Assembly (NCBI RefSeq): GCF_900115785.1
Contig: NZ_FOYS01000002.1
Location: 434,001-498,000, forward strand
DNA length: 64,000 nucleotides
Reading direction: 5' to 3'
DNA from: Halogeometricum limi
GTDB lineage: Archaea; Halobacteriota; Halobacteria; Halobacteriales; Haloferacaceae
Part shown: positions 1 to 64,000 of the stretch, one piece after another
How positions within the stretch are numbered: position 1 is the first letter of the stretch
Layout: every line of letters begins with the position of its first letter
Made by a program: the position numbers and the translations under genes
Notes under the pieces: generated by a model
What the model was told of the DNA's origin: nothing
Databases searched by the model: none
Seen by the model: the letters and a program-made list of their open reading frames with translations, nothing else

Positions 1-1014
1 GAGCGCGGCGAGGCCGATGAGCGCGTAGCCCGCGTGTCCGATAGAGGAGTACGCGAGCATCCGCTTGACGTTCTCTTGGGTCGCCGCGGCGAAGTTACCG
101 AGCGTCATCGTGACGACGGCAAGCACCTGGAACGCGAGCACCCAGTCGACGCCCGCCGGGAGTTGCCCGAGCGGGAACGCTTCGACGAAGACGCGGAACG
201 CGATGGCGAACCCGGCGGCCTTCGAGGCCGACGAGAGGAACGCCGATATCGGTGCGGGCGCACCCTCGTACGCCTCCGGCGCCCAGAAGTGGAACGGGAC
301 GGAGGCCGTCTTGAACGCGAACCCGCCGAGGAGCATCAGTACGCCCATCCCGAGGATGCCGGTCATCCCGTCGGCGTCGCCGAGCGAACTGGCGATGTCC
401 GAGAGGAGCAGCGAACCGGTTGCGGCGTAGACGAGACTGATACCGAACGCGAACACCGCAGACGACAGCGCGCCGATGAGGAAGTACTTCAGCGCCGCCT
501 CGACGCTTCCTCTGTTGTCCTTCAGGTACGCCACGAGCGCGTACGACGGAAGCGAGGCGAGTTCGAGACTGATGAACGCCGTCGCCAGCGAGTTCGACAT
601 CGACATGAGCGTCATGCCGGTCGCGGCGAACAGCACGAGCGAGAAGAACTCCGCTTGGTGGCGCTGTTCTGCGACGTAGTCGAGCGACGCGATGCAGACC
701 ATCGCGGCGACGATGGTGAAGATGAGCGTGAAGAACAGGCTCATCCCGTCGACGACGAGCGCGTCACCGTACAGCGATATCGCCCCGCCGGTCGCCGCCT
801 GTCCGGTCCCTTCGACGAGGAACCAGCCCGCGACGCCGAACGCGAACAGCGACCCGACCGTCGAGAGGCCGGCCAAGAGGACCGTGTTGTCTGAGTCGGA
901 GTCGATACTGTCGATGACGAAGAGCAGCAGTCCCGTCAGCGCGAGGATGAGCGCCGGCGAAACCGCCGTCCAGTCCGGAAGCGGGCCGCTCTGGAGCGCG
1001 AGTGCGCCAGCCAT
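1..1014 (-). CDS. nuoN: Complex I subunit NuoN (3' end outside window)
   Basis: Membrane antiporter-like subunit of respiratory complex I, proposed to pump H+ or Na+ during quinone reduction. The visible 338 codons run from ATG at 1014 to the window edge, so the C-terminus is missing. The protein is strongly hydrophobic with many membrane segments. It contains the family segments around SVPFHFWAPEAYEGAP and LAYSSIGHAGYALIG, which carry the charged and histidine residues of the antiporter channel. The start codon shares one base with the nuoM stop (TGATG), so the genes are translationally coupled. It is the last visible gene of the operon. The truncation is a window effect, not a mutation. Identification is secure from sequence and operon position. 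Confidence 0.95.
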   Translation of the reverse strand, partial: MAGALALQSGPLPDWTAVSPALILALTGLLLFVIDSIDSDSDNTVLLAGLSTVGSLFAFGVAGWFLVEGTGQAATGGAISLYGDALVVDGMSLFFTLIFTIVAAMVCIASLDYVAEQRHQAEFFSLVLFAATGMTLMSMSNSLATAFISLELASLPSYALVAYLKDNRGSVEAALKYFLIGALSSAVFAFGISLVYAATGSLLLSDIASSLGDADGMTGILGMGVLMLLGGFAFKTASVPFHFWAPEAYEGAPAPISAFLSSASKAAGFAIAFRVFVEAFPLGQLPAGVDWVLAFQVLAVVTMTLGNFAAATQENVKRMLAYSSIGHAGYALIGLAAL

Positions 1015-2543
1015 CAGAGCCCACCTCCCGTCTCGAGAATCGGATTAACCGCTTGTTGAATCATCGTGAAGAAGATGTCCGGGTCGACACCGAGGACGAT
1101 GACGAGCAAGAGGAGCACGGCGAGGGGTGCCACGTCGTGGAACGCCGCCTCCGTGACCTCGTAGTCGCCGTCGAATCGGAACGGCCCGAACAGCGTGCGC
1201 TGCATCGCCGACAGCAGGTAGCCGGCGACGATGACGATACCGAACATCGCCGCCGCCGTGAACAGCGGCATCGCGGAGTGGACGGTGGACTGGAACGAGC
1301 CCTGGAAGATGAAGAACTCCCCGGCGAAGCCCGCCATCAGCGGCAGTCCCATGTAGCCGAACGCGCCCGCGACGAAGATGCCCGAGGTGACGGGCATCCG
1401 GTCGGCGATACCGGACATGTCGCCGAGCATCCGCGTGTGCGTCGTGTTGTAGATGACGCCGACGGCCATGAACATCAGACCGGAGATGAGGCCGTGTGCG
1501 ATCATCTGGAACGTCGCGCCGCCGACGCCGTACGTCGTGTACGCGACGAGGCCGAGGATGACGTAGCCCATCGAAGACACAGAGGAGTACGCGACGATGC
1601 GCTTGAGGTCCTGCTGTGCCAGCGCGAGAATCGCGCCGTAGATGACGCTCAGCACCGCGATGACGGCGATGGGAACGACGAGCGCCTTCGCCACGTCGGG
1701 CATCATCGTGAAGTTGAACCGAAGCAGGGCGTACGTCCCCATCTTCAGGAGGACGCCGGCCAGCATCACCGACGCCGGCGTGGGAGCCTCGACGTGAGCG
1801 TCCGGCAGCCACGTGTGAAGCGGCACGACGGGCACCTTCACGGCGAATCCGAGGAACATCGCGACGAACGCGACGAGTTTCAGCGCGTCCGCGCTGAGTC
1901 CGGCGAAGCTCCCGAGTTGGTCCGCCCTGAGCGCCTGCGCGATTTCGGGCAGGCGCATCGACGACACGGAGTCGCCGAGGCCGAACACGAGCGCGATGAA
2001 GCCGATGAACATCACGAGCGACGCGATGTTCGTGTAGACGAAGAACTTGATCGCCGCGTACTTGCGGCGGGGGCCGCCCCAGATACCGATGAGGAAGTAC
2101 ATCGGGACAAGGACGGCCTCCCAGAAGACGAACCAGACGAAGAAGTCGAGCGCCGTGAAGACGCCGAGGAGGTTCGCCTCCATGAACAGCATCAGACCGT
2201 AGAACTGCGACTGGCGGACGTCGATGGGCGTCCACGCGCTGACGATAGCCAGCGTCGTGAGAATCGTCGTGAGGACGAGAAGCGGCAGCGAGATGCCGTC
2301 GACGCCGACGAACCAGTGGACGTCCAGATTGCCGAGCGACAGCCAGACGAAGTCTGTCTCGAACGCGATGTCTCCGCCGAGGAGCGCGTTACCGCTCGCG
2401 TCGTACTGTGCCCACATCAGGAGGCTCCCGACCACGGGGAGCAGACTGAGCGCCGCCGCCAACCGGCCGGCGTACTCGTCGGGGGCGACGAACACGACCA
2501 GCGCGGCGGCGAACGTGACCGCCATGAGTGCTTCGATCATCAT
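1014..2543 (-). CDS. nuoM: Complex I subunit NuoM
   Basis: Second antiporter-like membrane subunit of complex I, about 509 residues, the usual family length. Family motifs seen are the segment VVPLHTWLPDAHVEAPTP, LKRIVAYSSVSSMGYVILG, and conserved glutamate and lysines in the central helices (FFVWFVFWEAVLVPMYFLIG). I placed the start at the ATG at 2543, which overlaps the nuoL stop as ATGA; a further ATG lies 3 nt downstream and another 9 nt upstream, so the exact start is uncertain by a few codons. It lies between nuoL and nuoN and is coupled to both by overlaps. Confidence 0.95.
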   Translation of the reverse strand: MMIEALMAVTFAAALVVFVAPDEYAGRLAAALSLLPVVGSLLMWAQYDASGNALLGGDIAFETDFVWLSLGNLDVHWFVGVDGISLPLLVLTTILTTLAIVSAWTPIDVRQSQFYGLMLFMEANLLGVFTALDFFVWFVFWEAVLVPMYFLIGIWGGPRRKYAAIKFFVYTNIASLVMFIGFIALVFGLGDSVSSMRLPEIAQALRADQLGSFAGLSADALKLVAFVAMFLGFAVKVPVVPLHTWLPDAHVEAPTPASVMLAGVLLKMGTYALLRFNFTMMPDVAKALVVPIAVIAVLSVIYGAILALAQQDLKRIVAYSSVSSMGYVILGLVAYTTYGVGGATFQMIAHGLISGLMFMAVGVIYNTTHTRMLGDMSGIADRMPVTSGIFVAGAFGYMGLPLMAGFAGEFFIFQGSFQSTVHSAMPLFTAAAMFGIVIVAGYLLSAMQRTLFGPFRFDGDYEVTEAAFHDVAPLAVLLLLVIVLGVDPDIFFTMIQQAVNPILETGGGL

Positions 2544-4561
2544 TGGAACCACCCTCCGAGCAGACCGAACCCGAGAAGCAGCACCGTCAGACCCAGCGTG
2601 AGGAGCGCGGCGTAGTTGCTCACGACCCCCGTCTGAATCCGGCGGACGCGACTCCCGGAGAACAGGCTGACGCTGGAGACGCCGTTGACGACGCCGTCGA
2701 CGACGCCCTGGTCGAACTTGTCCGCGCCGCGCGAGATGGGGCGGACGACGCTGTTCGCCAGCCAGACCTGGTACTCGTCTTGGTAGTAGTTGTTGTACAG
2801 CAGCGTCTTGATGCCGCCGAGCTTGTCGGTGTGTTCCGTCGGCTCGGGGACGTTGTACAGGACGTACGCCAGTCCGGCACCGGCGATAGCGAGGCCCAGC
2901 GAGACGGCGGCCCCGATGGCCACCGTCGTCGCCTCACCGCCGATGTACGCGGAACTGTACGGGGTGAGTTCCGCGTAGTGGTGGGCGGTCAGGCCGTCGA
3001 GGCTCATGTCGAGCCACTGGTGCAGGAAGTCGATGCCCTTGATGCCGAGGAGTTTCTCGACGGGCACCATGTTGACCACACCCGTCGTCGCGGCGAGGAC
3101 GCCGAGGACGGCGAGCGGTCCTTTGACGTTCCAGCGGACGCCGTGCGGGTCACGGGCCGTCTGCGAACGCGGCTTCCCGTGGAAGGTGAGAAACACCATC
3201 CGGAAGGTGTAGAAGCCGGTGAAGAACACGGCGAGGAGGCCCATCGCGTACGCGACGAGCAGAATCGGACTGCCGCCGAGGCCGTGGATGAGCGTCTCGT
3301 ACAGCACCTCGTCCTTCGACCAGAAGCCGGCGAACGGGAAGATGCCCGCCAGCGCCAGCGACCCGGAGAGGAACGTGTAGTAGGTGACGGGCATCTTCTC
3401 TTTGAGCCCGCCCATGTCCCACATGTTCTCGTTGTGGTGCATCGCGATGATGACAGAGCCAGCACCGAGGAACAGGAGCGCCTTGAAGAACGCGTGCGTC
3501 ATGAGGTGGAACGTCGCGGCGACGTAGCCACCGCCACCCAGCCCCAGCATCATGTAGCCGTACTGGGAGATGGTGGAGTACGCGAGCACCTGCTTGATTT
3601 CGCGCTTGACGACGCCCATCGTCGCCGCGAAGAGGGCGGTGAAGCCCCCGATGAGGGCGATGATGGCGAGCGCCGTCGGACTGAGCGCGTAGAAGCCGTA
3701 CATCCGCGCGACGAGGTAGACACCGGCGGCGACCATCGTCGCGGCGTGGATGAGCGCGGAGACGGGCGTCGGACCCTCCATCGCGTCCGGGAGCCACGTG
3801 TGCAGCGGGAACTGCGCGGACTTCCCGACGACGCCACCGAGGACGAGGAGGCCGACGATGGTGAACCACGTCTCTGCCGCGAAGCCGAACGTGTTCACCG
3901 ACGTTTCACCCGCGAGCGCCTGTTCGGCGAGGTGCGGGAACGATTCGGACCCGGCGAACGCCGCCGTCCCGAACGTCGCGAAGACGGCGACGACGCCGAC
4001 GAGGAAGAAGTAGTCACCGAAGCGGGTGACGAGGAACGCCTTCTTCGCCGCCGACGGCGGGCCGGGTTCGCGGAACCAGAAGCCGATGAGGAGGTACGAA
4101 CACAGCCCCACCAGCTCGAAGAACATGAACGCCATGAGCAGGTTGTCGGCGACGACGAACCCGAGCATGGAGGCGGTGAACAGGCCGAGGCCGGCGTAGT
4201 AGCGCGGCAGGCCCGTCTCGCCCTCGTCGTTCATGTAGCCGAGGCTGAAGATGTGGACGAGCAGCGCGATGAGCGTCACGATGACGAGCATCAGCGCCGA
4301 CAGCGGGTCGATGAGGAGGCCGAACTCTAAGGTGACGGCTCCGTCGAGACCCTGCGCCCACGTGTATATCGTTTGATTGTACGTCTGTCCCTGACTGACC
4401 GTGAAGAACGTCGCGAGCGAGAGCAGGAACGAGCCTGCCGTCGCGACGATGCCGGCGAACGCGCCGCCCTTGGGCATGCGGTTGCCCACCGCGAGCGCGA
4501 CGAGGAACGAGACGAACGGCAACAGTACGATCGCCGGAACGAAGTCGAATATTCCTGCCAT
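2540..4561 (-). CDS. nuoL: Complex I subunit NuoL
   Basis: Largest antiporter-like subunit of complex I, 673 residues. It carries the channel segment FPLHTWLPDAMEGPTPVSAL, the repeat segment VLAYSTISQYGYMMLGLG, and a long C-terminal part with a final membrane helix, matching the lateral-helix extension of NuoL. It shares ancestry with DabB further along this window. The start follows the nuoK stop by one base. The stop overlaps the nuoM start (ATGA). Confidence 0.95.
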   Translation of the reverse strand: MAGIFDFVPAIVLLPFVSFLVALAVGNRMPKGGAFAGIVATAGSFLLSLATFFTVSQGQTYNQTIYTWAQGLDGAVTLEFGLLIDPLSALMLVIVTLIALLVHIFSLGYMNDEGETGLPRYYAGLGLFTASMLGFVVADNLLMAFMFFELVGLCSYLLIGFWFREPGPPSAAKKAFLVTRFGDYFFLVGVVAVFATFGTAAFAGSESFPHLAEQALAGETSVNTFGFAAETWFTIVGLLVLGGVVGKSAQFPLHTWLPDAMEGPTPVSALIHAATMVAAGVYLVARMYGFYALSPTALAIIALIGGFTALFAATMGVVKREIKQVLAYSTISQYGYMMLGLGGGGYVAATFHLMTHAFFKALLFLGAGSVIIAMHHNENMWDMGGLKEKMPVTYYTFLSGSLALAGIFPFAGFWSKDEVLYETLIHGLGGSPILLVAYAMGLLAVFFTGFYTFRMVFLTFHGKPRSQTARDPHGVRWNVKGPLAVLGVLAATTGVVNMVPVEKLLGIKGIDFLHQWLDMSLDGLTAHHYAELTPYSSAYIGGEATTVAIGAAVSLGLAIAGAGLAYVLYNVPEPTEHTDKLGGIKTLLYNNYYQDEYQVWLANSVVRPISRGADKFDQGVVDGVVNGVSSVSLFSGSRVRRIQTGVVSNYAALLTLGLTVLLLGFGLLGGWFQ

Positions 4562-4562
4562 C

Positions 4563-4865
4563 TTACCACCTCATCGTCGTCGCGTCGGTGACGTCGACGC
4601 CGCCGAAGTTCCGGTACAGCACCATGATGATACCGAGTCCGATCGCGACCTCTGCGGCCGCGAGCGCCATCGTGAACAGCGCGAACGTCTGACCGGTGAC
4701 GTTCCCCCACACGTAGGAGAACGCGACGAGGTTGATGTTGGCGGCGTTGAGCATCAGCTCGACCGACATCAGGAACAACAGCGCGTTCCGCCGCGTCAGG
4801 ATGCCGAACAGGCCGATGCAGAAGATGGCCGCGGAGAGCACCAGATAGTACTCCGGTGGAACCAT
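4563..4865 (-). CDS. nuoK: Complex I subunit NuoK
   Basis: Small membrane subunit of complex I, 100 residues with three predicted helices ([56 protein letters not shown]). The conserved glutamates of helices 2 and 3, part of the proton path, are present in MSVELMLN and AAAEVAIG. Its ATG shares one base with the nuoJ2 stop. Length and motifs fit the family exactly. Confidence 0.95.
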
Positions 4866-5242
4866 CAGTTCTCACCCTCCGTCTCGTCGGTTTCGGACCC
4901 GGTGAGCGTCTGCTTCAGTCGCCGCCCACCGTCCGAGATAAGCCCGCCTTCGGCGGTGCCGGACTCGCGTCGCGCCAGCAGAATGGTCCCGTCGAGCGCG
5001 ACGTCAAGCGCCACCGCGATGACGATGAAGGCGACGAGGAAGCTCTCCGAGGGTACGTCGCCGAAGTCGAGGTTGAACATCGCGTAGCCGATGCTGGCGG
5101 TGATGTTCGCGTCGGCCGGGAAGCCCTGCACCTGCGGGAACGACGCCGTCAGGAACGCCGCCGCCATCACGACGAACAGCGCGACGGCCGCCAGTCCCGG
5201 CACGAGATGCGACCCGAGCTTCAGCTGCGGTTTCGTTGTCAT
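4865..5242 (-). CDS. nuoJ2: Complex I subunit NuoJ, C-terminal part (NuoJ2)
   Basis: Membrane subunit of complex I, 125 residues. Haloarchaea commonly encode NuoJ as two adjacent polypeptides; this is the downstream one. It has an N-terminal helix ([18 protein letters not shown]), a loop, then a second helix ([20 protein letters not shown]), and ends with a short charged tail. The start overlaps the nuoJ1 stop as ATGA. By itself it shows weak family signal, so the call relies on context plus helix pattern. Confidence 0.85.
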
Positions 5243-5499
5243 GTACTACTCGCCTCCGTATTCGTACGCGTCAGCATCACGGCGAACGTGACCAGAATGA
5301 GCACCCCGCCAACGTAGACGAGGATCTGCATCGCGGCGAGAAACTCCGCTTGCAGCATCACGTAGTGCACCGCGACGCTCAAGAGCGCGCCCCCGAGCAG
5401 GAGTGCGGAATGCCAGATGTCCCGCACGAGGACGACGCCCAGGCTGCAGCCCACGGTAACGAGGGCGAACAGCGCGAACGCGATGGTTTCATAAACCAT
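5239..5499 (-). CDS. nuoJ1: Complex I subunit NuoJ, N-terminal part (NuoJ1)
   Basis: N-terminal half of the NuoJ membrane subunit, 86 residues with three helices. The conserved NuoJ segment LQAEFLAAMQILVYVGGVLI carries the pi-bulge helix of this family. The start at ATG 5499 is chosen because GGAG lies about 9 nt upstream, a good Shine-Dalgarno match; an upstream in-frame extension to 5607 lacks hydrophobic or family character. It is separated from nuoI by 109 nt, the only real gap in the operon, and overlaps nuoJ2 by ATGA. Confidence 0.9.
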   Translation of the reverse strand: MVYETIAFALFALVTVGCSLGVVLVRDIWHSALLLGGALLSVAVHYVMLQAEFLAAMQILVYVGGVLILVTFAVMLTRTNTEASST

Positions 5500-5608
5500 T
5501 GTGTGTGTCTCCTTGAGGAATCCCTTTGAACATTTCGAGAACGTCCGGGGGCCGAATCGTCGCGAGTCGGCCGAGCGGACGTGCGAACGGTCGGTACAGT
5601 GAGTCACC

Positions 5609-6070
5609 TCACTGGTAGTCGACTTCGCCGTCTCCCTCGCCGATCCACGCGTCGCGGTCGGGTTCGCGGGAGTTCAGCGGGTCGATGTCCTTGTACCACG
5701 GGACGTTCTTTAGCTGTTCTTTGTTGTACACGAAGTCGTCTTTCGTGTCGGCGGTGAACTCGAAGTTCTGCGTCAGCAGAATCGCGTCCACGGGACAGAC
5801 CTCCTCGCAGAGTCGGCAGTAGATGCACTGTCCGATGTGGAGGTTGTACTGTTCGCCGTTTCGCTGGTCGTCCTGAACGATCTGAATCGTGTCGTTCGGA
5901 CAGACGTTCTCGCACTGACGGCACCAGATACAGCGCTCTTGGCTGAACTTGTGGACCCCGCGGAACCGGGGACTCACTTCGGGTGCGACGTCCGGATACT
6001 CGACCGTGAACGTCTGACCGTCCAGTGCGTGCTTCATCGTCGTCGCCATGGATTTGAGCAGTCCGATCAT
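5609..6070 (-). CDS. nuoI: Complex I ferredoxin-like subunit NuoI
   Basis: Electron-carrying peripheral subunit, 153 residues, that holds two [4Fe-4S] clusters and passes electrons towards NuoB. Two ferredoxin motifs are visible: CIWCRQCENVCP (Cys47, 50, 53, 57) and CIYCRLCEEVCP (Cys82, 85, 88, 92). The ATG at 6070 overlaps the nuoH stop (ATGA), which decides the start; the frame stays open upstream but that stretch is nuoH sequence. Confidence 0.96.
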   Translation of the reverse strand: MIGLLKSMATTMKHALDGQTFTVEYPDVAPEVSPRFRGVHKFSQERCIWCRQCENVCPNDTIQIVQDDQRNGEQYNLHIGQCIYCRLCEEVCPVDAILLTQNFEFTADTKDDFVYNKEQLKNVPWYKDIDPLNSREPDRDAWIGEGDGEVDYQ

Positions 6071-7137
6071 GCTATCACTCCCACGATGATGGCCGTGAGC
6101 ACCAGGTTCGCGAACGAAAGGACGAGCATGCCCTTCCAGCCCACGTCGAGGAACTGGTCGACGCGGAGACGCGGAATCGCAGAGCGCATCCACTGCGTGA
6201 AGAAGTAGAACGCCCATATCTTCGCGACGAACCAGATGAACCCGAGACTCTCCGGGCCGGGTCCGGCCGGGCCGCCGAGGAACAGCGTCGCCGCGATTGC
6301 GCCGCCGAGGAAGATGTGGATGAACTCACCGAGGTAGATGAGCACGAACAGGACCGAGGAGTACTCGGTCTGGTATCCGGCGACGATTTCGGTCGGTGCC
6401 TCGGGGATGTCGAACGGGTTCCGTCCGACCTCCGCGAGGTTCGCGACGACGAACAGCACGAACGCGAACGGGTTGACGAATGCGAACCACTGCGGAATCG
6501 TCACGCCCGCGACGGTGAGAAGCGGTTCGGTCTGCGCGGCGACGATTTCGGACATCTGGAGCGACCCGGTGAAGATGACCACCGACGCCGCCGTGATGAT
6601 GAGCGGAATCTCGTACGCGAGGTTCGCCGCGATGGCGCGGAGACCGCCGAGCAGCGAGTACTTGTTGTTCGAGGCGTACCCCATCATCACCAGTCCGAGC
6701 GAGGCGATGGACGCCGCCGCGAAGGCGAACGCCAGTCCCGTCTCGGGGTCCGCGAGGTGGATGCCGCTTCCCATCGGGATGACGGCGAATCCGAGCAGCG
6801 CGGAGAACGGGATGACGATGGGTCCGAGGTCCCACGCGGGACGGTCGACGTGTTCGGGTACGACGAGTTCTTTCGACAGCAGTCGAACCGCGTCGGCCAC
6901 GATGATGAGCAGACCGAACGGTCCGATGCGGTTGACCGCGATACGGTCCGTGAACGCGGCGGTAATCTTCCGTTTGGCCCACGGTCCGGCGACGGCCGTC
7001 TGGACCAACAGGAGGTTCGCGATGAGGAAGGCACCGAGCAGTCCGCCCACGACGTCACCGAGGACGCCGGAGAGACCCAGCAGGTTCGCGATGCGTTCCG
7101 GCAACAACACCGTATCAGACTGCAGTGGCGCCGTCAT
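6067..7137 (-). CDS. nuoH: Complex I subunit NuoH
   Basis: Membrane subunit that forms most of the quinone-binding chamber with NuoB and NuoCD, 356 residues with about eight helices. Diagnostic segments are DRIAVNRIGPFGLLIIVADA, EVGRNPFDIPEAPTEIVAGY (the EAPTE loop conserved from bacteria to mitochondria), and RLRVDQFLDVGWK near the C-terminus. Start and stop overlap nuoCD and nuoI by ATGA, indicating tight coupling. Confidence 0.96.
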   Translation of the reverse strand: MTAPLQSDTVLLPERIANLLGLSGVLGDVVGGLLGAFLIANLLLVQTAVAGPWAKRKITAAFTDRIAVNRIGPFGLLIIVADAVRLLSKELVVPEHVDRPAWDLGPIVIPFSALLGFAVIPMGSGIHLADPETGLAFAFAAASIASLGLVMMGYASNNKYSLLGGLRAIAANLAYEIPLIITAASVVIFTGSLQMSEIVAAQTEPLLTVAGVTIPQWFAFVNPFAFVLFVVANLAEVGRNPFDIPEAPTEIVAGYQTEYSSVLFVLIYLGEFIHIFLGGAIAATLFLGGPAGPGPESLGFIWFVAKIWAFYFFTQWMRSAIPRLRVDQFLDVGWKGMLVLSFANLVLTAIIVGVIA

Positions 7138-8807
7138 CGGTCGACCTCACCGAGAACGATGTCGAGGCTGCCGAGCGACGCGATCATGTCCGGGATGTAC
7201 TCGCCCTGCGACATCTCCGCCAGCGTCTGCAGGTTCGAGAAGCACGGGCTCCGAATCTTGAAGCGACCGGGCTTGTCGGTGCCGTCCGCGCGGATGTAGA
7301 TGCCGAGTTCGCCCTTGGCGGCCTCGACGGCGCGGTAGATTTCGGTGTCGTCCTCCGGGCGGAGGGTCCGCGGCACGTTCGACTGGATGGTCCGTTCGTC
7401 TTCGGGCCAGTCCTCCAGCAGGTCGACGCACTGCTGGATGATCTTCGCGGACTCCTCGACTTCGCGCATGCGGCAGAGGAGGCGACTGTAGTTGTCACAG
7501 CCGTCTTCGACGACGACGTCCCAGTCGAGTTCGTCGTAGTAGCCGTACGGGTCGTCGCGGCGCAGGTCGTAGTCGATGCCCGAGGCGCGCGCGACCGGTC
7601 CGGTCGCACCGTAGGACTTCGCGACTTCCGGGGGCAGAACGCCCGTGTCGATGGTGCGGACCTGCAGAATCTCGTTCGAGGAGATGAGGTCGTGGTACTC
7701 CTCCAGCGTGCCCGGCAGGTCGTCGAGGAAGTCGCGAATCTTCTCGAAGAACTCGTCGCGGGGTTCCGGGAGGTCCCAGACGACGCCGCCGAGGCGGAAG
7801 TAGTTGAACATCATCCGCTGACCGGTGAGGTCTTCGAGGATGTTCTGCACGATTTCGCGGTCCCGCATCGCGTACATGAAGATGGCCGTGAAGTCGCCGT
7901 AGACGTCGAGGGCGAACGTTCCGACCGCCAGCATGTGCGAGGCGATGCGACAGAGTTCCGCGCCCATCGTCCGGATGATCTGCGCGTACTCGGGAACCTC
8001 GATGTCGTTGAGGTCCTCCGCCGCGCGTGCGTAGGCCCACTCGTTGAGGAGGCCGGACGACGCGTAGTCCCACCGGTCGGGGTACGGCATGATCTGGTGG
8101 CGGTACGTCTTCGTCTGGCACATCTGCTCCTCGCAGCGGTGGAGGTAGCCGATGTCGGGTTCCACGTCGGCGACCTGTTCGCCGTCGAGGACCGTCTTCA
8201 CGTGGAGGACGCCGTGGGTCGCGGGGTGGTGCGGACCGATGTTGAGGTACATCGTGTCGCCCTCGTTCTCCCGGTGGTCGTCGGCGAGGGGGTTCTCCCA
8301 CTCCTTGAGCGTCACGACCTGCGGGCGGTCCTGGTCGTAGTCCAGCGACATGGGGTGTCCCTGCCACGTGTCGGGGAGGAGAATCCGCTTCAGGTCGGGA
8401 TGCTCCTCGTAGTCGATGCCGACGAGGTCGTACGCCTCGCGTTCGTGCCAGTCGGCCGTGCGGAACACCGCGTCGGCGGACTGACTGCGGGGGTCGTCCT
8501 TCGCCGCGGGGACGACGACGCTCGCTTCGCGCGTGCGGTCGTCGTAACTCGTGAGGTGGTAGATGGACTCGTACCGGTCCTCGTACTCTTCGGCGGTGAC
8601 GCACGAGAGGTGGTCGAATCCGGCCTCGTCGCGCAGACGGGACAGCGTCTCCTGGACGGTGTCCGGGCGGATGACGAACCCGGGTGCGTTGACGTGCTCT
8701 TCCCGCGAGACGACGAGGTCACCGAGGAGGTCGGCGATTTCGTCGCCGGTCGTCGGCTTCGTCGCTACCGCGTCGGTTCCCTGGTCGCGTGGTTCTTCGA
8801 GGCTCAT
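7134..8807 (-). CDS. nuoCD: Complex I fused subunit NuoCD
   Basis: A 557-residue fusion of the 30-kDa (NuoC) and 49-kDa (NuoD) peripheral subunits. NuoC occupies roughly residues 30-170, with the signature ADWHEREAYDLVGIDYEEHP near 118-137. NuoD starts near residue 188 with NIGPHHPATHGVLHV, whose His residues line the quinone site, and runs to the C-terminus. There is no Ni-binding cysteine pair of the related hydrogenases, so it is a true complex I subunit. It overlaps nuoB and nuoH by ATGA. The same fusion occurs in E. coli and in other haloarchaea. Confidence 0.96.
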   Translation of the reverse strand: MSLEEPRDQGTDAVATKPTTGDEIADLLGDLVVSREEHVNAPGFVIRPDTVQETLSRLRDEAGFDHLSCVTAEEYEDRYESIYHLTSYDDRTREASVVVPAAKDDPRSQSADAVFRTADWHEREAYDLVGIDYEEHPDLKRILLPDTWQGHPMSLDYDQDRPQVVTLKEWENPLADDHRENEGDTMYLNIGPHHPATHGVLHVKTVLDGEQVADVEPDIGYLHRCEEQMCQTKTYRHQIMPYPDRWDYASSGLLNEWAYARAAEDLNDIEVPEYAQIIRTMGAELCRIASHMLAVGTFALDVYGDFTAIFMYAMRDREIVQNILEDLTGQRMMFNYFRLGGVVWDLPEPRDEFFEKIRDFLDDLPGTLEEYHDLISSNEILQVRTIDTGVLPPEVAKSYGATGPVARASGIDYDLRRDDPYGYYDELDWDVVVEDGCDNYSRLLCRMREVEESAKIIQQCVDLLEDWPEDERTIQSNVPRTLRPEDDTEIYRAVEAAKGELGIYIRADGTDKPGRFKIRSPCFSNLQTLAEMSQGEYIPDMIASLGSLDIVLGEVDR

Positions 8808-9508
8808 GGCGAATCAGCCCAGTTGTAGCGCATGACGAGGTCGTCCTCGTCGATTCGGTCTGCGAGGTGGTTCACGAGTTCGTCCTGGCTGAGGTCGCCG
8901 AACTGTTCGAGTTCGTACGGCTTGACCGTCACCGGACTGGACTCGCCCTCGGCGATACGCTCTTGGAGTTTCGCGATGCCGTAGACGAGGGCCTCGGGTC
9001 GCGGGGGGCACCCGGGGATGTGGATGTCCACGGGGATGACCTCCTCTGCGCCCTTGATGACGTTGTAGCCCTCCTGGAAGGGACCGCCCGAGATGGTGCA
9101 CGACCCCATCCCGACGACGAACTTCGGCTCCGGCATCTGGTCGTAGACGCGCTTCATGCGCGGGGCGAACTTCGAGACGATGGTTCCCGGAACGATGATG
9201 ACGTCCGCCTGCCGCGGCGACGCGCGGGGGACCCCGGCACCGAATCGGTCGAGGTCGTGCTTGATGGCGTACGTGTGCATCATCTCGATGCTGCAGCAGG
9301 CGATACCGAACTGCAGCATGAACATCGAGGACCCGCGGACCCAGTTCATGAACTTGTCGAACTTCGTGAGGATGAACGGCGAGGAGCCGAACGCCTCGCG
9401 AAGTTTGGAGTTGAACCGGTTGTCTGCGCCCGTCATTCGGGCGTCGCGTGTCTCGGTCTGTACCTGCGTGTCGTCCGTGACGAAAGGTTGGTTCTGGTCG
9501 CTACTCAT
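8804..9508 (-). CDS. nuoB: Complex I subunit NuoB
   Basis: Holds cluster N2, the last [4Fe-4S] centre before quinone; 234 residues. The four ligands are visible: the Cys-Cys pair in FGIACCSIEM (71-72), GSCTISGG (137) and PGCPPRPE (167). The start is the ATG at 9508, overlapping the nuoA stop as ATGA. The first 35 residues are a variable acidic extension. The C-terminal 60 residues extend beyond the minimal NuoB core, as in other haloarchaea. Confidence 0.96.
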   Translation of the reverse strand: MSSDQNQPFVTDDTQVQTETRDARMTGADNRFNSKLREAFGSSPFILTKFDKFMNWVRGSSMFMLQFGIACCSIEMMHTYAIKHDLDRFGAGVPRASPRQADVIIVPGTIVSKFAPRMKRVYDQMPEPKFVVGMGSCTISGGPFQEGYNVIKGAEEVIPVDIHIPGCPPRPEALVYGIAKLQERIAEGESSPVTVKPYELEQFGDLSQDELVNHLADRIDEDDLVMRYNWADSP

Positions 9509-9921
9509 GCGTCTTGTCTCTCTGTCTTCCGACGCTTCGCCAGCGGGCTTTTGACCCACTCGACGGCGCCGTTGCGCCACGCCCAGACGAGACCGACGAC
9601 CAGCACGCCGATGAAAACGAGCATCGGCAGCAGTACGGTCGCCAGACTCGCGCCCTGGCTCAACGCGGAGCGGTAGATGACCGTCCACGGGAAGATGAGG
9701 ACGGTCTCGATGTCGAACACGACGAACAGCAGCGCGACCATGTAGTATTGGATATTAAACTGGACGCGAGCCGAACCCGTCGGTATCTCACCGCTCTCGT
9801 ACGTAGCGCTCTTTCCTTGCTCCGGCACGCTCGGCCGCAGAATCGCCGAAGCCGCCATCATCCCCAGCGGGATGCCGACTGCGACGAGGGCCAACGCACC
9901 GATTGCGATCCATTCACTCAT
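9505..9921 (-). CDS. nuoA: Complex I subunit NuoA
   Basis: First gene of the operon, 138 residues, three membrane helices. The conserved loop with the YESGEIPTGSARVQFNIQYY segment is the NuoA signature; it normally bears a Cys in place of the Ser of YESG. The second helix contains LFVVFDIETVLIFPW with the conserved acidic residues. A Shine-Dalgarno-like GGGAG lies about 9 nt before the ATG, and a TATA-like element is found at 9963-9968. It overlaps nuoB by ATGA. Confidence 0.95.
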   Translation of the reverse strand: MSEWIAIGALALVAVGIPLGMMAASAILRPSVPEQGKSATYESGEIPTGSARVQFNIQYYMVALLFVVFDIETVLIFPWTVIYRSALSQGASLATVLLPMLVFIGVLVVGLVWAWRNGAVEWVKSPLAKRRKTERQDA

Positions 9922-9962
9922 TCCGTAGTCTCCCTGACGTCCGCAGGTTAGAAGCGGCCCCC

Positions 9963-9968
9963 TATAAG
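9963..9968 (-). promoter_or_regulatory. Candidate TATA box of the nuo operon
   Basis: On the minus strand the sequence reads CGCTTATAGG. It is about 45 nt upstream of the nuoA ATG, which predicts a transcript start near 9938-9940 and a short leader containing the GGGAG ribosome site. No second AT-rich element is seen in the 144-nt gap. Confidence 0.45.
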
Positions 9969-10065
9969 CGTTGATTTGTGTGCGTCCGGCGGTTTCGACG
10001 GGTAACTAACCGGAAATCACGGAAGACGACAAAATTCTCGTCGCACGGACTGCCGACCGAACTAA

Positions 10066-10713
10066 CTACTCCTCGCGCGAGGCGACGTACCCCGCCACAC
10101 CGAGGTCGTGGAGGTCCCGCGAGTCGCGGGCGACGCCGCCGGTCAGCGAGTCGTGATACTCGAGTAGTCGCTCCTCCAACACGTCGTGTTCGCGCGCGAG
10201 CATCTGGACCGCCGAGAGGGCGGCGTTGAACGACTTGCCCGCGTCGACGGCGACGATTGGCGCGCCGGTCGGCATCCCGATGACCGAGTCGACGGACTTC
10301 TCCTGGACGGGGATACCGACGACGGGGAGCGGATACGCGATGGAAGCGGTCATGTTCGGCAGGTCGGCGGATTTCCCGCCCGCGCCGGCGAGAATCACGT
10401 CCAGACCTCGGGCGGCGGCCGTCTTCCCGTAGGCGTACATCAGGTCGGGCGTCCGGTGCGCGGAGACGACGTACGTCTCGTAGGTGAAGCGAGCCTCGGG
10501 CGCGTCGAAGAAGTCGGTCTGTTCGGCGAAGCCGAGTTCGTCGAGGGCCTCGTGCGCGCCGCGCATCACGTCGAGGTCGGAGTCCGACCCCATGATGACG
10601 CCGACGTCGGGCGTCGTCTCGGGGTCCGCGTCGGCGTCGGCCTCCCGGTGTAGGCGGTCGATAAGCGATTCGACGGTCACGTCGTCTGCGGTCGTGGTGG
10701 TGTCGTCTGTCAT
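10066..10713 (-). CDS. purE: PurE, N5-carboxyaminoimidazole ribonucleotide mutase
   Basis: Purine biosynthesis: moves the carboxyl group of N5-CAIR to give CAIR, after PurK. The phosphate and substrate motifs GSDSDLDVM (42-50) and SAHRTPD (84-90) are present, with the glycine-rich AGAGGKSADLPNM segment. At 215 residues it is longer than bacterial PurE (about 165). The excess is an N-terminal acidic stretch of about 35 residues plus a C-terminal tail. It starts 19 nt after the purK stop, so purK-purE is one operon. Confidence 0.95.
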   Translation of the reverse strand: MTDDTTTTADDVTVESLIDRLHREADADADPETTPDVGVIMGSDSDLDVMRGAHEALDELGFAEQTDFFDAPEARFTYETYVVSAHRTPDLMYAYGKTAAARGLDVILAGAGGKSADLPNMTASIAYPLPVVGIPVQEKSVDSVIGMPTGAPIVAVDAGKSFNAALSAVQMLAREHDVLEERLLEYHDSLTGGVARDSRDLHDLGVAGYVASREE

Positions 10714-10732
10714 GGCGTGGTCGGTCTGCGTC

Positions 10733-11896
10733 TCACTCGAACGTCAGGCCGTCGCGCAGGTCGCGCGCACGGGTCAACAGTCGTTCGCCGGCGTCTTCGT
10801 CGGCTTCCCCGCTCTCGTCGGTCACGGTCAGGTGGCCCATCTTCCGCAGGGGCCGCACCTCGTCTTTCCCGTACCAGTGAAGCGACGCGCCGTCGGCCGC
10901 GAGGACCGACTCCACCGACCCGAGTCGGGCCGGGCGCGCCTCGTCGACGGTTCCGAGGACGTTCGCCATCACGGTCGGAGAGCGACGAGCGGTCGAACCG
11001 AGCGGCCACCCGAGGACGGCGCGGACGTGTTGCTCGAACTGCGAGGTGCGCGCGCCCTCGATGGTCCAGTGGCCCGAGTTGTGCGGGCGCGGCGCTATCT
11101 CGTTCACCGAGATGTCGCCGTCGGGCGTCTCGAACAACTCGATGCCGAACACGCCGCGGCCGTCGAGAACCGAGAGCACGTCGCGGGCCACCTCGTCGGC
11201 GCGTTCGAGAACCTCGTCGGTCGTCCGCGCGGGAACGACCGTCTCGCGGAGAATTTCCTCTTCGTGGATGTTCTCGCCGACGGGGAACGTGCGCACCTCG
11301 TCGTCGCCCTGTACCGCGATGACGGAGAGTTCTCGCTCGAAGTCGACGAACGCCTCGGCCATCGCGGGGCCGCCGACGGCGTCTATCGCGTCTTCGACGT
11401 CGCTCTCGTCGTGGACGGGGACGTTCCCCCGGCCGTCGTAGCCGCCGGTCCGGGCCTTCAGCATCACCGACCCGAACTCCGAGAGCGCCTCGCGCAGGTC
11501 GTCGGCGTCGTCGACGCGGTGGAACGGCGGGACGGGGACGCCCGCGTCGGCGAGAGCGCGCTTCTGGACGAGTTTGTCCTCGATGAGAGACAGCGTCTCG
11601 GGCGAGGGGTGGACCGAGAGGCCGAACTCGTCGGCCACCTCGTCCAACAGGTCGGCGTCGGCGAGTTCTATCTCGAACGTCAGCGCGTCCACGCGGGAGG
11701 CAAGTTCGCGGAACGCCGCCTCGTCGTCGAAGTCGCCGACGACTTGGTCGCGGACGACGGGCGCGGCGGGGCAGTCCGGAGTCGGGTCGAGGACGATAAC
11801 CTCGACGCCGAGTGGCGCGGCCGCCTCGGCGAGCATCCGCCCGAGTTGGCCGCCGCCGACGACGCCGAGTGTGGGGCCGGGAACGGTGACAGTCAC
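10733..11896 (-). CDS. purK: PurK, N5-carboxyaminoimidazole ribonucleotide synthase
   Basis: ATP-grasp enzyme that carboxylates AIR with bicarbonate and ATP; 387 residues. The N-terminal GVVGGGQLGRML is the PurK signature, followed by an ATP-grasp core with VMLKARTGGYDGRGN (about 164-178) and NEIAPRPHNSGHWTIEG (about 274-290). The start is GTG at 11896, with a TATA-like element 25-32 nt upstream, implying a leaderless mRNA. It uses bicarbonate, as do other enzymes in this window. Confidence 0.95.
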   Translation of the reverse strand: MTVTVPGPTLGVVGGGQLGRMLAEAAAPLGVEVIVLDPTPDCPAAPVVRDQVVGDFDDEAAFRELASRVDALTFEIELADADLLDEVADEFGLSVHPSPETLSLIEDKLVQKRALADAGVPVPPFHRVDDADDLREALSEFGSVMLKARTGGYDGRGNVPVHDESDVEDAIDAVGGPAMAEAFVDFERELSVIAVQGDDEVRTFPVGENIHEEEILRETVVPARTTDEVLERADEVARDVLSVLDGRGVFGIELFETPDGDISVNEIAPRPHNSGHWTIEGARTSQFEQHVRAVLGWPLGSTARRSPTVMANVLGTVDEARPARLGSVESVLAADGASLHWYGKDEVRPLRKMGHLTVTDESGEADEDAGERLLTRARDLRDGLTFE

Positions 11897-11921
11897 GGTC
11901 GGTCGGTTGTGGAGGTTACTG

Positions 11922-11928
11922 CATAAAC
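11922..11928 (-). promoter_or_regulatory. Candidate TATA box of purK-purE
   Basis: Minus-strand GTTTATG, centred about 29 nt before the GTG start. The spacing fits a leaderless transcript. Confidence 0.45.
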
Positions 11929-11986
11929 GTTACCGAACTCGGCAAGAGAATAGGCACGAACGTGTATCGATGCGCTCGGGGCGCGG

Positions 11987-13858
11987 TCACTCGGCCGTCG
12001 CGTTCGCCGAGACGCCGGCCGCGTCGAGGGCGTCTCGGTCGACGAACACGACGACGTGTTCGCTCCTGAGCCGCCAGTCGTGTTCGTAGGCGACGTAGCC
12101 GTCGAGGTGTGCTTCGGCCTCCTCACGGCTGAACTCCCGAGTGATGACCACCGGCGGCGCGTCCGCGAGGGCCTCCCCCGCGGGCGTCTCGGGCGACGTA
12201 CTCGCCGTCTGCATTCCGTACAGTTCGGTGTACCACGGGAGCGGGAGTCGGTCGTGCCAGTGCGTCCCGCCCGGCGGCGGCGGCGTCAGCATCTCGGACT
12301 CGTCTCGCACCCAGAACACCTCCCTGTCGGGGTCGTTCGGCGCGGGCCGCGCGAAGTACAGCACGTCCGTCCCCTCGTTGTTCTCGGCGACGGCGCTCGC
12401 TAGCTGCATCGTCTCTTTCAGGTCGTTCTCGGGTTGCGCCCACTGCAGGACCTGTCTGTCCTCGTTCGAGGTGGAGTTGAAGTACTCCACGTTGGCGACG
12501 GCGACGCCGCCGAACGAGGCGAGGACGACGAGCGCGGCCAGTCCGACGCTCACCGCGTCGTCCGACGAGAGGGCGTCGCGCGCGGACTCGAAGACGAACG
12601 CGACGCCGACGGCGGCGGGGATGGCGAGCGGGAGGACGACGTGGACGGCCGCCCACGGCGCTTGGATGTCCGTGGCGATGGGGTAGCCGGCGAGCGATGC
12701 CAGTCCCCAGTACGTCGCGAACGCGACGAGTTCGCGGTACGTTCCGCCCGTCTGGAAGCCGTAGCGGTCGACGACGACGCCGACGAGCGTGAAGCCGAGG
12801 ACGGCGGGCGCGCCGTACACCAGCGTCTCCAGCATGTCGTGGAGGTACGGCAGGTAGGCGTGGTCCTGGTGGCTCCCGCCCGCCCACGTGTCGAGGAATC
12901 GCTCGAACGCGCCGACCGACCCCGCTTCGAGGACGCCCGGCAGTCGACTCGGGTCGCCCAGCGCCTGCCAGAGGTCCGGGCGCGGCGCGTAGAAGAAGAC
13001 GAAGACGGCGAGGAAGACGACCATCGACCCGAGTATCGTTCCGCCGACGCGAAGCGCGCCGTCGCGGGGCGTCTCACCGTGGTTCCGGACGCGACGGCGG
13101 ACGGCGGCGGGCCACGCGCCGAAGACGACGCGGCTCGCACCCTCGCCGCGGGCCGTCGCTTTCAGCAGTCGGTGGTCCAAGAGGAGCGCACCCGCGCCGA
13201 GGAAACAGAGCACGTAGACGAGGGCGTTCTCTTTCGCGGTGAACCCGAGCGCCAGCGACGCCGCCGCGGGGAACGCGTAGCGGAGCTTTCCGGTGTCGAA
13301 CCCCCGGACGACGAACCCGAGACAGAACAGCGCGAACGCGGCGACGAGCACGTCGTTGCGCATGAAGCGCGAGTAGTAGACGAGGAGCGGATTCAGCGCG
13401 AGGATACCGGCGAACGCCAGCACCTCGACGTTCGACAGTCGCTCGCGGAACAGCCACGCGCCGAGGGGGAGAAGGCCGCCGACGAGCGCGACGGGGAAGC
13501 GCGCGAGGAAGTCCGAGGCGGGGGCGAGCGCGAACAGCCAGTCGTTGACGATGGGGAGGAACGGCCCGTGGACGATGGGGCGATAGACGTGGTAGCCCGA
13601 GTCGTGGTAGCGGAGTATCCAGTAGCCGACGCGGCCCTCGTCCCAGTGGAAGATGCGGCCACCGAGGTCGACGAGTCGAATCCCGAGCGCGAGGACGGAG
13701 ATGGCGAGGACGCCGAGGAGGGCGCGACTGTGGGCGACGGTCGTGCGCGCGTCGGTCCGCGTCGCGTCCGTCTCCGCGCCCGTCCCGGCGACGGAGTCCG
13801 CCGCGGGCGACGTGGAGGAGGACGCAGACGACTCCGACGCGACGTCGTCCGAACTCAT
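11987..13858 (-). CDS. Agl23/TIGR03663-like polytopic membrane protein, putative GT-C glycosyltransferase
   Basis: A 623-residue membrane protein with about ten or more helices. The first loop contains GGRIFHWDEGRVGYW, an Asp-Glu pair after the first helix that is typical of GT-C glycosyltransferases using lipid-linked sugars. Residues from about 440 on form a soluble domain ending in a beta-rich region. The fold and WDEG motif match the haloarchaeal family called flippase activity-associated protein Agl23, tied to N-glycosylation. No other glycosylation gene is next to it. The start is placed at ATG 13858 because an AT-rich element near 13889-13897 predicts a transcript start just before it; ATG 13870 is the alternative. 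Confidence 0.7.
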   Translation of the reverse strand: MSSDDVASESSASSSTSPAADSVAGTGAETDATRTDARTTVAHSRALLGVLAISVLALGIRLVDLGGRIFHWDEGRVGYWILRYHDSGYHVYRPIVHGPFLPIVNDWLFALAPASDFLARFPVALVGGLLPLGAWLFRERLSNVEVLAFAGILALNPLLVYYSRFMRNDVLVAAFALFCLGFVVRGFDTGKLRYAFPAAASLALGFTAKENALVYVLCFLGAGALLLDHRLLKATARGEGASRVVFGAWPAAVRRRVRNHGETPRDGALRVGGTILGSMVVFLAVFVFFYAPRPDLWQALGDPSRLPGVLEAGSVGAFERFLDTWAGGSHQDHAYLPYLHDMLETLVYGAPAVLGFTLVGVVVDRYGFQTGGTYRELVAFATYWGLASLAGYPIATDIQAPWAAVHVVLPLAIPAAVGVAFVFESARDALSSDDAVSVGLAALVVLASFGGVAVANVEYFNSTSNEDRQVLQWAQPENDLKETMQLASAVAENNEGTDVLYFARPAPNDPDREVFWVRDESEMLTPPPPGGTHWHDRLPLPWYTELYGMQTASTSPETPAGEALADAPPVVITREFSREEAEAHLDGYVAYEHDWRLRSEHVVVFVDRDALDAAGVSANATAE

Positions 13859-13940
13859 TGTGACTCTCATCGCCCCCCGGAGGTTACAACTCTTTTGCTC
13901 TCTGCTCTCTCGCGGCCGGAACTGCGCGTGTCGGTAGTTC

Positions 13941-13947
13941 TTTTATC
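13941..13947 (+). promoter_or_regulatory. Candidate TATA box of ribH
   Basis: TTTTATC centred 25 nt before the ribH ATG; the spacing fits a leaderless mRNA. Confidence 0.5.
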
Positions 13948-13968
13948 AGCGCGGGGAACCGAACCGAC

Positions 13969-14373
13969 ATGGTTACGCTCGGACTGGTGGTCGCGGAGTT
14001 CAACTCCTCGGTCACCTCGCAGATGGAGGACGCCGCCCGCGACGCGGCGGCAGAACGCGACGCCGACGTGGTAGACGTACTTCGCGTCCCCGGCGTCTAC
14101 GACTCGCCGCTGGCCGCGGACCGACTCGCCCGCCGGAGAGACGTGCAGGCCGTCGCCGTCGTCGGCGCTATCGTCACCGGCGACACGGAGCACGACCGAG
14201 TCATCGCCGACGCGACGGCGCAGTCGCTCACCGACGTCAGTCTCGACCGGGACGTTCCGGTCACGTTCGGGGTTTCGGGGCCAGGGCAGAGTGGGGCGGA
14301 GGCGAGAGAGCGCGTCGGGAAAGGTGCGGAAGCGGTAAACGCCGCGGTCGATATGGTGGAGGTGTTAGCATGA
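13969..14373 (+). CDS. ribH: RibH, 6,7-dimethyl-8-ribityllumazine synthase
   Basis: Penultimate step of riboflavin synthesis: condenses the ribityl-aminouracil with 3,4-dihydroxybutanone phosphate. At 134 residues it matches the short archaeal form. Family segments are VAEFNSSVT at the N-terminus, VPGVYDSPLAA, and VVGAIVTGDTEHDRVIAD, which includes the conserved His of the active site. It overlaps the next gene by ATGA at 14370, so riboflavin synthesis and the aminotransferase are co-translated. ribL, a later flavin gene, lies 43 kb away. Confidence 0.92.
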   Translation: MVTLGLVVAEFNSSVTSQMEDAARDAAAERDADVVDVLRVPGVYDSPLAADRLARRRDVQAVAVVGAIVTGDTEHDRVIADATAQSLTDVSLDRDVPVTFGVSGPGQSGAEARERVGKGAEAVNAAVDMVEVLA

Positions 14374-15518
14374 GTTTCGACTTTGCCGCCCGCGTAGAGC
14401 GGGTCGAACCCAGCGCGACGCTCGCCATCAGCAACAAGGCGGGCGAACTCGAAGCACAGGGCGTAGACGTCGTCGACCTCTCGGTCGGCGAACCCGACTT
14501 CCCGACGCCGGAGAACGTCGTCGAGGCCGGAAAGGAGGCGATGGACGCCGGACACACCGGCTACACCTCCTCGAACGGCATCCGCGAACTCCGCGAGGCC
14601 ATCGCGGAGAAACTCCGAGGCGACGGCATCGACGCCGAGGCCGACGAGGTCATCGTCACGCCGGGCGGCAAGCAAGCGCTGTTCGAGACGTTCCAGTCCC
14701 TGATAGACGACGGCGACGAAGTCGTCCTCTTGGACCCCGCGTGGGTGTCCTACGAGGCGATGGTGAAACTCGCCGGGGGCTCTTTGAACCGCGTGGACCT
14801 CGCGCCGTACGACTTCCAACTCGAACCCGCGCTGGACGACCTGACCGAGGCCGTCTCCGACGACACCGAACTGCTCGTCGTCAACTCGCCGTCGAACCCG
14901 ACGGGCGCGGTGTACTCCGACGACGCCCTCGAAGGCGTCCGTGACCTCGCGGTCGAACACGACGTCACCGTCATCTCCGACGAGATTTACGAACAGATAA
15001 CGTACGGCGTCGAACAGACCAGTCTCGGCTCCGTCGAGGGGATGGAAGACCGCACGGTCACCATCAACGGCTTCTCGAAGGCGTACTCGATGACCGGGTG
15101 GCGTCTCGGCTACCTCCACGCGCCCGAGGAACTCGTCTCGCAGGCGGCGAAACTCCACTCGCACTCGGTCTCCTGTGCGGTCAACTTCGTCCAACGCGCG
15201 GGCGTCGAGGCCATCACGAACACCGACAACGCCGTCACCGAGATGCGCGACGCGTTCCGCGAACGCCGCGACATGCTCGCGGACCTCTTCGCCGAACACG
15301 ACCTGGACGTGCCCGTCGGCGACGGCGCGTTCTACATGATGCTCCCCGTCGACGACGACGACACCTCGTGGTGCGAGGCGGCCATCGAGGACGCCCACGT
15401 CGCCACCGTCCCCGGGTCGGCGTTCGGGTCGCCCGGCTACGCCCGCATCTCCTACGCCGCGAGCGAGGAACGACTCCGCGAGGCCGTCGACCGACTCGCC
15501 GAACACGACCTCATCTGA
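14370..15518 (+). CDS. Class I pyridoxal-phosphate aminotransferase
   Basis: A 382-residue fold-type I aminotransferase of the AspB/AspC group. The PLP lysine is K237 in NGFSKAYSMTGWRLGY. NPTG (176-179), SDEIYEQI and the C-terminal arginine region (GSPGYARISYAASEERL) are all present. Aspartate or aromatic amino acids are the usual substrates; specificity cannot be read from the sequence. It is coupled to ribH by ATGA overlap, an arrangement that may be only for shared expression. Confidence 0.93.
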   Translation: MSFDFAARVERVEPSATLAISNKAGELEAQGVDVVDLSVGEPDFPTPENVVEAGKEAMDAGHTGYTSSNGIRELREAIAEKLRGDGIDAEADEVIVTPGGKQALFETFQSLIDDGDEVVLLDPAWVSYEAMVKLAGGSLNRVDLAPYDFQLEPALDDLTEAVSDDTELLVVNSPSNPTGAVYSDDALEGVRDLAVEHDVTVISDEIYEQITYGVEQTSLGSVEGMEDRTVTINGFSKAYSMTGWRLGYLHAPEELVSQAAKLHSHSVSCAVNFVQRAGVEAITNTDNAVTEMRDAFRERRDMLADLFAEHDLDVPVGDGAFYMMLPVDDDDTSWCEAAIEDAHVATVPGSAFGSPGYARISYAASEERLREAVDRLAEHDLI

Positions 15519-15571
15519 GGTCGACCGCGTCGTCCGAGCGACGACGCCTCGCGCACGATTTCTTCACCGGT

Positions 15572-16087
15572 TCACGCCGACGGGGCCGCCTCCGAGTCCG
15601 TCTCCGATTGCGACGCCGACTGGCGTTCCGTCTCCGACTCGACGAGACGCTTCAGTTCGCCGAGTTCCGCGCCGAGACGCCGCGCCATCAGCCACCGCAT
15701 CACCGGTCTGAACACCGTGAACATCACGGTCGTGAACCGACCGTCCGACCCCGTCTCGATGGTGTTCGTCACGAGCGTCCGGTCGCCGTCCGCCGCGAAC
15801 GTCGTCTCGCCCTCGAACGCGAACGGCCCCTCTTCGGCGCGCATCGCGACGCGGTTCGGTCGGTCGAACGCCGTCAGTTCCACGCGCATGGGCGTCGTCC
15901 GCCCGCCGTAGGTGTAGTCGTACTCGTACACGTCGCCGACAGCGTCGCCAGCCCCCGAGACGAGTCGCGTCCCGGAGACGCCGACGACCCAGTCGTCCAT
16001 CCGCGCGGGGTCTGCCGCGTGGTCGAACACCGTCTTCACGTCCCGGTCGATGGTCGTCGTCGCCGACGCTCGGATGCTGGATGTCAT
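15572..16087 (-). CDS. SRPBCC (START-like) family protein
   Basis: A 171-residue soluble protein of the Bet v1/START-like superfamily, whose members bind hydrophobic ligands in a helix-grip pocket. Seen here: an N-terminal strand (SIRASATTTIDRDVKTVFDHA), the ARMDDWVVGVSG turn, and a long C-terminal helix followed by an acidic Ser/Glu tail. No ligand or partner can be inferred. It stands alone, with a TATA-like element at 16112-16117. Confidence 0.75.
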   Translation of the reverse strand: MTSSIRASATTTIDRDVKTVFDHAADPARMDDWVVGVSGTRLVSGAGDAVGDVYEYDYTYGGRTTPMRVELTAFDRPNRVAMRAEEGPFAFEGETTFAADGDRTLVTNTIETGSDGRFTTVMFTVFRPVMRWLMARRLGAELGELKRLVESETERQSASQSETDSEAAPSA

Positions 16088-16111
16088 ACGGGAGAGAACG
16101 TCGTCTCAGGG

Positions 16112-16117
16112 CTTATA
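16112..16117 (-). promoter_or_regulatory. Candidate TATA box of the SRPBCC gene
   Basis: Minus-strand GTATAA within GAGTATAAGC, centred about 27 nt before the start codon. Confidence 0.45.
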
Positions 16118-16159
16118 CTCGGACCTCGGGTCGAAAGTGAAGTCCGCGTTCGAGCGGAC

Positions 16160-17521
16160 TCAGGGCGTCCAGACGACCAGTTCGCTCCCGACGCCGGCGG
16201 CGACGTGCGCGTCGTCGCCGACGGCCACGCCGGAGACGTTGCTCGTCAGTTCCCCGCCGAGTGCGAGCGTCGCCGTCCGTTCGACGCCGTCGTCGCGGCG
16301 GCGGAGCGAGAACAGTCGTTCGCGCGCGTCGTCGGGGACGAGGAGACACCAGTCGCCGTCGGCGAAGCGCCCGCCGAGGGCGGCGTCGAGGTTCCGACTC
16401 CCGATGGTGTGCGTCGCGTAGTTCCCCGCCGACTCGGCGACGAGTGCGAGTCGCCCGTCGTCGGTGGCGCGGTAGAACTCCGCGACGCCGCCGATGTGAG
16501 GCGTCTTCACGACCGCTATCTCGACGTCGCCGTCCGGCCCGAACGGCGCGACGGCGAGGGGGTGTCGCCAGCGATAGCCGGACCCGACGGCCGGGGCGAC
16601 GTAGTGCGACCCCGACCCGTCGAACGCGACGACGCGCGCGCCGTCGGTGCCGTCGCTGGCCGTCGTGACGTACTCGCCGTCGCCGTCGCCGTCCACGTCG
16701 GCGGCGATGGGCGCGATTCCCTCCAAGACCGTCCCCTCGGGGGCCGCAAAGCGGGCGCGTCGCTCGCCGTCCGTCGAGACCACCGAGAGCGACGTCGCCT
16801 CGACCGCGTCGCCGAGGACGCCGTGGTCGTACGACTCCGTGGGGTCCGTGAGGACAGCGACGGTCCCCGCGGCGGCGACGGGTCGCGCGTCCGGAATCGG
16901 GTTCGCGTCCGCCCGGACAACGTCGTCGCCGCAGCCGAATGCGAGCGACCCACCGTCGGTCACCGTCGCCACCGTGTCGCCGACGGCGACGGGATGAGTG
17001 TGCGCCGCCGTCTCCGGGTGGGTGAGCAACGAGAGTTCACCGGCCCTCGCCTCGGCGGCGACCGGAAGCGTCCCGTCCAGTCGGTCGGGTGAGACGGAGA
17101 CGCGAGACACCGCGTCGTCGACGCGAACGCCTTCGACGGTGCCGTCTTCGAGGCGGACGGCCCACACCGACGCGTCGCCGTCGAGGGACGGAAGCCCGAC
17201 GACCCACGCGGGCCGCGCGTCGAACTCGACGCGGTGCTCGACGGCCGTCGAGAGGTCTACCTCGCCGGCGACGACGCGGTTGCCCGACGCGCGGACGTGC
17301 GGGTAGCCCTGCGGCGAGTCGTCCGCGACATCCACCGTCCCCGCCGAGTCACCCGACTCGGTCGTCTCCGACTCGCCCGTCTCCGAGGAAGCGTCGCGGT
17401 CGGTGCCGCCGTCGGTCCGGGCCGTCGCGTCGTCGGTTCGGGCGGCGTCCAGACACCCCGCGACGGAGACGGAACCGACGCCGAGCGACGCCAAGAACGC
17501 CCGACGGCCGTGCGCTCTCAC
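16160..17521 (-). CDS. Tat-exported lipoprotein, predicted beta-propeller
   Basis: A 453-residue protein with GRRAFLASLGVGSVSVAGC at its N-terminus: a twin-arginine motif (6-7), short hydrophobic core and lipobox with Cys23. This predicts Tat export and lipid anchoring outside the membrane. A Ser/Thr/Asp-rich linker (about 27-75) follows, typical of haloarchaeal lipoproteins. The rest is beta-rich with repeated AVGDTVATV-type strands and a calcium-loop-like DVDGDGDGEY, as in FG-GAP/propeller proteins. The start is GTG at 17521, overlapping the permease stop as GTGA, so it belongs to the ABC operon and may be a partner of the transporter. Substrate unknown. Confidence 0.75.
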   Translation of the reverse strand: MRAHGRRAFLASLGVGSVSVAGCLDAARTDDATARTDGGTDRDASSETGESETTESGDSAGTVDVADDSPQGYPHVRASGNRVVAGEVDLSTAVEHRVEFDARPAWVVGLPSLDGDASVWAVRLEDGTVEGVRVDDAVSRVSVSPDRLDGTLPVAAEARAGELSLLTHPETAAHTHPVAVGDTVATVTDGGSLAFGCGDDVVRADANPIPDARPVAAAGTVAVLTDPTESYDHGVLGDAVEATSLSVVSTDGERRARFAAPEGTVLEGIAPIAADVDGDGDGEYVTTASDGTDGARVVAFDGSGSHYVAPAVGSGYRWRHPLAVAPFGPDGDVEIAVVKTPHIGGVAEFYRATDDGRLALVAESAGNYATHTIGSRNLDAALGGRFADGDWCLLVPDDARERLFSLRRRDDGVERTATLALGGELTSNVSGVAVGDDAHVAAGVGSELVVWTP

Positions 17522-18663
17522 TTCCGCAACGCCTCCACGGGTCGCTCCGTCGCGGCTTTCCACGCGGGGTACAGTCCGCTCAGCACGCTGGTGACGATAC
17601 CGAAGACGACCGCGAGTCCGATGTAGAGGAGGTTCGCGGGCGCGAACGTCAACCACGGGTCGGAGATGACGACCTGATTGAGGACGAGACCCGCGAGAAC
17701 CGCGAGAACCGCGCCGAAGAACCCGCCGACGAGGCCCAACAGTCCGGCCTCGGCGAGAATCATGCGCACGACGTCGAGTTTCTGCACGCCGACGGCGCGG
17801 AGGACGCCGATTTCCTGTCGCCGTTCGATGGTACTCATCAGCATGACGTTCAGGATGCTGACGCCCGCGACGACGAGCGATATCGAGCCGATACCGACGA
17901 GGAAGGCGTTGAGGATGCCGAAGAACTGGTTGATTCCCTCGGTTATCGACCCCAACTCGAACACCGACACCTTCTCCTCTCGGTCGTTCAGTTCCTCGCG
18001 GACGGCCATCGCCGTCTCGTTGGCGGCCGTCCCCGTCGGCGACTTCACGACCACCTGCGAGTAGCCGCGTTCGTCGAACGACTCCATCGGGACGACGACG
18101 GCGCTGTTCGGACTCAGAAGCGAGATGCCGTTCTCCTCTTCGAGGACGCCGACGACCCGGAACGACTGGTTGTCGAGCGTGATGCGGTTGCCCGGTTCGA
18201 TATCCAGTTGCTCCGCCAGCGTCGCGCCGACGAGCGCGCCCTGCCGGAGTCTGTCGGGAACCCGCCCGTCCGTCGCCTCGTAGAGCGCACCCGGGTTCTC
18301 GATGCCGTACACCGTCGTTATCCGCCTGTCCTTCCCCCGTGTGAGCGTTCCGCTCCGCTGTCTCACGGGCACGACCACCCCCTCGTCGGTGACGCGCCGG
18401 ATGTCGGCGACGTCCCGGTCAGTCAGTCGGTCGAACCCCGCTTCCGGGTTCGGCGTGATGCTTATCTCGTTGCCGATGTCGCCGAGTTGCTCGGACGCGC
18501 CCGTCCGGAGCGTCGTCCCGAACATCCCCAGCGAGGCGATGGCGAGGACGCCGATGATGATGCCGAGCGCGGCCAGCGCCGACCGAAGGCGGTTCCGCGA
18601 GAGGTTCCGGCGCGCCATGACGAGGGCGGGGACGCGGCGGTAGAGTCTGTCGAGGAGGCTCAC
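17518..18663 (-). CDS. FtsX/MacB-type ABC transporter permease
   Basis: A 381-residue permease with the MacB layout: an N-terminal helix (ALAALGIIIGVLAIASLG), a large extracellular domain (about 60-250), then three helices at the C-terminus with the ERRQEIGVLRAVGV coupling segment and AWKAATERPVEALRK tail. This family usually transmits force or exports peptides and lipoproteins rather than small solutes. It overlaps the ATPase gene (GTGA-type junction at 18660-18663) and the lipoprotein gene. Confidence 0.9.
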   Translation of the reverse strand: MSLLDRLYRRVPALVMARRNLSRNRLRSALAALGIIIGVLAIASLGMFGTTLRTGASEQLGDIGNEISITPNPEAGFDRLTDRDVADIRRVTDEGVVVPVRQRSGTLTRGKDRRITTVYGIENPGALYEATDGRVPDRLRQGALVGATLAEQLDIEPGNRITLDNQSFRVVGVLEEENGISLLSPNSAVVVPMESFDERGYSQVVVKSPTGTAANETAMAVREELNDREEKVSVFELGSITEGINQFFGILNAFLVGIGSISLVVAGVSILNVMLMSTIERRQEIGVLRAVGVQKLDVVRMILAEAGLLGLVGGFFGAVLAVLAGLVLNQVVISDPWLTFAPANLLYIGLAVVFGIVTSVLSGLYPAWKAATERPVEALRK

Positions 18664-19391
18664 GTGCCGAACTCCTCCGTCGTCTCCGGTTCCGTCCCCG
18701 CGTCGGCCTCCGCACCCTCTTCGGTCAGGACGCCGTCGACGAGGTTCACGACCCTGTCGGCGTACTGACGCAGTTGGTCGTCGTGGGTGACGGCGATGAC
18801 GGCCACGTCCTCTTCGGTCTTCAGTTCGGTGAACAGTTCGAGCACGTCGCGTCCGGTCTTCCTATCGAGGTTTCCGGTGGGTTCGTCCGCGAGGACGATT
18901 CGCGGTTCGTTGACGAGGGCGCGGGCGATGGCGACGCGCTGTTTCTGGCCGCCGGAGAGTTGGTCCGGGCGGTGGTCGAGTCTGTCGCCGAGGCCGACGC
19001 GTTCGAGCAGCCGGGTCGCGCGTTCGCGGGCCGTCGGGTCCGTCCCGAACAGCGTCGGCACCTCGACGTTCTCCGTCGCCGACAGCGTCGGGATGAGAAA
19101 GAAGTTCTGGAAGACGAAGCCGATGGCGCGCTTTCGCTGCGTCGTCATCTCCTCGTCGGTCAGGTCGGTCACGTCCCGGCCGTCCAGTCGGACGACGCCC
19201 TCGGAGGGGACGTCCAGGAGGCCGAGGACGTTCAGCATCGTGGACTTCCCGCTCCCGGACGGCCCCATGATGGCGACGAACTCGCCGGGTTCGGCCGCGA
19301 AGTTCACGTCCTTCAGGGCCTCCACCGTCTCGGTTCCGCTCTCGTAGCGCTTCCACACGCCTTCGAGTTCGATGATGGGCATCGTGGTCAC
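18660..19391 (-). CDS. LolD/MacB-type ABC transporter ATPase
   Basis: A 243-residue nucleotide-binding subunit that powers the downstream FtsX-type permease. Walker [10 protein letters not shown] (43-51), the signature LSGGQKQR, Walker [13 protein letters not shown] and the H-loop VTHD are all intact. The first codon is GTG at 19391, overlapping the previous stop as GTGA; an internal ATG at 19382 is the alternative start. Confidence 0.93.
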
Positions 19392-20824
19392 CGCCGGAGG
19401 TAGGCGTAGCCGCCGACGCCCAGGACGAGGAGGACGGCGACCAGTCCGCCGACGAGAAGCGGCATCGACGGGAGGCCGCCACCGCTCTCGTCGGTCGGTT
19501 CGGCGTTCAGGTCACTCACGTCGACGTCGGTTCGAACGGTTCGCTCCCGTCCGTTCGCGAGGTACGTCACCTCGATGGGAACCGTCTCCGTCCCGGGCGC
19601 TACGTCCGCGTAGAGGTCGAACGAGGCGAAGTCGCTGGCGGGGATGCTCCCGACGAAGTACTCGGGGTTCGGCCGGGCGGGCGTCACCGACTCCGTCTCG
19701 ACGACGCGGACGACGACGCTCTCCACGTCGCCGAGTCCGACGTTGCTCGTACTCCCCGAGAGGTGGAGTCTGCCGTCCTCCATCTCGTAGTCGATGCCGG
19801 TGAGTTCGACCCGGCCGGGGTTCGCGGCGTACGCCACCTTTGACGTCGCCTCGCCGGACTGCCCGCCCGTTCGGTAGGTGACGCGGACGTTCAGCGGTCC
19901 GCTCTCCGCCTCGGAGACGTTGAGGCGGACGCTCCGCGTCTCGTCGGGCGCGACGTCGGCGGCGGGCCGTCGGACGAGAACCGTCCCCTCGCGGGAGAGT
20001 TCGACGACCGGGTCTTCGAGCGGTGCGTTCCCGAGGTTCGACACGTCGACGGTGACGGCCGGTTGCGCACCGCTTCCCACCGTCGTCTCCAGTTGTACGC
20101 TCTCGCGCAGTGGTTCGGCGTCGATGGCGGCGGTGTCGCGCACCGTTCGCGTGGTACCGGACTCGGAGGTGTACTGGAGTCGGGCCTCCAGTTCGGCGGC
20201 CTCCGTCTCCGGCGTCACGGCGAAGTTGAACACGCGGGACGTGCCGGGTTCGAGCGTCGCCAGAACGCGCGTCGCGTTCTTCACGCGCACGTCCGACCCG
20301 CCGAGCGAGACGCGGACGTTTCGCACGGCCGCGTCCTCGCCGTTCGCGGCCGTCACTTGGACCGTGTTCTCGGTGCCGACGACGGCGTCGCCGACGGAGA
20401 GTCCGACCTGCGGCCCGCCCTGCCGGACGGCGACGACGACGGGGTACTGCAGTTGGACGAGTTCGCCACCGGGGTTCCGGCCGACGACGTGGACGCGGAG
20501 TTCGCGGGTGCCCGGCGTGTCGAACGACGCCGTCAACGGGACGACGACGTTCGAACCGGGCGGGAGACTCCCGAGGTTCTCCACGCGAGCGACGTCGCTC
20601 GTCGACCCCTTGGGCCGGACGTAGACGTCGGTGATGCGGAAACTCCCGTCGCTGCTCTGACTGTTCTGAATCGTCGTCCGAAGCGTGAACCGTTCGCCGG
20701 GGACCGGTTGCTCGGGAGAGACGCTGACGTTCGAGATGTACGTCGTCGTCGCGGCGTCCGCGATGCCGATACCGGCGAGCACGGAGCACACCACGACGAC
20801 GGCGAGGGCGACCGAGCGTTTCAT
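19388..20824 (-). CDS. Surface-exposed CARDB/COG1361-like protein, membrane anchored
   Basis: A 478-residue secreted protein: signal peptide (MKRSVALAVVVVCSVLAGIGIADA), several tandem immunoglobulin-like CARDB modules with NLGN/SNVG-type turns and P-G-x-x-R/E strands, and a C-terminal helix (MPLLVGGLVAVLLVLGVGGYAYL) followed by Arg-Arg. It would sit on the outer face of the membrane. As first gene of an operon with an MacB-like ABC pair, it takes the place of the MacA adaptor of bacteria; this role is inference. The start at ATG 20824 is set by the signal peptide and the TATA-like box upstream. Confidence 0.8.
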   Translation of the reverse strand: MKRSVALAVVVVCSVLAGIGIADAATTTYISNVSVSPEQPVPGERFTLRTTIQNSQSSDGSFRITDVYVRPKGSTSDVARVENLGSLPPGSNVVVPLTASFDTPGTRELRVHVVGRNPGGELVQLQYPVVVAVRQGGPQVGLSVGDAVVGTENTVQVTAANGEDAAVRNVRVSLGGSDVRVKNATRVLATLEPGTSRVFNFAVTPETEAAELEARLQYTSESGTTRTVRDTAAIDAEPLRESVQLETTVGSGAQPAVTVDVSNLGNAPLEDPVVELSREGTVLVRRPAADVAPDETRSVRLNVSEAESGPLNVRVTYRTGGQSGEATSKVAYAANPGRVELTGIDYEMEDGRLHLSGSTSNVGLGDVESVVVRVVETESVTPARPNPEYFVGSIPASDFASFDLYADVAPGTETVPIEVTYLANGRERTVRTDVDVSDLNAEPTDESGGGLPSMPLLVGGLVAVLLVLGVGGYAYLRR

Positions 20825-20854
20825 GTAATCTGTTTCAAACGTTGGCCGCTCCGG

Positions 20855-20861
20855 GTAAAAA
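20855..20861 (-). promoter_or_regulatory. Candidate TATA box of the CARDB-ABC operon
   Basis: Minus-strand TTTTTAC, centred 34 nt before the ATG, predicting a leader of only a few bases. Confidence 0.4.
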
Positions 20862-20957
20862 GATGCCGCGCGAATCCCGCCGCAGTCTATCGGTGTCAAT
20901 ATCGTACTAACAGATACTTCCGAGGGCGAGACAGTACCGCACGCTGACGGGCGGAGG

Positions 20958-20965
20958 TTTTTATA
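20958..20965 (+). promoter_or_regulatory. Candidate TATA box of the Hel308-like gene
   Basis: TTTTTATA centred 28 nt before the ATG at 20990; leaderless spacing. It is divergent from the CARDB operon promoter about 100 nt away. Confidence 0.55.
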
Positions 20966-20989
20966 CGGGCACGGGACCAGAAGCGGACG

Positions 20990-22984
20990 ATGCACGTCCG
21001 GGACCTGCCGCTCCCCGGCCCGATACAGGAGCACTACGAGTCGAACGGCATCGAACAACTCTATCCCCCGCAGGCCGCCGCCGTCGAGGCGGGCGTCACG
21101 GAGGGCGGCCGCCTCGTCGCCGCCATCCCCACCGCGTCGGGGAAGACGTTCATCGCCGAACTCGCCATGCTGACGGCCGACGGACCCGCGCTCTACATCG
21201 TTCCGCTCCGCGCCCTCGCCCGAGAGAAGTACGAGACGTTCGCCGAACTCCCCGGCGTCAGCGTCGGCATCTCCACCGGCGACTTCGACGCGACGGACGA
21301 CGACCTGATGGACAACGACGTCGTCGTCGCCACCGCCGAGAAAGTCGACTCCGCGATTCGGAACGGAGCGTCGTGGGTCGAATCGCTCGCCTGCGTCGTC
21401 GTCGACGAGGTACACCTCCTCGGGTCGGACGGCCGCGGCCCGACGCTGGAGGTGACGCTGGCGACGCTTCAGCGACGCGCGCCGGGCCTCCAAATCGTCG
21501 CGCTCTCCGCGACGGTGGACAACCCCGGAGACATCGCCGACTGGTTGGACGCCGAACTGGTCGAGACGACGTGGCGGCCCGTCTCGCTCCGGACCGGCGT
21601 CTACGACGACGGACACGTGACGTTCGACGACGACTCCTCGCTCGGCGTCGACGCCGGAGACGCGGCCCCGGACGACGACGGGCCGACGGAGGCGACGGCC
21701 GCACTCGTCACCGACGCCGTGGCGAACGGGGGCCAGTGTCTCGCGTTCGTCCGGTCCCGGCGCGAGGCCGAATCGCTGGCGACCCGTCTCGCGCACGAGG
21801 GACTGGCCGACTGCCAGACGCTCGCCGACACCGTGACGCAGTTGGGGTCGACGGCGACGGGCGCGCGACTCGCGGACGCCGTTCGGTCCGGCGTCGCCTT
21901 CCACCACGCGGGCGTCCGAAGCGGTCACCGCGCCCTCGTCGAGAACGCCTTCCGCGACAAGAAACTGAAAGTCATCTGCGCGACGCCGACGCTCGCGGCC
22001 GGCGTCAACGTCCCCGCCCGTCGCGTCGTCGTCCGCGACCTGAAACGCTACACCGGCGAGGAGATGGCGTGGCTTCCCGTCCTCGAAGTCCACCAGATGT
22101 GCGGCCGCGCCGGCCGCCCGCACCTCGACCCCTACGGCGAGGCGGTCCTCCTGACCGACGAGGACGACGGTGCCGACGCGGCGGAGCTGTGGGACCGGTA
22201 CGTCACCGCCGGACCGGAGGCCGTCGAGTCGAAACTCGCCGCGCGCGACGCCCTCCGGACGCACGTCCTCTCCGTCGTCGCCTCCGGGTTCGCCGACTCT
22301 CGCGCGGGCGTCCTCGACTTACTGGACGCGACGTTCTTCGCGCACCAGTCGCCTGACGTGGACCTCTCGCGACTCGTGGACGGCGTCGTCGACGAACTCG
22401 CGGCGATGCAGATGCTGGAGGTGGACGGTGGGAACGACGACGTCGGTGGGAGCGGCGTCGCCGGTGGAAACGACGACGCCGGCACCGTCGGCGACGAAGT
22501 GGACAGACTCGCGGCGACGGAACTCGGCGGCGTCGTCTCCAGACAGTACGTCCGCCCGGAGACGGGGGCGCGACTGGTCCGGGGAATCGAGACGGCCGCG
22601 GCGATGGACGAGGCGAACGTCACCGACCTCACGGCCCTCGAAATCGTCTGCGGAACGCCCGACATGCAGGGAACGTACCTCGGCAACCGCGAACGCGCCG
22701 CGATGTACCGCTTCGCCACGAGTCACGCCGCGGAGTTCACGACGGGGATGAACGACGCCGAGGACTTCGAGGAGTGGTTGTGTACGGTCAAACTCGCGCG
22801 CATCTTCCGCGACTGGACGGCGGGCGAGACAATCGACGACATCGTGGAGAACTACCGCATCGGCCCCGGCGACTTAGAGGCCCGCATCGAACGCGTGGAA
22901 TGGTTGCTCGGCGCGGCGGACGCCATCACCGCCGTCGTCGACACCGACTTGTCGGTGTTCCGCGACGTTCGCGGGCGTCTCTGA
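20990..22984 (+). CDS. Hel308-like superfamily 2 DNA helicase, short form
   Basis: A 664-residue ATP-dependent helicase of the Hel308/Ski2-like group, which unwinds forked DNA at stalled replication. Motif I PTASGKTF (47-54), II DEVH (138-141), III SAT (172-174) and VI QMCGRAGRP (368-376) are intact, followed by winged-helix and ratchet regions (SSRQYV-like segment near 515; WLCTVKLARIFRDWTAGE near 600). It stops soon after VEWLLGAADA, where classical Hel308 continues into a C-terminal helix-hairpin-helix domain; that domain is absent. Residues about 479-502 are a Gly/Asp-rich insert with a doubled GGNDD unit. Leaderless promoter. Confidence 0.85.
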   Translation: MHVRDLPLPGPIQEHYESNGIEQLYPPQAAAVEAGVTEGGRLVAAIPTASGKTFIAELAMLTADGPALYIVPLRALAREKYETFAELPGVSVGISTGDFDATDDDLMDNDVVVATAEKVDSAIRNGASWVESLACVVVDEVHLLGSDGRGPTLEVTLATLQRRAPGLQIVALSATVDNPGDIADWLDAELVETTWRPVSLRTGVYDDGHVTFDDDSSLGVDAGDAAPDDDGPTEATAALVTDAVANGGQCLAFVRSRREAESLATRLAHEGLADCQTLADTVTQLGSTATGARLADAVRSGVAFHHAGVRSGHRALVENAFRDKKLKVICATPTLAAGVNVPARRVVVRDLKRYTGEEMAWLPVLEVHQMCGRAGRPHLDPYGEAVLLTDEDDGADAAELWDRYVTAGPEAVESKLAARDALRTHVLSVVASGFADSRAGVLDLLDATFFAHQSPDVDLSRLVDGVVDELAAMQMLEVDGGNDDVGGSGVAGGNDDAGTVGDEVDRLAATELGGVVSRQYVRPETGARLVRGIETAAAMDEANVTDLTALEIVCGTPDMQGTYLGNRERAAMYRFATSHAAEFTTGMNDAEDFEEWLCTVKLARIFRDWTAGETIDDIVENYRIGPGDLEARIERVEWLLGAADAITAVVDTDLSVFRDVRGRL

Positions 22985-23034
22985 GTCGGAATCGGACGCC
23001 CACGCGGCGTCGAGATGTCGCCGTCGCGCCCGTC

Positions 23035-23040
23035 TTTATG
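23035..23040 (+). promoter_or_regulatory. Candidate TATA box of rbcL
   Basis: TTTATG centred about 23-28 nt before the two possible start codons (23060, 23066); it fits a leaderless mRNA best if 23066 is used. Confidence 0.4.
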
Positions 23041-23059
23041 TTCCTTGCCCACGTACCGC

Positions 23060-24334
23060 ATGGGCATGGCTGGAATCACCTACGAGGACTTCCTCGACCT
23101 GTCGTACGAACCTGACGCGTCGGACCTCGTGTGTACGTTCCGCATCGCCCCCGCCGAGGGGATGAGCGCGGAGGCGGCCGCCTCCCGCGTCGCCTCGGAG
23201 TCCTCGAACGGGACGTGGGCGGCCCTCCCCACCGGCGCCGACTTCACGGACATGGGCGCGACGGCGTTCGCCATCGACGACGCCGACGCGGCGGGCGAGT
23301 CCGACGTCGGCGTCGCCTACCCCGCGGGCCTCTTCGAACCCGGGAACATGGCGCAGGTCCTCTCGTGCATCGCGGGCAACATCATGGGGATGAAAGCCGT
23401 CGACAGCATCCGTCTGGAAGACTGCGAGTGGCCCGAAGAACTCGTCACCTCCTTCGCGGGGCCGCAGTTCGGGTCGAGGGTTCGAGACGAGATATTCGGC
23501 CTCGAAGCGGACCGACCCATCCTCGCGACGGTTCCGAAACCGAAAGTCGGTCTCTCGACGAAGCGCCACGCCGAGGTCGGCTACGAGGCGTGGGTCGGCG
23601 GCGTCGACCTGTTGAAAGACGACGAGAACCTCACCGACCAGTCGTTCAACCCCTACCACGACCGACTCGTGGAGAGTCTCGCCCTCCGCGACGACGCCGA
23701 AGACGAGACGGGCGAGACGAAGTCCTACCTGATAAACGTCACCGCGGACACGAACACGATGCTCGAACGGGTCGACTTGGCGGCAGAAGAGGGCTGTGAG
23801 TACGTGATGGTCGACGTGATAACGACCGGGTGGGCCGCCGTGCAGACCGTCCGCGACCGGTGTGAGGACCACGGCATCGCCATCCACGCCCACCGCGCGA
23901 TGCACGCGGCGTTCGACCGCCTGCCGCACCACGGCGTCTCGATGCGCGTCCTCGCGCAGGTGTTGCGCCTCTGCGGCGTCGACCAACTCCACACCGGTAC
24001 AGCGGGCCTCGGGAAACTCGCCAACGAGGACACCGTCGGCATCAACGAGTGGATGCGCTCGGACCTGTACGGGTTGACGGACGTGCTCCCTGTCGCCTCC
24101 GGCGGCCTCCATCCCGGCCTCGTCCACGACCTGTTGGACGCGACGGGGACGAACGTCTGCGTGCAGGCGGGCGGCGGAATTCACGGCCACCCGGACGGAA
24201 CGCGGGCGGGCGCGGCGGCCCTCCGCGCGGCCGTCGACGGGTACGCCGCGGGAAAGAGTCTGGAGGAGTCCGCGGAAGCGAGTCCGGAACTCGCGGTGGC
24301 GGTTGAGAAGTGGGGCACGGAGACGCCGCGGTAG
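23060..24334 (+). CDS. rbcL: Type III RuBisCO large subunit
   Basis: Ribulose-1,5-bisphosphate carboxylase of the archaeal type III class: RuBP plus CO2 gives two 3-phosphoglycerate. About 424 residues. Catalytic residues are visible: VPKPKVGLS (Lys160 and 162), the carbamylated lysine K186 with Asp188 and Glu189 in DLLKDDEN, His in HAHRAMHAAF, HTGTAGLGKL, and the phosphate-binding ASGGLHPG and QAGGGIHGHPDG. There is no small subunit gene nearby, as expected for form III. The pathway partners lie just downstream on the opposite strand. Start is ATG 23060 or 23066. Confidence 0.95.
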   Translation: MGMAGITYEDFLDLSYEPDASDLVCTFRIAPAEGMSAEAAASRVASESSNGTWAALPTGADFTDMGATAFAIDDADAAGESDVGVAYPAGLFEPGNMAQVLSCIAGNIMGMKAVDSIRLEDCEWPEELVTSFAGPQFGSRVRDEIFGLEADRPILATVPKPKVGLSTKRHAEVGYEAWVGGVDLLKDDENLTDQSFNPYHDRLVESLALRDDAEDETGETKSYLINVTADTNTMLERVDLAAEEGCEYVMVDVITTGWAAVQTVRDRCEDHGIAIHAHRAMHAAFDRLPHHGVSMRVLAQVLRLCGVDQLHTGTAGLGKLANEDTVGINEWMRSDLYGLTDVLPVASGGLHPGLVHDLLDATGTNVCVQAGGGIHGHPDGTRAGAAALRAAVDGYAAGKSLEESAEASPELAVAVEKWGTETPR

Positions 24335-24339
24335 ACTTC

Positions 24340-24954
24340 CTACTCGGGGAACTCACCGCCCGACGGTCCGTCGCCGGCGTCCGACGCCCTCGCGTTCGTC
24401 TCGGCCTCGTTCTGATACCACGAGAGTGCGACGGCGACGACGACGGCACCGGAGGTGTTGATGCAGAGGTCGATGACCGTGTCGACGACGTAGAACTCGA
24501 AGGTCCACCCGTACCAGAACGTCTTAAAGACGAACTCGTACACCTCGAACCCCGCGCCGATGGCGAGGACGCCCGGAATCAGCCACCACGGCGACCGGGC
24601 GGCGTCGCCGGGTCGACGGTACGACATCGCGAGGACGGCGGCGACGCCGAGGCCGCCCATCGAGTGCGTCAGGAGGTCCCACCACGGGTACTGCGTGTAG
24701 ATACGGTACCGAAGGCCGCCGAAGTGGAGGGCCGTGACGCCGACTGACCACAGGGCGACGGCGACCCACGCGAGGGTCACGCGGTCACCGCGCGGCAGGT
24801 CACGCCGGAGGCGGACGAGGAACGTGTACGGCCACGTCCAGACGCGGCCCGGGAACCCCGGTGCCGACGCCGCGACGTACGTCGCGAGGACGGTGAGGAG
24901 GAGAGACCCGACGCCGACGACGAGTCTCGGGGAGGTGTGCGGGAGCGAAGACAT
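24340..24954 (-). CDS. Polytopic membrane protein, YjdF/DUF2238-like
   Basis: A 204-residue protein with five or six helices. It contains YPWWDLLTHSMGGLGVAAVLAMS and GAGFEVYEFVFKTFW, a pattern of Asp/His and Glu in helices like that of YjdF (DUF2238) proteins, whose function is unknown. The C-terminal tail is acidic. The start at ATG 24954 is favoured by a TATA-like ATTAAAT at 24979-24985 that predicts a leaderless message; a GTG at 24975 is an alternative. It ends 5 nt from the convergent rbcL stop. It may not belong to the RuBisCO pathway. Confidence 0.65.
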   Translation of the reverse strand: MSSLPHTSPRLVVGVGSLLLTVLATYVAASAPGFPGRVWTWPYTFLVRLRRDLPRGDRVTLAWVAVALWSVGVTALHFGGLRYRIYTQYPWWDLLTHSMGGLGVAAVLAMSYRRPGDAARSPWWLIPGVLAIGAGFEVYEFVFKTFWYGWTFEFYVVDTVIDLCINTSGAVVVAVALSWYQNEAETNARASDAGDGPSGGEFPE

Positions 24955-24993
24955 CTCATCGAAGAGGAATCTCACGCCATTAAATCTCTTGTG

Positions 24994-25956
24994 TTACTTC
25001 TCCACCCACGGTTCCGCCGTCGCCTCGCCGAACAGTTCGCGCATCAGGACGACGATGCTCTCGGGCGGGTACTGGCCGCGTTCGGTCACGATTGCGTCGA
25101 CGTACCGCGGGGGAGTCACGTCGAACGCCGGGTTCGCCACGCGCACGTCGCCCAGCGTCGCCGCCGTCTCCGGGTCTATCACCTCGCTCTCCTCGCGCAT
25201 CTCGATGTCGACGGTGTGGCCCGTGAGCGTGCCGGGGTGGAGTTTGATGGTCTGGGCGGCGCAGACGACGGGCGTCCCCCTGTCGCGGGCGTTGACGGCG
25301 AGTCCGCTGGTTCCGATTTTGTTTATCACCGACCCGTCGGCGGCGATGCTGTCCGCGCCGACGAGGACGTGGTCCACGTCGTTCAGGTAGCGACGCGCCG
25401 CCGAGTCCACGACGAGCGTCACGTCCACGCCCAACGCGGCGAGTTCGCGGGCGGTGATGTGCCCCTGCATCCGCGGCCGCGTCTCCTTGACGACGGCCGA
25501 GAGCGACTTTCCCTGCGCGACGGCCGCCTCCACGCAGGCGAGGACGTCCGTCGAGTGGCAGTGCGTCATCACGGTGTCGCCGTCGCGGAGGCGGTTCGCG
25601 CCGACGCGTCCGAGGTCGGTCTGGGCGTGTTCGAGGCGTTCGCAGAACTCGGTGGCGCGCCTGACCGCGGCGTCGCGGACGGCCTCTACCGTCTCGCCGT
25701 CGAGGTCGAAGAGGACGTAGCGGAGGGCGTTCGGGAGGCTCACGGCCGTCGGGCGGGTGTCGTCGAGCGTTCGGGCGGCCGCGCGGAGTTCCGCGCGAAG
25801 GTCCGCGGCGGTCGTCGCGTCGCTCTGCTCCGCTTGCGCGCGGAGGGCCGCCGCCGCCGCGTCCGCGATGGTCGCCGCGCCGCGAACCTCCATCGACCCG
25901 ATGGCGTCCGCGGTTCGGCGCACCTCGCTCACGACGCGCGAGTCGGGGTCGTCCAT
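24994..25956 (-). CDS. Ribose-1,5-bisphosphate isomerase
   Basis: Converts ribose 1,5-bisphosphate, made by AMP phosphorylase, to ribulose 1,5-bisphosphate for RuBisCO. About 320 residues, of the eIF2B-alpha-like family. Family landmarks are VRGAAT near the N-terminus, THCHST with the catalytic Cys123, ETRPRMQG, and GADSIAADGSVINKIGT with Asp192, the expected acid/base. The regulatory eIF2B subunits lack this Cys/Asp pair, so an enzyme is more likely. The start is ATG 25956. It follows deoA with 66 nt between them on the same strand, so they probably share a transcript. Confidence 0.92.
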   Translation of the reverse strand: MDDPDSRVVSEVRRTADAIGSMEVRGAATIADAAAAALRAQAEQSDATTAADLRAELRAAARTLDDTRPTAVSLPNALRYVLFDLDGETVEAVRDAAVRRATEFCERLEHAQTDLGRVGANRLRDGDTVMTHCHSTDVLACVEAAVAQGKSLSAVVKETRPRMQGHITARELAALGVDVTLVVDSAARRYLNDVDHVLVGADSIAADGSVINKIGTSGLAVNARDRGTPVVCAAQTIKLHPGTLTGHTVDIEMREESEVIDPETAATLGDVRVANPAFDVTPPRYVDAIVTERGQYPPESIVVLMRELFGEATAEPWVEK

Positions 25957-26022
25957 GTGTCTCGGTAGCACTCCGAACGACAAAAGGCTCTGCCGCGGCG
26001 TCGTCGCCCGCGAACGCTCGGC

Positions 26023-27501
26023 TCAGAGTCGCTCTATCAGCGTCTCGTCCGGCGCGCGGATGCGGACGGCCTCGACGCGTTCGGCGACGGTGACCGCCTC
26101 GTCGAGACGCCCTTCCGCCTCGGCGTAGACGGTGTAGAGGGGGTCGCCGCGGCCGACGGCGTCGCCGACGCGGTGGTGGAGTTCGAGTCCCGCCCCCGTC
26201 GCCCGCGGGGCCCCGGCCCGCCGAGCCACGTCGTTGACGAGTCCGTTGTCGACGTGGGTGACGACGCCGTCGTCCCGCGCCGTCACCGTTCGCTCGAACC
26301 GACCGGGGACGAGGTCCGAGAGCGACACCTCCGGGTCGCCGCCCTGTGCCGCGACGATAGCGCGGAAGCGGTCGAGCGCCTCCCCGGACTCCAGTATCGC
26401 TGCGGCGTCCGCCGTCACGTCACAGCAGTCCAACAGAACCTGCGCGAGACGGACGCTCTTGCGGCGGAGGTCACCCGGTCCGCTCCCGGAGAGCACTGAG
26501 AGCACGTCTCTGGCCTCTAAGACGGGGCCGACGCCGCGGCCGATGGGTGCGCTCCCGTCGGTGACGACGCAGTCGAGCGTCATCCCGAGGTGTTCGCCGA
26601 CGCGGCGGAAGTCGGACGCGAGTTCGCGCGCGTCGTTCAGGTTCGTCACCTTCGCGCCCTCGCCGCACGGGATGTCCACGAGGACGTGCGTCGACCCGGC
26701 GCTTCGCTTCTTCGAGAGGACGGACGCGACGAGTTGTCCGTGCGGGTCCAGTGAGAGGGGCGTCTCCGCGCGGATTATCTTGTCGTCGACGGGCGAGAGG
26801 TTGACCGCGCCGCCCCACGCGAGACACCCGCCCGTCGCGGCGACGGTGGCGCGAATCTCGTCGGCAGAGAGGGCGACGGGACAGAACACCTCCATCGTGT
26901 CGGCGGTCCCCGCGGCGGAGGTGACGGCTCTGGAGGACGTCTTCGGGATGGTGACGCCCGCCGCGGCGACGATAGAGACGAGAATCGGCGTGACGCGGTT
27001 GCCGCCGACGCCGCCGATGGAGTGTTTGTCCGCGACCACCTCGTCGTCCCACGTCAACGTCTCTCCGACCGCCGCCATCGACTCCGCGAGGTGCATCGTC
27101 TCCGAGAGCGACGCGCCGTTGAGGTACATCGCGCAGACGTACGCCCCGAGTTCCACGTCCGACAGTCGGTCCTCGCGTACGTCGCGGACGATACGGTCGA
27201 GTTCCTCGGCGTCGAGTTCGTCGTCGTCTAACTTCTTGCGGATGAACTCCACCGACGCGGGGCGCGGGGCGGGCGTCACCTCCACCGACCCCTCGACGTG
27301 TCCGAGTCGGCGCGTGACCGCCAACTCGCCGGGGGCGACGAGTTCGTCGCTCAACTCGACGATACCGACCACCGTGCCCGAGTCCGTCTCGATGTGGACG
27401 CGGTCCAGCGGATGGACGCCGAGCGTCGCCGCGTCCGTGCCGTTCAGGAGGACGGTCGGCGAGCGGGTTCCGATGTCGATATCGACGGCGGCGAGGCGCA
27501 T
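26023..27501 (-). CDS. deoA: AMP phosphorylase
   Basis: Phosphorolysis of AMP (also CMP, UMP) to the base and ribose 1,5-bisphosphate. 492 residues, longer than bacterial thymidine phosphorylase because of an archaeal N-terminal domain (1-80) of beta strands. The core holds VADKHSIGGVGGNRVTPI (157-174) for phosphate and ribose binding and KTSSRAVTSAAGTADTME. First enzyme of the nucleotide-salvage route to RuBisCO; all three enzymes are in this window. A TATA-like element at 27525-27531 predicts a leaderless transcript. Confidence 0.94.
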   Translation of the reverse strand: MRLAAVDIDIGTRSPTVLLNGTDAATLGVHPLDRVHIETDSGTVVGIVELSDELVAPGELAVTRRLGHVEGSVEVTPAPRPASVEFIRKKLDDDELDAEELDRIVRDVREDRLSDVELGAYVCAMYLNGASLSETMHLAESMAAVGETLTWDDEVVADKHSIGGVGGNRVTPILVSIVAAAGVTIPKTSSRAVTSAAGTADTMEVFCPVALSADEIRATVAATGGCLAWGGAVNLSPVDDKIIRAETPLSLDPHGQLVASVLSKKRSAGSTHVLVDIPCGEGAKVTNLNDARELASDFRRVGEHLGMTLDCVVTDGSAPIGRGVGPVLEARDVLSVLSGSGPGDLRRKSVRLAQVLLDCCDVTADAAAILESGEALDRFRAIVAAQGGDPEVSLSDLVPGRFERTVTARDDGVVTHVDNGLVNDVARRAGAPRATGAGLELHHRVGDAVGRGDPLYTVYAEAEGRLDEAVTVAERVEAVRIRAPDETLIERL

Positions 27502-27524
27502 GCGAGAGCTACGACGCCGAACGA

Positions 27525-27531
27525 GATATAG
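27525..27531 (-). promoter_or_regulatory. Candidate TATA box of deoA-isomerase operon
   Basis: Minus-strand CTATATC centred 27 nt before the deoA ATG; leaderless spacing. Confidence 0.5.
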
Positions 27532-27680
27532 TGACGGCTACGGGTCATCACGCACGCGACCGCACGCCGTCGTACGGCCGATTGCGCGGACGGCCGAAGA
27601 CAGTGCGACGAGTCAGCGCGAGGCACGCGCGACGACGGCCGCGTCTCTCGTTTCTCCGGATTCGAGAACCAGCGTCCGAG

Positions 27681-27687
27681 TATATGG
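27681..27687 (+). promoter_or_regulatory. Candidate TATA box of the DoxX gene
   Basis: TATATGG, followed about 26 nt later by the predicted transcript start and then by a Shine-Dalgarno-like AGGTGA at 27713-27718, 5 nt before the ATG. This is one of the few genes here with a clear ribosome site. The rest of the 222-nt gap from 27502 shows no gene. Confidence 0.4.
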
Positions 27688-27723
27688 AACCTGTCGACGT
27701 CTCTTTAACTGTAGGTGAGAAAC

Positions 27724-28290
27724 ATGACTTCGACAACTTCCACTGGAGTCGCGAACACGTTCGAGAGCACGCTGGCGGGCGTCACCGTCCGCGGGAAGGC
27801 CCACTCGCTGAGCGCGTGGTTCGTCCTCGCACTGCGTCTCATGATGGGTGTCGCGTTCACGTACGCCGGCGTCGCGAAGATAATCGAACCGTTCGACGCG
27901 CGGGGTTACCTCCAGTTCGCCACGGTGGCGAACGGGTCGCCCGCCGCCGACCTGTTCGTCGCGATGGCCGCGAACGACCTGTTCGTCGCGTTCGTGAACG
28001 TCGCCGTCCCGTGGGGCGAACTCGCCATCGGACTGGCGCTCATCGTCGGCGTCCTGACCCGACTCGCCGCCTTCTGGGGCGCGTTCATGATGTTCCTGTT
28101 CTACCTCGGGAACTGGGACGTGGCCCACGGCGTCATCAACGGCGACTTCGCCTACATGCTGGTGTTCCTCGCCGTCGCCGCGTTCGGCGCGGGCCGCATC
28201 CTCGGCGTGGACGCGCTCTTGGAACGCTACGAGATAGGCGGGCAGACGCTCGTCGAGAAGTACCCCCGACTGGACTACGTCCTCGGGTGA
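27724..28290 (+). CDS. DoxX-family membrane protein
   Basis: A 188-residue protein with four helices, resembling DoxX and the small subunit DoxD of thiosulfate:quinone oxidoreductase. The family segment RLMMGVAFTYAGVAKII and the second half WGELAIGLALIVGVLTRLAAFWGAFMM are clear. In haloarchaea these proteins are usually of unknown role, perhaps quinone or redox related. The start at ATG 27724 is supported by the AGGTGA site; GTG at 27715 is in frame but overlaps it. Confidence 0.85.
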   Translation: MTSTTSTGVANTFESTLAGVTVRGKAHSLSAWFVLALRLMMGVAFTYAGVAKIIEPFDARGYLQFATVANGSPAADLFVAMAANDLFVAFVNVAVPWGELAIGLALIVGVLTRLAAFWGAFMMFLFYLGNWDVAHGVINGDFAYMLVFLAVAAFGAGRILGVDALLERYEIGGQTLVEKYPRLDYVLG

Positions 28291-28307
28291 ACGCCTGCGC
28301 GTCCGCC

Positions 28308-28742
28308 TCAGACGTACTGGTCGACCAGACTCCGTAACGTCCCGTAGTCGCGGACACCGACCACCTGTTCGACCACGTCCCCGCCGCTGAAGAGGAGGAG
28401 CGTCGGGAGTCCGCGAACGCCGTGTCGCTGTGCGAGCGTCTGGTTTCGGTCGGCGTCCACCTTCGCCACCGTCGCGTCCGTCTCGGCGGCCAGTCGCTTC
28501 ACGGTGGGTTCGAGCATCTTGCACGGCCCGCACCAGTCCGCGTGGAAATCGACGAGGACCACGTCGTGCGCGGCGACGAGCGATTCGAACTCGTCGACGC
28601 CGTCGACGCGGACGGGCGTCGTCGGCGCAGGCTGGGAATCGTCTTCGCTCGCTCCTTCGCCGCGTATCTTCGCTTCGAGCGCTTCTCGCTTCCGTCGCCG
28701 AATCTCGTCGAGTTCGTCTCGGTTCGATGCGCGTTCGCTCAT
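28308..28742 (-). CDS. trxA: Thioredoxin with acidic N-terminal extension
   Basis: Thiol-disulfide oxidoreductase, 144 residues. The active site WCGPC (70-74) is in FHADWCGPCKM, followed by cis-proline RGLPTLLLF. Residues 1-40 are an extra charged extension (RDELDEIRRRKREALEAKI, then SEDDSQPAP) likely to form a helix; the thioredoxin fold begins near residue 45. No signal peptide, so cytoplasmic. The start is ATG 28742. Its stop is 17 nt from the convergent DoxX stop. Confidence 0.92.
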   Translation of the reverse strand: MSERASNRDELDEIRRRKREALEAKIRGEGASEDDSQPAPTTPVRVDGVDEFESLVAAHDVVLVDFHADWCGPCKMLEPTVKRLAAETDATVAKVDADRNQTLAQRHGVRGLPTLLLFSGGDVVEQVVGVRDYGTLRSLVDQYV

Positions 28743-28813
28743 CGGCGGTCGTTCGAGACGCGCGAAGATAACAGTTGTGTGCGGGAAAGGCACGATTCGC
28801 CGGTTCGAGACGG

Positions 28814-29107
28814 TCACTCCACGTACAGCGAGTAGGTGATGATGGCGAACCCGACGAGGGTGAGGACGGCGTCGACGAGGACGCCGACGACGAGGTTCAG
28901 ATTCAACACGACGTCGAGTGCGCCCGCCACGGTGGCACCGAGCGTCACGATGCCGAATCCGAGCGTGAGTGCGCGGAGCGACGACTCGCCGGTCTGTCGG
29001 TACGCCTTGTAGCTGAAGTAGGTGATGAGACCGCCGAGCACCAAGATTCCGGTCTGAACGACGATGAGCGCCGTCGCGAGGGCCGGTGCGGCGGAGAAGT
29101 GACTCAT
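28814..29107 (-). CDS. Small membrane protein paired with a winged-helix regulator (DUF7521-like)
   Basis: 97 residues with three helices (ALIVVQTGILVLGGLITYFSY, LGFGIVTLGATVAGALDVVL, VVGVLVDAVLTLVGFAIITYSLY) and a short loop KAYRQTGESSLRAL. It looks like the haloarchaeal DUF7521 family, commonly encoded next to an HTH regulator. It starts inside the regulator stop (ATGA), so the two are co-translated. A membrane-signal partner for the regulator is possible but not shown. Confidence 0.7.
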   Translation of the reverse strand: MSHFSAAPALATALIVVQTGILVLGGLITYFSYKAYRQTGESSLRALTLGFGIVTLGATVAGALDVVLNLNLVVGVLVDAVLTLVGFAIITYSLYVE

Positions 29108-29481
29108 TTCGTCTCCCTCCGGACAGCCGACCAGATGTCGGCGAGTTGCTCTTCGGGCGACAGGTCGCTTCCGACGACGTCGACGGCGAGTCGCCTGTCG
29201 TCGGAGAGTTCGATGCGAACCTCGTCGAACGTCACCTCGTACGTCGTCGTGTGGTGTCCGTCGGTGCGTATCTCCGTCCCTTCGGCGAGGAGTTCCGCGT
29301 CGGTCAAGAGGTCTAACTTGCGGTACGTCGTCGAGAGAGGGATGTCACACGCCTCGGAGAGTTCACTTGCCGTCATGGGTTCTGCTAGCGCTCTGATGAT
29401 GGCCCGGGCGTCCGCGTCGTCCAACGCGTCGAGGACGGACAGGAGCGCCGCCGACTCCTCGGCGGACCGGTCGCGTGCCAT
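29104..29481 (-). CDS. Winged helix-turn-helix transcriptional regulator
   Basis: A 125-residue protein with an ArsR-like winged helix near residues 10-75 (ADARAIIRALAEPMTASEL, SEACDIPLSTTYRKLDLLTD, recognition helix) and a beta hairpin TDGHHTTTYEVTFDEVRIEL. Likely binds DNA as a dimer; the target is unknown but the neighbouring membrane protein is co-transcribed. The start at ATG 29481 is supported by a TATA-like element 27 nt upstream; GTG at 29490 is in frame but lies in the expected promoter spacer. Confidence 0.85.
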   Translation of the reverse strand: MARDRSAEESAALLSVLDALDDADARAIIRALAEPMTASELSEACDIPLSTTYRKLDLLTDAELLAEGTEIRTDGHHTTTYEVTFDEVRIELSDDRRLAVDVVGSDLSPEEQLADIWSAVRRETK

Positions 29482-29504
29482 TACGCTCACTCCAAAGCGA
29501 GAGG

Positions 29505-29513
29505 CAATAATCT
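29505..29513 (-). promoter_or_regulatory. Candidate TATA box of the wHTH-DUF7521 pair
   Basis: Minus-strand GATTATTG, centred about 27 nt before the ATG at 29481. Confidence 0.4.
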
Positions 29514-29560
29514 TCGTGGATGTCGCGGCGCGTTCGGGAGGCGATTAACCCGTCCGTCGG

Positions 29561-30874
29561 TCACTCGTACGCCCCCTCCTTCCGTAGCCGTCCCGCCTCC
29601 GAAAGCACCGCGGGCGTCCGACAGACGCCGTCCGCACCGGTCGCCTGCGGAACGGCGCAGTTGTTGCAGTTCTCGCAGACGACGCGCGCGTCTTCGGACG
29701 CGCCGCCCGAATCGTCGCCGTCACCGGACAGCAGTCGCGCGGGGAGTCGCGGTTCGGCGTAGAACGGGCGTCCGAGTCCGACGGCGTCGCAGTCGGCGGC
29801 GAGCAGTCGCTCCATCTCCCCGCGTCCGCGGATACCGCCCTCGCACAGCACGGGGACGTCCACGAGGCGACGGACGCGCCGGCAGAGGTCGGCGTTCCAC
29901 GCCGGGTCGAACGCGTAGCACTTCGACTCCACCCAGTTGCCGAGAGCGACGAGACGGGCGCGGAGTCTGCCGCCGAACGCCTCCGCGTAGCCCTCCCGAT
30001 ACCGGTCGTCGCGCCACGCTCGCGCCGGATAGCGGCCCTTCACGATGCTGGCGTCCCAGAAGACGGAACCGTTGACGGGGACGACGGCGTCGTAGCCGTA
30101 TTCGACGAGACGCGTACAGATTCCCACCGCGTCGTGGGCGGAGAGTCGCCGCCGAATAACCGGGGGCGCGGCCGTCTCCGCGGGTACTTTCGTCATCACG
30201 GGCACGTCGCCGGCGCGCGAGCGTATCTCGTCGTGGACGACTTCGAGGAAGCGGACGCCGTCGACGAACTCGTCGTCCCGCCGGTTGTAGAACGGCGAGA
30301 GGAACTGGTGAATCAGACCCATGTTGGCTCCGGCGAGGTGAATCACGTCGTATCCGGCGTCGGCGCAGTACTTCGCCGACCGGCCGAAGTCCGCGGCGAG
30401 TTCGTACACCTCGTCGGTGGAGAGGACGTGCGCGTCGTAGTCGAGAAAGCCCGTCGCGGCCATCGCGCGCAGGAGTCTCGGAGGCCGAGAGACGGCGAGT
30501 TGCCGGAGGTCCGGGTTCGCCTCGCGATACCCGGCGTGCCACGTCTCCATGCTCCGCAGACCCCCGTGTTCGAGTTGGACGGCGATGCGGCCGCCGTGGT
30601 CGTGAATCGCCTCGGTGAGCGTCGACAACTCGGAGACGAAGCGTCGGTCGTGGACGCGGGTCATCCCCGGGGCGGCGCACCCGCCCTCGCCGCGGACGAT
30701 AGTCGCACCCTGACAGACGAGTCCCGCGCCCGCCGCCGCGGCCGGTTCCAACTCGGCGACGAGTCTGTCCACCGCGTCGGGGCCGTTCCCCGCGCACTCT
30801 AAGAGCGGTGCCCGGTAGAGTCGGTTGGGCACCGTCACGTCGCCGATTCGGAACGGAGAGTCGAGCCGAGCCAT
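29561..30874 (-). CDS. Old Yellow Enzyme-family NADH:flavin oxidoreductase
   Basis: An FMN enzyme of 437 residues with a TIM-barrel core. It begins MARLDSPFRIGDVTVPNRLY, the usual OYE opening, has QLEHGGLRS, HLAGANMGLIHQFLSPFYNRR (substrate and FMN loop), and CEGGIRGRGEMERLL with GLGRPFYAEP at the phosphate site. The C-terminus carries CENCNNC then a fourth Cys 15 residues later, resembling the [4Fe-4S] motif of 2,4-dienoyl-CoA reductases, but no second flavin domain follows. Substrate unknown. It diverges from the AstE-like gene across 102 nt. Confidence 0.88.
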   Translation of the reverse strand: MARLDSPFRIGDVTVPNRLYRAPLLECAGNGPDAVDRLVAELEPAAAAGAGLVCQGATIVRGEGGCAAPGMTRVHDRRFVSELSTLTEAIHDHGGRIAVQLEHGGLRSMETWHAGYREANPDLRQLAVSRPPRLLRAMAATGFLDYDAHVLSTDEVYELAADFGRSAKYCADAGYDVIHLAGANMGLIHQFLSPFYNRRDDEFVDGVRFLEVVHDEIRSRAGDVPVMTKVPAETAAPPVIRRRLSAHDAVGICTRLVEYGYDAVVPVNGSVFWDASIVKGRYPARAWRDDRYREGYAEAFGGRLRARLVALGNWVESKCYAFDPAWNADLCRRVRRLVDVPVLCEGGIRGRGEMERLLAADCDAVGLGRPFYAEPRLPARLLSGDGDDSGGASEDARVVCENCNNCAVPQATGADGVCRTPAVLSEAGRLRKEGAYE

Positions 30875-30976
30875 GTCCGTGCCTCGGCGGGAGCGACCAA
30901 AGAGCCGACGAACTGACGAAACGAGGACAGGTCCGAGCGTGTGAAGATTCATCACCTGCCGCGACGACGAGGCGCT

Positions 30977-32008
30977 ATGAGCGACCCCAAACCGTTCCGG
31001 TACGAGGCCGAGGTGCCGCCGGGACAGAAGCGACACCTCCGGTACGAGATAAGCGAGACGTACCTCGGCGACCCCGTCGAGATTCCGGTGACGGTCATCA
31101 ACGGCGAACACGGCGGGCCGACGGTGTTCATGACCGCCGCCCTCCACGGCGACGAACTCAACGGCGTGAAGGTGTTGCAGGAGGTGGCCGCCCGCTACGA
31201 CCCGACGCGGATTCACGGCACCGTCGTCTGTATTCACGTCGCGAACGTCCCCGGCTACCTCGCCCAGCAGCGCTACATCCCCATCTACGACTTGGACCTG
31301 AACCGGTCGTTCCCGGGTCGGAACTCCTCGAACACGGCCGAGCGGATGGCGAATCAGATATACGAGCGGTTCATCCGCCCCTGCGACATCGGCCTCGACT
31401 TCCACACCTCCACGCGCAACCGAACCACGATGTACCACGTGCGCGCGGACATGTCGAGGCCGGACGTCGCCCGCCTCGCCCGGTCGTACGGGTCGAACCT
31501 CATCCTCTCCGGCGAGGCCGACGCGGGGTCTCTCCGAACCGTCGCGACGAACGACGGGACGCCCACTATCACCGTCGAGATGGGCCGCGCGCACCGCTTC
31601 CAACTCCCGCTCATCGAGCGCGCGATGGAGGGCGTCGACAGCGTCCTCGCGGAGTACGGTCTCCTGCCGAACCGGCCGGTGGCGTGGCCGGGTTGGACGC
31701 GAATCGTGGAGAACGCCTCGGACAAGGCGTGGATTCGAGCCGACACCGGCGGCCTCGTGGAGATGCAGTACGACGGCGTCCCACTCGTCTACGAGGGCGA
31801 CACCATCTGCACCATCTCGAACCACTTCAAGACCAGAGAGAAACGCGTCGCCGCACCCTTCACGGGCCTCATCATCGGCGTGCTGCAGAACCCCGTCGCC
31901 GCGCCCGGACACCCGCTCTGTCACCTCGTGAGCGTGGACGAGAAGACGCTCAGAGAGATAGAGCGAGAGATTGAGGCAGGGGAGTTTTCCGAACGACCGT
32001 GGTCCTGA
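30977..32008 (+). CDS. Succinylglutamate desuccinylase/aspartoacylase-family zinc deacylase
   Basis: A 343-residue M14-like enzyme that hydrolyses N-acyl groups. Zinc ligands are visible: His57 and Glu60 in ALHGDELNG and His143 in GLDFHTST. DLDLNRSFPG (105-114) is the substrate arginine/asparagine motif, and TITVEMGRA holds the catalytic Glu. The C-terminal 80 residues form a beta-barrel-like domain. Substrate cannot be predicted from sequence alone. The start is ATG 30977; an upstream ATG at 30941 gives a poorly conserved extension. Confidence 0.88.
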   Translation: MSDPKPFRYEAEVPPGQKRHLRYEISETYLGDPVEIPVTVINGEHGGPTVFMTAALHGDELNGVKVLQEVAARYDPTRIHGTVVCIHVANVPGYLAQQRYIPIYDLDLNRSFPGRNSSNTAERMANQIYERFIRPCDIGLDFHTSTRNRTTMYHVRADMSRPDVARLARSYGSNLILSGEADAGSLRTVATNDGTPTITVEMGRAHRFQLPLIERAMEGVDSVLAEYGLLPNRPVAWPGWTRIVENASDKAWIRADTGGLVEMQYDGVPLVYEGDTICTISNHFKTREKRVAAPFTGLIIGVLQNPVAAPGHPLCHLVSVDEKTLREIEREIEAGEFSERPWS

Positions 32009-32038
32009 AGTCCGTCCCGTCGGAGTGAACCGTCTCGC

Positions 32039-32251
32039 TTAGGTCTCGTCACCGTCGCTGACCTGTTCGTGCGTGTGATGGTAGAAGCGGACGTGCGCCC
32101 GGCCGTCGAGCGTCACGGGGTCGAAACACACCCTGCGGTACATCTCGTTGTCGAGGAGGTTGACCATCAGTCCGGCGTCGTGTTCGGAGATGGAGTCGTA
32201 ATCGACGCCGCACACCGGGCACGCGGCGGGGGCGTCGTCTGGCACGCGCAT
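32039..32251 (-). CDS. Small CPxCG zinc-binding protein
   Basis: A 70-residue protein starting with an acidic leader then CPVCG (11-15), a further Cys at 42 (RRVCFDP) and a His-rich FYHHTHEQ near residues 57-63. The CPxCG microproteins of haloarchaea bind zinc with two such knuckles; only one is present here, so another ligand set is implied. Role unknown. The ATG at 32251 is chosen because the upstream frame is low-complexity arginine. It lies 35 nt downstream of the macro-domain gene on the same strand. Confidence 0.65.
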   Translation of the reverse strand: MRVPDDAPAACPVCGVDYDSISEHDAGLMVNLLDNEMYRRVCFDPVTLDGRAHVRFYHHTHEQVSDGDET

Positions 32252-32286
32252 CGACCGAACTGTAGGACCGGAGACGAAAAAGTCGT

Positions 32287-32808
32287 TCAGTCGCCGCCGG
32301 TCCTGTCGCGAACCTCGTTCGCGACGCGCTCGACCGTCTCGAACTCCGCCTCGTCGTAGGCGACGAACCGGACGTCCGAGAGCGACTCGGGCCGGTAGGC
32401 GTCGATGGTCTCGCAGACGATGCGCGCGCCGTCTTCGAGCGGGAACCCGGCGACGCCGCACCCGAGTGCCGGAATCACGAGCGACTCACACCCGAGCTCG
32501 TCGGCGCGTTCGAGACTGTGTCGCGTGGCGTCGCGGATGCTCTCTGCGGTCGCCTCTGCGTCGCCGTAGTGCGGCATCGCGGCGGCGTGAATCACCCAGT
32601 CGGCGTCGAGTTCGAACGCTTCCGTCACCGCCACCGACCCGAGGTCTATCGGCCCCTGTCCCGCCGCCGCCTCGTTCAGTTCGGGACCGCCCCGACGCCT
32701 GAGGGCACCGGCGACGCCCGACCCCATCCGGAGACTCGTGCGGGCGGCGTTCACGAGGACGTCGGCGGACTGCTGTGCAATGTCACCGTGGACCACGCGA
32801 AACTCCAT
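32287..32808 (-). CDS. Macro-domain ADP-ribose-binding protein
   Basis: A 173-residue stand-alone macro domain. It has VVHGDIAQQSADVLVNAA (phosphate and adenine site), MGSGVAGALRRRGG (the glycine loop), and LVIPALGCGVAGFPLE. Such proteins bind or hydrolyse ADP-ribose, O-acetyl-ADP-ribose or ADP-ribosylated targets. Asn20 of the VLVNAA segment and the GVAG loops are intact, so hydrolase activity is plausible. Likely cytoplasmic and possibly co-transcribed with the zinc microprotein. Confidence 0.92.
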   Translation of the reverse strand: MEFRVVHGDIAQQSADVLVNAARTSLRMGSGVAGALRRRGGPELNEAAAGQGPIDLGSVAVTEAFELDADWVIHAAAMPHYGDAEATAESIRDATRHSLERADELGCESLVIPALGCGVAGFPLEDGARIVCETIDAYRPESLSDVRFVAYDEAEFETVERVANEVRDRTGGD

Positions 32809-32851
32809 GGGTCACGTTCGTCTCCGAGGCGGAAAAGAACGGGTCTGAAAG

Positions 32852-35017
32852 CTACCGGTCGTCCGCCTCGCCGTCAGTCTCTCTCGCCGGGTCGTGTCGC
32901 TCGTACCACGCCGTAATCTCGTCGAGGCGGTGAATCGCTCGCTCGGGAGCGCCGATGTTGTGGTGTTCGTCCGGGTAGAGAACGAACCGCGCGTCCACGC
33001 CCTCGCTCTTGGCGCTCACGTACAACTGCTCGGACTGCGACGGCGGACAGCGCCAGTCCTCGCCGCCGGCCACGACGAGCAACGGGGTTCGGAGCGCCCC
33101 GACGTCACGAATCGCCGACGACGCGTCGTACGCTTCGGGGTTCTCCCACGGGACGCCGTACTCGTTCTCGGCCCAGACGTGGCTGTCGTCCGTCCCGTAC
33201 GCCGACCGGAGGTCGTACAGGCCGTGTTCGGGCGCGGCGGCGGCGAACAGGTCGGGTTCTCGCGTGACGAGAAACCCCTGCGCGATGCCGCCGTACGAGA
33301 ATCCGTGGCCGAAGACGCGGTCCTCGTCGGCCCACCCGCGGGCGACGAGTTCGCGCGCGCCGGCCGCGATGTCGTCCACCTCGACGGTGCCCCACCGACC
33401 GCGGAGGGCCTCGGAGAAGTCGCGTCCGTACGACGACCCGCCGCGGTAGTTCGGACGGAAGACGAGGTAGCCCCGCGAGGTGAACACCGCGTGGTCGAAG
33501 CGGAACTCGGGTTCGTCGTAGGAGACGGGGCCGCCGTGGATGGCGACGACGACTGGAAGCGACCCCTCGCCGTCCGTATCCGAATCCGCATCCGCGTCCG
33601 TTCCCTCGAAGTCGAACGACGGGGGCGCGTAGACGACGCCGTCCACGTCGACGCCGTCGCTGTCGTACGTGACGCGACGGACCTGCGGCATCTCGTACCG
33701 GTCTCTGAACTCGGCGTTCACGTCGGTCAGGCGCGTGAGTTCGGCGTCCGGGTCGGAATCGGTGTGCGACCCCGAGTCGTCGAGCGAGCCGAGTTCGAGA
33801 GCGTAGAGGTCCGCGCCCTCGCTCGGGTGCGAGAGGTGGACGACGGCGGTGTCCTCGGCCACGTCGAGCATCGTGCAGGCTCTCTTCTCTCCTTGCGCCT
33901 CGAACACGCGTTCGGGGTCGTCCTCGCCCGCGAGGAAGCGGACGGGGCGCGTCTTCCCATCGTCGCCGACCAGCGCGTAGAGCGTGTCGCCGTCGACCCA
34001 CACCGGTTCCGCGCCGCGGGCCAGCGTCCGGTCTAAGGACGCGGACGCACTCTCGTACGCGTCTCCGTCGGCGTCCACGCTGGTGACGTGCAGTTGCGTC
34101 GGGATGCACCAGTTCTCGGGGTCGCCGCCCGCGAACGCCAGTCTGTCGCCGTCGGGCGACCACCGCGGCGCGGACGCGCCGAGTTCGCCGTCGGTGTGTC
34201 GGCGTTTGTCGGTGCCGTCCGGTCGGACGGAGTACACGTCTCGCGCAATCGTCGCGTCCGCGTCCTCGCCTTCGTACGCCGTGTAGGCGATTCGGCCCGA
34301 CGGGCCCCATCGGGGGTCCATCCCCGCGAGAGCGTGGAACGCGCCGCCGCCCCGGGCGTCGTCGAGTCGGTCCGATTCGCCCGTTTCGGCGTCCACGACG
34401 AACAGATACGTCGTCACCGTGTCCAGATAGCCCTTGCCGTCGAGTTTGTGCTGGAAGCGTTCGGTCTCGACGGGGCCGCCGTCGCGCCTGTCGTCGAGGT
34501 ACGCCCGTTCGTCCTCGGTCGGGTCGCGCGCGGCGACGACCATCCGGTCTCCGTCGGGCGACCAGTCGAACTCGTCCGCTCCCTCCTCGAACGCCGTCAC
34601 CTGCCGGGCGTCGCCGCCGCGTGCGAGGTCGAACAGCCACACCTGCGACTTCGGTTCGGCGTCGGCGTCGGTGTCTGCCCCGCCGGCGTCGGTATTTGCC
34701 TCGTCGTCCGCGTCGCCGTCGGCGGGTTCGGCGTCGTCGCGGCCGACTCGTCGTTCGAAGTCCTCTTCGCGGGCCGCGAGGAAGGCGAGTCGGTCGCCGC
34801 CGGGACTCCACGTCGGACTCGACGCCGACGAGACGCGCGTGAGCCGGTGGGGCTCCCGACTGCCGTCGGCCGGGAGGACGAACAGCGAAGCGAGTCGCTC
34901 GTCTTCGTCGGGGTCGGACTCGGCGGCGACGAACGCCACGCGGTCGCCAGACGGAGAGAGCGCGACGTCGGATATCGTCGTGAGGTCGGAGAAGGCCTCG
35001 GTGGGGACGGGTTGCAT
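32852..35017 (-). CDS. S9-family (prolyl oligopeptidase-like) serine peptidase
   Basis: A 721-residue dipeptidyl or acyl-aminoacyl peptidase. The N-terminal two thirds form a beta-propeller of TolB-like repeats (SPSGDRVAFVA, WSPDGDRMVVAA, WSPDGDRLAFAGG). The C-terminal alpha/beta-hydrolase domain has the nucleophile Ser574 in GHGFSYGG, Asp654 in AGGEDWR, and His686 in YPDEHHN. The long acidic insert of Asp/Ala repeats near residue 100 is a halophile trait. The ATG at 35017 is set by a TATA-like element about 30 nt upstream; the longer open frame to 36193 is antisense to other genes. Confidence 0.92.
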   Translation of the reverse strand: MQPVPTEAFSDLTTISDVALSPSGDRVAFVAAESDPDEDERLASLFVLPADGSREPHRLTRVSSASSPTWSPGGDRLAFLAAREEDFERRVGRDDAEPADGDADDEANTDAGGADTDADAEPKSQVWLFDLARGGDARQVTAFEEGADEFDWSPDGDRMVVAARDPTEDERAYLDDRRDGGPVETERFQHKLDGKGYLDTVTTYLFVVDAETGESDRLDDARGGGAFHALAGMDPRWGPSGRIAYTAYEGEDADATIARDVYSVRPDGTDKRRHTDGELGASAPRWSPDGDRLAFAGGDPENWCIPTQLHVTSVDADGDAYESASASLDRTLARGAEPVWVDGDTLYALVGDDGKTRPVRFLAGEDDPERVFEAQGEKRACTMLDVAEDTAVVHLSHPSEGADLYALELGSLDDSGSHTDSDPDAELTRLTDVNAEFRDRYEMPQVRRVTYDSDGVDVDGVVYAPPSFDFEGTDADADSDTDGEGSLPVVVAIHGGPVSYDEPEFRFDHAVFTSRGYLVFRPNYRGGSSYGRDFSEALRGRWGTVEVDDIAAGARELVARGWADEDRVFGHGFSYGGIAQGFLVTREPDLFAAAAPEHGLYDLRSAYGTDDSHVWAENEYGVPWENPEAYDASSAIRDVGALRTPLLVVAGGEDWRCPPSQSEQLYVSAKSEGVDARFVLYPDEHHNIGAPERAIHRLDEITAWYERHDPARETDGEADDR

Positions 35018-35043
35018 ACGACGTGAACTGTCGCCTACGCGAC

Positions 35044-35050
35044 GAAATAC
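35044..35050 (-). promoter_or_regulatory. Candidate TATA box of the S9 peptidase
   Basis: Minus-strand GTATTTC centred about 30 nt before the ATG at 35017. Confidence 0.35.
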
Positions 35051-35113
35051 GTTGGGCAAGCGGAAGACCCGCGCGACCGAACGATTCTTTCCCGCAGACC
35101 GCGGAGACTGGGT

Positions 35114-35965
35114 ATGAGCGACACCTCCACCGCGGAATCTGACGACGCCGACGACGCCGACGATAGCGGCGGCGCCACCGACGCCGATTTGCGGGCGCTG
35201 GCAGACGTCGCGACTCGCGCCGTCCACGCGGGCGGCGACTACCTCGAAGACGCCTTCCGCGACGGTCCGGTCGAGGGCGAGTACGGCACCGACGACGTGA
35301 AAGCCGCCGCCGACAGGGCCGCCGAAGAACGCGTCCTCTCGGTCCTCAGAGACGCCTATCCGGACCACGCCGTCCACGGCGAGGAGTCCGGGCGAGACGG
35401 CGACCACCGCTACGAGTGGGTGGTAGACCCCCTCGACGGCACGAACAACTTCGCCGCCGGTCTCCCATCGTTCGCCACCGCGGTCTGCGCCCTCCGCGAC
35501 GGCGACCCGGTCGTCTCCGCCGTCTACGAACCCCTCCCGAACTCCACGTACGTCGCCCGCCGCGGCGGCGGGGCGACGGTGGACGGCGAACCGCTTTCGG
35601 CCGGGAGCGACGTCCCCATCGAACACGGAACCGTCTCGTTCGTCGTCGGTCTCCCGGCGGTCCGCGACCCGGAACTCGCGGCGGCGGCCGACCGAATCGA
35701 GTCGGCGCTCGAATCCAGGTGCAAGCGCGTCGTCACGACGTGGTCGCCGTGCGTCGACTGGGGACTCCTCGCTCGCGGCGGCCTCGAAGGGATGGTCTGC
35801 TTTCACCCCGACGTGTACGAACAGTACGCGGGCGAACTCCTCGCCGCGGAGAGCGGCGTCGTCTCCGCGGGGTCGGGGATGGACGGCGACGGCCTGTACG
35901 TCGGCGCGGGCGACGCGGAGACGGCGCGGACGCTCGCGGACGTCGCCGAGTCCGTCCTCGACTGA
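35114..35965 (+). CDS. Inositol-monophosphatase family phosphatase
   Basis: A 283-residue Mg-dependent sugar phosphatase. Metal ligands are the Glu pair in HGEESG (about 90-91) and DPLDGTNNF (105-113); the third motif is WSPCVDWGLLARGGLEG. In archaea this family includes inositol-1-phosphatase and fructose-1,6-bisphosphatase, which cannot be separated here. Residues 1-24 are a very acidic tail of Asp/Ala/Ser. It diverges from the S9 peptidase. Confidence 0.9.
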   Translation: MSDTSTAESDDADDADDSGGATDADLRALADVATRAVHAGGDYLEDAFRDGPVEGEYGTDDVKAAADRAAEERVLSVLRDAYPDHAVHGEESGRDGDHRYEWVVDPLDGTNNFAAGLPSFATAVCALRDGDPVVSAVYEPLPNSTYVARRGGGATVDGEPLSAGSDVPIEHGTVSFVVGLPAVRDPELAAAADRIESALESRCKRVVTTWSPCVDWGLLARGGLEGMVCFHPDVYEQYAGELLAAESGVVSAGSGMDGDGLYVGAGDAETARTLADVAESVLD

Positions 35966-36033
35966 CGCACGCTGGAAACCGCGGGACGCGACCGGCGGAA
36001 AGGCGCAAGTACGTCCGGTCCCGAGTTTCGGAC

Positions 36034-36804
36034 ATGGCATCCGGAGACGCTTCCGTGCGGCGTGACGAGGGAGAACCGGAGACGCGTCGCGCCTCTCGAT
36101 TCTCGCTGCCCGACTTCGACGGCCTGTTGCAGATGCGGTGGCGCGACGCCCTGTTCGCCCACTGGGCGTTCGACCCCGGCGTGGTGGACGCAAACCTCCC
36201 GGCGGACGTGTCCGTCGCCACCTACGACGGCCGGGCGTGGATGGGCGTCGTCGCCTTCGTCATGGAGGATATCCGCCCCCGCGGACTCCCGTTCGGACTC
36301 TCGTTTCCGGAGTTGAACCTCAGGACGTACGTCGAACGACCGGGCGACGAAGACCACTCGGTGTACTTCTTCAACTTAGACGCCGACGACGCCCTCGGCG
36401 TCCCCGTCGCGCGACGCCTCTACTCGCTCCCGTACTACCGCGCCGACATGCGCGTGACGACGCGAGGAGACGAGGTGGAGTTCGCCAGTCACCGGACGCA
36501 TCGCGGCGTCCCCCCGGCGCACTTCGACGCGACGTACCGACCGGTCGGCGAGCAGTTCACGCCCGAACCGGGGACGCTCGAACACTTCCTCACGGAGAAC
36601 TACCGCTTCTACACCGCGGGCACCGACCTCTACTACGGCGACATCCGGCACACGCCGTGGCCCCTGCAGGAGGCCGAGGCGGAGATTCGGACGAACACGC
36701 TGTTCGAGGCCAGCGACTTCGACGCGCCGACGGCCGACCCGATACTGCACTACTCGCCGGGGACCGAAGTGACCGCCGGGCGCATCCACCGCGTCGGCGA
36801 CTGA
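36034..36804 (+). CDS. YqjF/DUF2071-family protein
   Basis: A 256-residue soluble protein of the acetoacetate decarboxylase-like DUF2071 superfamily, of unknown function. Family features are the N-terminal LLQMRWRDALFAHW, DGRAWMGVVAFVMEDIRPRG, ELNLRTYVER, and FLTENYRFYT. It starts with a variable charged segment (residues 1-25). The start is ATG 36034. It stands alone after the IMPase gene with a 68-nt gap and no obvious shared function. Confidence 0.85.
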   Translation: MASGDASVRRDEGEPETRRASRFSLPDFDGLLQMRWRDALFAHWAFDPGVVDANLPADVSVATYDGRAWMGVVAFVMEDIRPRGLPFGLSFPELNLRTYVERPGDEDHSVYFFNLDADDALGVPVARRLYSLPYYRADMRVTTRGDEVEFASHRTHRGVPPAHFDATYRPVGEQFTPEPGTLEHFLTENYRFYTAGTDLYYGDIRHTPWPLQEAEAEIRTNTLFEASDFDAPTADPILHYSPGTEVTAGRIHRVGD

Positions 36805-36876
36805 GGACCGGCGGCCGGACCCGAGAGAGCGACCGAAACCGTCGGGTTTGAAGCGAAGACAGTCACACGAGAGCGT

Positions 36877-37344
36877 ATGGTAAACGTCGCACTCGACACC
36901 GCGATGACGACGATACACGTCCTCACCGGTGCCGTCTGGGTAGGAAGCGTCGTCTTCGTCGCCGGCGTCGTCCTCCCGGCCGCACTCGACGGGTCGTTGG
37001 ACGCCGCACCGCTGGAGACGTTCGCCGACAGACTCGTCTACGGGTCTCGCGCCGCGTCCGTCGTGATGTTCCTCACCGGCGGCCACCTCGCCGGGTCGAA
37101 GTACACGTTCGAACTCCTCGCGAACTCGTTCCGCGGCCACCTCGTCCTCGCGATGCTCGCGCTCTGGTTCGTCCTCACGGCACTCGTCGAAGTCGGACGG
37201 AGCAGACTCGTCGACGGACTCCGAGAGAAACGCGTCCGCGGCCCCGTCAGCGACACGCGGAACCTCTTCCGCGCCGCCGCCGTCGTCGGCGTCCTCCTCC
37301 TCGTCGACGCCGGACTCCTCGCGTCGGGAATCTCGCTCTACTGA
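36877..37344 (+). CDS. CopD-like four-helix membrane protein
   Basis: A 155-residue protein with four helices. The N-terminal pattern TTIHVLTGAVWVGSVVF with His in the first helix matches the CopD/YybS-type membrane families, some of which take part in copper or heme traffic. FLTGGHLAGSKY in the second loop holds another His. Copper handling is only a possibility. It ends at 37344, 94 nt before the 21-codon ORF. Confidence 0.65.
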   Translation: MVNVALDTAMTTIHVLTGAVWVGSVVFVAGVVLPAALDGSLDAAPLETFADRLVYGSRAASVVMFLTGGHLAGSKYTFELLANSFRGHLVLAMLALWFVLTALVEVGRSRLVDGLREKRVRGPVSDTRNLFRAAAVVGVLLLVDAGLLASGISLY

Positions 37345-37405
37345 GCTGCTCGCTTCGACTCGCTCCGACTCGCCAAACTCGCCGACGCCGACCGCGCGGC
37401 CACAC

Positions 37406-37414
37406 CTATTTATC
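37406..37414 (+). promoter_or_regulatory. Candidate TATA box before the PH-domain genes
   Basis: CTATTTATC centred 28 nt before the ATG at 37438, not before the PH gene at 37500. The spacing predicts transcription starting at the 21-codon ORF. Confidence 0.45.
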
Positions 37415-37437
37415 ACCGGCGAAGAAAATTCTCCACC

Positions 37438-37503
37438 ATGAAGCCGACCGACTCCGCTCGGGCGTCACGTTCGTCGACCGCCTCGCCGTCACGCCACCGA
37501 TGA
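37438..37503 (+). CDS. Possible 21-codon leader ORF
   Basis: ATG at 37438, stop TGA at 37501-37503 overlapping the next ATG (37500) as ATGA. The encoded peptide begins MKPTDSARASRSS and is rich in Ser and Arg, unlike the acidic proteome. Its codons include several uncommon ones (TCA, CGT, GCT, CGA). If transcription starts where the TATA box predicts, this ATG is the first codon, leaderless. It may only serve to couple translation to the next gene, or may be a real peptide. Coding status is uncertain. Confidence 0.35.
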   Translation: MKPTDSARASRSSTASPSRHR

Positions 37504-37967
37504 ACCGGCTCGACCCGCGCGTGCAACTCATCTGGGTCGGGAGCGCCGCCGTCTCGGCACTCGTCGTCGGGGGAATACTGTTTGCCGTCGTCAGGGTGTT
37601 CTCTCCGCCGTTCGTCCCCGCGTGGACGCCGTACGCCGTCGCCGGCGGACTGTTCGTCCTCGGCGCACTCCTCGCCGTCGCGCGCTACCGGGCGTGGGGG
37701 TACGAGGTCAGAGACGACTCGCTGTACCTCGAACGCGGCGTCTTCACGCAGGTCCGGACCGTCGTCCCGTTCGTCCGCATCCAGCACGTCGACTCCTCGC
37801 GCGGCCCCCTCGAACGCGTCGTCGGACTCGCGAGCACCGTCGTCTACACCGCCGGGTCGCGGGGTGCCGACGTGGCGGTTCCGGGACTGGCGGGCGACGG
37901 CGCGGACGAACTCCGCGAACGACTGAAGCGCCTCGCGATTCGCTCCGAGGGTGACGACGCCGTCTGA
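37500..37967 (+). CDS. Bacterial PH-domain (YdbS-like) membrane protein
   Basis: A 155-residue protein with two N-terminal helices and then one bPH2 domain (about 70-145): WGYEVRDDSLYLERGVFTQVRTVVPFVRIQHVDS. These proteins are of unknown role in haloarchaea; bacterial relatives help anti-microbial-peptide resistance or membrane processes. The stop and next ATG share one base (TGATG), coupling it to the three-domain partner. Confidence 0.88.
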   Translation: MNRLDPRVQLIWVGSAAVSALVVGGILFAVVRVFSPPFVPAWTPYAVAGGLFVLGALLAVARYRAWGYEVRDDSLYLERGVFTQVRTVVPFVRIQHVDSSRGPLERVVGLASTVVYTAGSRGADVAVPGLAGDGADELRERLKRLAIRSEGDDAV

Positions 37968-39688
37968 TGCCCGCACGACGCCTCTCTCCCCTGTCGGTCC
38001 CCTACCGGGTCGTCCAACGCGGCGGGAGCATCGTCGCCGCTCTCGCGTTCGCCCTCGCGACGGGCGGGTTCAGCCTCCCCGTCGTGGGTCTGGCGGGACC
38101 GCTCGCGCTCGTCGGCCTCGCGAGCCTCGTCGCCGTCGTCTTCGTCGCCTACGAACTCGCCTACTACCGCCGGTTCTCCTACGAACTCACCCCGGACACG
38201 CTCGACATCGAGTCGGGCGTCTTCGCCCGCCGGAACCGCGAGATTCCGCTCCGCCGCGTCCAGAACGTCGATATCTCGCGCAACGTCCTCCAGCGAGCGG
38301 TCGGTCTCTCCGCCGTCGCCTTCGAGACAGCGGGCGGAACGGAGACGGAGGCGAGTCTCCGATTCGTCTCCTTCGACGAGGCGAAACGCCTCCAGCGAGA
38401 GCTCGGACGCCTGAAACGCGGCGACGCGGTCGGTGAGGAGAGCGAGGAACCGACGTCGGAGACGCTCTTCGAACTCGACGGCCGCGAACTCGCCATCCTC
38501 GGTGCGCTCTCGTTCGACTTCCGCGTTCCCGGCGTCCTCTTCCTGTTCTTCTCGGGGTCGTTCACCCTCGTCACCTCCTACTTCCCGGACAGCATGGGTC
38601 CGCTCGTCGCCGTCCTCGGGGTGGCCGTCCTCGTCGTCGCCGCCGTCCTCGTCTCGTGGGTGGCCGGGGCGGTAGTCGCCGTCGTCAACTACTACGGTTT
38701 CAGGCTGGTCCGGTCGGCCGACGAACTCCAGTACGAACGCGGGTTGCTCCAGCGCTACGACGGGTCGATTCCGTTCGACAAAGTGCAGACGCTCACCATC
38801 GAGGACAACCCGCTGAAGCGCTGGACCGGGTACGCGACGCTCCTCGTGGAGACGGCGGGGTACGCGCCCGGACAGGGAGAGTCGTCGTCGCGCGGGTCCG
38901 AGGCGGCCGTCCCCATCGCCAGTCGCGAACGCGTCGAACGCCTCGTGAACGACGTCGAACCGGTGGGGACGCCCGACTTCCGCCGTCCGCCGAAGCGAAC
39001 GCGCCGCCGGTACGTCGCCCGGTACAGCATCGTCATCGGCGTCGTGACGGCCATCGCGTACAGCGCGGAGTTCTTCCTCGTCGACGGATTCCCGTGGTAC
39101 GCACCGCTGGCACTGCTCCCCGTCGCCGCCGTCGGCGCGCACTACAAGTGGAAGCACCGCGGCTACTGGCTCGGCGAGAACCACGTCGTCACCCGGAACG
39201 GCGTCTTCAAACGGCAGGTGAAGGTGGTGCCGTACTACCGTATCCAGACGGTCATCGACACCCGGACGGTGTTCCAGCGTCGCCTCCGCCTCGCCACCGT
39301 CACCGTCGACACCGCCGGGTCGCTCTCGCTGGGCGGGCAGGACGCCGCCGCAGTCGACATCGACGCCGCCGACGCCGACAGCCTCCGCGACGAGTTAGAG
39401 GAACGACTCCGCATCGCCGTCGCGGCGCACCGGCAGGGACGCGTCGGCATCGGCGTTGACGACGAACCGCAGGTGACGGAGTTGGTCGACGAGGGTGGAC
39501 GAAGCAGAGACGACGAGCGCGAAGCGCCGCCCGAGAACGGTGACGGCACGAGCGAAGAGACGCCGACGGACGGCGAAGACGGCGATACTGACGACGCGAA
39601 CGAGAACGCCGACGACGCGGACCCGTTCGTCTGGGGGGAGACCAGAGACGAGAGCGACGGAAGCGACAGGGGCGGAGACGAGACCTGA
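37967..39688 (+). CDS. Triple bacterial PH-domain (YdbT-like) membrane protein
   Basis: A 573-residue membrane protein with three bPH2 modules. Each has the pattern of a strand, a basic RRNR/RYDG loop and an I-P-x-x-x-V-Q-x-x segment: YELTPDTLDIESGVFARRN (about 64-82), LQYERGLLQRYDGSIPFDK (about 248-266), and VVTRNGVFKRQVKVVPYYR (about 407-425). Pairs of helices lie between them. The last 60 residues are an acidic tail of Glu/Asp repeats. It forms an operon with the single-PH protein, as ydbS-ydbT does in bacteria. Confidence 0.88.
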   Translation: MPARRLSPLSVPYRVVQRGGSIVAALAFALATGGFSLPVVGLAGPLALVGLASLVAVVFVAYELAYYRRFSYELTPDTLDIESGVFARRNREIPLRRVQNVDISRNVLQRAVGLSAVAFETAGGTETEASLRFVSFDEAKRLQRELGRLKRGDAVGEESEEPTSETLFELDGRELAILGALSFDFRVPGVLFLFFSGSFTLVTSYFPDSMGPLVAVLGVAVLVVAAVLVSWVAGAVVAVVNYYGFRLVRSADELQYERGLLQRYDGSIPFDKVQTLTIEDNPLKRWTGYATLLVETAGYAPGQGESSSRGSEAAVPIASRERVERLVNDVEPVGTPDFRRPPKRTRRRYVARYSIVIGVVTAIAYSAEFFLVDGFPWYAPLALLPVAAVGAHYKWKHRGYWLGENHVVTRNGVFKRQVKVVPYYRIQTVIDTRTVFQRRLRLATVTVDTAGSLSLGGQDAAAVDIDAADADSLRDELEERLRIAVAAHRQGRVGIGVDDEPQVTELVDEGGRSRDDEREAPPENGDGTSEETPTDGEDGDTDDANENADDADPFVWGETRDESDGSDRGGDET

Positions 39689-39689
39689 C

Positions 39690-40049
39690 TCAGAGCGGGT
39701 CGGCCACGTCGTGTCGGAACGTCTGGAACTCGACGGTCCGGCCGTCCGGGTCGGCGGCGAAGAACTGGTAGATGTCGTAGCGTTCGTTCTCGTGCGGGTC
39801 CTCTCGGGCGGCGTCGCCGACGCGTTCGTGCATCGCGTCCACCTCCTCGGCCGTGTCGTAGACGAACGTGACGATGCCCTCCGACTCCGTCTCCTCGCCG
39901 TCGCAGAACCCGAACAGCATGTTCCCGTGTTTGAGGATGGTACAGTCCGGTTGTTCGAGATACAGTTCGGCACCGACGCGGTCGGTGTAGAACGCCGTCG
40001 TCGCCTCGCGGTTCGTCGTCCGGAAGAAGACGATGCCTCCTGCGGTCAT
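39690..40049 (-). CDS. VOC-superfamily (glyoxalase-like) protein
   Basis: A 119-residue single-module vicinal oxygen chelate protein: GIVFFRTTNREATTAFYTDRVG, a middle CTILKHGNMLFGFCDG, and DIYQFFAADPDGRTVEFQTF. The metal site of this superfamily would come from His/Glu across a dimer; the Glu of VEFQ is present and the first His position holds FF, so metal binding is doubtful. Function unknown. It ends one base from the triple-PH stop (convergent) and diverges from the carbonic anhydrase gene over 79 nt. Confidence 0.8.
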   Translation of the reverse strand: MTAGGIVFFRTTNREATTAFYTDRVGAELYLEQPDCTILKHGNMLFGFCDGEETESEGIVTFVYDTAEEVDAMHERVGDAAREDPHENERYDIYQFFAADPDGRTVEFQTFRHDVADPL

Positions 40050-40128
40050 GGCCGGACTCTCGGCCGAGGCGAGCAAAGAGCTGTCGAGTTCCACCCGATT
40101 CATACCCACGAAGCGCCTTCGAACACGC

Positions 40129-40773
40129 ATGGACGCACTCGAACGGCTCATCGACGGCAACGGCGAACACGTCGCCCGCCTTCGCCACGACCACTTCGAG
40201 GGGGTCCGCGACGGACAGGACCCGGACGTCGTCTCGGTGTCGTGTTCGGACTCCCGCGTCCCCGCGGAGAGCGTGTGGAACGCTCGCGCGAACGGTGACC
40301 TGTTTACCAGCGTCAATCTCGGCAACCAGGTCTGGACCGATATCGACGGCGAACGCGTCGTCAACGAAACCGTCGGGTACGCGGTGTCGGTACTGAACGT
40401 GGACCTCGTCGTCGTCCTCGGCCACACCGGCTGTGGTGCCGTGGCGGCCGCGTACGAGGCCGTGACGGGTGGCGACGGCGTGAAGTCGCTGCCGCCGGCC
40501 GTCGAGGCGGCCGTCGAACGACTCGTGCCCATCGTCGGGTCCGCGCGCGAGGAGGGCGTGTTCGACGCCGACACCCCGCACCGCCTCGCGGTGAACCGGC
40601 TGGTCGTGCGAGCCGTCAGCGAACAGGTGCAGTTCCTCGTCGACGACTGCGCCGTTCCGGCGGACGTGACCGTCGCCGGCTTCGTGTACGACTTCCAGCG
40701 AGCCTACGGCGACGAGGACGGGGCGGCGTACCTCGTCTCGCTGGACGGCGAAACGCCGCCTGACCCGCTGTGA
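40129..40773 (+). CDS. Beta-class carbonic anhydrase
   Basis: Interconverts CO2 and bicarbonate; 214 residues. Zinc ligands are Cys39, His99 and Cys102; Asp41 and Arg43 complete the SCSDSRVP and GHTGCG signatures. It lies beside dabA on the opposite strand, convergent with a 73-nt gap. Adjacent carbonic anhydrase and Dab genes suggest linked use of inorganic carbon. The start is ATG 40129, with an ATTCATAC element about 27 nt upstream; the frame is open further upstream to 40033 but that part is antisense to the VOC gene. Confidence 0.94.
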   Translation: MDALERLIDGNGEHVARLRHDHFEGVRDGQDPDVVSVSCSDSRVPAESVWNARANGDLFTSVNLGNQVWTDIDGERVVNETVGYAVSVLNVDLVVVLGHTGCGAVAAAYEAVTGGDGVKSLPPAVEAAVERLVPIVGSAREEGVFDADTPHRLAVNRLVVRAVSEQVQFLVDDCAVPADVTVAGFVYDFQRAYGDEDGAAYLVSLDGETPPDPL

Positions 40774-40846
40774 GCGGACTCGGTCCCGCTGGTTCCCGGT
40801 CGGTCGTGCCGGTGTACGAAGGTCCGGTCGGACGTCCCGCGGCGAC

Positions 40847-43273
40847 TCAGTCCTCGGCCACGGACAACGCCACCGGGTGGCTGTCCTCCGTGAGCGTGCG
40901 TTGCGTCGCGTCCGCCGGACGCCAGTCCAGGCCGGCGACGTACCGGAACGCCTCGTGGTCGCGCGTGGGGTCGACGACGGTCAGCGAGAGCCACCCGTTG
41001 TCGAGCAGGTCGGTGACGTGGTCGTTGTCGGACAGGACGTCAGTCACCCGGTCGACGGGCGCGTGAATCACGGTCGATAGCCGCAACGGCTGGTGGTACG
41101 GCACGTCGTCGTCGGCGAGCACGGACTGGAGCGGGAGCCCGGTCATCAGGTCGCCGCCGTTGCCCTGGTACACGCCGACGTTCCCCACGGGATTGTGGGT
41201 GACCTTCGACCCGCTGCCGTAGACATCGTTGTCCACCGTCGCGAAGTAGTACTGGCTGTTGATCCACTGTGTGACCACCATGGGGCCGCCCACGATGGCC
41301 GCCAGCGCTTCGCCGTCCGGGTCGGTCCTCCAATCGTACGAGTGCAGGAACGAGCGACCGCCCAAGTCAATCCCCTCGGTGAGGTCGCGGGGGCCGACGA
41401 CGAACGACGCGTTGCCCGCGAGACCCCACTCGGGGCGCGTCTCCGCCCAGTCGGCGGCCCGGCGTTCGGCCTCGCGGACGCCCGACGCGTCGGAGTCCGT
41501 GGTGTCGACGCGTTCCTCGGCCGCGGCGCGGCGCGCCGTTTCGAGGTCGGAACGGAGCTGCTCGACGTCTTCGTCGTGGCTCGCGGGCACGTCACCGGCG
41601 TAGAGGGTCACCTCGTCGGTCGTCGTGTTGTGTTCGCCGGCTACGAAGACGGTGTCCTCGGGGACGTCGATGCCCCGGTCGCGGAGTCCCTCCTTGACGG
41701 CCGGTTCGTTACAGATGGCCGCGAGGACGCGAGCGCTCGGCCCGCCGGGGTTCCCGGCGCAGGCACCGCAGTCGAGGCTGGACGAGAACGGGTTGTTCGC
41801 CGTCTGTCCGGCGTGGCCGACGAAGGCCACGAGTCGCCCGAACTGCGTCCACCCCATCGACTCGAACGCGTCCGCAGCGTACTCTATCTGCTCGCCCGTC
41901 GTCATCCCGCTCGGGAGTCCGTCGCCGTCGGCCGCGTCCCTATGAATGTCCGGCGCGCAGAACTCGTGCGCGCTCGGCGAGCGTTTCCGAGCCGCGTCGT
42001 GGGTGTCGTACACGAGGTTCGGCAGGAGGGTCCGAACCGTCAGCGCCGCCCCGTAGGCGACGCCCGTGCTCTCGACGAAACTAAACGCCGTCGAGACGTT
42101 CGACTTGAGCGAACCGACGACGTCCTCCCACGCGTCCCGGGCCCGGGACCAGCGGTCGTGACGCTCCCGAAACTCGCGGTCGTCGCCCGTCGGCCGGTCC
42201 GTGACGTGGTGCCGAGCGTCGACAATCGGCGGACAGGCGTCGACGGAGACGTCGGAGTCGTACCCCTCGAAGCGCATCGGGACGCCGAAGAACCCCGCGT
42301 AGCCGTGGGTCTCGTAGGCCCCCGTCGATTCGAGGTGCCGGCGGATGACCTCCGAACGGGTGTCGATACAGAAGACGAGCTGCGCGGCGGGACGCTCGTC
42401 GTCCTTGGCATCGTCCAGCGTCTGACTCGCGTCCGCGACGGCCGTGACCAGTTCGCGGCGGTACGTCGCCTCCCACGCGGTCAGCCAAACCTCCGGGAGA
42501 GAGTTCGCGTCGTCGTCTCGGCCGTCGGCGTCGGCCGCGAACTCCGGCGGCGGCGCGACCGGTGCGCCGAACCGGTCCGCCAACGCGAGACGGACCGCGA
42601 GGTACCCCTCGAGCGATATCGGGTGGGCGGACTGCCACTCGCCGCCGTCGTCGATGCGCTGCTTCAGGAATCCGGTCCAACCGGGGAGGGCAACGAGGTG
42701 GTACTCGAACAGCTCCGCGAGGCGGTCCGTCGGGTGGCCGTCGACGTAGCGTTCGATAGCCTCGACGGGGTCCTCCGGAAGGGTGGCGAGCGCCTCCCGG
42801 TCGGGGATGTCGCGGTCGTACTGGGCCATCGCGCGGAAACAGCCGTAGAAGCCGCGTTCGCGGTTCGGCATCGACCACTTCGCCCGGCCGTGGTCGAGGA
42901 AGCCCGCAAGCCACTTCGCCAGCACCTGGTCCACGTCGGGCGTCGCCGTCCCCTCGCCGTCCGCCGGCGTCGCCGCGGACTCCATCCGCGTCAAGAGCGC
43001 TTCGGGGTCGGCGTCGTAGCCGTGGTTGGCCAGTTCCGACGTCAGGAGCTCCCGGTCGATCTGTCCAGCCTCCAGCGCCCGGCGGAACACGGCGGCACTG
43101 GGATAGCCGTCACCGCCGAACAACCGCGACCCGTGCGCCACCGCCTCCTCGAACGGGCGGTCTTCGAACCCGGCGAGCGGGTTGGCCGTCACGAACGAGT
43201 GGAGCGGCCAGACAGAGCCGACCGAGTTCGACGCCTGCTGTATCGCCTCGCTCACTGCCCGCTCGTTACTCAT
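40847..43273 (-). CDS. dabA: DabA inorganic-carbon transporter subunit (DUF2309/UPF0753)
   Basis: Peripheral zinc protein of the DAB system, which with DabB accumulates dissolved inorganic carbon; 808 residues. The zinc and active-site residues of the family are visible at the right spacing: Cys302 and Asp304 in FCIDTRSE, His487 in FVGHAGQT and Cys502 in SLDCGACAGNPGG. It is related to beta-carbonic anhydrase, and is thought to hydrate CO2 in a way driven by the cation flow through DabB. The start at ATG 43273 overlaps the dabB stop by 8 nt. A second start-site choice is not supported. Confidence 0.93.
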   Translation of the reverse strand: MSNERAVSEAIQQASNSVGSVWPLHSFVTANPLAGFEDRPFEEAVAHGSRLFGGDGYPSAAVFRRALEAGQIDRELLTSELANHGYDADPEALLTRMESAATPADGEGTATPDVDQVLAKWLAGFLDHGRAKWSMPNRERGFYGCFRAMAQYDRDIPDREALATLPEDPVEAIERYVDGHPTDRLAELFEYHLVALPGWTGFLKQRIDDGGEWQSAHPISLEGYLAVRLALADRFGAPVAPPPEFAADADGRDDDANSLPEVWLTAWEATYRRELVTAVADASQTLDDAKDDERPAAQLVFCIDTRSEVIRRHLESTGAYETHGYAGFFGVPMRFEGYDSDVSVDACPPIVDARHHVTDRPTGDDREFRERHDRWSRARDAWEDVVGSLKSNVSTAFSFVESTGVAYGAALTVRTLLPNLVYDTHDAARKRSPSAHEFCAPDIHRDAADGDGLPSGMTTGEQIEYAADAFESMGWTQFGRLVAFVGHAGQTANNPFSSSLDCGACAGNPGGPSARVLAAICNEPAVKEGLRDRGIDVPEDTVFVAGEHNTTTDEVTLYAGDVPASHDEDVEQLRSDLETARRAAAEERVDTTDSDASGVREAERRAADWAETRPEWGLAGNASFVVGPRDLTEGIDLGGRSFLHSYDWRTDPDGEALAAIVGGPMVVTQWINSQYYFATVDNDVYGSGSKVTHNPVGNVGVYQGNGGDLMTGLPLQSVLADDDVPYHQPLRLSTVIHAPVDRVTDVLSDNDHVTDLLDNGWLSLTVVDPTRDHEAFRYVAGLDWRPADATQRTLTEDSHPVALSVAED

Positions 43274-44747
43274 CGGACACCTCCGCGGGAGAGACCACGG
43301 TCGCAGCCGGTAGCCGCATCGCGTTCGTCAGTTCGACGTACAACCGGTCACTCCGCTGGAGGACCCCGGTTTCGACGCCGACGTACGCGAGGAGGAACGC
43401 GACGGCGACGGCGACGTGGAGCGGCGTCATCGCGACCGTCGCCTCCATGGCGGGTGCCGTCCGGAGTAGCTCCTTGACGAGACCGTAGACCCCCGCGTAG
43501 ATGAGGATTGCCGGGAAGAACGTCAGCGGAACCGCGACGTACCGGAGCAACGCGGGGAGCGACGTCCGGCGGACCACGTTCTGCGTCGCGTGCAGCGTCG
43601 TCAGGACGACGAGAAGAACCAGTACCTGCCCGCCGCTGGTGGCCGCCTCGCCCGTGAGGAACGCGAACAGCGCGCCGCCCCCGAGCGCCGTCGCGACGGC
43701 CACCGCCGCGCCGAGTCCGGACCACCCGGCGGAGTCGGAAGCCGGCGTCGGACTCGTGTGCTCTACGCTATCGCCAGAGGAGAGGAACTGGTACCCTTTG
43801 TAGAAGCCGTGGAGGATGAGGTGAGCGATGGCGGCCCCGAAGAAGCCGAGGCCGACCTGCAGTATCATGAAACCCATCTGACCGACCGTCGAACAGCCGA
43901 GCTGGCGTTTGACGGCAGGCTCGACCGATTTCATCAACTTTCCCAGCAGCGCGCTCGTCGCCGCGACGACGACGACGAGCGAGAGGAACCACACCTCGGC
44001 GGTGACGACCGGCGCGAAGCGCACCAGAAGGATACCGCCGGCGTTGACGAACCCGGCGTGCATCAGCGCCGAGGCCGGTGTCGGAGCAGTCATCGACGAG
44101 AGGAGCCACCCGTGAAACGGCACGAGTGCGGACTGAATCATCGCCGCCAGGAGCAACGCCCCGGAGACGAGCAGTACCGTCGCGGCGTCGAGCGTCTCGA
44201 CGGCCGCAGAAAGCTCCGAGACGCGCGTCGCACCCGTCGCCGACCACAGCGTCAGGAGCGCGGCGGTCAACAGGGTGCTGCTCCCGAGGAAGTACCGCCG
44301 TGCGGACTTCCCGGCGGCCCGCGCCTGGGGCCACTCGCGAACGTACCCTATCAGGTCGGCCATCAGGAGCCCCATCGCGGTCCAGGCGGCTGCGAACAGT
44401 ATGACGTGGTCGGCCGCGACCAGGAGCGCGACGGAGAGCGTGAACGCGAACGTCCGAGTGAAGAACCGAGTGATGTCCCGACTCCCCGCCATGTACCGGC
44501 GGGAGTAGCTGTGGACGATACCGCTGATGAACGTGACCACCGTCCACAGCAGTAGCGTCAGGCCGTCGACGACGAGGAGGTCGGACGGGGTCCACGACGC
44601 GCCGGTCCACAGCCGTGCGGCCAACGCGGCGGCGCTCGCCAGCCACAGAAGCCACACCAGTCGCGTCAGCAGTACCGGGACTAGTGGCGTCGATGCGGTC
44701 GTCTTCGGGTACTGTCCTACGGTCTTCCGCGGGTCGTGTTGTCCCAT
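43266..44747 (-). CDS. dabB: DabB, NuoL-like membrane subunit of the inorganic-carbon transporter
   Basis: A 493-residue polytopic membrane protein homologous to complex I NuoL/M/N, believed to conduct cations for DabA. It contains VPFHGWLLSSMTAPTPASALMHAG, QLGCSTVGQMGFMILQVGLG and HLILHGFYKGYQFLSSG, matching NuoL/Mrp motifs but shorter. It is not in the nuo operon and is followed by dabA with an 8-nt overlap. The ATG overlaps a TAA stop of a short upstream frame (TAATG). Confidence 0.92.
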   Translation of the reverse strand: MGQHDPRKTVGQYPKTTASTPLVPVLLTRLVWLLWLASAAALAARLWTGASWTPSDLLVVDGLTLLLWTVVTFISGIVHSYSRRYMAGSRDITRFFTRTFAFTLSVALLVAADHVILFAAAWTAMGLLMADLIGYVREWPQARAAGKSARRYFLGSSTLLTAALLTLWSATGATRVSELSAAVETLDAATVLLVSGALLLAAMIQSALVPFHGWLLSSMTAPTPASALMHAGFVNAGGILLVRFAPVVTAEVWFLSLVVVVAATSALLGKLMKSVEPAVKRQLGCSTVGQMGFMILQVGLGFFGAAIAHLILHGFYKGYQFLSSGDSVEHTSPTPASDSAGWSGLGAAVAVATALGGGALFAFLTGEAATSGGQVLVLLVVLTTLHATQNVVRRTSLPALLRYVAVPLTFFPAILIYAGVYGLVKELLRTAPAMEATVAMTPLHVAVAVAFLLAYVGVETGVLQRSDRLYVELTNAMRLPAATVVSPAEVSDE

Positions 44748-44788
44748 TATGTGAACGGTCCTTGCCCGGCCACCGGCGGCCGCCCCAT
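44747..44788 (-). CDS. Possible 13-codon upstream ORF of dabB
   Basis: Minus-strand ATG at 44788 opens a 13-codon frame ending at TAA, whose last base is the first base of the dabB ATG. The peptide is MGRPPVAGQGPFT. An AGGTGA at 44805-44810 is 16 nt upstream, rather far for a normal ribosome site. The ATG sits in the loop of the hairpin at 44779-44798. It could let ribosomes reach dabB by re-initiation, or be meaningless. Confidence 0.25.
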   Translation of the reverse strand: MGRPPVAGQGPFT

Positions 44789-44798
44789 ATCGGCGGCC
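44779..44798 (-). promoter_or_regulatory. GC-rich hairpin in the dabB leader
   Basis: GGCCGCC at 44779-44785 and GGCGGCC at 44792-44798 are exact inverted repeats with a 6-nt loop. The stem is pure GC and lies 32 nt upstream of dabB. Both arms would be in the leader transcript if the promoter lies near 44839-44846, as the AT-rich elements CTTATC and GTATAGG suggest. Confidence 0.45.
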
Positions 44799-44818
44799 GG
44801 GCTATCACCTGCAATGAG

Positions 44819-44830
44819 AACGATATCGTT
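44819..44830. promoter_or_regulatory. Perfect 12-bp palindrome upstream of dabB
   Basis: AACGATATCGTT is its own reverse complement. Part of it, ATATCGTT, recurs at 44882-44889. Lies in the region between the Lrp/AsnC gene and dabB, where such dimeric regulators would bind. Operator status is inferred from position and symmetry. Confidence 0.4.
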
Positions 44831-44846
44831 GATAAGGGTTCCTATA

Positions 44847-44861
44847 CGAACAAATTGTTCG
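44847..44861. promoter_or_regulatory. 15-bp palindrome upstream of dabB
   Basis: CGAACAA-A-TTGTTCG, perfect arms of 7 bp around one central base, 16 nt from the first palindrome. The spacing between their centres is about 30 bp, close to three helical turns, so a dimer of dimers could hold both on one face of DNA. It abuts the candidate promoter element GTATAGG. Confidence 0.4.
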
Positions 44862-45031
44862 CAAAAATTCCAATCGGGACCATATCGTTCTCGTTCTACC
44901 GAAGCCGTCGAACACGGGAACGCCCCCGCTGGCGGTGCGCGAACGGCGGGTAGCGAACGAGCGGGAGAAGCGGGTGCTGTCGAAGTCGGTGGGATGGTCC
45001 GCACCGTCCGACTCGGGCGGGTGTGGTTGCG

Positions 45032-45508
45032 CTACTGCTCGTCGGCGCTGTCGGGGTCGAACCCGCTGAACGGCGCCGTCTCGTGACTCCGCACGAGCAC
45101 TTCGTCGGCGACGGTGACTCCCATATCGATGAGTCGCTGCGCGACGGGTGTGACGTCCTCGTCGGACTCGCCGACGGCGGTGACGAGCAGATTCTCCTCC
45201 CCCGTGACCAACTCCTGTACGGACACGACGCCCTCGACGTCCAGAATCTGCGGGGCGAGCGCGCCGCGTTCCCCGATGGGGGCGGTGCAGAAGAGCAGCA
45301 TGCGAAGGGGATACCCGGATTTCTGGTAGTCGACTTCGGCGCTGTATCCCTTGATGATTCCCATCGATTCGAGCCGTCCGATTCGCTTGCGGACGGTGCT
45401 GTCGGAGGCTCCCGCCCGCTCGGCGATGTCACCCGACGAGAGGCTCCGAGCATCTTCTTGGAGCGCGTGGAGGATGGCCCGGTCCACGTCGTCGATATCC
45501 TCGACCAT
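45032..45508 (-). CDS. Lrp/AsnC-family transcriptional regulator
   Basis: A 158-residue regulator with an N-terminal helix-turn-helix (DRAILHALQEDARSLSSGDIAERAGASDSTVRKRIGRL, split here around the turn) near residues 7-50 and a C-terminal RAM ligand-binding domain with repeats of beta-alpha-beta strands. It lies directly upstream of dabB-dabA on the same strand with a 284-nt gap holding palindromic sites, so it is the best candidate for controlling dab. The start is ATG 45508. Whether it senses carbon or amino acids is unknown. Confidence 0.9.
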   Translation of the reverse strand: MVEDIDDVDRAILHALQEDARSLSSGDIAERAGASDSTVRKRIGRLESMGIIKGYSAEVDYQKSGYPLRMLLFCTAPIGERGALAPQILDVEGVVSVQELVTGEENLLVTAVGESDEDVTPVAQRLIDMGVTVADEVLVRSHETAPFSGFDPDSADEQ

Positions 45509-45571
45509 AGGGGATATGTTACTCGTCCGGAGCAAAGGCGCTTCCCCTCCGAGGCGGCACGGGAACCGCGT

Positions 45572-46228
45572 TTACCGTCGCGCGTCGTCGATGACCTGCG
45601 TGAACTCGCGGGCCGTCTCGGTTATCGACTCGAAGTCGCCCGCTTCGATGGCGTCGCCGTCCATGATGGCGCTTCCCGCGCCGACGACGGCGGCACCCGC
45701 CTCGACGTAGTCGGCGACGTTGTCGATGTCGATACCGCCCGTCGGCATCAGCGGAATCTGCGGGAGCGGTCCTTTGATGCTGGAGAGATGCTTCGGCCCC
45801 ATCACCGACGCGGGGAACACCTTCACCATGTCCGCGCCCGCTTCGTAGGCGTTCACGGCCTCCGTGGGCGTGAGGATGCCCGGTGCGACGATAGTTCCGT
45901 AGCGGTTACACGTCTCGACGACGCCGGGGTCGAAGTTCGGGCCGACGACGAACTCCGCGCCGTTCATGATGCTCGCGCGGGCCGTCTCGCTGTCCAGCAC
46001 CGTCCCCGCGCCGACGATGGCCTCGTCCTCGGAGAACGACGCGGACACCTCGCTGATGAGGTCCATCGCGTCGGGGTTGTCCGCGGTTATCTCGTACGCC
46101 GTGACGCCGCCGTCGTTCAGCGCCTGCGCCACCTCGATGATGGTGTCGGCGTCCGCGCCGCGCATCACCGCGACGACGCCGCTGTCTACCAATCGCTGCA
46201 TATCCGCGTGAGCATCGAGCGTAACCAT
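45572..46228 (-). CDS. kdgA: 2-keto-3-deoxy-6-phosphogluconate aldolase
   Basis: KDPG aldolase, the cleavage step of the semi-phosphorylative Entner-Doudoroff pathway used by haloarchaea for glucose; 218 residues. The Schiff-base lysine is K136 in VKVFPAS; Glu46 in YEIT and Arg23 in VMRG are also conserved. It is of the bacterial class I type. The ATG at 46228 is supported by a TATA-like element at 46254-46262, predicting a leaderless mRNA. Convergent genes are absent; the Lrp gene is downstream on the same strand. Confidence 0.93.
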   Translation of the reverse strand: MVTLDAHADMQRLVDSGVVAVMRGADADTIIEVAQALNDGGVTAYEITADNPDAMDLISEVSASFSEDEAIVGAGTVLDSETARASIMNGAEFVVGPNFDPGVVETCNRYGTIVAPGILTPTEAVNAYEAGADMVKVFPASVMGPKHLSSIKGPLPQIPLMPTGGIDIDNVADYVEAGAAVVGAGSAIMDGDAIEAGDFESITETAREFTQVIDDARR

Positions 46229-46253
46229 CTCACTCACGAATCGCGCGGCACGA

Positions 46254-46262
46254 GTAATAAAC
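46254..46262 (-). promoter_or_regulatory. Candidate TATA box of kdgA
   Basis: Minus-strand GTTTATTAC, centred about 30 nt before the ATG. Confidence 0.5.
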
Positions 46263-46348
46263 ACCGGCGACACCGACACCGCTCGCCGTTCCCGACCGGC
46301 GGCCCCGAACCGTCCGCTCTACCCGTAGTGTGACAACTCGCGACACGG

Positions 46349-46356
46349 ATATATAC
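46349..46356 (+). promoter_or_regulatory. Candidate TATA box of the HtrA-like gene
   Basis: ATATATAC; predicts transcription near 46379 and a leader of about 24 nt. An inverted repeat CTTACC-TCG-GGTAAG (46365-46379) lies exactly at the predicted start and may be a protein-binding site. Confidence 0.45.
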
Positions 46357-46402
46357 GTCCGACACTTACCTCGGGTAAGCGACCCGTGAGTGGTCGCACA
46401 CC

Positions 46403-47485
46403 ATGCACGCAGACATCGATTTCGAGCAGTTGTACCGCGACGTGATTCCGTCCGTCGTCTCGCTGTACGTCGGCCGCCGCGCGCCGGGCGTCGGCGCGGG
46501 GTCGGGGTTCGTCTACGACGACCACCACGTCGTGACGAACCACCACGTCGTCGACGGCGTCGAGGAGGTCGAACTCCGGTTCGCCGACGGGTCGTGGGCC
46601 ATCGGCGAGGTGGTCGGCACGGACGCCTACACCGACCTGGCCGTCGTCGCCGTCGACGAGATGCCCGCGGCGGCGACGCCGTTGCCCGTCGCCCCCGAGA
46701 ACCCCCTCCCCGGACGCCCCGTCGCCGCCCTCGGAAACCCCCTCGGACTGGACGGCTCTATCACCGCGGGTATCGTCTCCGGCGCGAACCGGTCGATGCC
46801 GACCTCCGGCGGGTTCGCCATCCCCGACGTGGTGCAGACGGACGCACCCATCAACCCCGGTAACTCCGGCGGACCGCTCGTCGCCGTCTACGCCGACGAG
46901 AACGACGAGGGCAAGACGACCCAGCGGTACGAGGTGGTCGGTGTCAACCGCGCGCGACAGGGCGACAACATCGGGTTCGCCGTCTCGCCCACCATCGTCG
47001 AACGCGTCGTTCCGACGCTCGTCGCCCTCGGGCGCTACCCCCACTCGTACCTCCGGGCGCGGACGCTGGACGTGACGCCGACGGTGGCGGAAGCGAACGG
47101 ACTGGACGACCCTCGGGGCGTCCTCGTCGTGGACGTGGCGGAGGGACCGCGCGGCGGAGACGGCCTCCGAGGGTCGCGCGAGACGCGCACCGTTCGCGGC
47201 CAGCGCATCCCCGTCGGCGGCGACATCATCGTCGGTATCGGCGGACGCGAACTCCGCTCGCACGAGGAACTGATGCGCTATCTCATCACGGAGACGCACC
47301 CCGGCGAACCCGTCGACGTCGAGGTGATTCGCAACGCGTCGCCGACGACGCTCACCGTCGTCCTCGACGAACGCCCGGCCGTCGAACGGTCACCCGGCCA
47401 TCGCGTCCGCCGGCGCGACGGCCGCGGACCGGGGGAAACGCCGGGAGAGGGCGACGACGAGGGAACCGACATCCCGATTCGCTGA
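46403..47485 (+). CDS. HtrA/DegP-like serine protease with PDZ domain, no signal peptide
   Basis: A 360-residue trypsin-fold protease. Catalytic residues are His48 in TNHHVV, Asp78 in YTDLAVV and Ser155 in NPGNSGGPL. A PDZ-like domain follows (about 215-320) with GVLVVDVAEGP and GDIIVGIGG. A charged tail ends the protein. Unlike bacterial HtrA it begins directly with MHADIDFEQLYRDVIPSVVS and has no signal peptide or helix, so it seems to act in the cytoplasm. Likely a protein-quality-control enzyme. Confidence 0.93.
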   Translation: MHADIDFEQLYRDVIPSVVSLYVGRRAPGVGAGSGFVYDDHHVVTNHHVVDGVEEVELRFADGSWAIGEVVGTDAYTDLAVVAVDEMPAAATPLPVAPENPLPGRPVAALGNPLGLDGSITAGIVSGANRSMPTSGGFAIPDVVQTDAPINPGNSGGPLVAVYADENDEGKTTQRYEVVGVNRARQGDNIGFAVSPTIVERVVPTLVALGRYPHSYLRARTLDVTPTVAEANGLDDPRGVLVVDVAEGPRGGDGLRGSRETRTVRGQRIPVGGDIIVGIGGRELRSHEELMRYLITETHPGEPVDVEVIRNASPTTLTVVLDERPAVERSPGHRVRRRDGRGPGETPGEGDDEGTDIPIR

Positions 47486-47525
47486 GGACGGTAGCGTCAA
47501 GTCGCCGCTCTCCGAAGCACCGCCG

Positions 47526-47870
47526 ATGCCCACGCTGTTCGGTCGGCCCGTCAACCGTGGCCGACTCGTTCTCTCCGCGCTGATGGCCCTCGGGATGGCC
47601 GCCGTCCTCTCGCAGACGCCCGGCGTCTCGCTCCCGTTCGTCGCCGTCACCGCCTCCTTCGTCCTCGTTTTCGCCGCCGGGTCGCTGGCGGGCGTCACCG
47701 ACACCGCGGCGTGGCGACTCGCCCTCGCTCTCTGCGTCTCCCTGTTCGGCCTGCTGTCGTACCTCGACGGACAGCAGACGCTCCCGACGCTGCTTCTGGT
47801 CTGCGTGTTCCCGCTGACTCTCGTTCTCGTCCTGCGACGGCGGGGACGACAGAGCCGACGGAGGCGGTGA
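47526..47870 (+). CDS. Small four-helix membrane protein of unknown function
   Basis: 114 residues with about four helices (LVLSALMALGMAAVLSQ, LPFVAVTASFVLVFAAGSLAG, AWRLALALCVSLFGLLSY, LPTLLLVCVFPLTLVLVL) and an arginine-rich C-terminus. No family is recognised. It starts 40 nt after the protease stop, so the two may be co-transcribed. Confidence 0.55.
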   Translation: MPTLFGRPVNRGRLVLSALMALGMAAVLSQTPGVSLPFVAVTASFVLVFAAGSLAGVTDTAAWRLALALCVSLFGLLSYLDGQQTLPTLLLVCVFPLTLVLVLRRRGRQSRRRR

Positions 47871-47895
47871 CTCGGGACGTCGGAACGCGACTCGC

Positions 47896-48651
47896 TCAGT
47901 CCGTCCGGGGGATGGCGACTGCGCCCGCCGCGAAGAACACGAGGGCGAGCACCGCGAGAATCCCGAGGTTCGTCCAGGGGTCGCCCGCACCCGTCGTCAC
48001 CGCGCGGACGCCGCGTGCGAAGTACGTCAGCGGCGAGAGGTCCATGGCCGGGCGGAACCACGCCGGTAGGAGGTCCGGCGTGACGAACGTCTCCGAGAGG
48101 AACAGCAAGGGGAGTGCAACGGCGTTCGACGCCGCGATGACGCCGTCCTGCGAGTCGGCGACGCGGCCCAGAATCGCCCCGAGGCCGCAGAACAGGGTGA
48201 CGCCGAGGGCGACGAACAGGACGATGCTGAGCGTCGCGGGGCGAAGCGGGAGCGACACGCCCGTGACGACGACGGTGAGGACCAGAAGGAGCAACGCCGC
48301 CAGTCCGATGACGACGACGTTCACGAGAATCTGCCCGAGAAGCCACTCGTCGCGCCGCAGGGGCGTCGTCGCCAACTTCTCGAAGCGGTTGCCGTCTCGG
48401 TGCCGAGCGATGGTCGACCCCACCCGCGAGAGCGGCGTGAACAGGACGACGACGGCGAGGTAGCCCGGCACGTAGTAGGCGGGCGGTTCGGCGAACAGGC
48501 CGCCGCCGGTCGGTTGCGTCTGCACCAACGCGCCGAAGATGAGCACGATGATGACCGGGAAGAAGAACGTGAAGAACACCGCCGTCCGGCGGCGGAGGAA
48601 CGAGTGCCACGAGGCGACGAACTCCGCGCGGATGCGCGAGAGCGAACTCAT
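47896..48651 (-). CDS. ABC-2 type transporter permease
   Basis: A 251-residue permease with six helices, built like the DrrB/NodJ group: an N-terminal AEFVASWHSFLRRRTAVFFTFFFPVIIVLIFG, a central loop STIARHRDGNRFEKLATTPLRRDEWL, and a C-terminal P-L-T-Y-F signature. It pairs with the ATPase upstream by ATGA overlap. The substrate is unknown; drugs, lipids and polysaccharides are typical for the family. The start is ATG 48651. Confidence 0.9.
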   Translation of the reverse strand: MSSLSRIRAEFVASWHSFLRRRTAVFFTFFFPVIIVLIFGALVQTQPTGGGLFAEPPAYYVPGYLAVVVLFTPLSRVGSTIARHRDGNRFEKLATTPLRRDEWLLGQILVNVVVIGLAALLLLVLTVVVTGVSLPLRPATLSIVLFVALGVTLFCGLGAILGRVADSQDGVIAASNAVALPLLFLSETFVTPDLLPAWFRPAMDLSPLTYFARGVRAVTTGAGDPWTNLGILAVLALVFFAAGAVAIPRTD

Positions 48652-49625
48652 TCGCCACCCCCGCGGCCGCGCCGTCGACCGCGACCGGACGACTCCGCGT
48701 CGGCCGAGACGACGTCGCTCGGACGCGCCTCGAACGACTCGCCGGTCAGCGAGAGGTAGACGTCTTCGAGGTCCGGTTGCGTCCAGGTGAGGGCCTCGTA
48801 GTCGACGTCGGCGGACTCCAGTTCGGTCACCGCGTCGCCGATGTCCCGCGGTGCGAGACCCTCGAAGACGAGCGTTCCGCCGCGCGAAGAGAGACGGTAC
48901 GTCCGACGGACGAGGTCCGGCAGGTCGCCGGGCGTCGCGTCCGTCTCCACTTCCAGTCTGCTCGCGCCGCCGTGTTCGGCGACGAGTTCGGCGGGCGTTC
49001 CGACGGCGACGAGTTCGCCCGCGTTCAACAGGCCAACCCGGTCCGAGAGGCGTTCGACTTCGGCCATCGAGTGACTCGTGAGAAACACCGTCGTCCCGCC
49101 GGCGGCGAGGCCGTCCAAGAGGTTCCACAGCGAGCGACGACCGGCCGGGTCGATGCCGGTGGTCGGTTCGTCCAGGAAGAGCACGTCCGGGTCGTTCACC
49201 AACGCGGCGGCGACGCACGCCCGTCGTTGTTGGCCGCCCGAGAGCTTCTCGTACCACGTGTCGGCGTCGTCGCCCGTGAGACCCACGTCCGCGAGGACCG
49301 ACTCGGGGTCGCGCGCCTCGTCGTACAGACCGGCGTAGTACTCGACGAGTTCGCGGGCCGTGAGTCGAGACGCCGGCGAGAACGACTGCGGGAGGAGCCC
49401 GATTCGGTCGCGTTCGACGTCCGTGGGCGACGTCCCCAAGACGCTGACCGACCCCTGTACGGCCGTCGTCCCCGTCAACGCCCGGACGAGCGTCGTCTTG
49501 CCCGCCCCGTTCGGGCCGATGAGTCCGAACACCTCGCCCGCCCGCACGGAGAGCGAGACGCCCGAGAGGGCCTCGTTGTCGCCGTACGACTTCCGAACGC
49601 CGTCGGCGACGAGTACCTCGTTCAT
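48648..49625 (-). CDS. ABC-2 type transporter ATPase
   Basis: A 325-residue ATPase of the DrrA/CcmA-like group: Walker A GPNGAGKT (37-44), signature LSGGQ (128-132), Walker B DVLFLDEP (147-154), and the H-loop TSHS. Residues about 225-300 are the extra domain of drug-exporter ATPases. The C-terminus is an unusual Arg/Gly run. First gene of a two-gene exporter operon. Confidence 0.92.
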   Translation of the reverse strand: MNEVLVADGVRKSYGDNEALSGVSLSVRAGEVFGLIGPNGAGKTTLVRALTGTTAVQGSVSVLGTSPTDVERDRIGLLPQSFSPASRLTARELVEYYAGLYDEARDPESVLADVGLTGDDADTWYEKLSGGQQRRACVAAALVNDPDVLFLDEPTTGIDPAGRRSLWNLLDGLAAGGTTVFLTSHSMAEVERLSDRVGLLNAGELVAVGTPAELVAEHGGASRLEVETDATPGDLPDLVRRTYRLSSRGGTLVFEGLAPRDIGDAVTELESADVDYEALTWTQPDLEDVYLSLTGESFEARPSDVVSADAESSGRGRRRGRGGGE

Positions 49626-49757
49626 GGCCGAATCTGTGCGGCGTCCGGTGGTAAGGATTCGGATTCCGCGACGAGAGGCGGGGCGAGCGCCGGGGAGCTA
49701 CTGTCACTCGTTCGACTAGAACCAACGCTTATTCGCGCGCGGCCCTCCGGATACAGT

Positions 49758-51143
49758 ATGTCCCCCACGTCCGACAGTCTCTCTCCTGCGTCCCGCCGGC
49801 GCGTCCTCGCCGCCGGGTTCGCCACCGTCCTCTCGGGCCTCGCCGGGTGTAGTTCCGCCCCGACCAGCGGCGACGACGGAACCGACGACGAGACGGCCCG
49901 AACCGGCGGCGAGACGGGAACGAGCGACGGACCCGCCGACGCCAGCGTGGCCGTCGAACGCGTCGCCGAGGGGTTCGTCTCGCCCGTCGACTTCTACGCC
50001 CCCGCGGGGACCGACCGACGGTTCGTCGTCGACCAACCCGGCGCCATCTACGAGGTGACGGCCGACGGCGCGCGCGACGCGCCCTACTTCGACGTCCGTG
50101 ACCGGGTGGTCGACCTGAACGGGTACGACGAACGCGGCCTCCTCGGCGTCGCCCCGCACCCCGAGTTCGCCGAGAACGGTCGCCTGTTCGTCCGGTACAG
50201 CGCGCCTCGCCGGCAGGGAACGCCGAACAACTACAGCCACACGTTCGTCCTCAGCGAGTTCACCGTCGACCCCGAGGCGCGGACGGCGAGCGTCGACGAC
50301 GAGCGAACGCTGTTGGAGATTCCGCAACCGCAGTCGAACCACAACGCCGGCGCCGTCGGGTTCGGTCCCGACGGCTACCTCTACGTCGCGACGGGCGACG
50401 GCGGGGGCGGCGGCGACAGCGGAACCGGTCACGTCGACGACTGGTACGACGCCGTCTCGGGCGGCAACGGACAGGACGTCACCGAGAACCTGCTGGGGAG
50501 TATCCTCCGCATCGACGTCGATTCGGAGGGTGACGGCCGTCCGTACGGCATCCCCGAAGACAATCCGCTCGTCGGGCGAGACGGCCTCGACGAGCAGTAC
50601 GCGTGGGGCTTTCGAAACCCGTGGCGGTTCTCCTTCGACGTTCGGGGGTCCGACGACTGGGACCTCTACGTCGCCGACGTCGGGCAGAACGAGTACGAGG
50701 AGGTGAGCATCGTGGAGAACGGCGGCAACTACGGTTGGAACGTCCGCGAGGCGACGCACTGCTTCCGCGCGAACGACTGCCCGACGACGACGCCCGACGG
50801 CGACCCCCTCGTGGACCCGGTGATAGAGTACCCGCACTCGGGCGACGGCGCGTCCGGAATCGCCGTCGTCGGCGGGTACGTCGTCCGCGGCGATAGCCTG
50901 CCGGAACTGACGGGCGCGTATCTGTTCGCCGACTGGCGAACCGGCGGGCGACTGTTCGCCGCCGACCCGGGTGCGGAGACGACGCCGTGGCCCGTCGCCG
51001 AGGTGCCGTTCGCCGGCGACGCGAAACCGGGGTCGTTCCTGACCGCGTTCGGACGCGACGGCGACGACCTGTACGTCCTCACGACGGGCGTGCGCGGAAT
51101 CACGAAGAACTCGGGCGAACTGTTCCGTCTGGTCGCTCCGTAG
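49758..51143 (+). CDS. PQQ-type sugar dehydrogenase (soluble glucose dehydrogenase-like), Tat lipoprotein
   Basis: A 461-residue six-bladed propeller oxidoreductase related to the soluble quinoprotein glucose dehydrogenase and Hedgehog-interacting proteins. The N-terminus ASRRRVLAAGFATVLSGLAGC has a twin arginine (13-15) and lipobox Cys31, predicting export by Tat and a lipid anchor. Family segments are DERGLLGVAPHPEF, NHNAGAVGFGPDGYLYVATGDG, NPWRFSFDV, and NYGWNVREATHCF. An outside-facing enzyme would oxidise sugars with PQQ; the organism's own PQQ synthesis is not seen here. The start is ATG 49758. Confidence 0.85.
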   Translation: MSPTSDSLSPASRRRVLAAGFATVLSGLAGCSSAPTSGDDGTDDETARTGGETGTSDGPADASVAVERVAEGFVSPVDFYAPAGTDRRFVVDQPGAIYEVTADGARDAPYFDVRDRVVDLNGYDERGLLGVAPHPEFAENGRLFVRYSAPRRQGTPNNYSHTFVLSEFTVDPEARTASVDDERTLLEIPQPQSNHNAGAVGFGPDGYLYVATGDGGGGGDSGTGHVDDWYDAVSGGNGQDVTENLLGSILRIDVDSEGDGRPYGIPEDNPLVGRDGLDEQYAWGFRNPWRFSFDVRGSDDWDLYVADVGQNEYEEVSIVENGGNYGWNVREATHCFRANDCPTTTPDGDPLVDPVIEYPHSGDGASGIAVVGGYVVRGDSLPELTGAYLFADWRTGGRLFAADPGAETTPWPVAEVPFAGDAKPGSFLTAFGRDGDDLYVLTTGVRGITKNSGELFRLVAP

Positions 51144-51146
51144 TCT

Positions 51147-52151
51147 CTAGATATCGGTGTCGACGGCCACGCGCCGCCCCGACTCCGCGGACTCGTAGGC
51201 CGCTTCCGTCAGCGCGGTCACTTTCACGGCGTCCATCGCCGGTATCTCCAACTCGGCGTCGCCGCGAACCGCGGCGACGAAGTTCGCCAACTTCCGGTCG
51301 GTTAACTCGTCGAATCCGCCGTGGTGCGGCGTCGCCTCGTACGCCGTCCCGTCTTCGACGACGCGGACCGTCTCGCCGTCGAACGAGATGGAGCCCTCGG
51401 TGCCCCAGATGTGGATTCCCTCTCCCGGTGCCGGACCGCTCTGCCCCGCGCCGGAGACGCCGATGCTCGCCGTCAGTCGGTCGCCGAACCGGTCGAGAGA
51501 GACCGCGAGGGCGGCGTTCACGTCGACGTCCGCGCCGCGGTGGTCAACCGTCGCGGCCACGTCCACCGGCGTACTCCGCGTCGTCCAGAGGAGGGCGTCC
51601 AGCAGGTGCGACCCGGAGTCGTACAGTTGGCCGCCGCCGGAGAGTTCGGGGTCGGCGCGCCAGCGACCTTCGTTCCACGATATCCACTGCTGTTCGAGGT
51701 GGCCGGTCACCATGTGCGGGTCGCCGATACGTCCCTCGTCGATGAGCCGTCGAATCTCGCGGAATCGCCCGTCGAAGTGTCGCTGGTAGCCGACGGCGAG
51801 CACCAGTCCGTCCTCGCGGGCCTGCCGAACGAGCGTCTTCGCGTGCGAGAGGTCCGTGACCATCGGTTTCTCCAGGTGGACGTGGACGCCGTGCTCCAGA
51901 CACGCCATCGCGTGGTCGTAGTGGAGGGTGTGCGGCGTCGAGATGATGGCGGCGTCGGCGTCCACCTCGTCCAGCATCTCCTCGTGAGAGTCGTAGACGT
52001 CGCGGCCGAGTTCGTACTCGAACGCGTCTCTGGCGTCCGCCGAGGGGTCAGCCCCCGCGACGACGCGGACGCCGTCTACCGAGTCTATTGTCCGGCACTC
52101 CAATCGACCGAGGTCGCCGAGGCCGATGGCGACGACTGCGGTTTCAGACAC
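51147..52151 (-). CDS. Gfo/Idh/MocA-family NAD(P)-dependent oxidoreductase
   Basis: A 334-residue enzyme with a Rossmann domain. The nucleotide loop GLGDLG (10-15) replaces the usual GxGxxG. LEKPM (residue about 94) is the conserved catalytic lysine segment, and the C-terminal alpha/beta domain contains GGGQLYDSGSHLLDALL. Sugar or inositol derivatives are usual substrates; nothing fixes the exact one. It ends 3 nt from the convergent sugar dehydrogenase. Confidence 0.88.
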   Translation of the reverse strand: MSETAVVAIGLGDLGRLECRTIDSVDGVRVVAGADPSADARDAFEYELGRDVYDSHEEMLDEVDADAAIISTPHTLHYDHAMACLEHGVHVHLEKPMVTDLSHAKTLVRQAREDGLVLAVGYQRHFDGRFREIRRLIDEGRIGDPHMVTGHLEQQWISWNEGRWRADPELSGGGQLYDSGSHLLDALLWTTRSTPVDVAATVDHRGADVDVNAALAVSLDRFGDRLTASIGVSGAGQSGPAPGEGIHIWGTEGSISFDGETVRVVEDGTAYEATPHHGGFDELTDRKLANFVAAVRGDAELEIPAMDAVKVTALTEAAYESAESGRRVAVDTDI

Positions 52152-52249
52152 ACTGCGACGGGAGGTGGGTGAGGAGAAAAACCCTCCGACAGCGACGGTC
52201 CGTTGCCTCGGCTAGCACACTTTTGCACCGGCCATCCGTCTGTCCGCAC

Positions 52250-53272
52250 ATGAGCCTCGACTATCGACGCCTCGGCAGTACGGGCACGAAGGTATCGGAA
52301 CTCTGCTTCGGGACGTGGCGCTTCGGCCGCGAGTCAAGCGGCGTCTTGGAGACGTCGAAGAAGGAGGCGCACGACCTCTTGGACGCGTTCGACGCCCACG
52401 GCGGGAACTTCATCGACACCGCGAACGTCTACGGCAACCCCAACGGTCGCTCGGAGGCGTGGATAGGCGACTGGTTGGCCGAGAAGGACCGCGAGGACTA
52501 CGTCGTCGCCTCGAAGGTGTACTTCGGGTTCGACGAGGACAACCCGAACGGGTCAGGCCTCTCGCGGACGCACATCCGCAACCAGATTGAGGGCACGCTG
52601 GACCGCCTCGACACCGACTACCTCGACCTCTACTACATCCACCGCTGGGACGAGGAGACGCCAATCGAGGAGACGCTCAAGACGCTGAACGGCCTCGTCG
52701 AAGAGGGGAAGGTGAACTACCTCGGCGCGTCGACGATGGCGGCGTGGCAACTGACGAAAGCGCTCTGGAAGTCCGACGTGGAGGGCCTCGAACGGTTCGA
52801 GGTCACCCAACCCCTGTTCCACGCGGGCTACTACGAGGACGTGAAAGACTACCTCGACGTCTGCGGTGACCAGGGGCTCGCAGTGTGTCCGTACTCGCCG
52901 CTCGCGGGTGGCTTCCTCACCGGGAAGTACGAACGCGCCGACCCGGACGACCCCGAGAAGGTCGTCGCGCCCGACGGCTCTCGCGGCTCCTTCGACGAAC
53001 GGTTCGACCGCTTCTACCTCTCCGAGCGCGGGTGGGAGGTGCTGGACGCGGTTCGCACCGTCGCCGACGAGGTGGACGCCTCGCCCGCGCAGGTGGCGCT
53101 TCGCTGGTTGATGGACTACCGGGACGCGACGGTGGTACCCATCGTCGGCGCGCGCACCCGAGAACAGTTAGACGAGAACGTCGGCGCGGCAGACGTGGAC
53201 CTCTCGGACGACCAGTACGACCGCATCATGGACGCCCGCTACGCCGAGGAAGGACGCCTCCACGGGCACTGA
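52250..53272 (+). CDS. Aldo/keto reductase
   Basis: A 340-residue TIM-barrel NADPH-dependent reductase. The catalytic tetrad Asp56, Tyr61, Lys89 and His (near 129, in YYIHRWD) is present in FIDTANVYGN, VASKVYF and LDLYYIHRW. It diverges from the Gfo/Idh/MocA gene over 98 nt; a TTTTGC element at 52221-52226 is about 27 nt before the ATG. Likely reduces aldehydes or sugars; specificity unknown. Confidence 0.9.
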   Translation: MSLDYRRLGSTGTKVSELCFGTWRFGRESSGVLETSKKEAHDLLDAFDAHGGNFIDTANVYGNPNGRSEAWIGDWLAEKDREDYVVASKVYFGFDEDNPNGSGLSRTHIRNQIEGTLDRLDTDYLDLYYIHRWDEETPIEETLKTLNGLVEEGKVNYLGASTMAAWQLTKALWKSDVEGLERFEVTQPLFHAGYYEDVKDYLDVCGDQGLAVCPYSPLAGGFLTGKYERADPDDPEKVVAPDGSRGSFDERFDRFYLSERGWEVLDAVRTVADEVDASPAQVALRWLMDYRDATVVPIVGARTREQLDENVGAADVDLSDDQYDRIMDARYAEEGRLHGH

Positions 53273-53293
53273 TTCGCCCGTCACGGCCCGCGT

Positions 53294-53707
53294 TCAGGCG
53301 TAGTCGAGGTCCCGCAGGTAGTCGCAGCAGACGTGCGCGTAGAGCACGACAGCGACGAAGACGGCGAGACGGCCGACCCCCGCGAGGACGAGCGAGAGCG
53401 TGAGAACGCCGCCGACGAGGTGATGACTGAACAGTCGTCGTCTCCGGAGGCCGCCGTCGATGTCGGCGAACACCTTCTCCTGTTCGACCAGTCCGACGCG
53501 AGGGTTGCGCACCGCGCGGGCGAGGTTGTGCCAGTCGCCGGTGACGCCGCGGGCGACGACGAAGTGGTCTAAGTCGACGAAGACGCTCAGCAGGACGCCG
53601 CCGAGGACCACGCCCGCGAGCACCGCCGTCCCCGCGTCGGGGAAGACGACCAGTGCCGCCGGGACGGACACCGCCGCGCCGACGACGGCGTGTTCTGCCG
53701 ACTTCAC
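53294..53707 (-). CDS. Membrane protein resembling DUF457/YdjM hydrolase-like family
   Basis: A 137-residue protein with about four helices. It has DLDHFVVARG near residue 46 and SHHLVGGVLT near 94, a pattern of Asp/His in loops similar to the YdjM (DUF457) membrane proteins, but the match is loose. The C-terminus contains VLYAHVCCDYL with an unusual Cys-Cys pair. It shares a strand with the SelW-like gene, 3 nt apart, and may be co-transcribed. Confidence 0.55.
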   Translation of the reverse strand: MKSAEHAVVGAAVSVPAALVVFPDAGTAVLAGVVLGGVLLSVFVDLDHFVVARGVTGDWHNLARAVRNPRVGLVEQEKVFADIDGGLRRRRLFSHHLVGGVLTLSLVLAGVGRLAVFVAVVLYAHVCCDYLRDLDYA

Positions 53708-53710
53708 GGT

Positions 53711-53941
53711 TCAGACCGACGAGCGGACGCGGCGCGTTATCTCGTCGACGTCGTACTCGTCGTCGGCTTTGTCCCAGACCACCTCGCCGTCGACGGCGAC
53801 GGTGAGGACGCCGTGGTCGCCGGTGACCAGCGACACGCGGTCCAACCGCTCGCCGAACTGGCTCAGGAGGGCGTGTTGGATGGCTTCGGCTCTGTCGAGG
53901 AACTCGCAGGGGACGCAGTACTCTATCTCCACGTCGGTCAT
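53711..53941 (-). CDS. SelT/SelW/SelH (Rdx)-family redox protein
   Basis: A 76-residue thioredoxin-like protein. The CxxC redox motif CVPC is at residues 9-12 in EIEYCVPCEFLDRA; the rest reads as the beta-alpha-beta Rdx fold with GVLTVAVDGEVVWDK. In this family selenocysteine is replaced here by Cys. Electron partner unknown. The start is ATG 53941. Confidence 0.88.
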   Translation of the reverse strand: MTDVEIEYCVPCEFLDRAEAIQHALLSQFGERLDRVSLVTGDHGVLTVAVDGEVVWDKADDEYDVDEITRRVRSSV

Positions 53942-53965
53942 ACGTGGACTGCTCCGGCCTGGTAA

Positions 53966-54091
53966 TTAAACGTACGCGCCGGTCAGTCGGCGAGGGAGAC
54001 GACGGTGTCGGCGGGCGTCCGGCGACCCGACGCATCCGGTCGAGAGACCGGCGACGCTGGCGAGGAGGACGCGGCGAAAGAGGCGGGACAT
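53966..54091 (-). pseudogene. Decayed lipoprotein gene (signal peptide remnant)
   Basis: The minus-strand ATG at 54091 opens a 41-codon frame that begins MSRLFRRVLLASVAGLSTGC, an archaeal lipoprotein signal with lipobox Cys20. It then turns into arginine-rich out-of-frame sequence. In the +1 frame the same region reads TPADTVVSLAD and stops, which looks like an authentic C-terminal end. A CTTACT element about 26 nt upstream suggests the promoter survives. I infer a deletion that removed the middle of a lipoprotein gene and joined the ends out of frame. Confidence 0.5.
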
Positions 54092-54141
54092 GGTCGGAGA
54101 TTGCTCGACGTGCAGTAAGTGTCTTCAGGTGACGAGAGCGG

Positions 54142-54810
54142 TCAGTCGCCCTCGGAGAACCCGAACGGCCGCCAGTAGAGGAGGGCGACGGTGACGACGA
54201 AGACGAGCGTCGAGATGTCGTACGAGAGGTCGAACGTCGCCGCGACGAGCGCCGAACTACTTCCGAACACGCCGGTCAGGAGGGAGGCGAGGATGGGCCA
54301 CGAACAGGAGACACAGGAGAGCAGACCCAGCAATCCCGACACCGCAGAGCCCGAAGCGTCGATGACCGTCGCGTAGACGAGGTACGCCAACGCGAGGTAG
54401 CCGACGACGCGGGCGGGCATGAGGACGACGGCGACGTACGGCGTCGTGAACACGGGTGCCGGTCCCCACCCGGGGGCGAGGGTGGCGAGTCGCGCGCCCC
54501 AGTCGGCCCCCGACGGAACCGAGGAGACGACGATACCGCCCGCGACGGCGAGTGCAACGAGGTAGCCGACGGCGACGACGCCGGCGCGCCGTCTCGTCTT
54601 CTCGTCCGCCGGCGCCGGCGTCGTCTTCCAGACGGCGAGGACGCCGACGGCTATCCAGAGGAGTCCGTAGAACGCGTAGCGCGGTTGCGTAAGCGTGATG
54701 TCGGCGAGGAGGACGTACGCGAACGCCAAGATGCCGAGCGTGTTCGCCAAGAGGCCGACGTAGAGGAGGTCACGGTCGAACGCGACTCTGAGAGATTCGG
54801 TGACGCCCAT
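54142..54810 (-). CDS. Polytopic membrane protein coupled to heme O synthase
   Basis: A 222-residue protein with about six helices. In the fifth it has LLSCVSCSWPILASLLTG, a Cys-x-x-Cys-x-Trp-Pro segment that could bind copper or a heme, and it opens with MGVTESLRVAFDRDLLYVGLLANTLGILAF. No family is recognised beyond a haloarchaeal one. The ATG shares one base with the heme O synthase stop (TGATG), so a link to cytochrome oxidase assembly is likely but unproved. Confidence 0.65.
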   Translation of the reverse strand: MGVTESLRVAFDRDLLYVGLLANTLGILAFAYVLLADITLTQPRYAFYGLLWIAVGVLAVWKTTPAPADEKTRRRAGVVAVGYLVALAVAGGIVVSSVPSGADWGARLATLAPGWGPAPVFTTPYVAVVLMPARVVGYLALAYLVYATVIDASGSAVSGLLGLLSCVSCSWPILASLLTGVFGSSSALVAATFDLSYDISTLVFVVTVALLYWRPFGFSEGD

Positions 54811-56216
54811 CAGACGGCGAGCGTGTCGACGACGACGGCCAACAGGAGCATCCCGAGGTAGGCGTTCGAGGCGTGGAACGCGCGGAACGCGGCCGACTCC
54901 GTCTGTTCGTAGTGCAGGCGGACGACGAAGTAGAGGAACACCGCGCCGAAGACGACGCTCGTCAGCGCGTAGACGAGGCCGAGACCCTTCAGCGCCGCGA
55001 GTGCGCCCGCCGCGACGAGCGTCGCGCCGAGGTACCAGAGGATGTGCTTTCGCGTCGTCGTCTCGCCGCGGACGACGGGCATCATCGGGAACCCGCCGCG
55101 GGCGTAGTCGTCCTTGTACGCCAACGCGAGGTTGTAGAAGTGCGCGGGCGTCCAGAGGAAGATGACCGTCGCCAAGAGGAGGCCGCCGAAGCCGATGCTC
55201 CCCGTGACGGCCACCCAGCCGATGAGCGCCGGAAGCGCGCCCGCCGCGCCGCCGATGACGGTGTTCTGGACCGTGTTCGGCTTCAGGATGAGCGTGTAGA
55301 CGACGCTGTAGAAGAGGATGGCGGCGACGCCGAGGACGGCCGCGAGGGTGTTCACCCACGCGAACAGCGCCACGGAGGCGACGGCGAGAGCGACGCCGAA
55401 CGCGATGGCGTGGCTGACGGGGACCAAGTCGACCGCGAGGGGTCGGTCGCTCGTCCGCTCCATGCGCCGGTCGATGTCGCGTTCGAGGACGTGGTTGAAC
55501 GTCCCCGACGCGCCGATGGAGAGGACGCCGCCGCCGAGCGTCGCGAGGACGACGGCGGGCGAGAGGCCGGTACTCGTCGTCGCCGCCAGCGCCATGCCCG
55601 CCGAGGCGACGAGGCAGAGCAGCCACATCAGCCGCGGCTTCATCAGGCGGAAGTAGGCGTTCGCCGTCGCCTTCGCGCGTTCGACGGGGTCCGTCGGGAC
55701 GACGGGTTCGTGCGGTCGCTCGGACGGCAGGTCCGGTTCGGGTCGCTCCTGCGGTCGGTCCGTCGGGTCGCCCGTGTCGGACTCCAACGTCCACGCGAGC
55801 GCGAGGACGAGGCCGCCGAAGATGGCCATGCCGACGGCCAGATGGACCGTCGACAGCGTCGTTCCCGCGCCGTCGACGGCGACGAGCGCGCCCAGTCCGG
55901 CCTGGACCGGGTAGAGGACGCCCGCGACGACCATCGCGCCGAGCACCCGGCGGCTCACGCCGGTCCGGAGGCCCGCGACGAGCGTCGCGACGCCGAGGAG
56001 GCCGACGACGACGGCGGCCAGTCGGTGGCCCACCGCCAGCCATCCGGCCGCGGTGGTCGGTGCGGCGAAGCCGTCACCGCAGACCGGCCACGCGGTGCAC
56101 GCCGCCGCGGCGTCTGTGAGGGCCGTCGTCGCACCGACGAGGAGCAGGAGGTAGACGCCCATCGCGGTGGCGGCGAGGAGGCCGTGAAAACGGTCGTGTG
56201 TGCGGTTCGAGTCCAC
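54810..56216 (-). CDS. ctaB: Heme O synthase with CtaA-like N-terminal domain
   Basis: A 468-residue fusion. Residues 1-150 contain four helices like half of heme A synthase CtaA, with conserved histidines in AVGHRLAAVVVGL and TLSTVHLAVGMA. From about 185 the protein is a UbiA-type protoheme IX farnesyltransferase (CtaB): NHVLERDIDRRMERTSDRPL carries the Mg/prenyl-diphosphate DxxxD motif, and the second motif is in YKDDYARGG. Together they would make heme O, and perhaps heme A, for the terminal oxidase. coxB is immediately adjacent and divergent. Linker 150-185 is Pro/Glu-rich. Confidence 0.9.
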   Translation of the reverse strand: MDSNRTHDRFHGLLAATAMGVYLLLLVGATTALTDAAAACTAWPVCGDGFAAPTTAAGWLAVGHRLAAVVVGLLGVATLVAGLRTGVSRRVLGAMVVAGVLYPVQAGLGALVAVDGAGTTLSTVHLAVGMAIFGGLVLALAWTLESDTGDPTDRPQERPEPDLPSERPHEPVVPTDPVERAKATANAYFRLMKPRLMWLLCLVASAGMALAATTSTGLSPAVVLATLGGGVLSIGASGTFNHVLERDIDRRMERTSDRPLAVDLVPVSHAIAFGVALAVASVALFAWVNTLAAVLGVAAILFYSVVYTLILKPNTVQNTVIGGAAGALPALIGWVAVTGSIGFGGLLLATVIFLWTPAHFYNLALAYKDDYARGGFPMMPVVRGETTTRKHILWYLGATLVAAGALAALKGLGLVYALTSVVFGAVFLYFVVRLHYEQTESAAFRAFHASNAYLGMLLLAVVVDTLAV

Positions 56217-56295
56217 GAATAGTCACCTGTCGGTCCTTCGTAACCGGCGTACTTAGACTCCGCGCTTTCCAGAGTGCGCGACGAAAAGACAGCAA

Positions 56296-56304
56296 CTATT
56301 TAGG
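56296..56304 (+). promoter_or_regulatory. Candidate TATA box of coxB
   Basis: CTATTTAGG centred about 30 nt before the coxB ATG; a leader of a few bases is predicted. Confidence 0.45.
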
Positions 56305-56329
56305 CACTTGTTCCTAAGCGCAAACCAAG

Positions 56330-57109
56330 ATGCGAAAGACGCGTTTAGCGCTCGTTTCGGCCCTCTCGGTGCTCGTTCTCGCACTGTTTGTGGACCCTGT
56401 CGCCGCCCAGCCGTCGGCGACTGCCGAGCTCATCAACGAGCTGAACAGCAAGCTTCTGTACGTGGCCATCCCCATCACCGTCCTCGTCGAGGTCATCCTC
56501 CTCTACGCGGTGATCAAGTTCCGCAACAACGACAACCCGCTCCCGACGAAGGAGAACCGTCGCCTCGAAATCACGTGGACCATCGCGACGGCCATCATCC
56601 TCCTGTTCGTCGGCGTCGCCTCCTACGGCGTGCTGGCGAACGACAACGTCACCTACCAACCGCAGACCGAACTCGAGGGCGAAGAGCCCGTCGTCGTCCA
56701 CGCCGAGGCGTTCCAGTGGGGCTGGGAGATGTCCTACCCCGAGGAGGGCAACTTCAGCAGCGGTACTGAGATCGTGATCCCCAAGGACCGCCCCGTGGTG
56801 TTCCAAGTGACGTCGAGAGACGTGATACACGGCTTCCACGTCCCCGAGCTGGCGCTGAAGACGGACGCGATGCCCGGGCAGGAGAACCTCATCAAGACCG
56901 TCGCGTACGAGGAAGGCACCTACCAGGGCTACTGCACCGAGTACTGCGGCGTCGCGCACTCGCAGATGTACTTCACCGTCGAAGTCGTCTCGCAGGAAGA
57001 GTACCAGCAGTGGGTCGCAGAGCAGCAGAACAGCAGTGGCGGCGAGAGCGGCGGAAACAGCACGGCGCAGAACAGCAGTAGCGTCGCGCCGCCCGCACTC
57101 GCACAGTAA
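56330..57109 (+). CDS. coxB: Cytochrome c oxidase subunit II
   Basis: Subunit of a heme-copper oxidase that holds the binuclear CuA centre; 259 residues. After a signal peptide (residues 1-26) come two helices (about 41-63 and 82-104), then a cupredoxin domain outside the membrane. CuA ligands are His167, Cys202, Cys206, His210 and Met213 in VIHGFHVP and CTEYCGVAHSQM, with Glu204 as bridging residue. The C-terminal 35 residues are a Ser/Gln/Gly-rich tail. No other oxidase subunit follows within the window. Confidence 0.95.
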   Translation: MRKTRLALVSALSVLVLALFVDPVAAQPSATAELINELNSKLLYVAIPITVLVEVILLYAVIKFRNNDNPLPTKENRRLEITWTIATAIILLFVGVASYGVLANDNVTYQPQTELEGEEPVVVHAEAFQWGWEMSYPEEGNFSSGTEIVIPKDRPVVFQVTSRDVIHGFHVPELALKTDAMPGQENLIKTVAYEEGTYQGYCTEYCGVAHSQMYFTVEVVSQEEYQQWVAEQQNSSGGESGGNSTAQNSSSVAPPALAQ

Positions 57110-57126
57110 CGCACAGCGGACCGTTC

Positions 57127-57170
57127 TCTCGAACCGTCTCTTCGTCTTCCCGGTCTCTTTTCCTCTCCCG
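57127..57170 (+). terminator. Possible pyrimidine-rich terminator after coxB
   Basis: In the 195 nt between convergent coxB and ribL the plus strand has several C/T runs, the longest ending with TCTCTTTTCCTCTCCC. Archaeal termination uses T-rich tracts like this; no gene is seen in the gap. Confidence 0.3.
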
Positions 57171-57304
57171 ACGACGCTCGTCTCTGCAGTCGCTGGGCTT
57201 CGCCCTCTGTCGCCACTCCGCTATCGATGCACGGCAACGCCGCCGCTGGAGAGCCGTCGCTCACGGGCGCCTTCGGTACCCGACTCGGAGAAACGCTCGG
57301 TGGA

Positions 57305-57775
57305 TTACTGCGGCGCGCCGTCTGACGACTCGGATTCGGCCTCGTCGTCGCGGACGGCGAGGATGCGGTCGATGATGCGACCCGTCGAGAGCAGTTCTCC
57401 CTCGTAGGCTGGTTCGCGACCCGACGCGCGAGTGACCTCGCAGTCGATGTCTCGCGCTCGGAGGGCGGCGCGGATTCCTTCGGGGTCGTGGTGTTGGTCG
57501 TGGCCGAGGACGATGACGTCCGGTTGGATGCGTTCGATGGGAACGAAGATGTCTTCGAGGTGGCCGAGGTGCGCTTCCGTCACCATCGAGAGGGCGTCGA
57601 CCATGTCGCGACGCTGCCGGTCCGGGAGGATGGGTTTGGCCTTGTGCGTGACGTTCTCGCGCCGAGCGACGATGACGTGGAGTTCGTCGCCGAGGGCGGC
57701 CGCGTCGCTCAGGTAGTGGAGGTGGCCGGGGTGGAGGATGTCGAACGTCCCCTGTGCGATGACGCGGCGGGTCAT
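57305..57775 (-). CDS. ribL: RibL, FAD synthase
   Basis: Archaeal FMN adenylyltransferase, transferring AMP from ATP to FMN to make FAD; 156 residues. The nucleotidyltransferase HxGH motif is His15-Pro-Gly-His18 in [14 protein letters not shown], and the second motif is STGRIIDRI. The C-terminal acidic tail (about 145-156) is a halophile trait. The ATG overlaps the JAMM stop (ATGA), so the two genes are co-translated. Confidence 0.92.
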
Positions 57776-58266
57776 CGGTCGAACTCCTCTTCGTCGAGGC
57801 CGAGGTCGGACTCGTCGAAGTCGAAAAAGTCCTCCGGGTCGGGGAGGTCGACGTCCAGTACGTCGAGCGTCGTCGGCGACCCCTCCTGGTCGAACGCCCG
57901 CCAGTCGCTTCGGCGGTACGGGTGTCCGAGGATGAGGTGGACCTGTCCCTGGCCGAACGTGTCCAGGTCGGCGTCGCTGGGGCGGAGGACGCCGTTCGGG
58001 TGCGAGTGAACCGACCCGACGACGCGGAAGTCGTTCGGCACCATGTTCGAATCGACCGTCGCGCTCACGGGGTCGGACTTCGTCCCCGGAATGATGAGGA
58101 CGTCGGTGATGACGGTGCCCGACTCGTCGAGGCCGACGCGTCTGGCGTCTTCGCCGCGGAGAAAGCCCATGTACTCGTTCGGATGAGTCTCCTTGGACGC
58201 CTCCAACGCGAACTCGAGTGCCTCCTCGGCGATACCGAGAATCTCTTTCGACCGGAAGAGGCGCAT
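57772..58266 (-). CDS. JAMM/MPN-domain metalloprotease (desampylase-like)
   Basis: A 164-residue zinc isopeptidase-type domain. The JAMM signature is complete: Glu31 (NEYMGF), His87 and His89 in SVHSHPNG, Ser97 and Asp100 in PSDADLD. In Haloferax, a JAMM protein cleaves the ubiquitin-like SAMP proteins from their targets; this one is a possible relative. The C-terminal part is strongly acidic with Asp/Glu. It sits upstream of ribL and is coupled to it. A CTCTTAG element about 28 nt before the ATG fits a leaderless mRNA. Confidence 0.88.
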
Positions 58267-58386
58267 GCCACCAACTCCGGTTCGTCGGCATCTAAGAGTT
58301 CCGGTCCGTGAAGCGCCGAAATCGGGAGACTGCGGCGCGATGCCCGAAGCGTCACTCTCAGGGTGCCGGCGAACCCAGACGGTCGT

Positions 58387-59253
58387 ATGCCAGACGAGAC
58401 GCCGTCCGCCGAGACGATTCGCACCCGCGCGGAGTCACAGTTCGAGTCGCCGGTGACCGCGCTCTCGGAACTCGACGGCGGCGAGGTCGGAACCGTCTAC
58501 CGAGTCGAGTTCGCCGACCGGTCTCCTGTCGTCGCGAAAGCCGGGGACACGCCGCTCACCGTCGAGGCGGAGATGCTCCGCTACCTCGCCCGCGAGTCGC
58601 CGCTTCCGGTCCCCGAGGTGTACGACGCGGCCGACGACCTCCTGTTCTTGCAGTACGTCGACGGCGACGGGCGGTTCACCGAGTCGGTCGAACGCGATAT
58701 CGCCGACCACCTCGCCGCCCTCCACGAGGTGACAGCCGACCGGTCGGGGTTCTCGTTCGACACGCTCAGCGGGCCGTACCACTTCCCGAACCCGTGGACC
58801 GAGTCGTGGGTCGAGTTCTTCCGCGAGCACCGACTGCTGGACGTCGCCGACGCCGCCGCCGCGGAGGGGACGCTTCCCGCCACCGACCGGGAACGCGTGA
58901 CCGCTCTCGCGTCCGACTTGGACTCGCTCCTCGCCGAACCGGACGAACCTTCACTCGTCCACGGCGACGTGTGGCGCGAGAACGTCGTCGTCCGCGACGG
59001 CCGCGTCCGGGCGTTTCTCGACCCCGCGACGTACTACGGCCACCCCGAGGTCGAACTCGCGTACGTCGCCGCCTTCGACGGGTTCGGCGACGCCTTCTTC
59101 GACCGGTACGACGAACTGCGCGGAATCGACCCCGGGTTCTTCGAGACGAGAGCGACGGTGTACGGCGTCCACCCGCTTCTCGAACACGTCCGCTACTTCG
59201 GCCGCGACTACCTCCCGCACCTCCGCGAGGCGTTGGACGAGTTGGGCTACTGA
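58387..59253 (+). CDS. Fructosamine-3-kinase-family protein
   Basis: A 288-residue kinase of the protein-kinase-like aminoglycoside/fructosamine family. ATP site Lys51 (VVAKAGD), catalytic HGDVWRENVV (192-201; Asp194) and DPATYYGHPEVELA (212-225) with metal Asp212 are visible. Fructosamine kinases repair glycated proteins; the true substrate here is unknown. The start is ATG 58387; a GTG 24 nt upstream is in frame. Monocistronic by its neighbours. Confidence 0.88.
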   Translation: MPDETPSAETIRTRAESQFESPVTALSELDGGEVGTVYRVEFADRSPVVAKAGDTPLTVEAEMLRYLARESPLPVPEVYDAADDLLFLQYVDGDGRFTESVERDIADHLAALHEVTADRSGFSFDTLSGPYHFPNPWTESWVEFFREHRLLDVADAAAAEGTLPATDRERVTALASDLDSLLAEPDEPSLVHGDVWRENVVVRDGRVRAFLDPATYYGHPEVELAYVAAFDGFGDAFFDRYDELRGIDPGFFETRATVYGVHPLLEHVRYFGRDYLPHLREALDELGY

Positions 59254-59309
59254 GCGCGGTCGCGAGGTGACTGGATTCGACCGCCTCGGACCCCGACGCG
59301 CATGTAAAG

Positions 59310-59316
59310 TCTTAAC
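59310..59316 (+). promoter_or_regulatory. Candidate promoter element of the RecJ-like gene
   Basis: TCTTAAC centred 28 nt before the ATG at 59341; leaderless spacing. Confidence 0.35.
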
Positions 59317-59340
59317 CGCCGGCCACCACTTGAATCGACC

Positions 59341-61263
59341 ATGACCGTCGAAAACGCCGGGGATTCCGGCGGCGAGTCCGGTTCGAATTCGGACGCGGAC
59401 TCGCGACCTGTCGTCTACGATTTAGCACCGAACTGCACGCTCGAAGACACCGAAGTCGGCGCGCACTACCACGCCGTCGTCAACGGCGTCGTCGAGTACG
59501 GCGTCTTCGTCGACGTCTCCGACGAGGTGTCCGGCCTCGTCCACGAGTCGAACCTCGACCGCACCTACGAAGTCGGTGACCGTCTGGTCGTCACGCTCGA
59601 AGAGGTCCGCGAGAACGGCGACGTCGCGTTCGACACGGCGAACTTCGACGACTACCAGACGAAGACCGTCGACTACGAACCCGACATCACGCCGATAGCC
59701 GACCTCGAAGCGGGGTCGGACGTGTTCGTCGAGGGCGTCGTCGCACAGATCAAACAGACGGGCGGTCCCACCGTCTTCCGCATCTCCGACGACACCGGTA
59801 TCGTCTCCGCCGCCGCCTTCGAGGAGGCGGGCGTCCGCGCCCACCCCGAAGTCGAACTGGACGACGTCGTCCGCGTCAGTGGCACCACCGAGAGCCACGA
59901 GGGTGCGCTCCAACTCGAAGTCGGGTCGATGACCCGACTCGACGACGAGGCGGCCGCAGAGACGCGACAGCGTCTGGCGTCCGCGCTCGACGAACGCGCC
60001 GAACCGAACGACGTCGACCCCCTCGTCGAGTGGTCGGCGTTCGAGAAACTCCGCGACGACCTGCGCGACGTCGCTCGTCTGCTCCGCCGGACGGTCCTCG
60101 AAGGCCGTCCCATCCGCGTCCGCCACCACGCCGACGGCGACGGCATGTGCGCGTCCGTTCCGGTCCAACTGGCCTTAGAGAACTTCATCAGCGAGGTCCA
60201 CGACGACGACGACGCGCCGCGACACCTCATCAAGCGCCTCCCCTCGAAGGCGCCGTTCTACGAGATGGAAGACGTCACGCGCGACCTGAACTTCGCCTTA
60301 GAGGGTCGCTCGCGGCACGGCCAGCGACTCCCCCTCCTGCTCATGCTCGACAACGGGTCGACGGAGGAAGACGTCCCCGCCTACGAGAACCTCGCGCACT
60401 ACGACGTGCCTATCGCCGTCGTCGACCACCACCACCCGGACCCCGAGGCGGTCGAACCCCTCCTCGACGCCCACGTCAACCCCTACCTCTACGACGAGGA
60501 CTACCGCATCACGACGGGGATGATGTGCGTCGAACTCGCGCGGATGATAGACCCCTCGGTCACGGACGACCTGAAGCACGTCCCCGCCGTCGCCGGCCTC
60601 TCGGACCGCTCGAAGGCCGAGGCGATGGACGATTTCGTCGAACTCGCCGAGAGTCAGGGCTACGACCGAGAGAACCTCCTCGACATCGGCGAAGCCCTCG
60701 ACTACGCGGCGCACTGGCTCCGCTACAGCGACGGGCAGTCCGTCGTCAACGACGTGCTCAACGTCGGCTGTGACGACGAGTCGCGCCACGAGGAACTGGT
60801 CGAGTTCCTCGCGACGCGGGCCGAACGCGACGTGGCCCGGCAACTGGACGCCGCGGAGTCGCACGTCGAGAGCGAGACGCTCAGTTCGGGCGCGCACCTC
60901 TACACCATCGACTTGGACGAGTGGGCGCACCGCTTCACCTACCCCGCGCCGGGGAAGACGACGGGCAAACTCCACGACCAGAAGGTCCAAGAGATGCAAG
61001 AACCCGTCATCACCATCGGCTACGGTCCGGACTTCGCCGTCCTCCGCTCGGACGGGGTGCGACTCGACATCCCGCAGATGGTCGCCGAACTCAACGAAGA
61101 AGTCGTCGGCGGCGGCGTCTCCGGCGGCGGCCACCTCGTCGTCGGGTCCATCAAGTTCGTGAAGGGCATGCGCGGCGAAGTCATCGACAGCCTCGTCGAG
61201 AAGATGGCCGACGCGGAACTCGACGCCGAACTCTCCTCGCAGGGCGTCGACGCGGAACTGTAA
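59341..61263 (+). CDS. RecJ-like DHH-family nuclease with S1 and OB domains
   Basis: A 640-residue protein. Domain order: acidic tail (1-25), an S1 RNA/DNA-binding fold (about 40-100), an OB/tRNA-anticodon-type domain (about 115-200), a DHH catalytic core with HADGDGMCA (263-271) and VDHHHPDPEA (361-370), and a C-terminal DHHA1 domain ending in GGGHLVVGSIKF. It is thus related to archaeal RecJ/HAN nucleases acting on single-stranded nucleic acid. The plain RecJ motif DHHH has all metal ligands in place. Partners such as GINS cannot be seen here. Confidence 0.88.
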   Translation: MTVENAGDSGGESGSNSDADSRPVVYDLAPNCTLEDTEVGAHYHAVVNGVVEYGVFVDVSDEVSGLVHESNLDRTYEVGDRLVVTLEEVRENGDVAFDTANFDDYQTKTVDYEPDITPIADLEAGSDVFVEGVVAQIKQTGGPTVFRISDDTGIVSAAAFEEAGVRAHPEVELDDVVRVSGTTESHEGALQLEVGSMTRLDDEAAAETRQRLASALDERAEPNDVDPLVEWSAFEKLRDDLRDVARLLRRTVLEGRPIRVRHHADGDGMCASVPVQLALENFISEVHDDDDAPRHLIKRLPSKAPFYEMEDVTRDLNFALEGRSRHGQRLPLLLMLDNGSTEEDVPAYENLAHYDVPIAVVDHHHPDPEAVEPLLDAHVNPYLYDEDYRITTGMMCVELARMIDPSVTDDLKHVPAVAGLSDRSKAEAMDDFVELAESQGYDRENLLDIGEALDYAAHWLRYSDGQSVVNDVLNVGCDDESRHEELVEFLATRAERDVARQLDAAESHVESETLSSGAHLYTIDLDEWAHRFTYPAPGKTTGKLHDQKVQEMQEPVITIGYGPDFAVLRSDGVRLDIPQMVAELNEEVVGGGVSGGGHLVVGSIKFVKGMRGEVIDSLVEKMADAELDAELSSQGVDAEL

Positions 61264-61289
61264 GTCGGTTCTCGACGCCGCAGTCGCGG

Positions 61290-62951
61290 TCACCCCTCGA
61301 ACCGAACCACCTTCTTCAACACCACACCGGCCAGCGTCGCCGACGCCAACGCACCGGCGACGAGGAGCCACGGCGTCTCCTCGCGTCCCTCACCACCGGC
61401 CGCCCGCCAGTCCGCGTCGAACACCCGCAGGTAGTACGCGGCCGGTTCCTCGCCCGCTAGCTCCAACACCACCTCTCGGTTCTCCGTCGCCGCGTGGTCG
61501 TTCCAGTTGAGACTGCCGACGACTGCGTACTCCCCGTCGACGACGGCCCCCTTCGCGTGGACTTTGCCGAAGTCGCCGCTGGGACGGGCGATTCGGCTCC
61601 GGATAGGCAGGCCCGACTCGTTCAGTTCCCGCGCTCTGGCGACGACCGCTCGGTTCGACTCCTCGTCGTACCACGCGTTCGAGAGGAGGAGATGCACCTC
61701 GACACCCCGTTCGGCGGCGCGGACGAGGGCCGCGAAGAACCGTCCGTCGGGGTCGATGCGCGGGGTGACGACGGCGATTCGCTCTTCCGCGCCGTCGACG
61801 CGACGAATCACTTCCTCGCCCGCGTTCCCCGGCGTGGTCAGCACGCGGACCTCCGTCGCGCGGACCGACTCGGGCGCGAATCGTTCCGGGTACGTCGCGT
61901 CCGGCGGCGCGTCGGCGACGAACTCGCGACCCGTTCGGTACGACTCCCACCGGACGACGCCGCGGCCCGATGCGTCCGCCGCGAACATCGACGCCAACTC
62001 GTCGGCCGTCCGCGCGGAATCGACGCGGACGCCCCACCCGCGACTGTCGCGGCCGCCGGTTCCCGAGGGCTTCCAGTTCTCCGTGAGCACCACCGCGCTG
62101 TCGTCCGCGACGGCGTACTTCGCGTGGTGATAGGAGAACCGCGCCCGCGGCCCGGCGACGACGGCGACGGGGATTCCCTCGTCGACGAGGCGGTCCAGCA
62201 TCTCGGCCTGCCGCGTCGACGCGCCGCCGACCGGACTCCCCTCCACGAGGACGCGCACGCGGACGCCGCGGCGGTGCGCGGCCACGAGGGCGTCGGCGAC
62301 GCGGTCCGAGGAGAACGTGTAGCCCGCGAGGAGGAGTCTGTCGTCCGCGGAGCGAAGCGTCTCGACGGGAACGCCGGGCGCGTCGGGGAGGACGAACGCC
62401 GTCGCGTCGGCGGGACCGGTGGCGACGGCCTCGCGGAGTCGGAGTCCGAGCGGCGTCCACCGTCCCGTCGAGACGTTCAGGCGTTCGCCCTCCGGTGCGT
62501 CCTCGTACCGGACGTCGTGGACGACGGTGCCGTTTCGGGCGAGGACCAACCGCTCACCCGCGTTCGAAAGCGAGAGGTCGGCGCGGAAGACGGGGAGCGT
62601 CGTCGCGTTCCGGGTCGCCGCGGGGTCCGACGAGAGGACGACTCGACCGGAGGCGGTCGGCAGAGAGAACGTGTCTTCGCCGTCCGAGAGCGTGAGGTTC
62701 GCCGCGCCGTCGACGCGGACGACGACGAACTCGCCGACGTCCTCGCGCGCGACGGGGTTCGGATAGACGCCGACGATTCGCGCGGACGACGTCGTCGACG
62801 CCTCGTTCGCGGGCGGCGTCGCCGCGGGGGCGTTCGCCGCGCCGACGGCACCGGCGGCATCGACGACACCGGCAGCACCGACGGCACTACACGCCTGAAC
62901 GAGGAGGACACAGACGAAGAGGGCGCGGAGCGCACCCGAGACTGTCGGCAC
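61290..62951 (-). CDS. Surface phospholipase D-like protein, membrane anchored
   Basis: A 553-residue protein with an N-terminal signal (residues about 8-28; LVQAC at 17-21 may be a lipobox), a lamin-tail-like beta domain (about 57-150), and two PLD halves. The first HxK motif is His276-Ala-Lys278 and the second His465-Ala-Lys467 with Asp472. A final helix WLLVAGALASATLAGVVL is followed by Lys-Lys. It would act on the outer face. Phospholipids or DNA are typical substrates of the family; unknown here. Confidence 0.88.
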   Translation of the reverse strand: MPTVSGALRALFVCVLLVQACSAVGAAGVVDAAGAVGAANAPAATPPANEASTTSSARIVGVYPNPVAREDVGEFVVVRVDGAANLTLSDGEDTFSLPTASGRVVLSSDPAATRNATTLPVFRADLSLSNAGERLVLARNGTVVHDVRYEDAPEGERLNVSTGRWTPLGLRLREAVATGPADATAFVLPDAPGVPVETLRSADDRLLLAGYTFSSDRVADALVAAHRRGVRVRVLVEGSPVGGASTRQAEMLDRLVDEGIPVAVVAGPRARFSYHHAKYAVADDSAVVLTENWKPSGTGGRDSRGWGVRVDSARTADELASMFAADASGRGVVRWESYRTGREFVADAPPDATYPERFAPESVRATEVRVLTTPGNAGEEVIRRVDGAEERIAVVTPRIDPDGRFFAALVRAAERGVEVHLLLSNAWYDEESNRAVVARARELNESGLPIRSRIARPSGDFGKVHAKGAVVDGEYAVVGSLNWNDHAATENREVVLELAGEEPAAYYLRVFDADWRAAGGEGREETPWLLVAGALASATLAGVVLKKVVRFEG

Positions 62952-63044
62952 GACGACGTTGGCCGCGCGTCAGTACATAAACCTCCGGACGGCGACACCG
63001 CTCTCGGCGTCGTGACCGCGAGAAGGGAACCGCTGGTCGCCCGT

Positions 63045-64000
63045 TCAGGCGCGCGGGGCGTCCGCGTCGAGACTGTCGCGCGCGTGTTCGGCCTCGTTCT
63101 GCACGAGGAACGAGCGCTCGTCGGCGTACTCGGCGGCCGCTTCGAGCGCGTCCTTCGTTCCGATCTGACGGAGTGCCCACGCGGCGGCGGCGCGGGTGGT
63201 GTCGCTCTCGTCCTCGGCGAGCGTGTCCGTGAGCGGTTTCACGGCGCGCGTGTCACCCAGCAGACCCAGCGAGCGCGCGGCGTACGGGCGCACGTTGTCG
63301 TTGTCCATCTCCAGTTTGTCGGCGATGGCCTGCGTCGCCTCCGGCGAGCCAATCTCGCCGAGCGCTTTGAACGTCACCTTCTGGAGCGCCGGGTCCGAGT
63401 CGGTGTCGACGTACTCCACGAGCGTCTCGACCGCCTCTTCGGCACCCGAACCCATCTTGCCGAGCGCCTTGATGGCCGTCTTGTCGCGACGCTGGGCGAG
63501 TTGGTGCATCTCGTCGAACACCGCGGGGTCCGCCATGCGGACGAACGCCTCCATGCAGTAGTCCTGCATGAACTCGGACTGGAGGTTGTCCTTCGCGAGG
63601 AGGATCATGTCCGTACGGCCGCGTTTCTCCCACTCTTTGAGCGCGGAGAGTTCCGGCGGGTAGTCTTTGTAGTGGCCGAGCACGTCGTAGAAGCCCTCGG
63701 CTTGGAGCTTCTCGTTCGTCTCCAGGTCGTCCCACTCCTGGGCGTCTTCGAGACCGGATTCGAGCGCGTCGGTCGCTTCGAGCAGCGACGCGATGGTCTC
63801 TTCGTCCTCGTCGGCGTCGAGTCCGGCCGATTCGACGGCCGCGATGGCTTCGTCGAGGGCGTCGGTCAGGTCGTCTTCGGACGCGCCGTCCACCGAGACG
63901 GAGGCGTCGAGAGTCTCGTTCACGTCGGCCGCGAACGACTCGACGACGTCGACGATTTCGCCCTCGCCGCGGTCCGTCCAGCGAGTGTCCGAAATCTTCG
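63045..64000 (-). CDS. HEAT-repeat protein (5' end outside window)
   Basis: An acidic protein whose reading frame stays open from the stop at 63045 to the right edge; the GTG at 63923 is internal, and upstream codons (ISDTRWTDRGEGEIVDVVES) look coding, so the real start lies past the window. About 110 residues near the N-terminal side of this fragment are helical and acidic. The C-terminal half has PBS-lyase/HEAT repeats (ALGKMGSGAEEAVETLVEY, ALGEIGSPEATQAIADKLE, SLGLLGDTRAVKPLTDTLAE). HEAT proteins act as scaffolds; role unknown. Confidence 0.85.
   Translation of the reverse strand, partial: KISDTRWTDRGEGEIVDVVESFAADVNETLDASVSVDGASEDDLTDALDEAIAAVESAGLDADEDEETIASLLEATDALESGLEDAQEWDDLETNEKLQAEGFYDVLGHYKDYPPELSALKEWEKRGRTDMILLAKDNLQSEFMQDYCMEAFVRMADPAVFDEMHQLAQRRDKTAIKALGKMGSGAEEAVETLVEYVDTDSDPALQKVTFKALGEIGSPEATQAIADKLEMDNDNVRPYAARSLGLLGDTRAVKPLTDTLAEDESDTTRAAAAWALRQIGTKDALEAAAEYADERSFLVQNEAEHARDSLDADAPRA

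Follow-up and report, generated by a model that had tools for sequence, protein, structure and literature searches.

Gene content of the dab locus

The window analyzed here, a 64,000-nt stretch of the Halogeometricum limi genome, carries a dabA-dabB gene pair on its reverse strand, flanked by a carbonic anhydrase gene and a regulator gene. The dabA gene (40847–43273, reverse strand; 808 aa) encodes the subunit with the zinc site and membrane finger, and its product matches PF10070 across the entire model (positions 1–747 of 747, E = 4.8e-260). Sharing 8 nt with its reading frame is dabB (43266–44747, reverse strand; 493 aa), whose product is a NuoL-like membrane subunit (PF00361) that lacks the TM5/TM7 ion pairs and has DabB2 of structure 9rd0 as its top PDB match (E = 2e-39). 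A beta-carbonic anhydrase gene (40129–40773, forward strand; PF00484, E = 5e-24) converges on dabA, with the two stop codons 73 nt apart, and its zinc site is complete, comprising the CxDxR motif Cys39-x-Asp41-x-Arg43 (CSDSR) and the HxxC motif His99-x-x-Cys102 (HTGC at 99). DabA and beta-carbonic anhydrase each occur once in the genome. Upstream of dabB, at a distance of 284 nt, lies an Lrp/AsnC regulator gene whose product has a helix-turn-helix (HTH) and a RAM fold (45032–45508, reverse strand; PF13404 and structure model). The initial annotation, made from the sequence alone, had described these four genes, the overlap of dabA and dabB, the NuoL-like nature of DabB, the convergent anhydrase with its intact zinc site 73 nt away, and the regulator on the same strand as dabB, and all of this was found as claimed. 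A KDPG/KHG aldolase gene farther upstream of the regulator (45572–46279, reverse strand; PF01081, E = 6e-43) was rejected as a core member of the module, since just 4 of 60 loci have it close to dab.

Two further features lie between the regulator gene and dabB. The first is a conserved 43-nt putative promoter/operator (44818–44860, reverse strand; GAACAATTTGTTCGTATAGGAACCCTTATCAACGATATCGTTC) composed of a GAAC half-site, a TATA-like CTTATCA and a GTTC half-site, and the second is a predicted RNA helix (44764–44802, reverse strand) in the 5′ untranslated region of dabB, with arms at 44802–44791 (GCCCGGCCGCCG) and 44775–44764 (CGGTGGCCGGGC).

Catalytic and coupling residues of DabA and DabB

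The DAB2 system (DabA2B2) of Halothiobacillus neapolitanus (9rd0; PMC13144422) has the same two-gene PF10070 and PF00361 make-up. Alignment of H. limi DabA to DabA2 bore out the zinc signature proposed earlier, with Cys302, Asp304, His487 and Cys502 equivalent to Cys351, Asp353, His524 and Cys539, respectively. The dyad arginine, Arg306, aligns with Arg355 of DabA2, and the membrane-finger glutamate, Glu401, corresponds to Glu444 of DAB2 and is kept in 60 of 60 loci. Nine key DabA residues, the zinc ligands and Asp-Arg dyad included, are invariant across these 60 haloarchaeal loci, and the matching residues in DAB2 have been shown to be important (PMC13144422). Common to both systems are the zinc Cys2His site, the Asp-Arg dyad, the finger glutamate and a strictly conserved leucine (in RPEWGL).

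In DabB, residues Ser256, His260, Lys310, Ser316, His339, His343 and Lys347 (DabB2 numbering) are likewise shared with DAB2 and kept in all 60 loci; they make up its Ser/His/Lys proton path and, as for DabA, match residues of demonstrated importance in DAB2 (PMC13144422). By comparison, the DabB2 ion-pair residues Lys235/Asp185 and Arg182 are absent, replaced in H. limi by Gln205, Ser157 and Leu154, and haloarchaeal DabB in general is without them. The Lys235 position is Gln in 59 of 60 haloarchaeal sequences versus Lys in 74 of 76 bacterial ones. Loss of these residues in DAB2 cut growth yield by 30–60% and did not abolish function (PMC13144422). The ion pairs are a subtype feature of most bacterial DabB proteins, not a family-defining one.

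We consider it likely that the system hydrates CO2 at the expense of the proton-motive force and thereby supplies bicarbonate, with dabBA under the control of Lrp and the leader. DabA and DabB would assemble in the membrane as a DAB/DAC-family complex. Inward flow of ions through DabB, most likely protons, together with the DabA membrane finger would drive CO2 hydration in one direction at the zinc site of DabA, and the bicarbonate formed would fill a cytoplasmic pool for carboxylases. The missing Arg182, Asp185 and Lys235 of haloarchaeal DabB count against this explanation. Because the NuoL-type Lys/Asp/Arg ion pairs are gone, coupling may differ, and DabAB could instead be a sodium-coupled bicarbonate importer of the type of Staphylococcus aureus MpsAB, which has been argued to be a sodium/bicarbonate system (PMC13144422); haloarchaea, moreover, live in molar sodium. 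A plain symporter, however, needs no carbonic anhydrase-type zinc site with an Asp-Arg dyad, which was present in 60 of 60 DabA proteins, and the His/Lys proton path of DabB is fully kept. We regard such an importer as unlikely.

Distribution across haloarchaeal genomes

We surveyed 292 haloarchaeal genomes, 188 with DabA and 104 without, using co-occurrence statistics that ignore phylogeny. Counted in this way, DabA or beta-carbonic anhydrase is present in 290 genomes and both are missing in only 2, as would be expected if DabAB does the job of carbonic anhydrase, so that genomes need at least one of them. DabA is found in 27 of the 29 genomes that have no carbonic anhydrase, while 161 of the 188 DabA-containing genomes also have the beta-type enzyme. 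In 30 of 61 loci, versus 0.3 expected, dab has a carbonic anhydrase or similar gene no more than 8 kb away, in five arrangements. The two systems behave as alternatives, yet mostly coexist, often as neighbors, and where both exist, carbonic anhydrase would equilibrate the bicarbonate pool. With DabA and beta-carbonic anhydrase nearly complementary and all tested DabA catalytic and coupling residues kept, the DAB family assignment and the bicarbonate-supply role given in the initial annotation are well supported. MpsAB is a homologous inorganic-carbon supply system of heterotrophs that is interchangeable with carbonic anhydrase (PMC6689103, PMC8552792); the two rarely coexist in Firmicutes, in contrast to the 161 of 188 above, making haloarchaea a lineage where DAB and carbonic anhydrase coexist as neighbors.

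RuBisCO had also been named as a customer for the bicarbonate, and its gene is indeed in the window. A type III RuBisCO (23015–24334, forward strand; TIGR03326, E = 3e-190), a possible CO2 user, and the ribose 1,5-bisphosphate isomerase of the AMP pathway (24994–25983, reverse strand; TIGR00511, E = 6e-137) sit 15–17 kb from dab, and several relatives have RuBisCO within ~25 kb of dabA. While this proximity would suit a carbon-concentrating system feeding RuBisCO in the AMP pathway, RuBisCO occurs in 75 of 188 genomes with DabA versus 30 of 104 without (p = 0.07, phylogeny ignored), and 113 DabA-containing genomes have none. RuBisCO uses CO2 rather than bicarbonate as its substrate, and a supply of bicarbonate would require carbonic anhydrase beside it. 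The role of main customer is thus weakly supported; we rejected RuBisCO supply as the main function of DabAB because the co-occurrence is too weak, and consider a concentrating system of this kind very improbable.

Regulator, promoter element and leader of dabB

Of the 188 genomes with DabA, 183 have an orthologue of the dab-linked Lrp, compared with 1 of the 104 without (phylogeny ignored); the regulator adjoins dabB in 59 of 60 loci, and its sequence conservation exceeds that of DabA and DabB. The apparent exceptions were not accepted as counter-examples. Contig ends truncate G195 and G285, the latter retaining a 69% fragment of Lrp, while G205 and G272 contain no more than remnants of dabA, and G021, which does have the operator, is on a short contig. 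The N-terminal AsnC-type HTH scored 45.8 bits with PF13404 (cut-off 27). A sequence scan found no Pfam RAM domain match at the C-terminus, where the predicted model (mean pLDDT 75) has the E-H-E-E-H-E order of the beta-alpha-beta-beta-alpha-beta RAM fold. Matches of the model to full-length Lrp/FFRP structures had a probability of 1.00 with modest TM-scores (~0.4) and large rmsd, for which reason the relative domain placement is unreliable. An HTH and a RAM effector domain are common to Lrp/AsnC (FFRP) proteins such as Pyrococcus furiosus LrpA (1i1g) and Mycobacterium tuberculosis Rv3291c (2vbw); unlike these, the dab Lrp is a separate orthologous group locked to dabBA. A small effector in its RAM domain would plausibly report carbon state.

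The 43-nt element (GAAC, TATA box, TGTTC) precedes dabB in 59 of 59 scorable sampled loci as well as in the window, where it is the single exact match in the genome. It was detected in 114 of 127 held-out genomes with DabA versus 22 of 104 without. By association only, we tie it to Lrp as a candidate operator: the regulator would control dabBA transcription by binding GAAC and GTTC as paired half-sites on either side of the BRE/TATA box. Alternatively, another factor could read the site, or it could be merely a strong core promoter with conserved flanks, Lrp being a conserved neighbor. The TATA box does lie inside the motif, and the promoter of the Lrp gene itself lacks the 43-nt motif and bears a different conserved one. 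Against this, GAAC at −24 and GTTC at +15 relative to the TATA start are near invariant and fall outside BRE/TATA needs, Lrp tracks DabA almost perfectly across genomes, and in G129, which has Lrp and no DabA, a related site precedes MFS-Usp-Lrp genes. We judge this alternative rather unlikely. The element is kept even where Lrp is 56 kb away from dabB (G037, L110).

The predicted 5′ untranslated region of dabB extends over approximately 44807–44748, its start being placed by the TATA box alone. RNAalifold on MAFFT alignments gave no consensus structure because the inner part of the leader misaligns, and a plain pair count on the alignment was only moderately above shuffles; we therefore replaced alignment-based folding with a comparison of own versus swapped arms. 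Leader arms pair better with their own partners than with swapped ones (covariation z = 7.2). The CGACC core of the 5′ arm is identical in 42 of 60 loci, and in the remaining 18, where the arm sequences differ, a change in one arm is matched in the other (own 17.8 versus swapped 13.0, p = 2e-4). Rfam covariance models gave no credible match at E-values up to 10, and a known riboswitch or RNA family was accordingly set aside. The helix would add a post-transcriptional layer of control on dabBA. An element acting in the DNA, or a hairpin common to translation starts in general and with no regulatory role, to which we give a less than even chance, would fit the shared CGACC core, the variable inner part and the unremarkable folding energy (mean z = −0.9). 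Co-change of the arms across widely varying spacing, however, is easier to reconcile with pairing in RNA than with a DNA dyad bound by protein. Leaderless transcripts make up 72% in Haloferax volcanii (PMC4983044), and structured regulatory leaders are considered untypical of haloarchaea.

DabAB in heterotrophic Halobacteria has already been published (PMC8305020; PMC10880623). Hfx. volcanii has the same gene pair (HVO_2410/HVO_2411), annotated as a predicted CO2 transporter, and the portion of that account concerned with it does not mention a carbonic anhydrase linkage, an Lrp coupling, an operator or a leader RNA (PMC8305020). In the openly accessible literature, we found no report linking archaeal dab genes to an Lrp or a regulatory RNA, and no description of how haloarchaea sense or control inorganic-carbon supply. 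Relative to DAB2, the haloarchaeal system has a linked Lrp, often a beta-carbonic anhydrase, and a heterotrophic host. The DAB enzyme itself is known, whereas the strict Lrp coupling, operator, leader RNA and altered DabB are new. The near-constant Lrp, fixed DNA site and apparently folded leader suggest a dedicated, so far undescribed system for controlling CO2 supply. More tentatively, these parts may form a class-wide haloarchaeal module dedicated to inorganic carbon, in which a DAB variant without gating ion pairs is driven by a TATA-straddling operator, a regulatory RNA leader and a sensor of the Lrp type that responds to CO2, to bicarbonate or to a metabolite reflecting carbon state.

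As a natural DAB variant without NuoL-type ion pairs, haloarchaeal DabB would let the parts of the proton path that couple to CO2 hydration be dissected. The regulator, operator and leader of the dab locus are likewise open to testing, and they are conserved in a class to which the genetically tractable Hfx. volcanii belongs.

Gene content of the locus and the DabB variant

Profile scans agreed in coordinates and families with the four genes proposed in the initial annotation: a beta-carbonic anhydrase (CA; 40129-40773, + strand, PF00484), a full-length dabA (40847-43273, - strand, PF10070), dabB (43266-44747, - strand, PF00361) and an Lrp gene preceding dabB (45032-45508, - strand) with an AsnC-type HTH. 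The closest solved structures for DabA and DabB are the two subunits of Halothiobacillus neapolitanus DAB2 (9rd0; residue numbering compared against PMC13144422). In alignment to 9rd0, the zinc ligands of DabA correspond position for position, the Asp-Arg dyad matches at every residue, membrane-finger Glu444 of DAB2 falls on Glu401, and the leucine conserved within RPEWGL is likewise aligned. The core of the locus is ordinary, another DAB member, and its genome encodes one DabA and one beta-CA. DAC complexes are on record for class Halobacteria, described as heterotrophs (PMC10880623), and the dabAB annotation of HVO_2410/2411 in Hfx. volcanii dates from 2021 (PMC8305020), so a heterotrophic haloarchaeon carrying the dab pair has precedents. 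Within a phylum-wide sample of 247 genomes, DabA occurs in 27, all 27 in the window's own order. A three-repeat bPH_2 protein (37967-39688) adjoins the locus and is linked also in loci L038, L041, L049 and L090, a neighbourhood at family level.

The DabB subunit is distinctive. All seven DAB2 proton-path residues tested are invariant in 60 haloarchaeal loci, whereas the Arg182/Asp185/Lys235 ion pairs of DAB2 are absent, with Arg182 mostly replaced by Leu, Asp185 mostly by Ser, and Lys235 by Gln in 59/60 loci; Lys235 is retained in 74 of 76 bacterial DabB from an independent search. This combination of lost ion pairs and an invariant proton path makes the haloarchaeal complex a natural DAB variant. 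Alanine substitutions at the DAB2 ion pairs lowered growth yield by 30-60% and did not abolish function (PMC13144422). The loss of the ion pairs may reflect use of a different coupling ion, or a channel that stays open permanently.

Carbonic anhydrases and bicarbonate supply

Across 292 haloarchaeal genomes, DabA was found in 188 and beta-CA in 263, with 161 carrying both, 27 DabA alone (at least 10 genera in several families), 102 CA alone and 2 neither (Fisher p 3.6e-4, uncorrected for phylogeny). This distribution fits interchangeable bicarbonate supply, as demonstrated in bacteria for CA and MpsAB, the homologous system of Staphylococcus aureus (PMC6689103, PMC8552792). In Firmicutes, MpsAB and CA rarely occur together (PMC8552792), whereas most DabA-positive haloarchaeal genomes carry both.

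A CA or CA-like gene lies within 8 kb of dab in 30/61 loci (0.3 expected), a count inflated by common ancestry. Five placements were seen: convergent with dabA (as in the window), downstream and codirectional, ahead of Lrp in either orientation, and in the Lrp-dabB gap; this diversity argues for a recurrent association. The gap genes, found within the dab row of six loci (L035:11999-12535, L077:12001-12537, L082:12012-12548, L044:5675-6211, L043:5772-6242 and L071:5652-6272), are beta-CA-like and share 31-35% identity with the window CA. Their second motif retains its H and C, but CxDxR is lost or shifted (CSMSxC, CPLAD, CSEGW), which may make them catalytically inactive or altered CA-like partners.

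The window also encodes a type III RuBisCO (23015-24334) and an R15P isomerase (24994-25983). Of the bicarbonate supply suggested in the initial annotation, the general role fits the DabA/beta-CA distribution; RuBisCO was set aside as the main DabAB customer because its co-occurrence with DabA in the haloarchaeal sample is weak. Carboxylases that use bicarbonate are well established, and they offer a simpler explanation.

The linked Lrp regulator and the proposed dabB operator

The control module around dabBA is strongly conserved and apparently unreported. In 59/60 loci from about 50 genera, dabB is preceded on its own strand by an Lrp orthologue, with one or two intervening genes in some; the 60th locus ends at a contig edge. 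The identities of this Lrp across the loci (65-81%) exceed those of DabA (57-65%) and DabB (49-61%), and the protein is predicted to combine an HTH with a RAM effector domain. Best-match E-values separate orthologues cleanly, with none from about 1e-47 to 1e-59; genome-wide, the orthologue is present in 183/188 DabA-positive and 1/104 DabA-negative genomes. The five DabA-positive genomes without it represent contig ends or dabA remnants. Two such remnants, with large internal deletions, lie in genomes G272 (C1:2432203-2432595, L115) and G205 (C5:41067-41336, L116), where regulator and complex have been lost together. The sole DabA-negative genome with Lrp (G129) also lacks beta-CA; there (L105:5915-11461) Lrp is last in an MFS(NarK-like)-Usp-Lrp row adjoining genes for a nickel (anaerobic) CO dehydrogenase (E 2e-183 to TIGR01702) and for a CooC-like ATPase. 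A half-conserved operator-like site precedes this row, scoring 26.8 against window noise of at most about 15.

A conserved 43-nt block ahead of dabB contains GAAC, TTTG, TATA and TGTTC in this order. GAAC lies 24 nt ahead of the TATA start, TTTG adjoins the TATA element (TTTAATA or TATAATA), and TGTTC follows 14-18 nt past its start; spacing in L038 is off by one base. The two half-sites form an inverted pair whose centre falls at the BRE/TATA border. The window site (44818-44860, - strand), positioned by hand rather than by automatic anchor, has a poor TATA (CTTATCA) and a PWM score of 48, while the second-best site in the 64 kb, which overlaps it, scores 15; the exact consensus matches once in the 3.6 Mb genome, at this site. 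Among held-out genomes, matches occurred in 114/127 DabA-positive genomes outside the derivation set versus 22/104 DabA-negative ones, and the DabA-negative matches listed resemble GC-rich coding sequence. In genome G037, Lrp lies 56 kb from dabBA near a transposase gene, and the operator still precedes dabB. We infer that the dab-linked Lrp binds this operator.

In the upstream regions of 59 loci, the Lrp promoter carries its own conserved motif, ACGTACAAAGGTAAAGTG, in place of the GAAC/GTTC operator. A second block, CATAATGTTCTATAATG, lies just upstream of the operator in the dabB upstream regions (59 scorable loci), occurs as AGAACATTAT in 21/59 against 0 expected, and is perhaps another regulator's site or a second promoter. 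An amidohydrolase gene (chlorohydrolase-like, PRK07213; L109:8436-9452) adjoins Lrp in G037 and apparently in genome G226. It could account for the additional gene between Lrp and dabB in several other loci, where the two lie about 1 kb farther apart.

The dabB leader

Transcript starts predicted from the TATA box lie 60 nt ahead of the ATG in the window and mostly 52-90 nt elsewhere. A 5' arm at the predicted start, usually GACGACC, pairs with a second arm, GGTCG, 10-20 nt before the ATG. With only promoter and start codon as anchors, own arms paired better than swapped arms (17.2 versus 14.7, z 7.2; 0/5000 permutations as high), also in the 18 loci with a non-consensus arm (p 2e-4), which include the window, where the helix has 12 pairs (GCCCGGCCGCCG/CGGTGGCCGGGC). 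The column-wise pair count showed a moderate excess, folding energy by itself was unremarkable, and the leader matched no Rfam family. Leaderless transcripts make up 72% of the total in Hfx. volcanii, and leaders with structure have been termed untypical (PMC4983044). Against this background a class-wide folded dabB leader, itself dependent on a predicted transcript start, is noteworthy.
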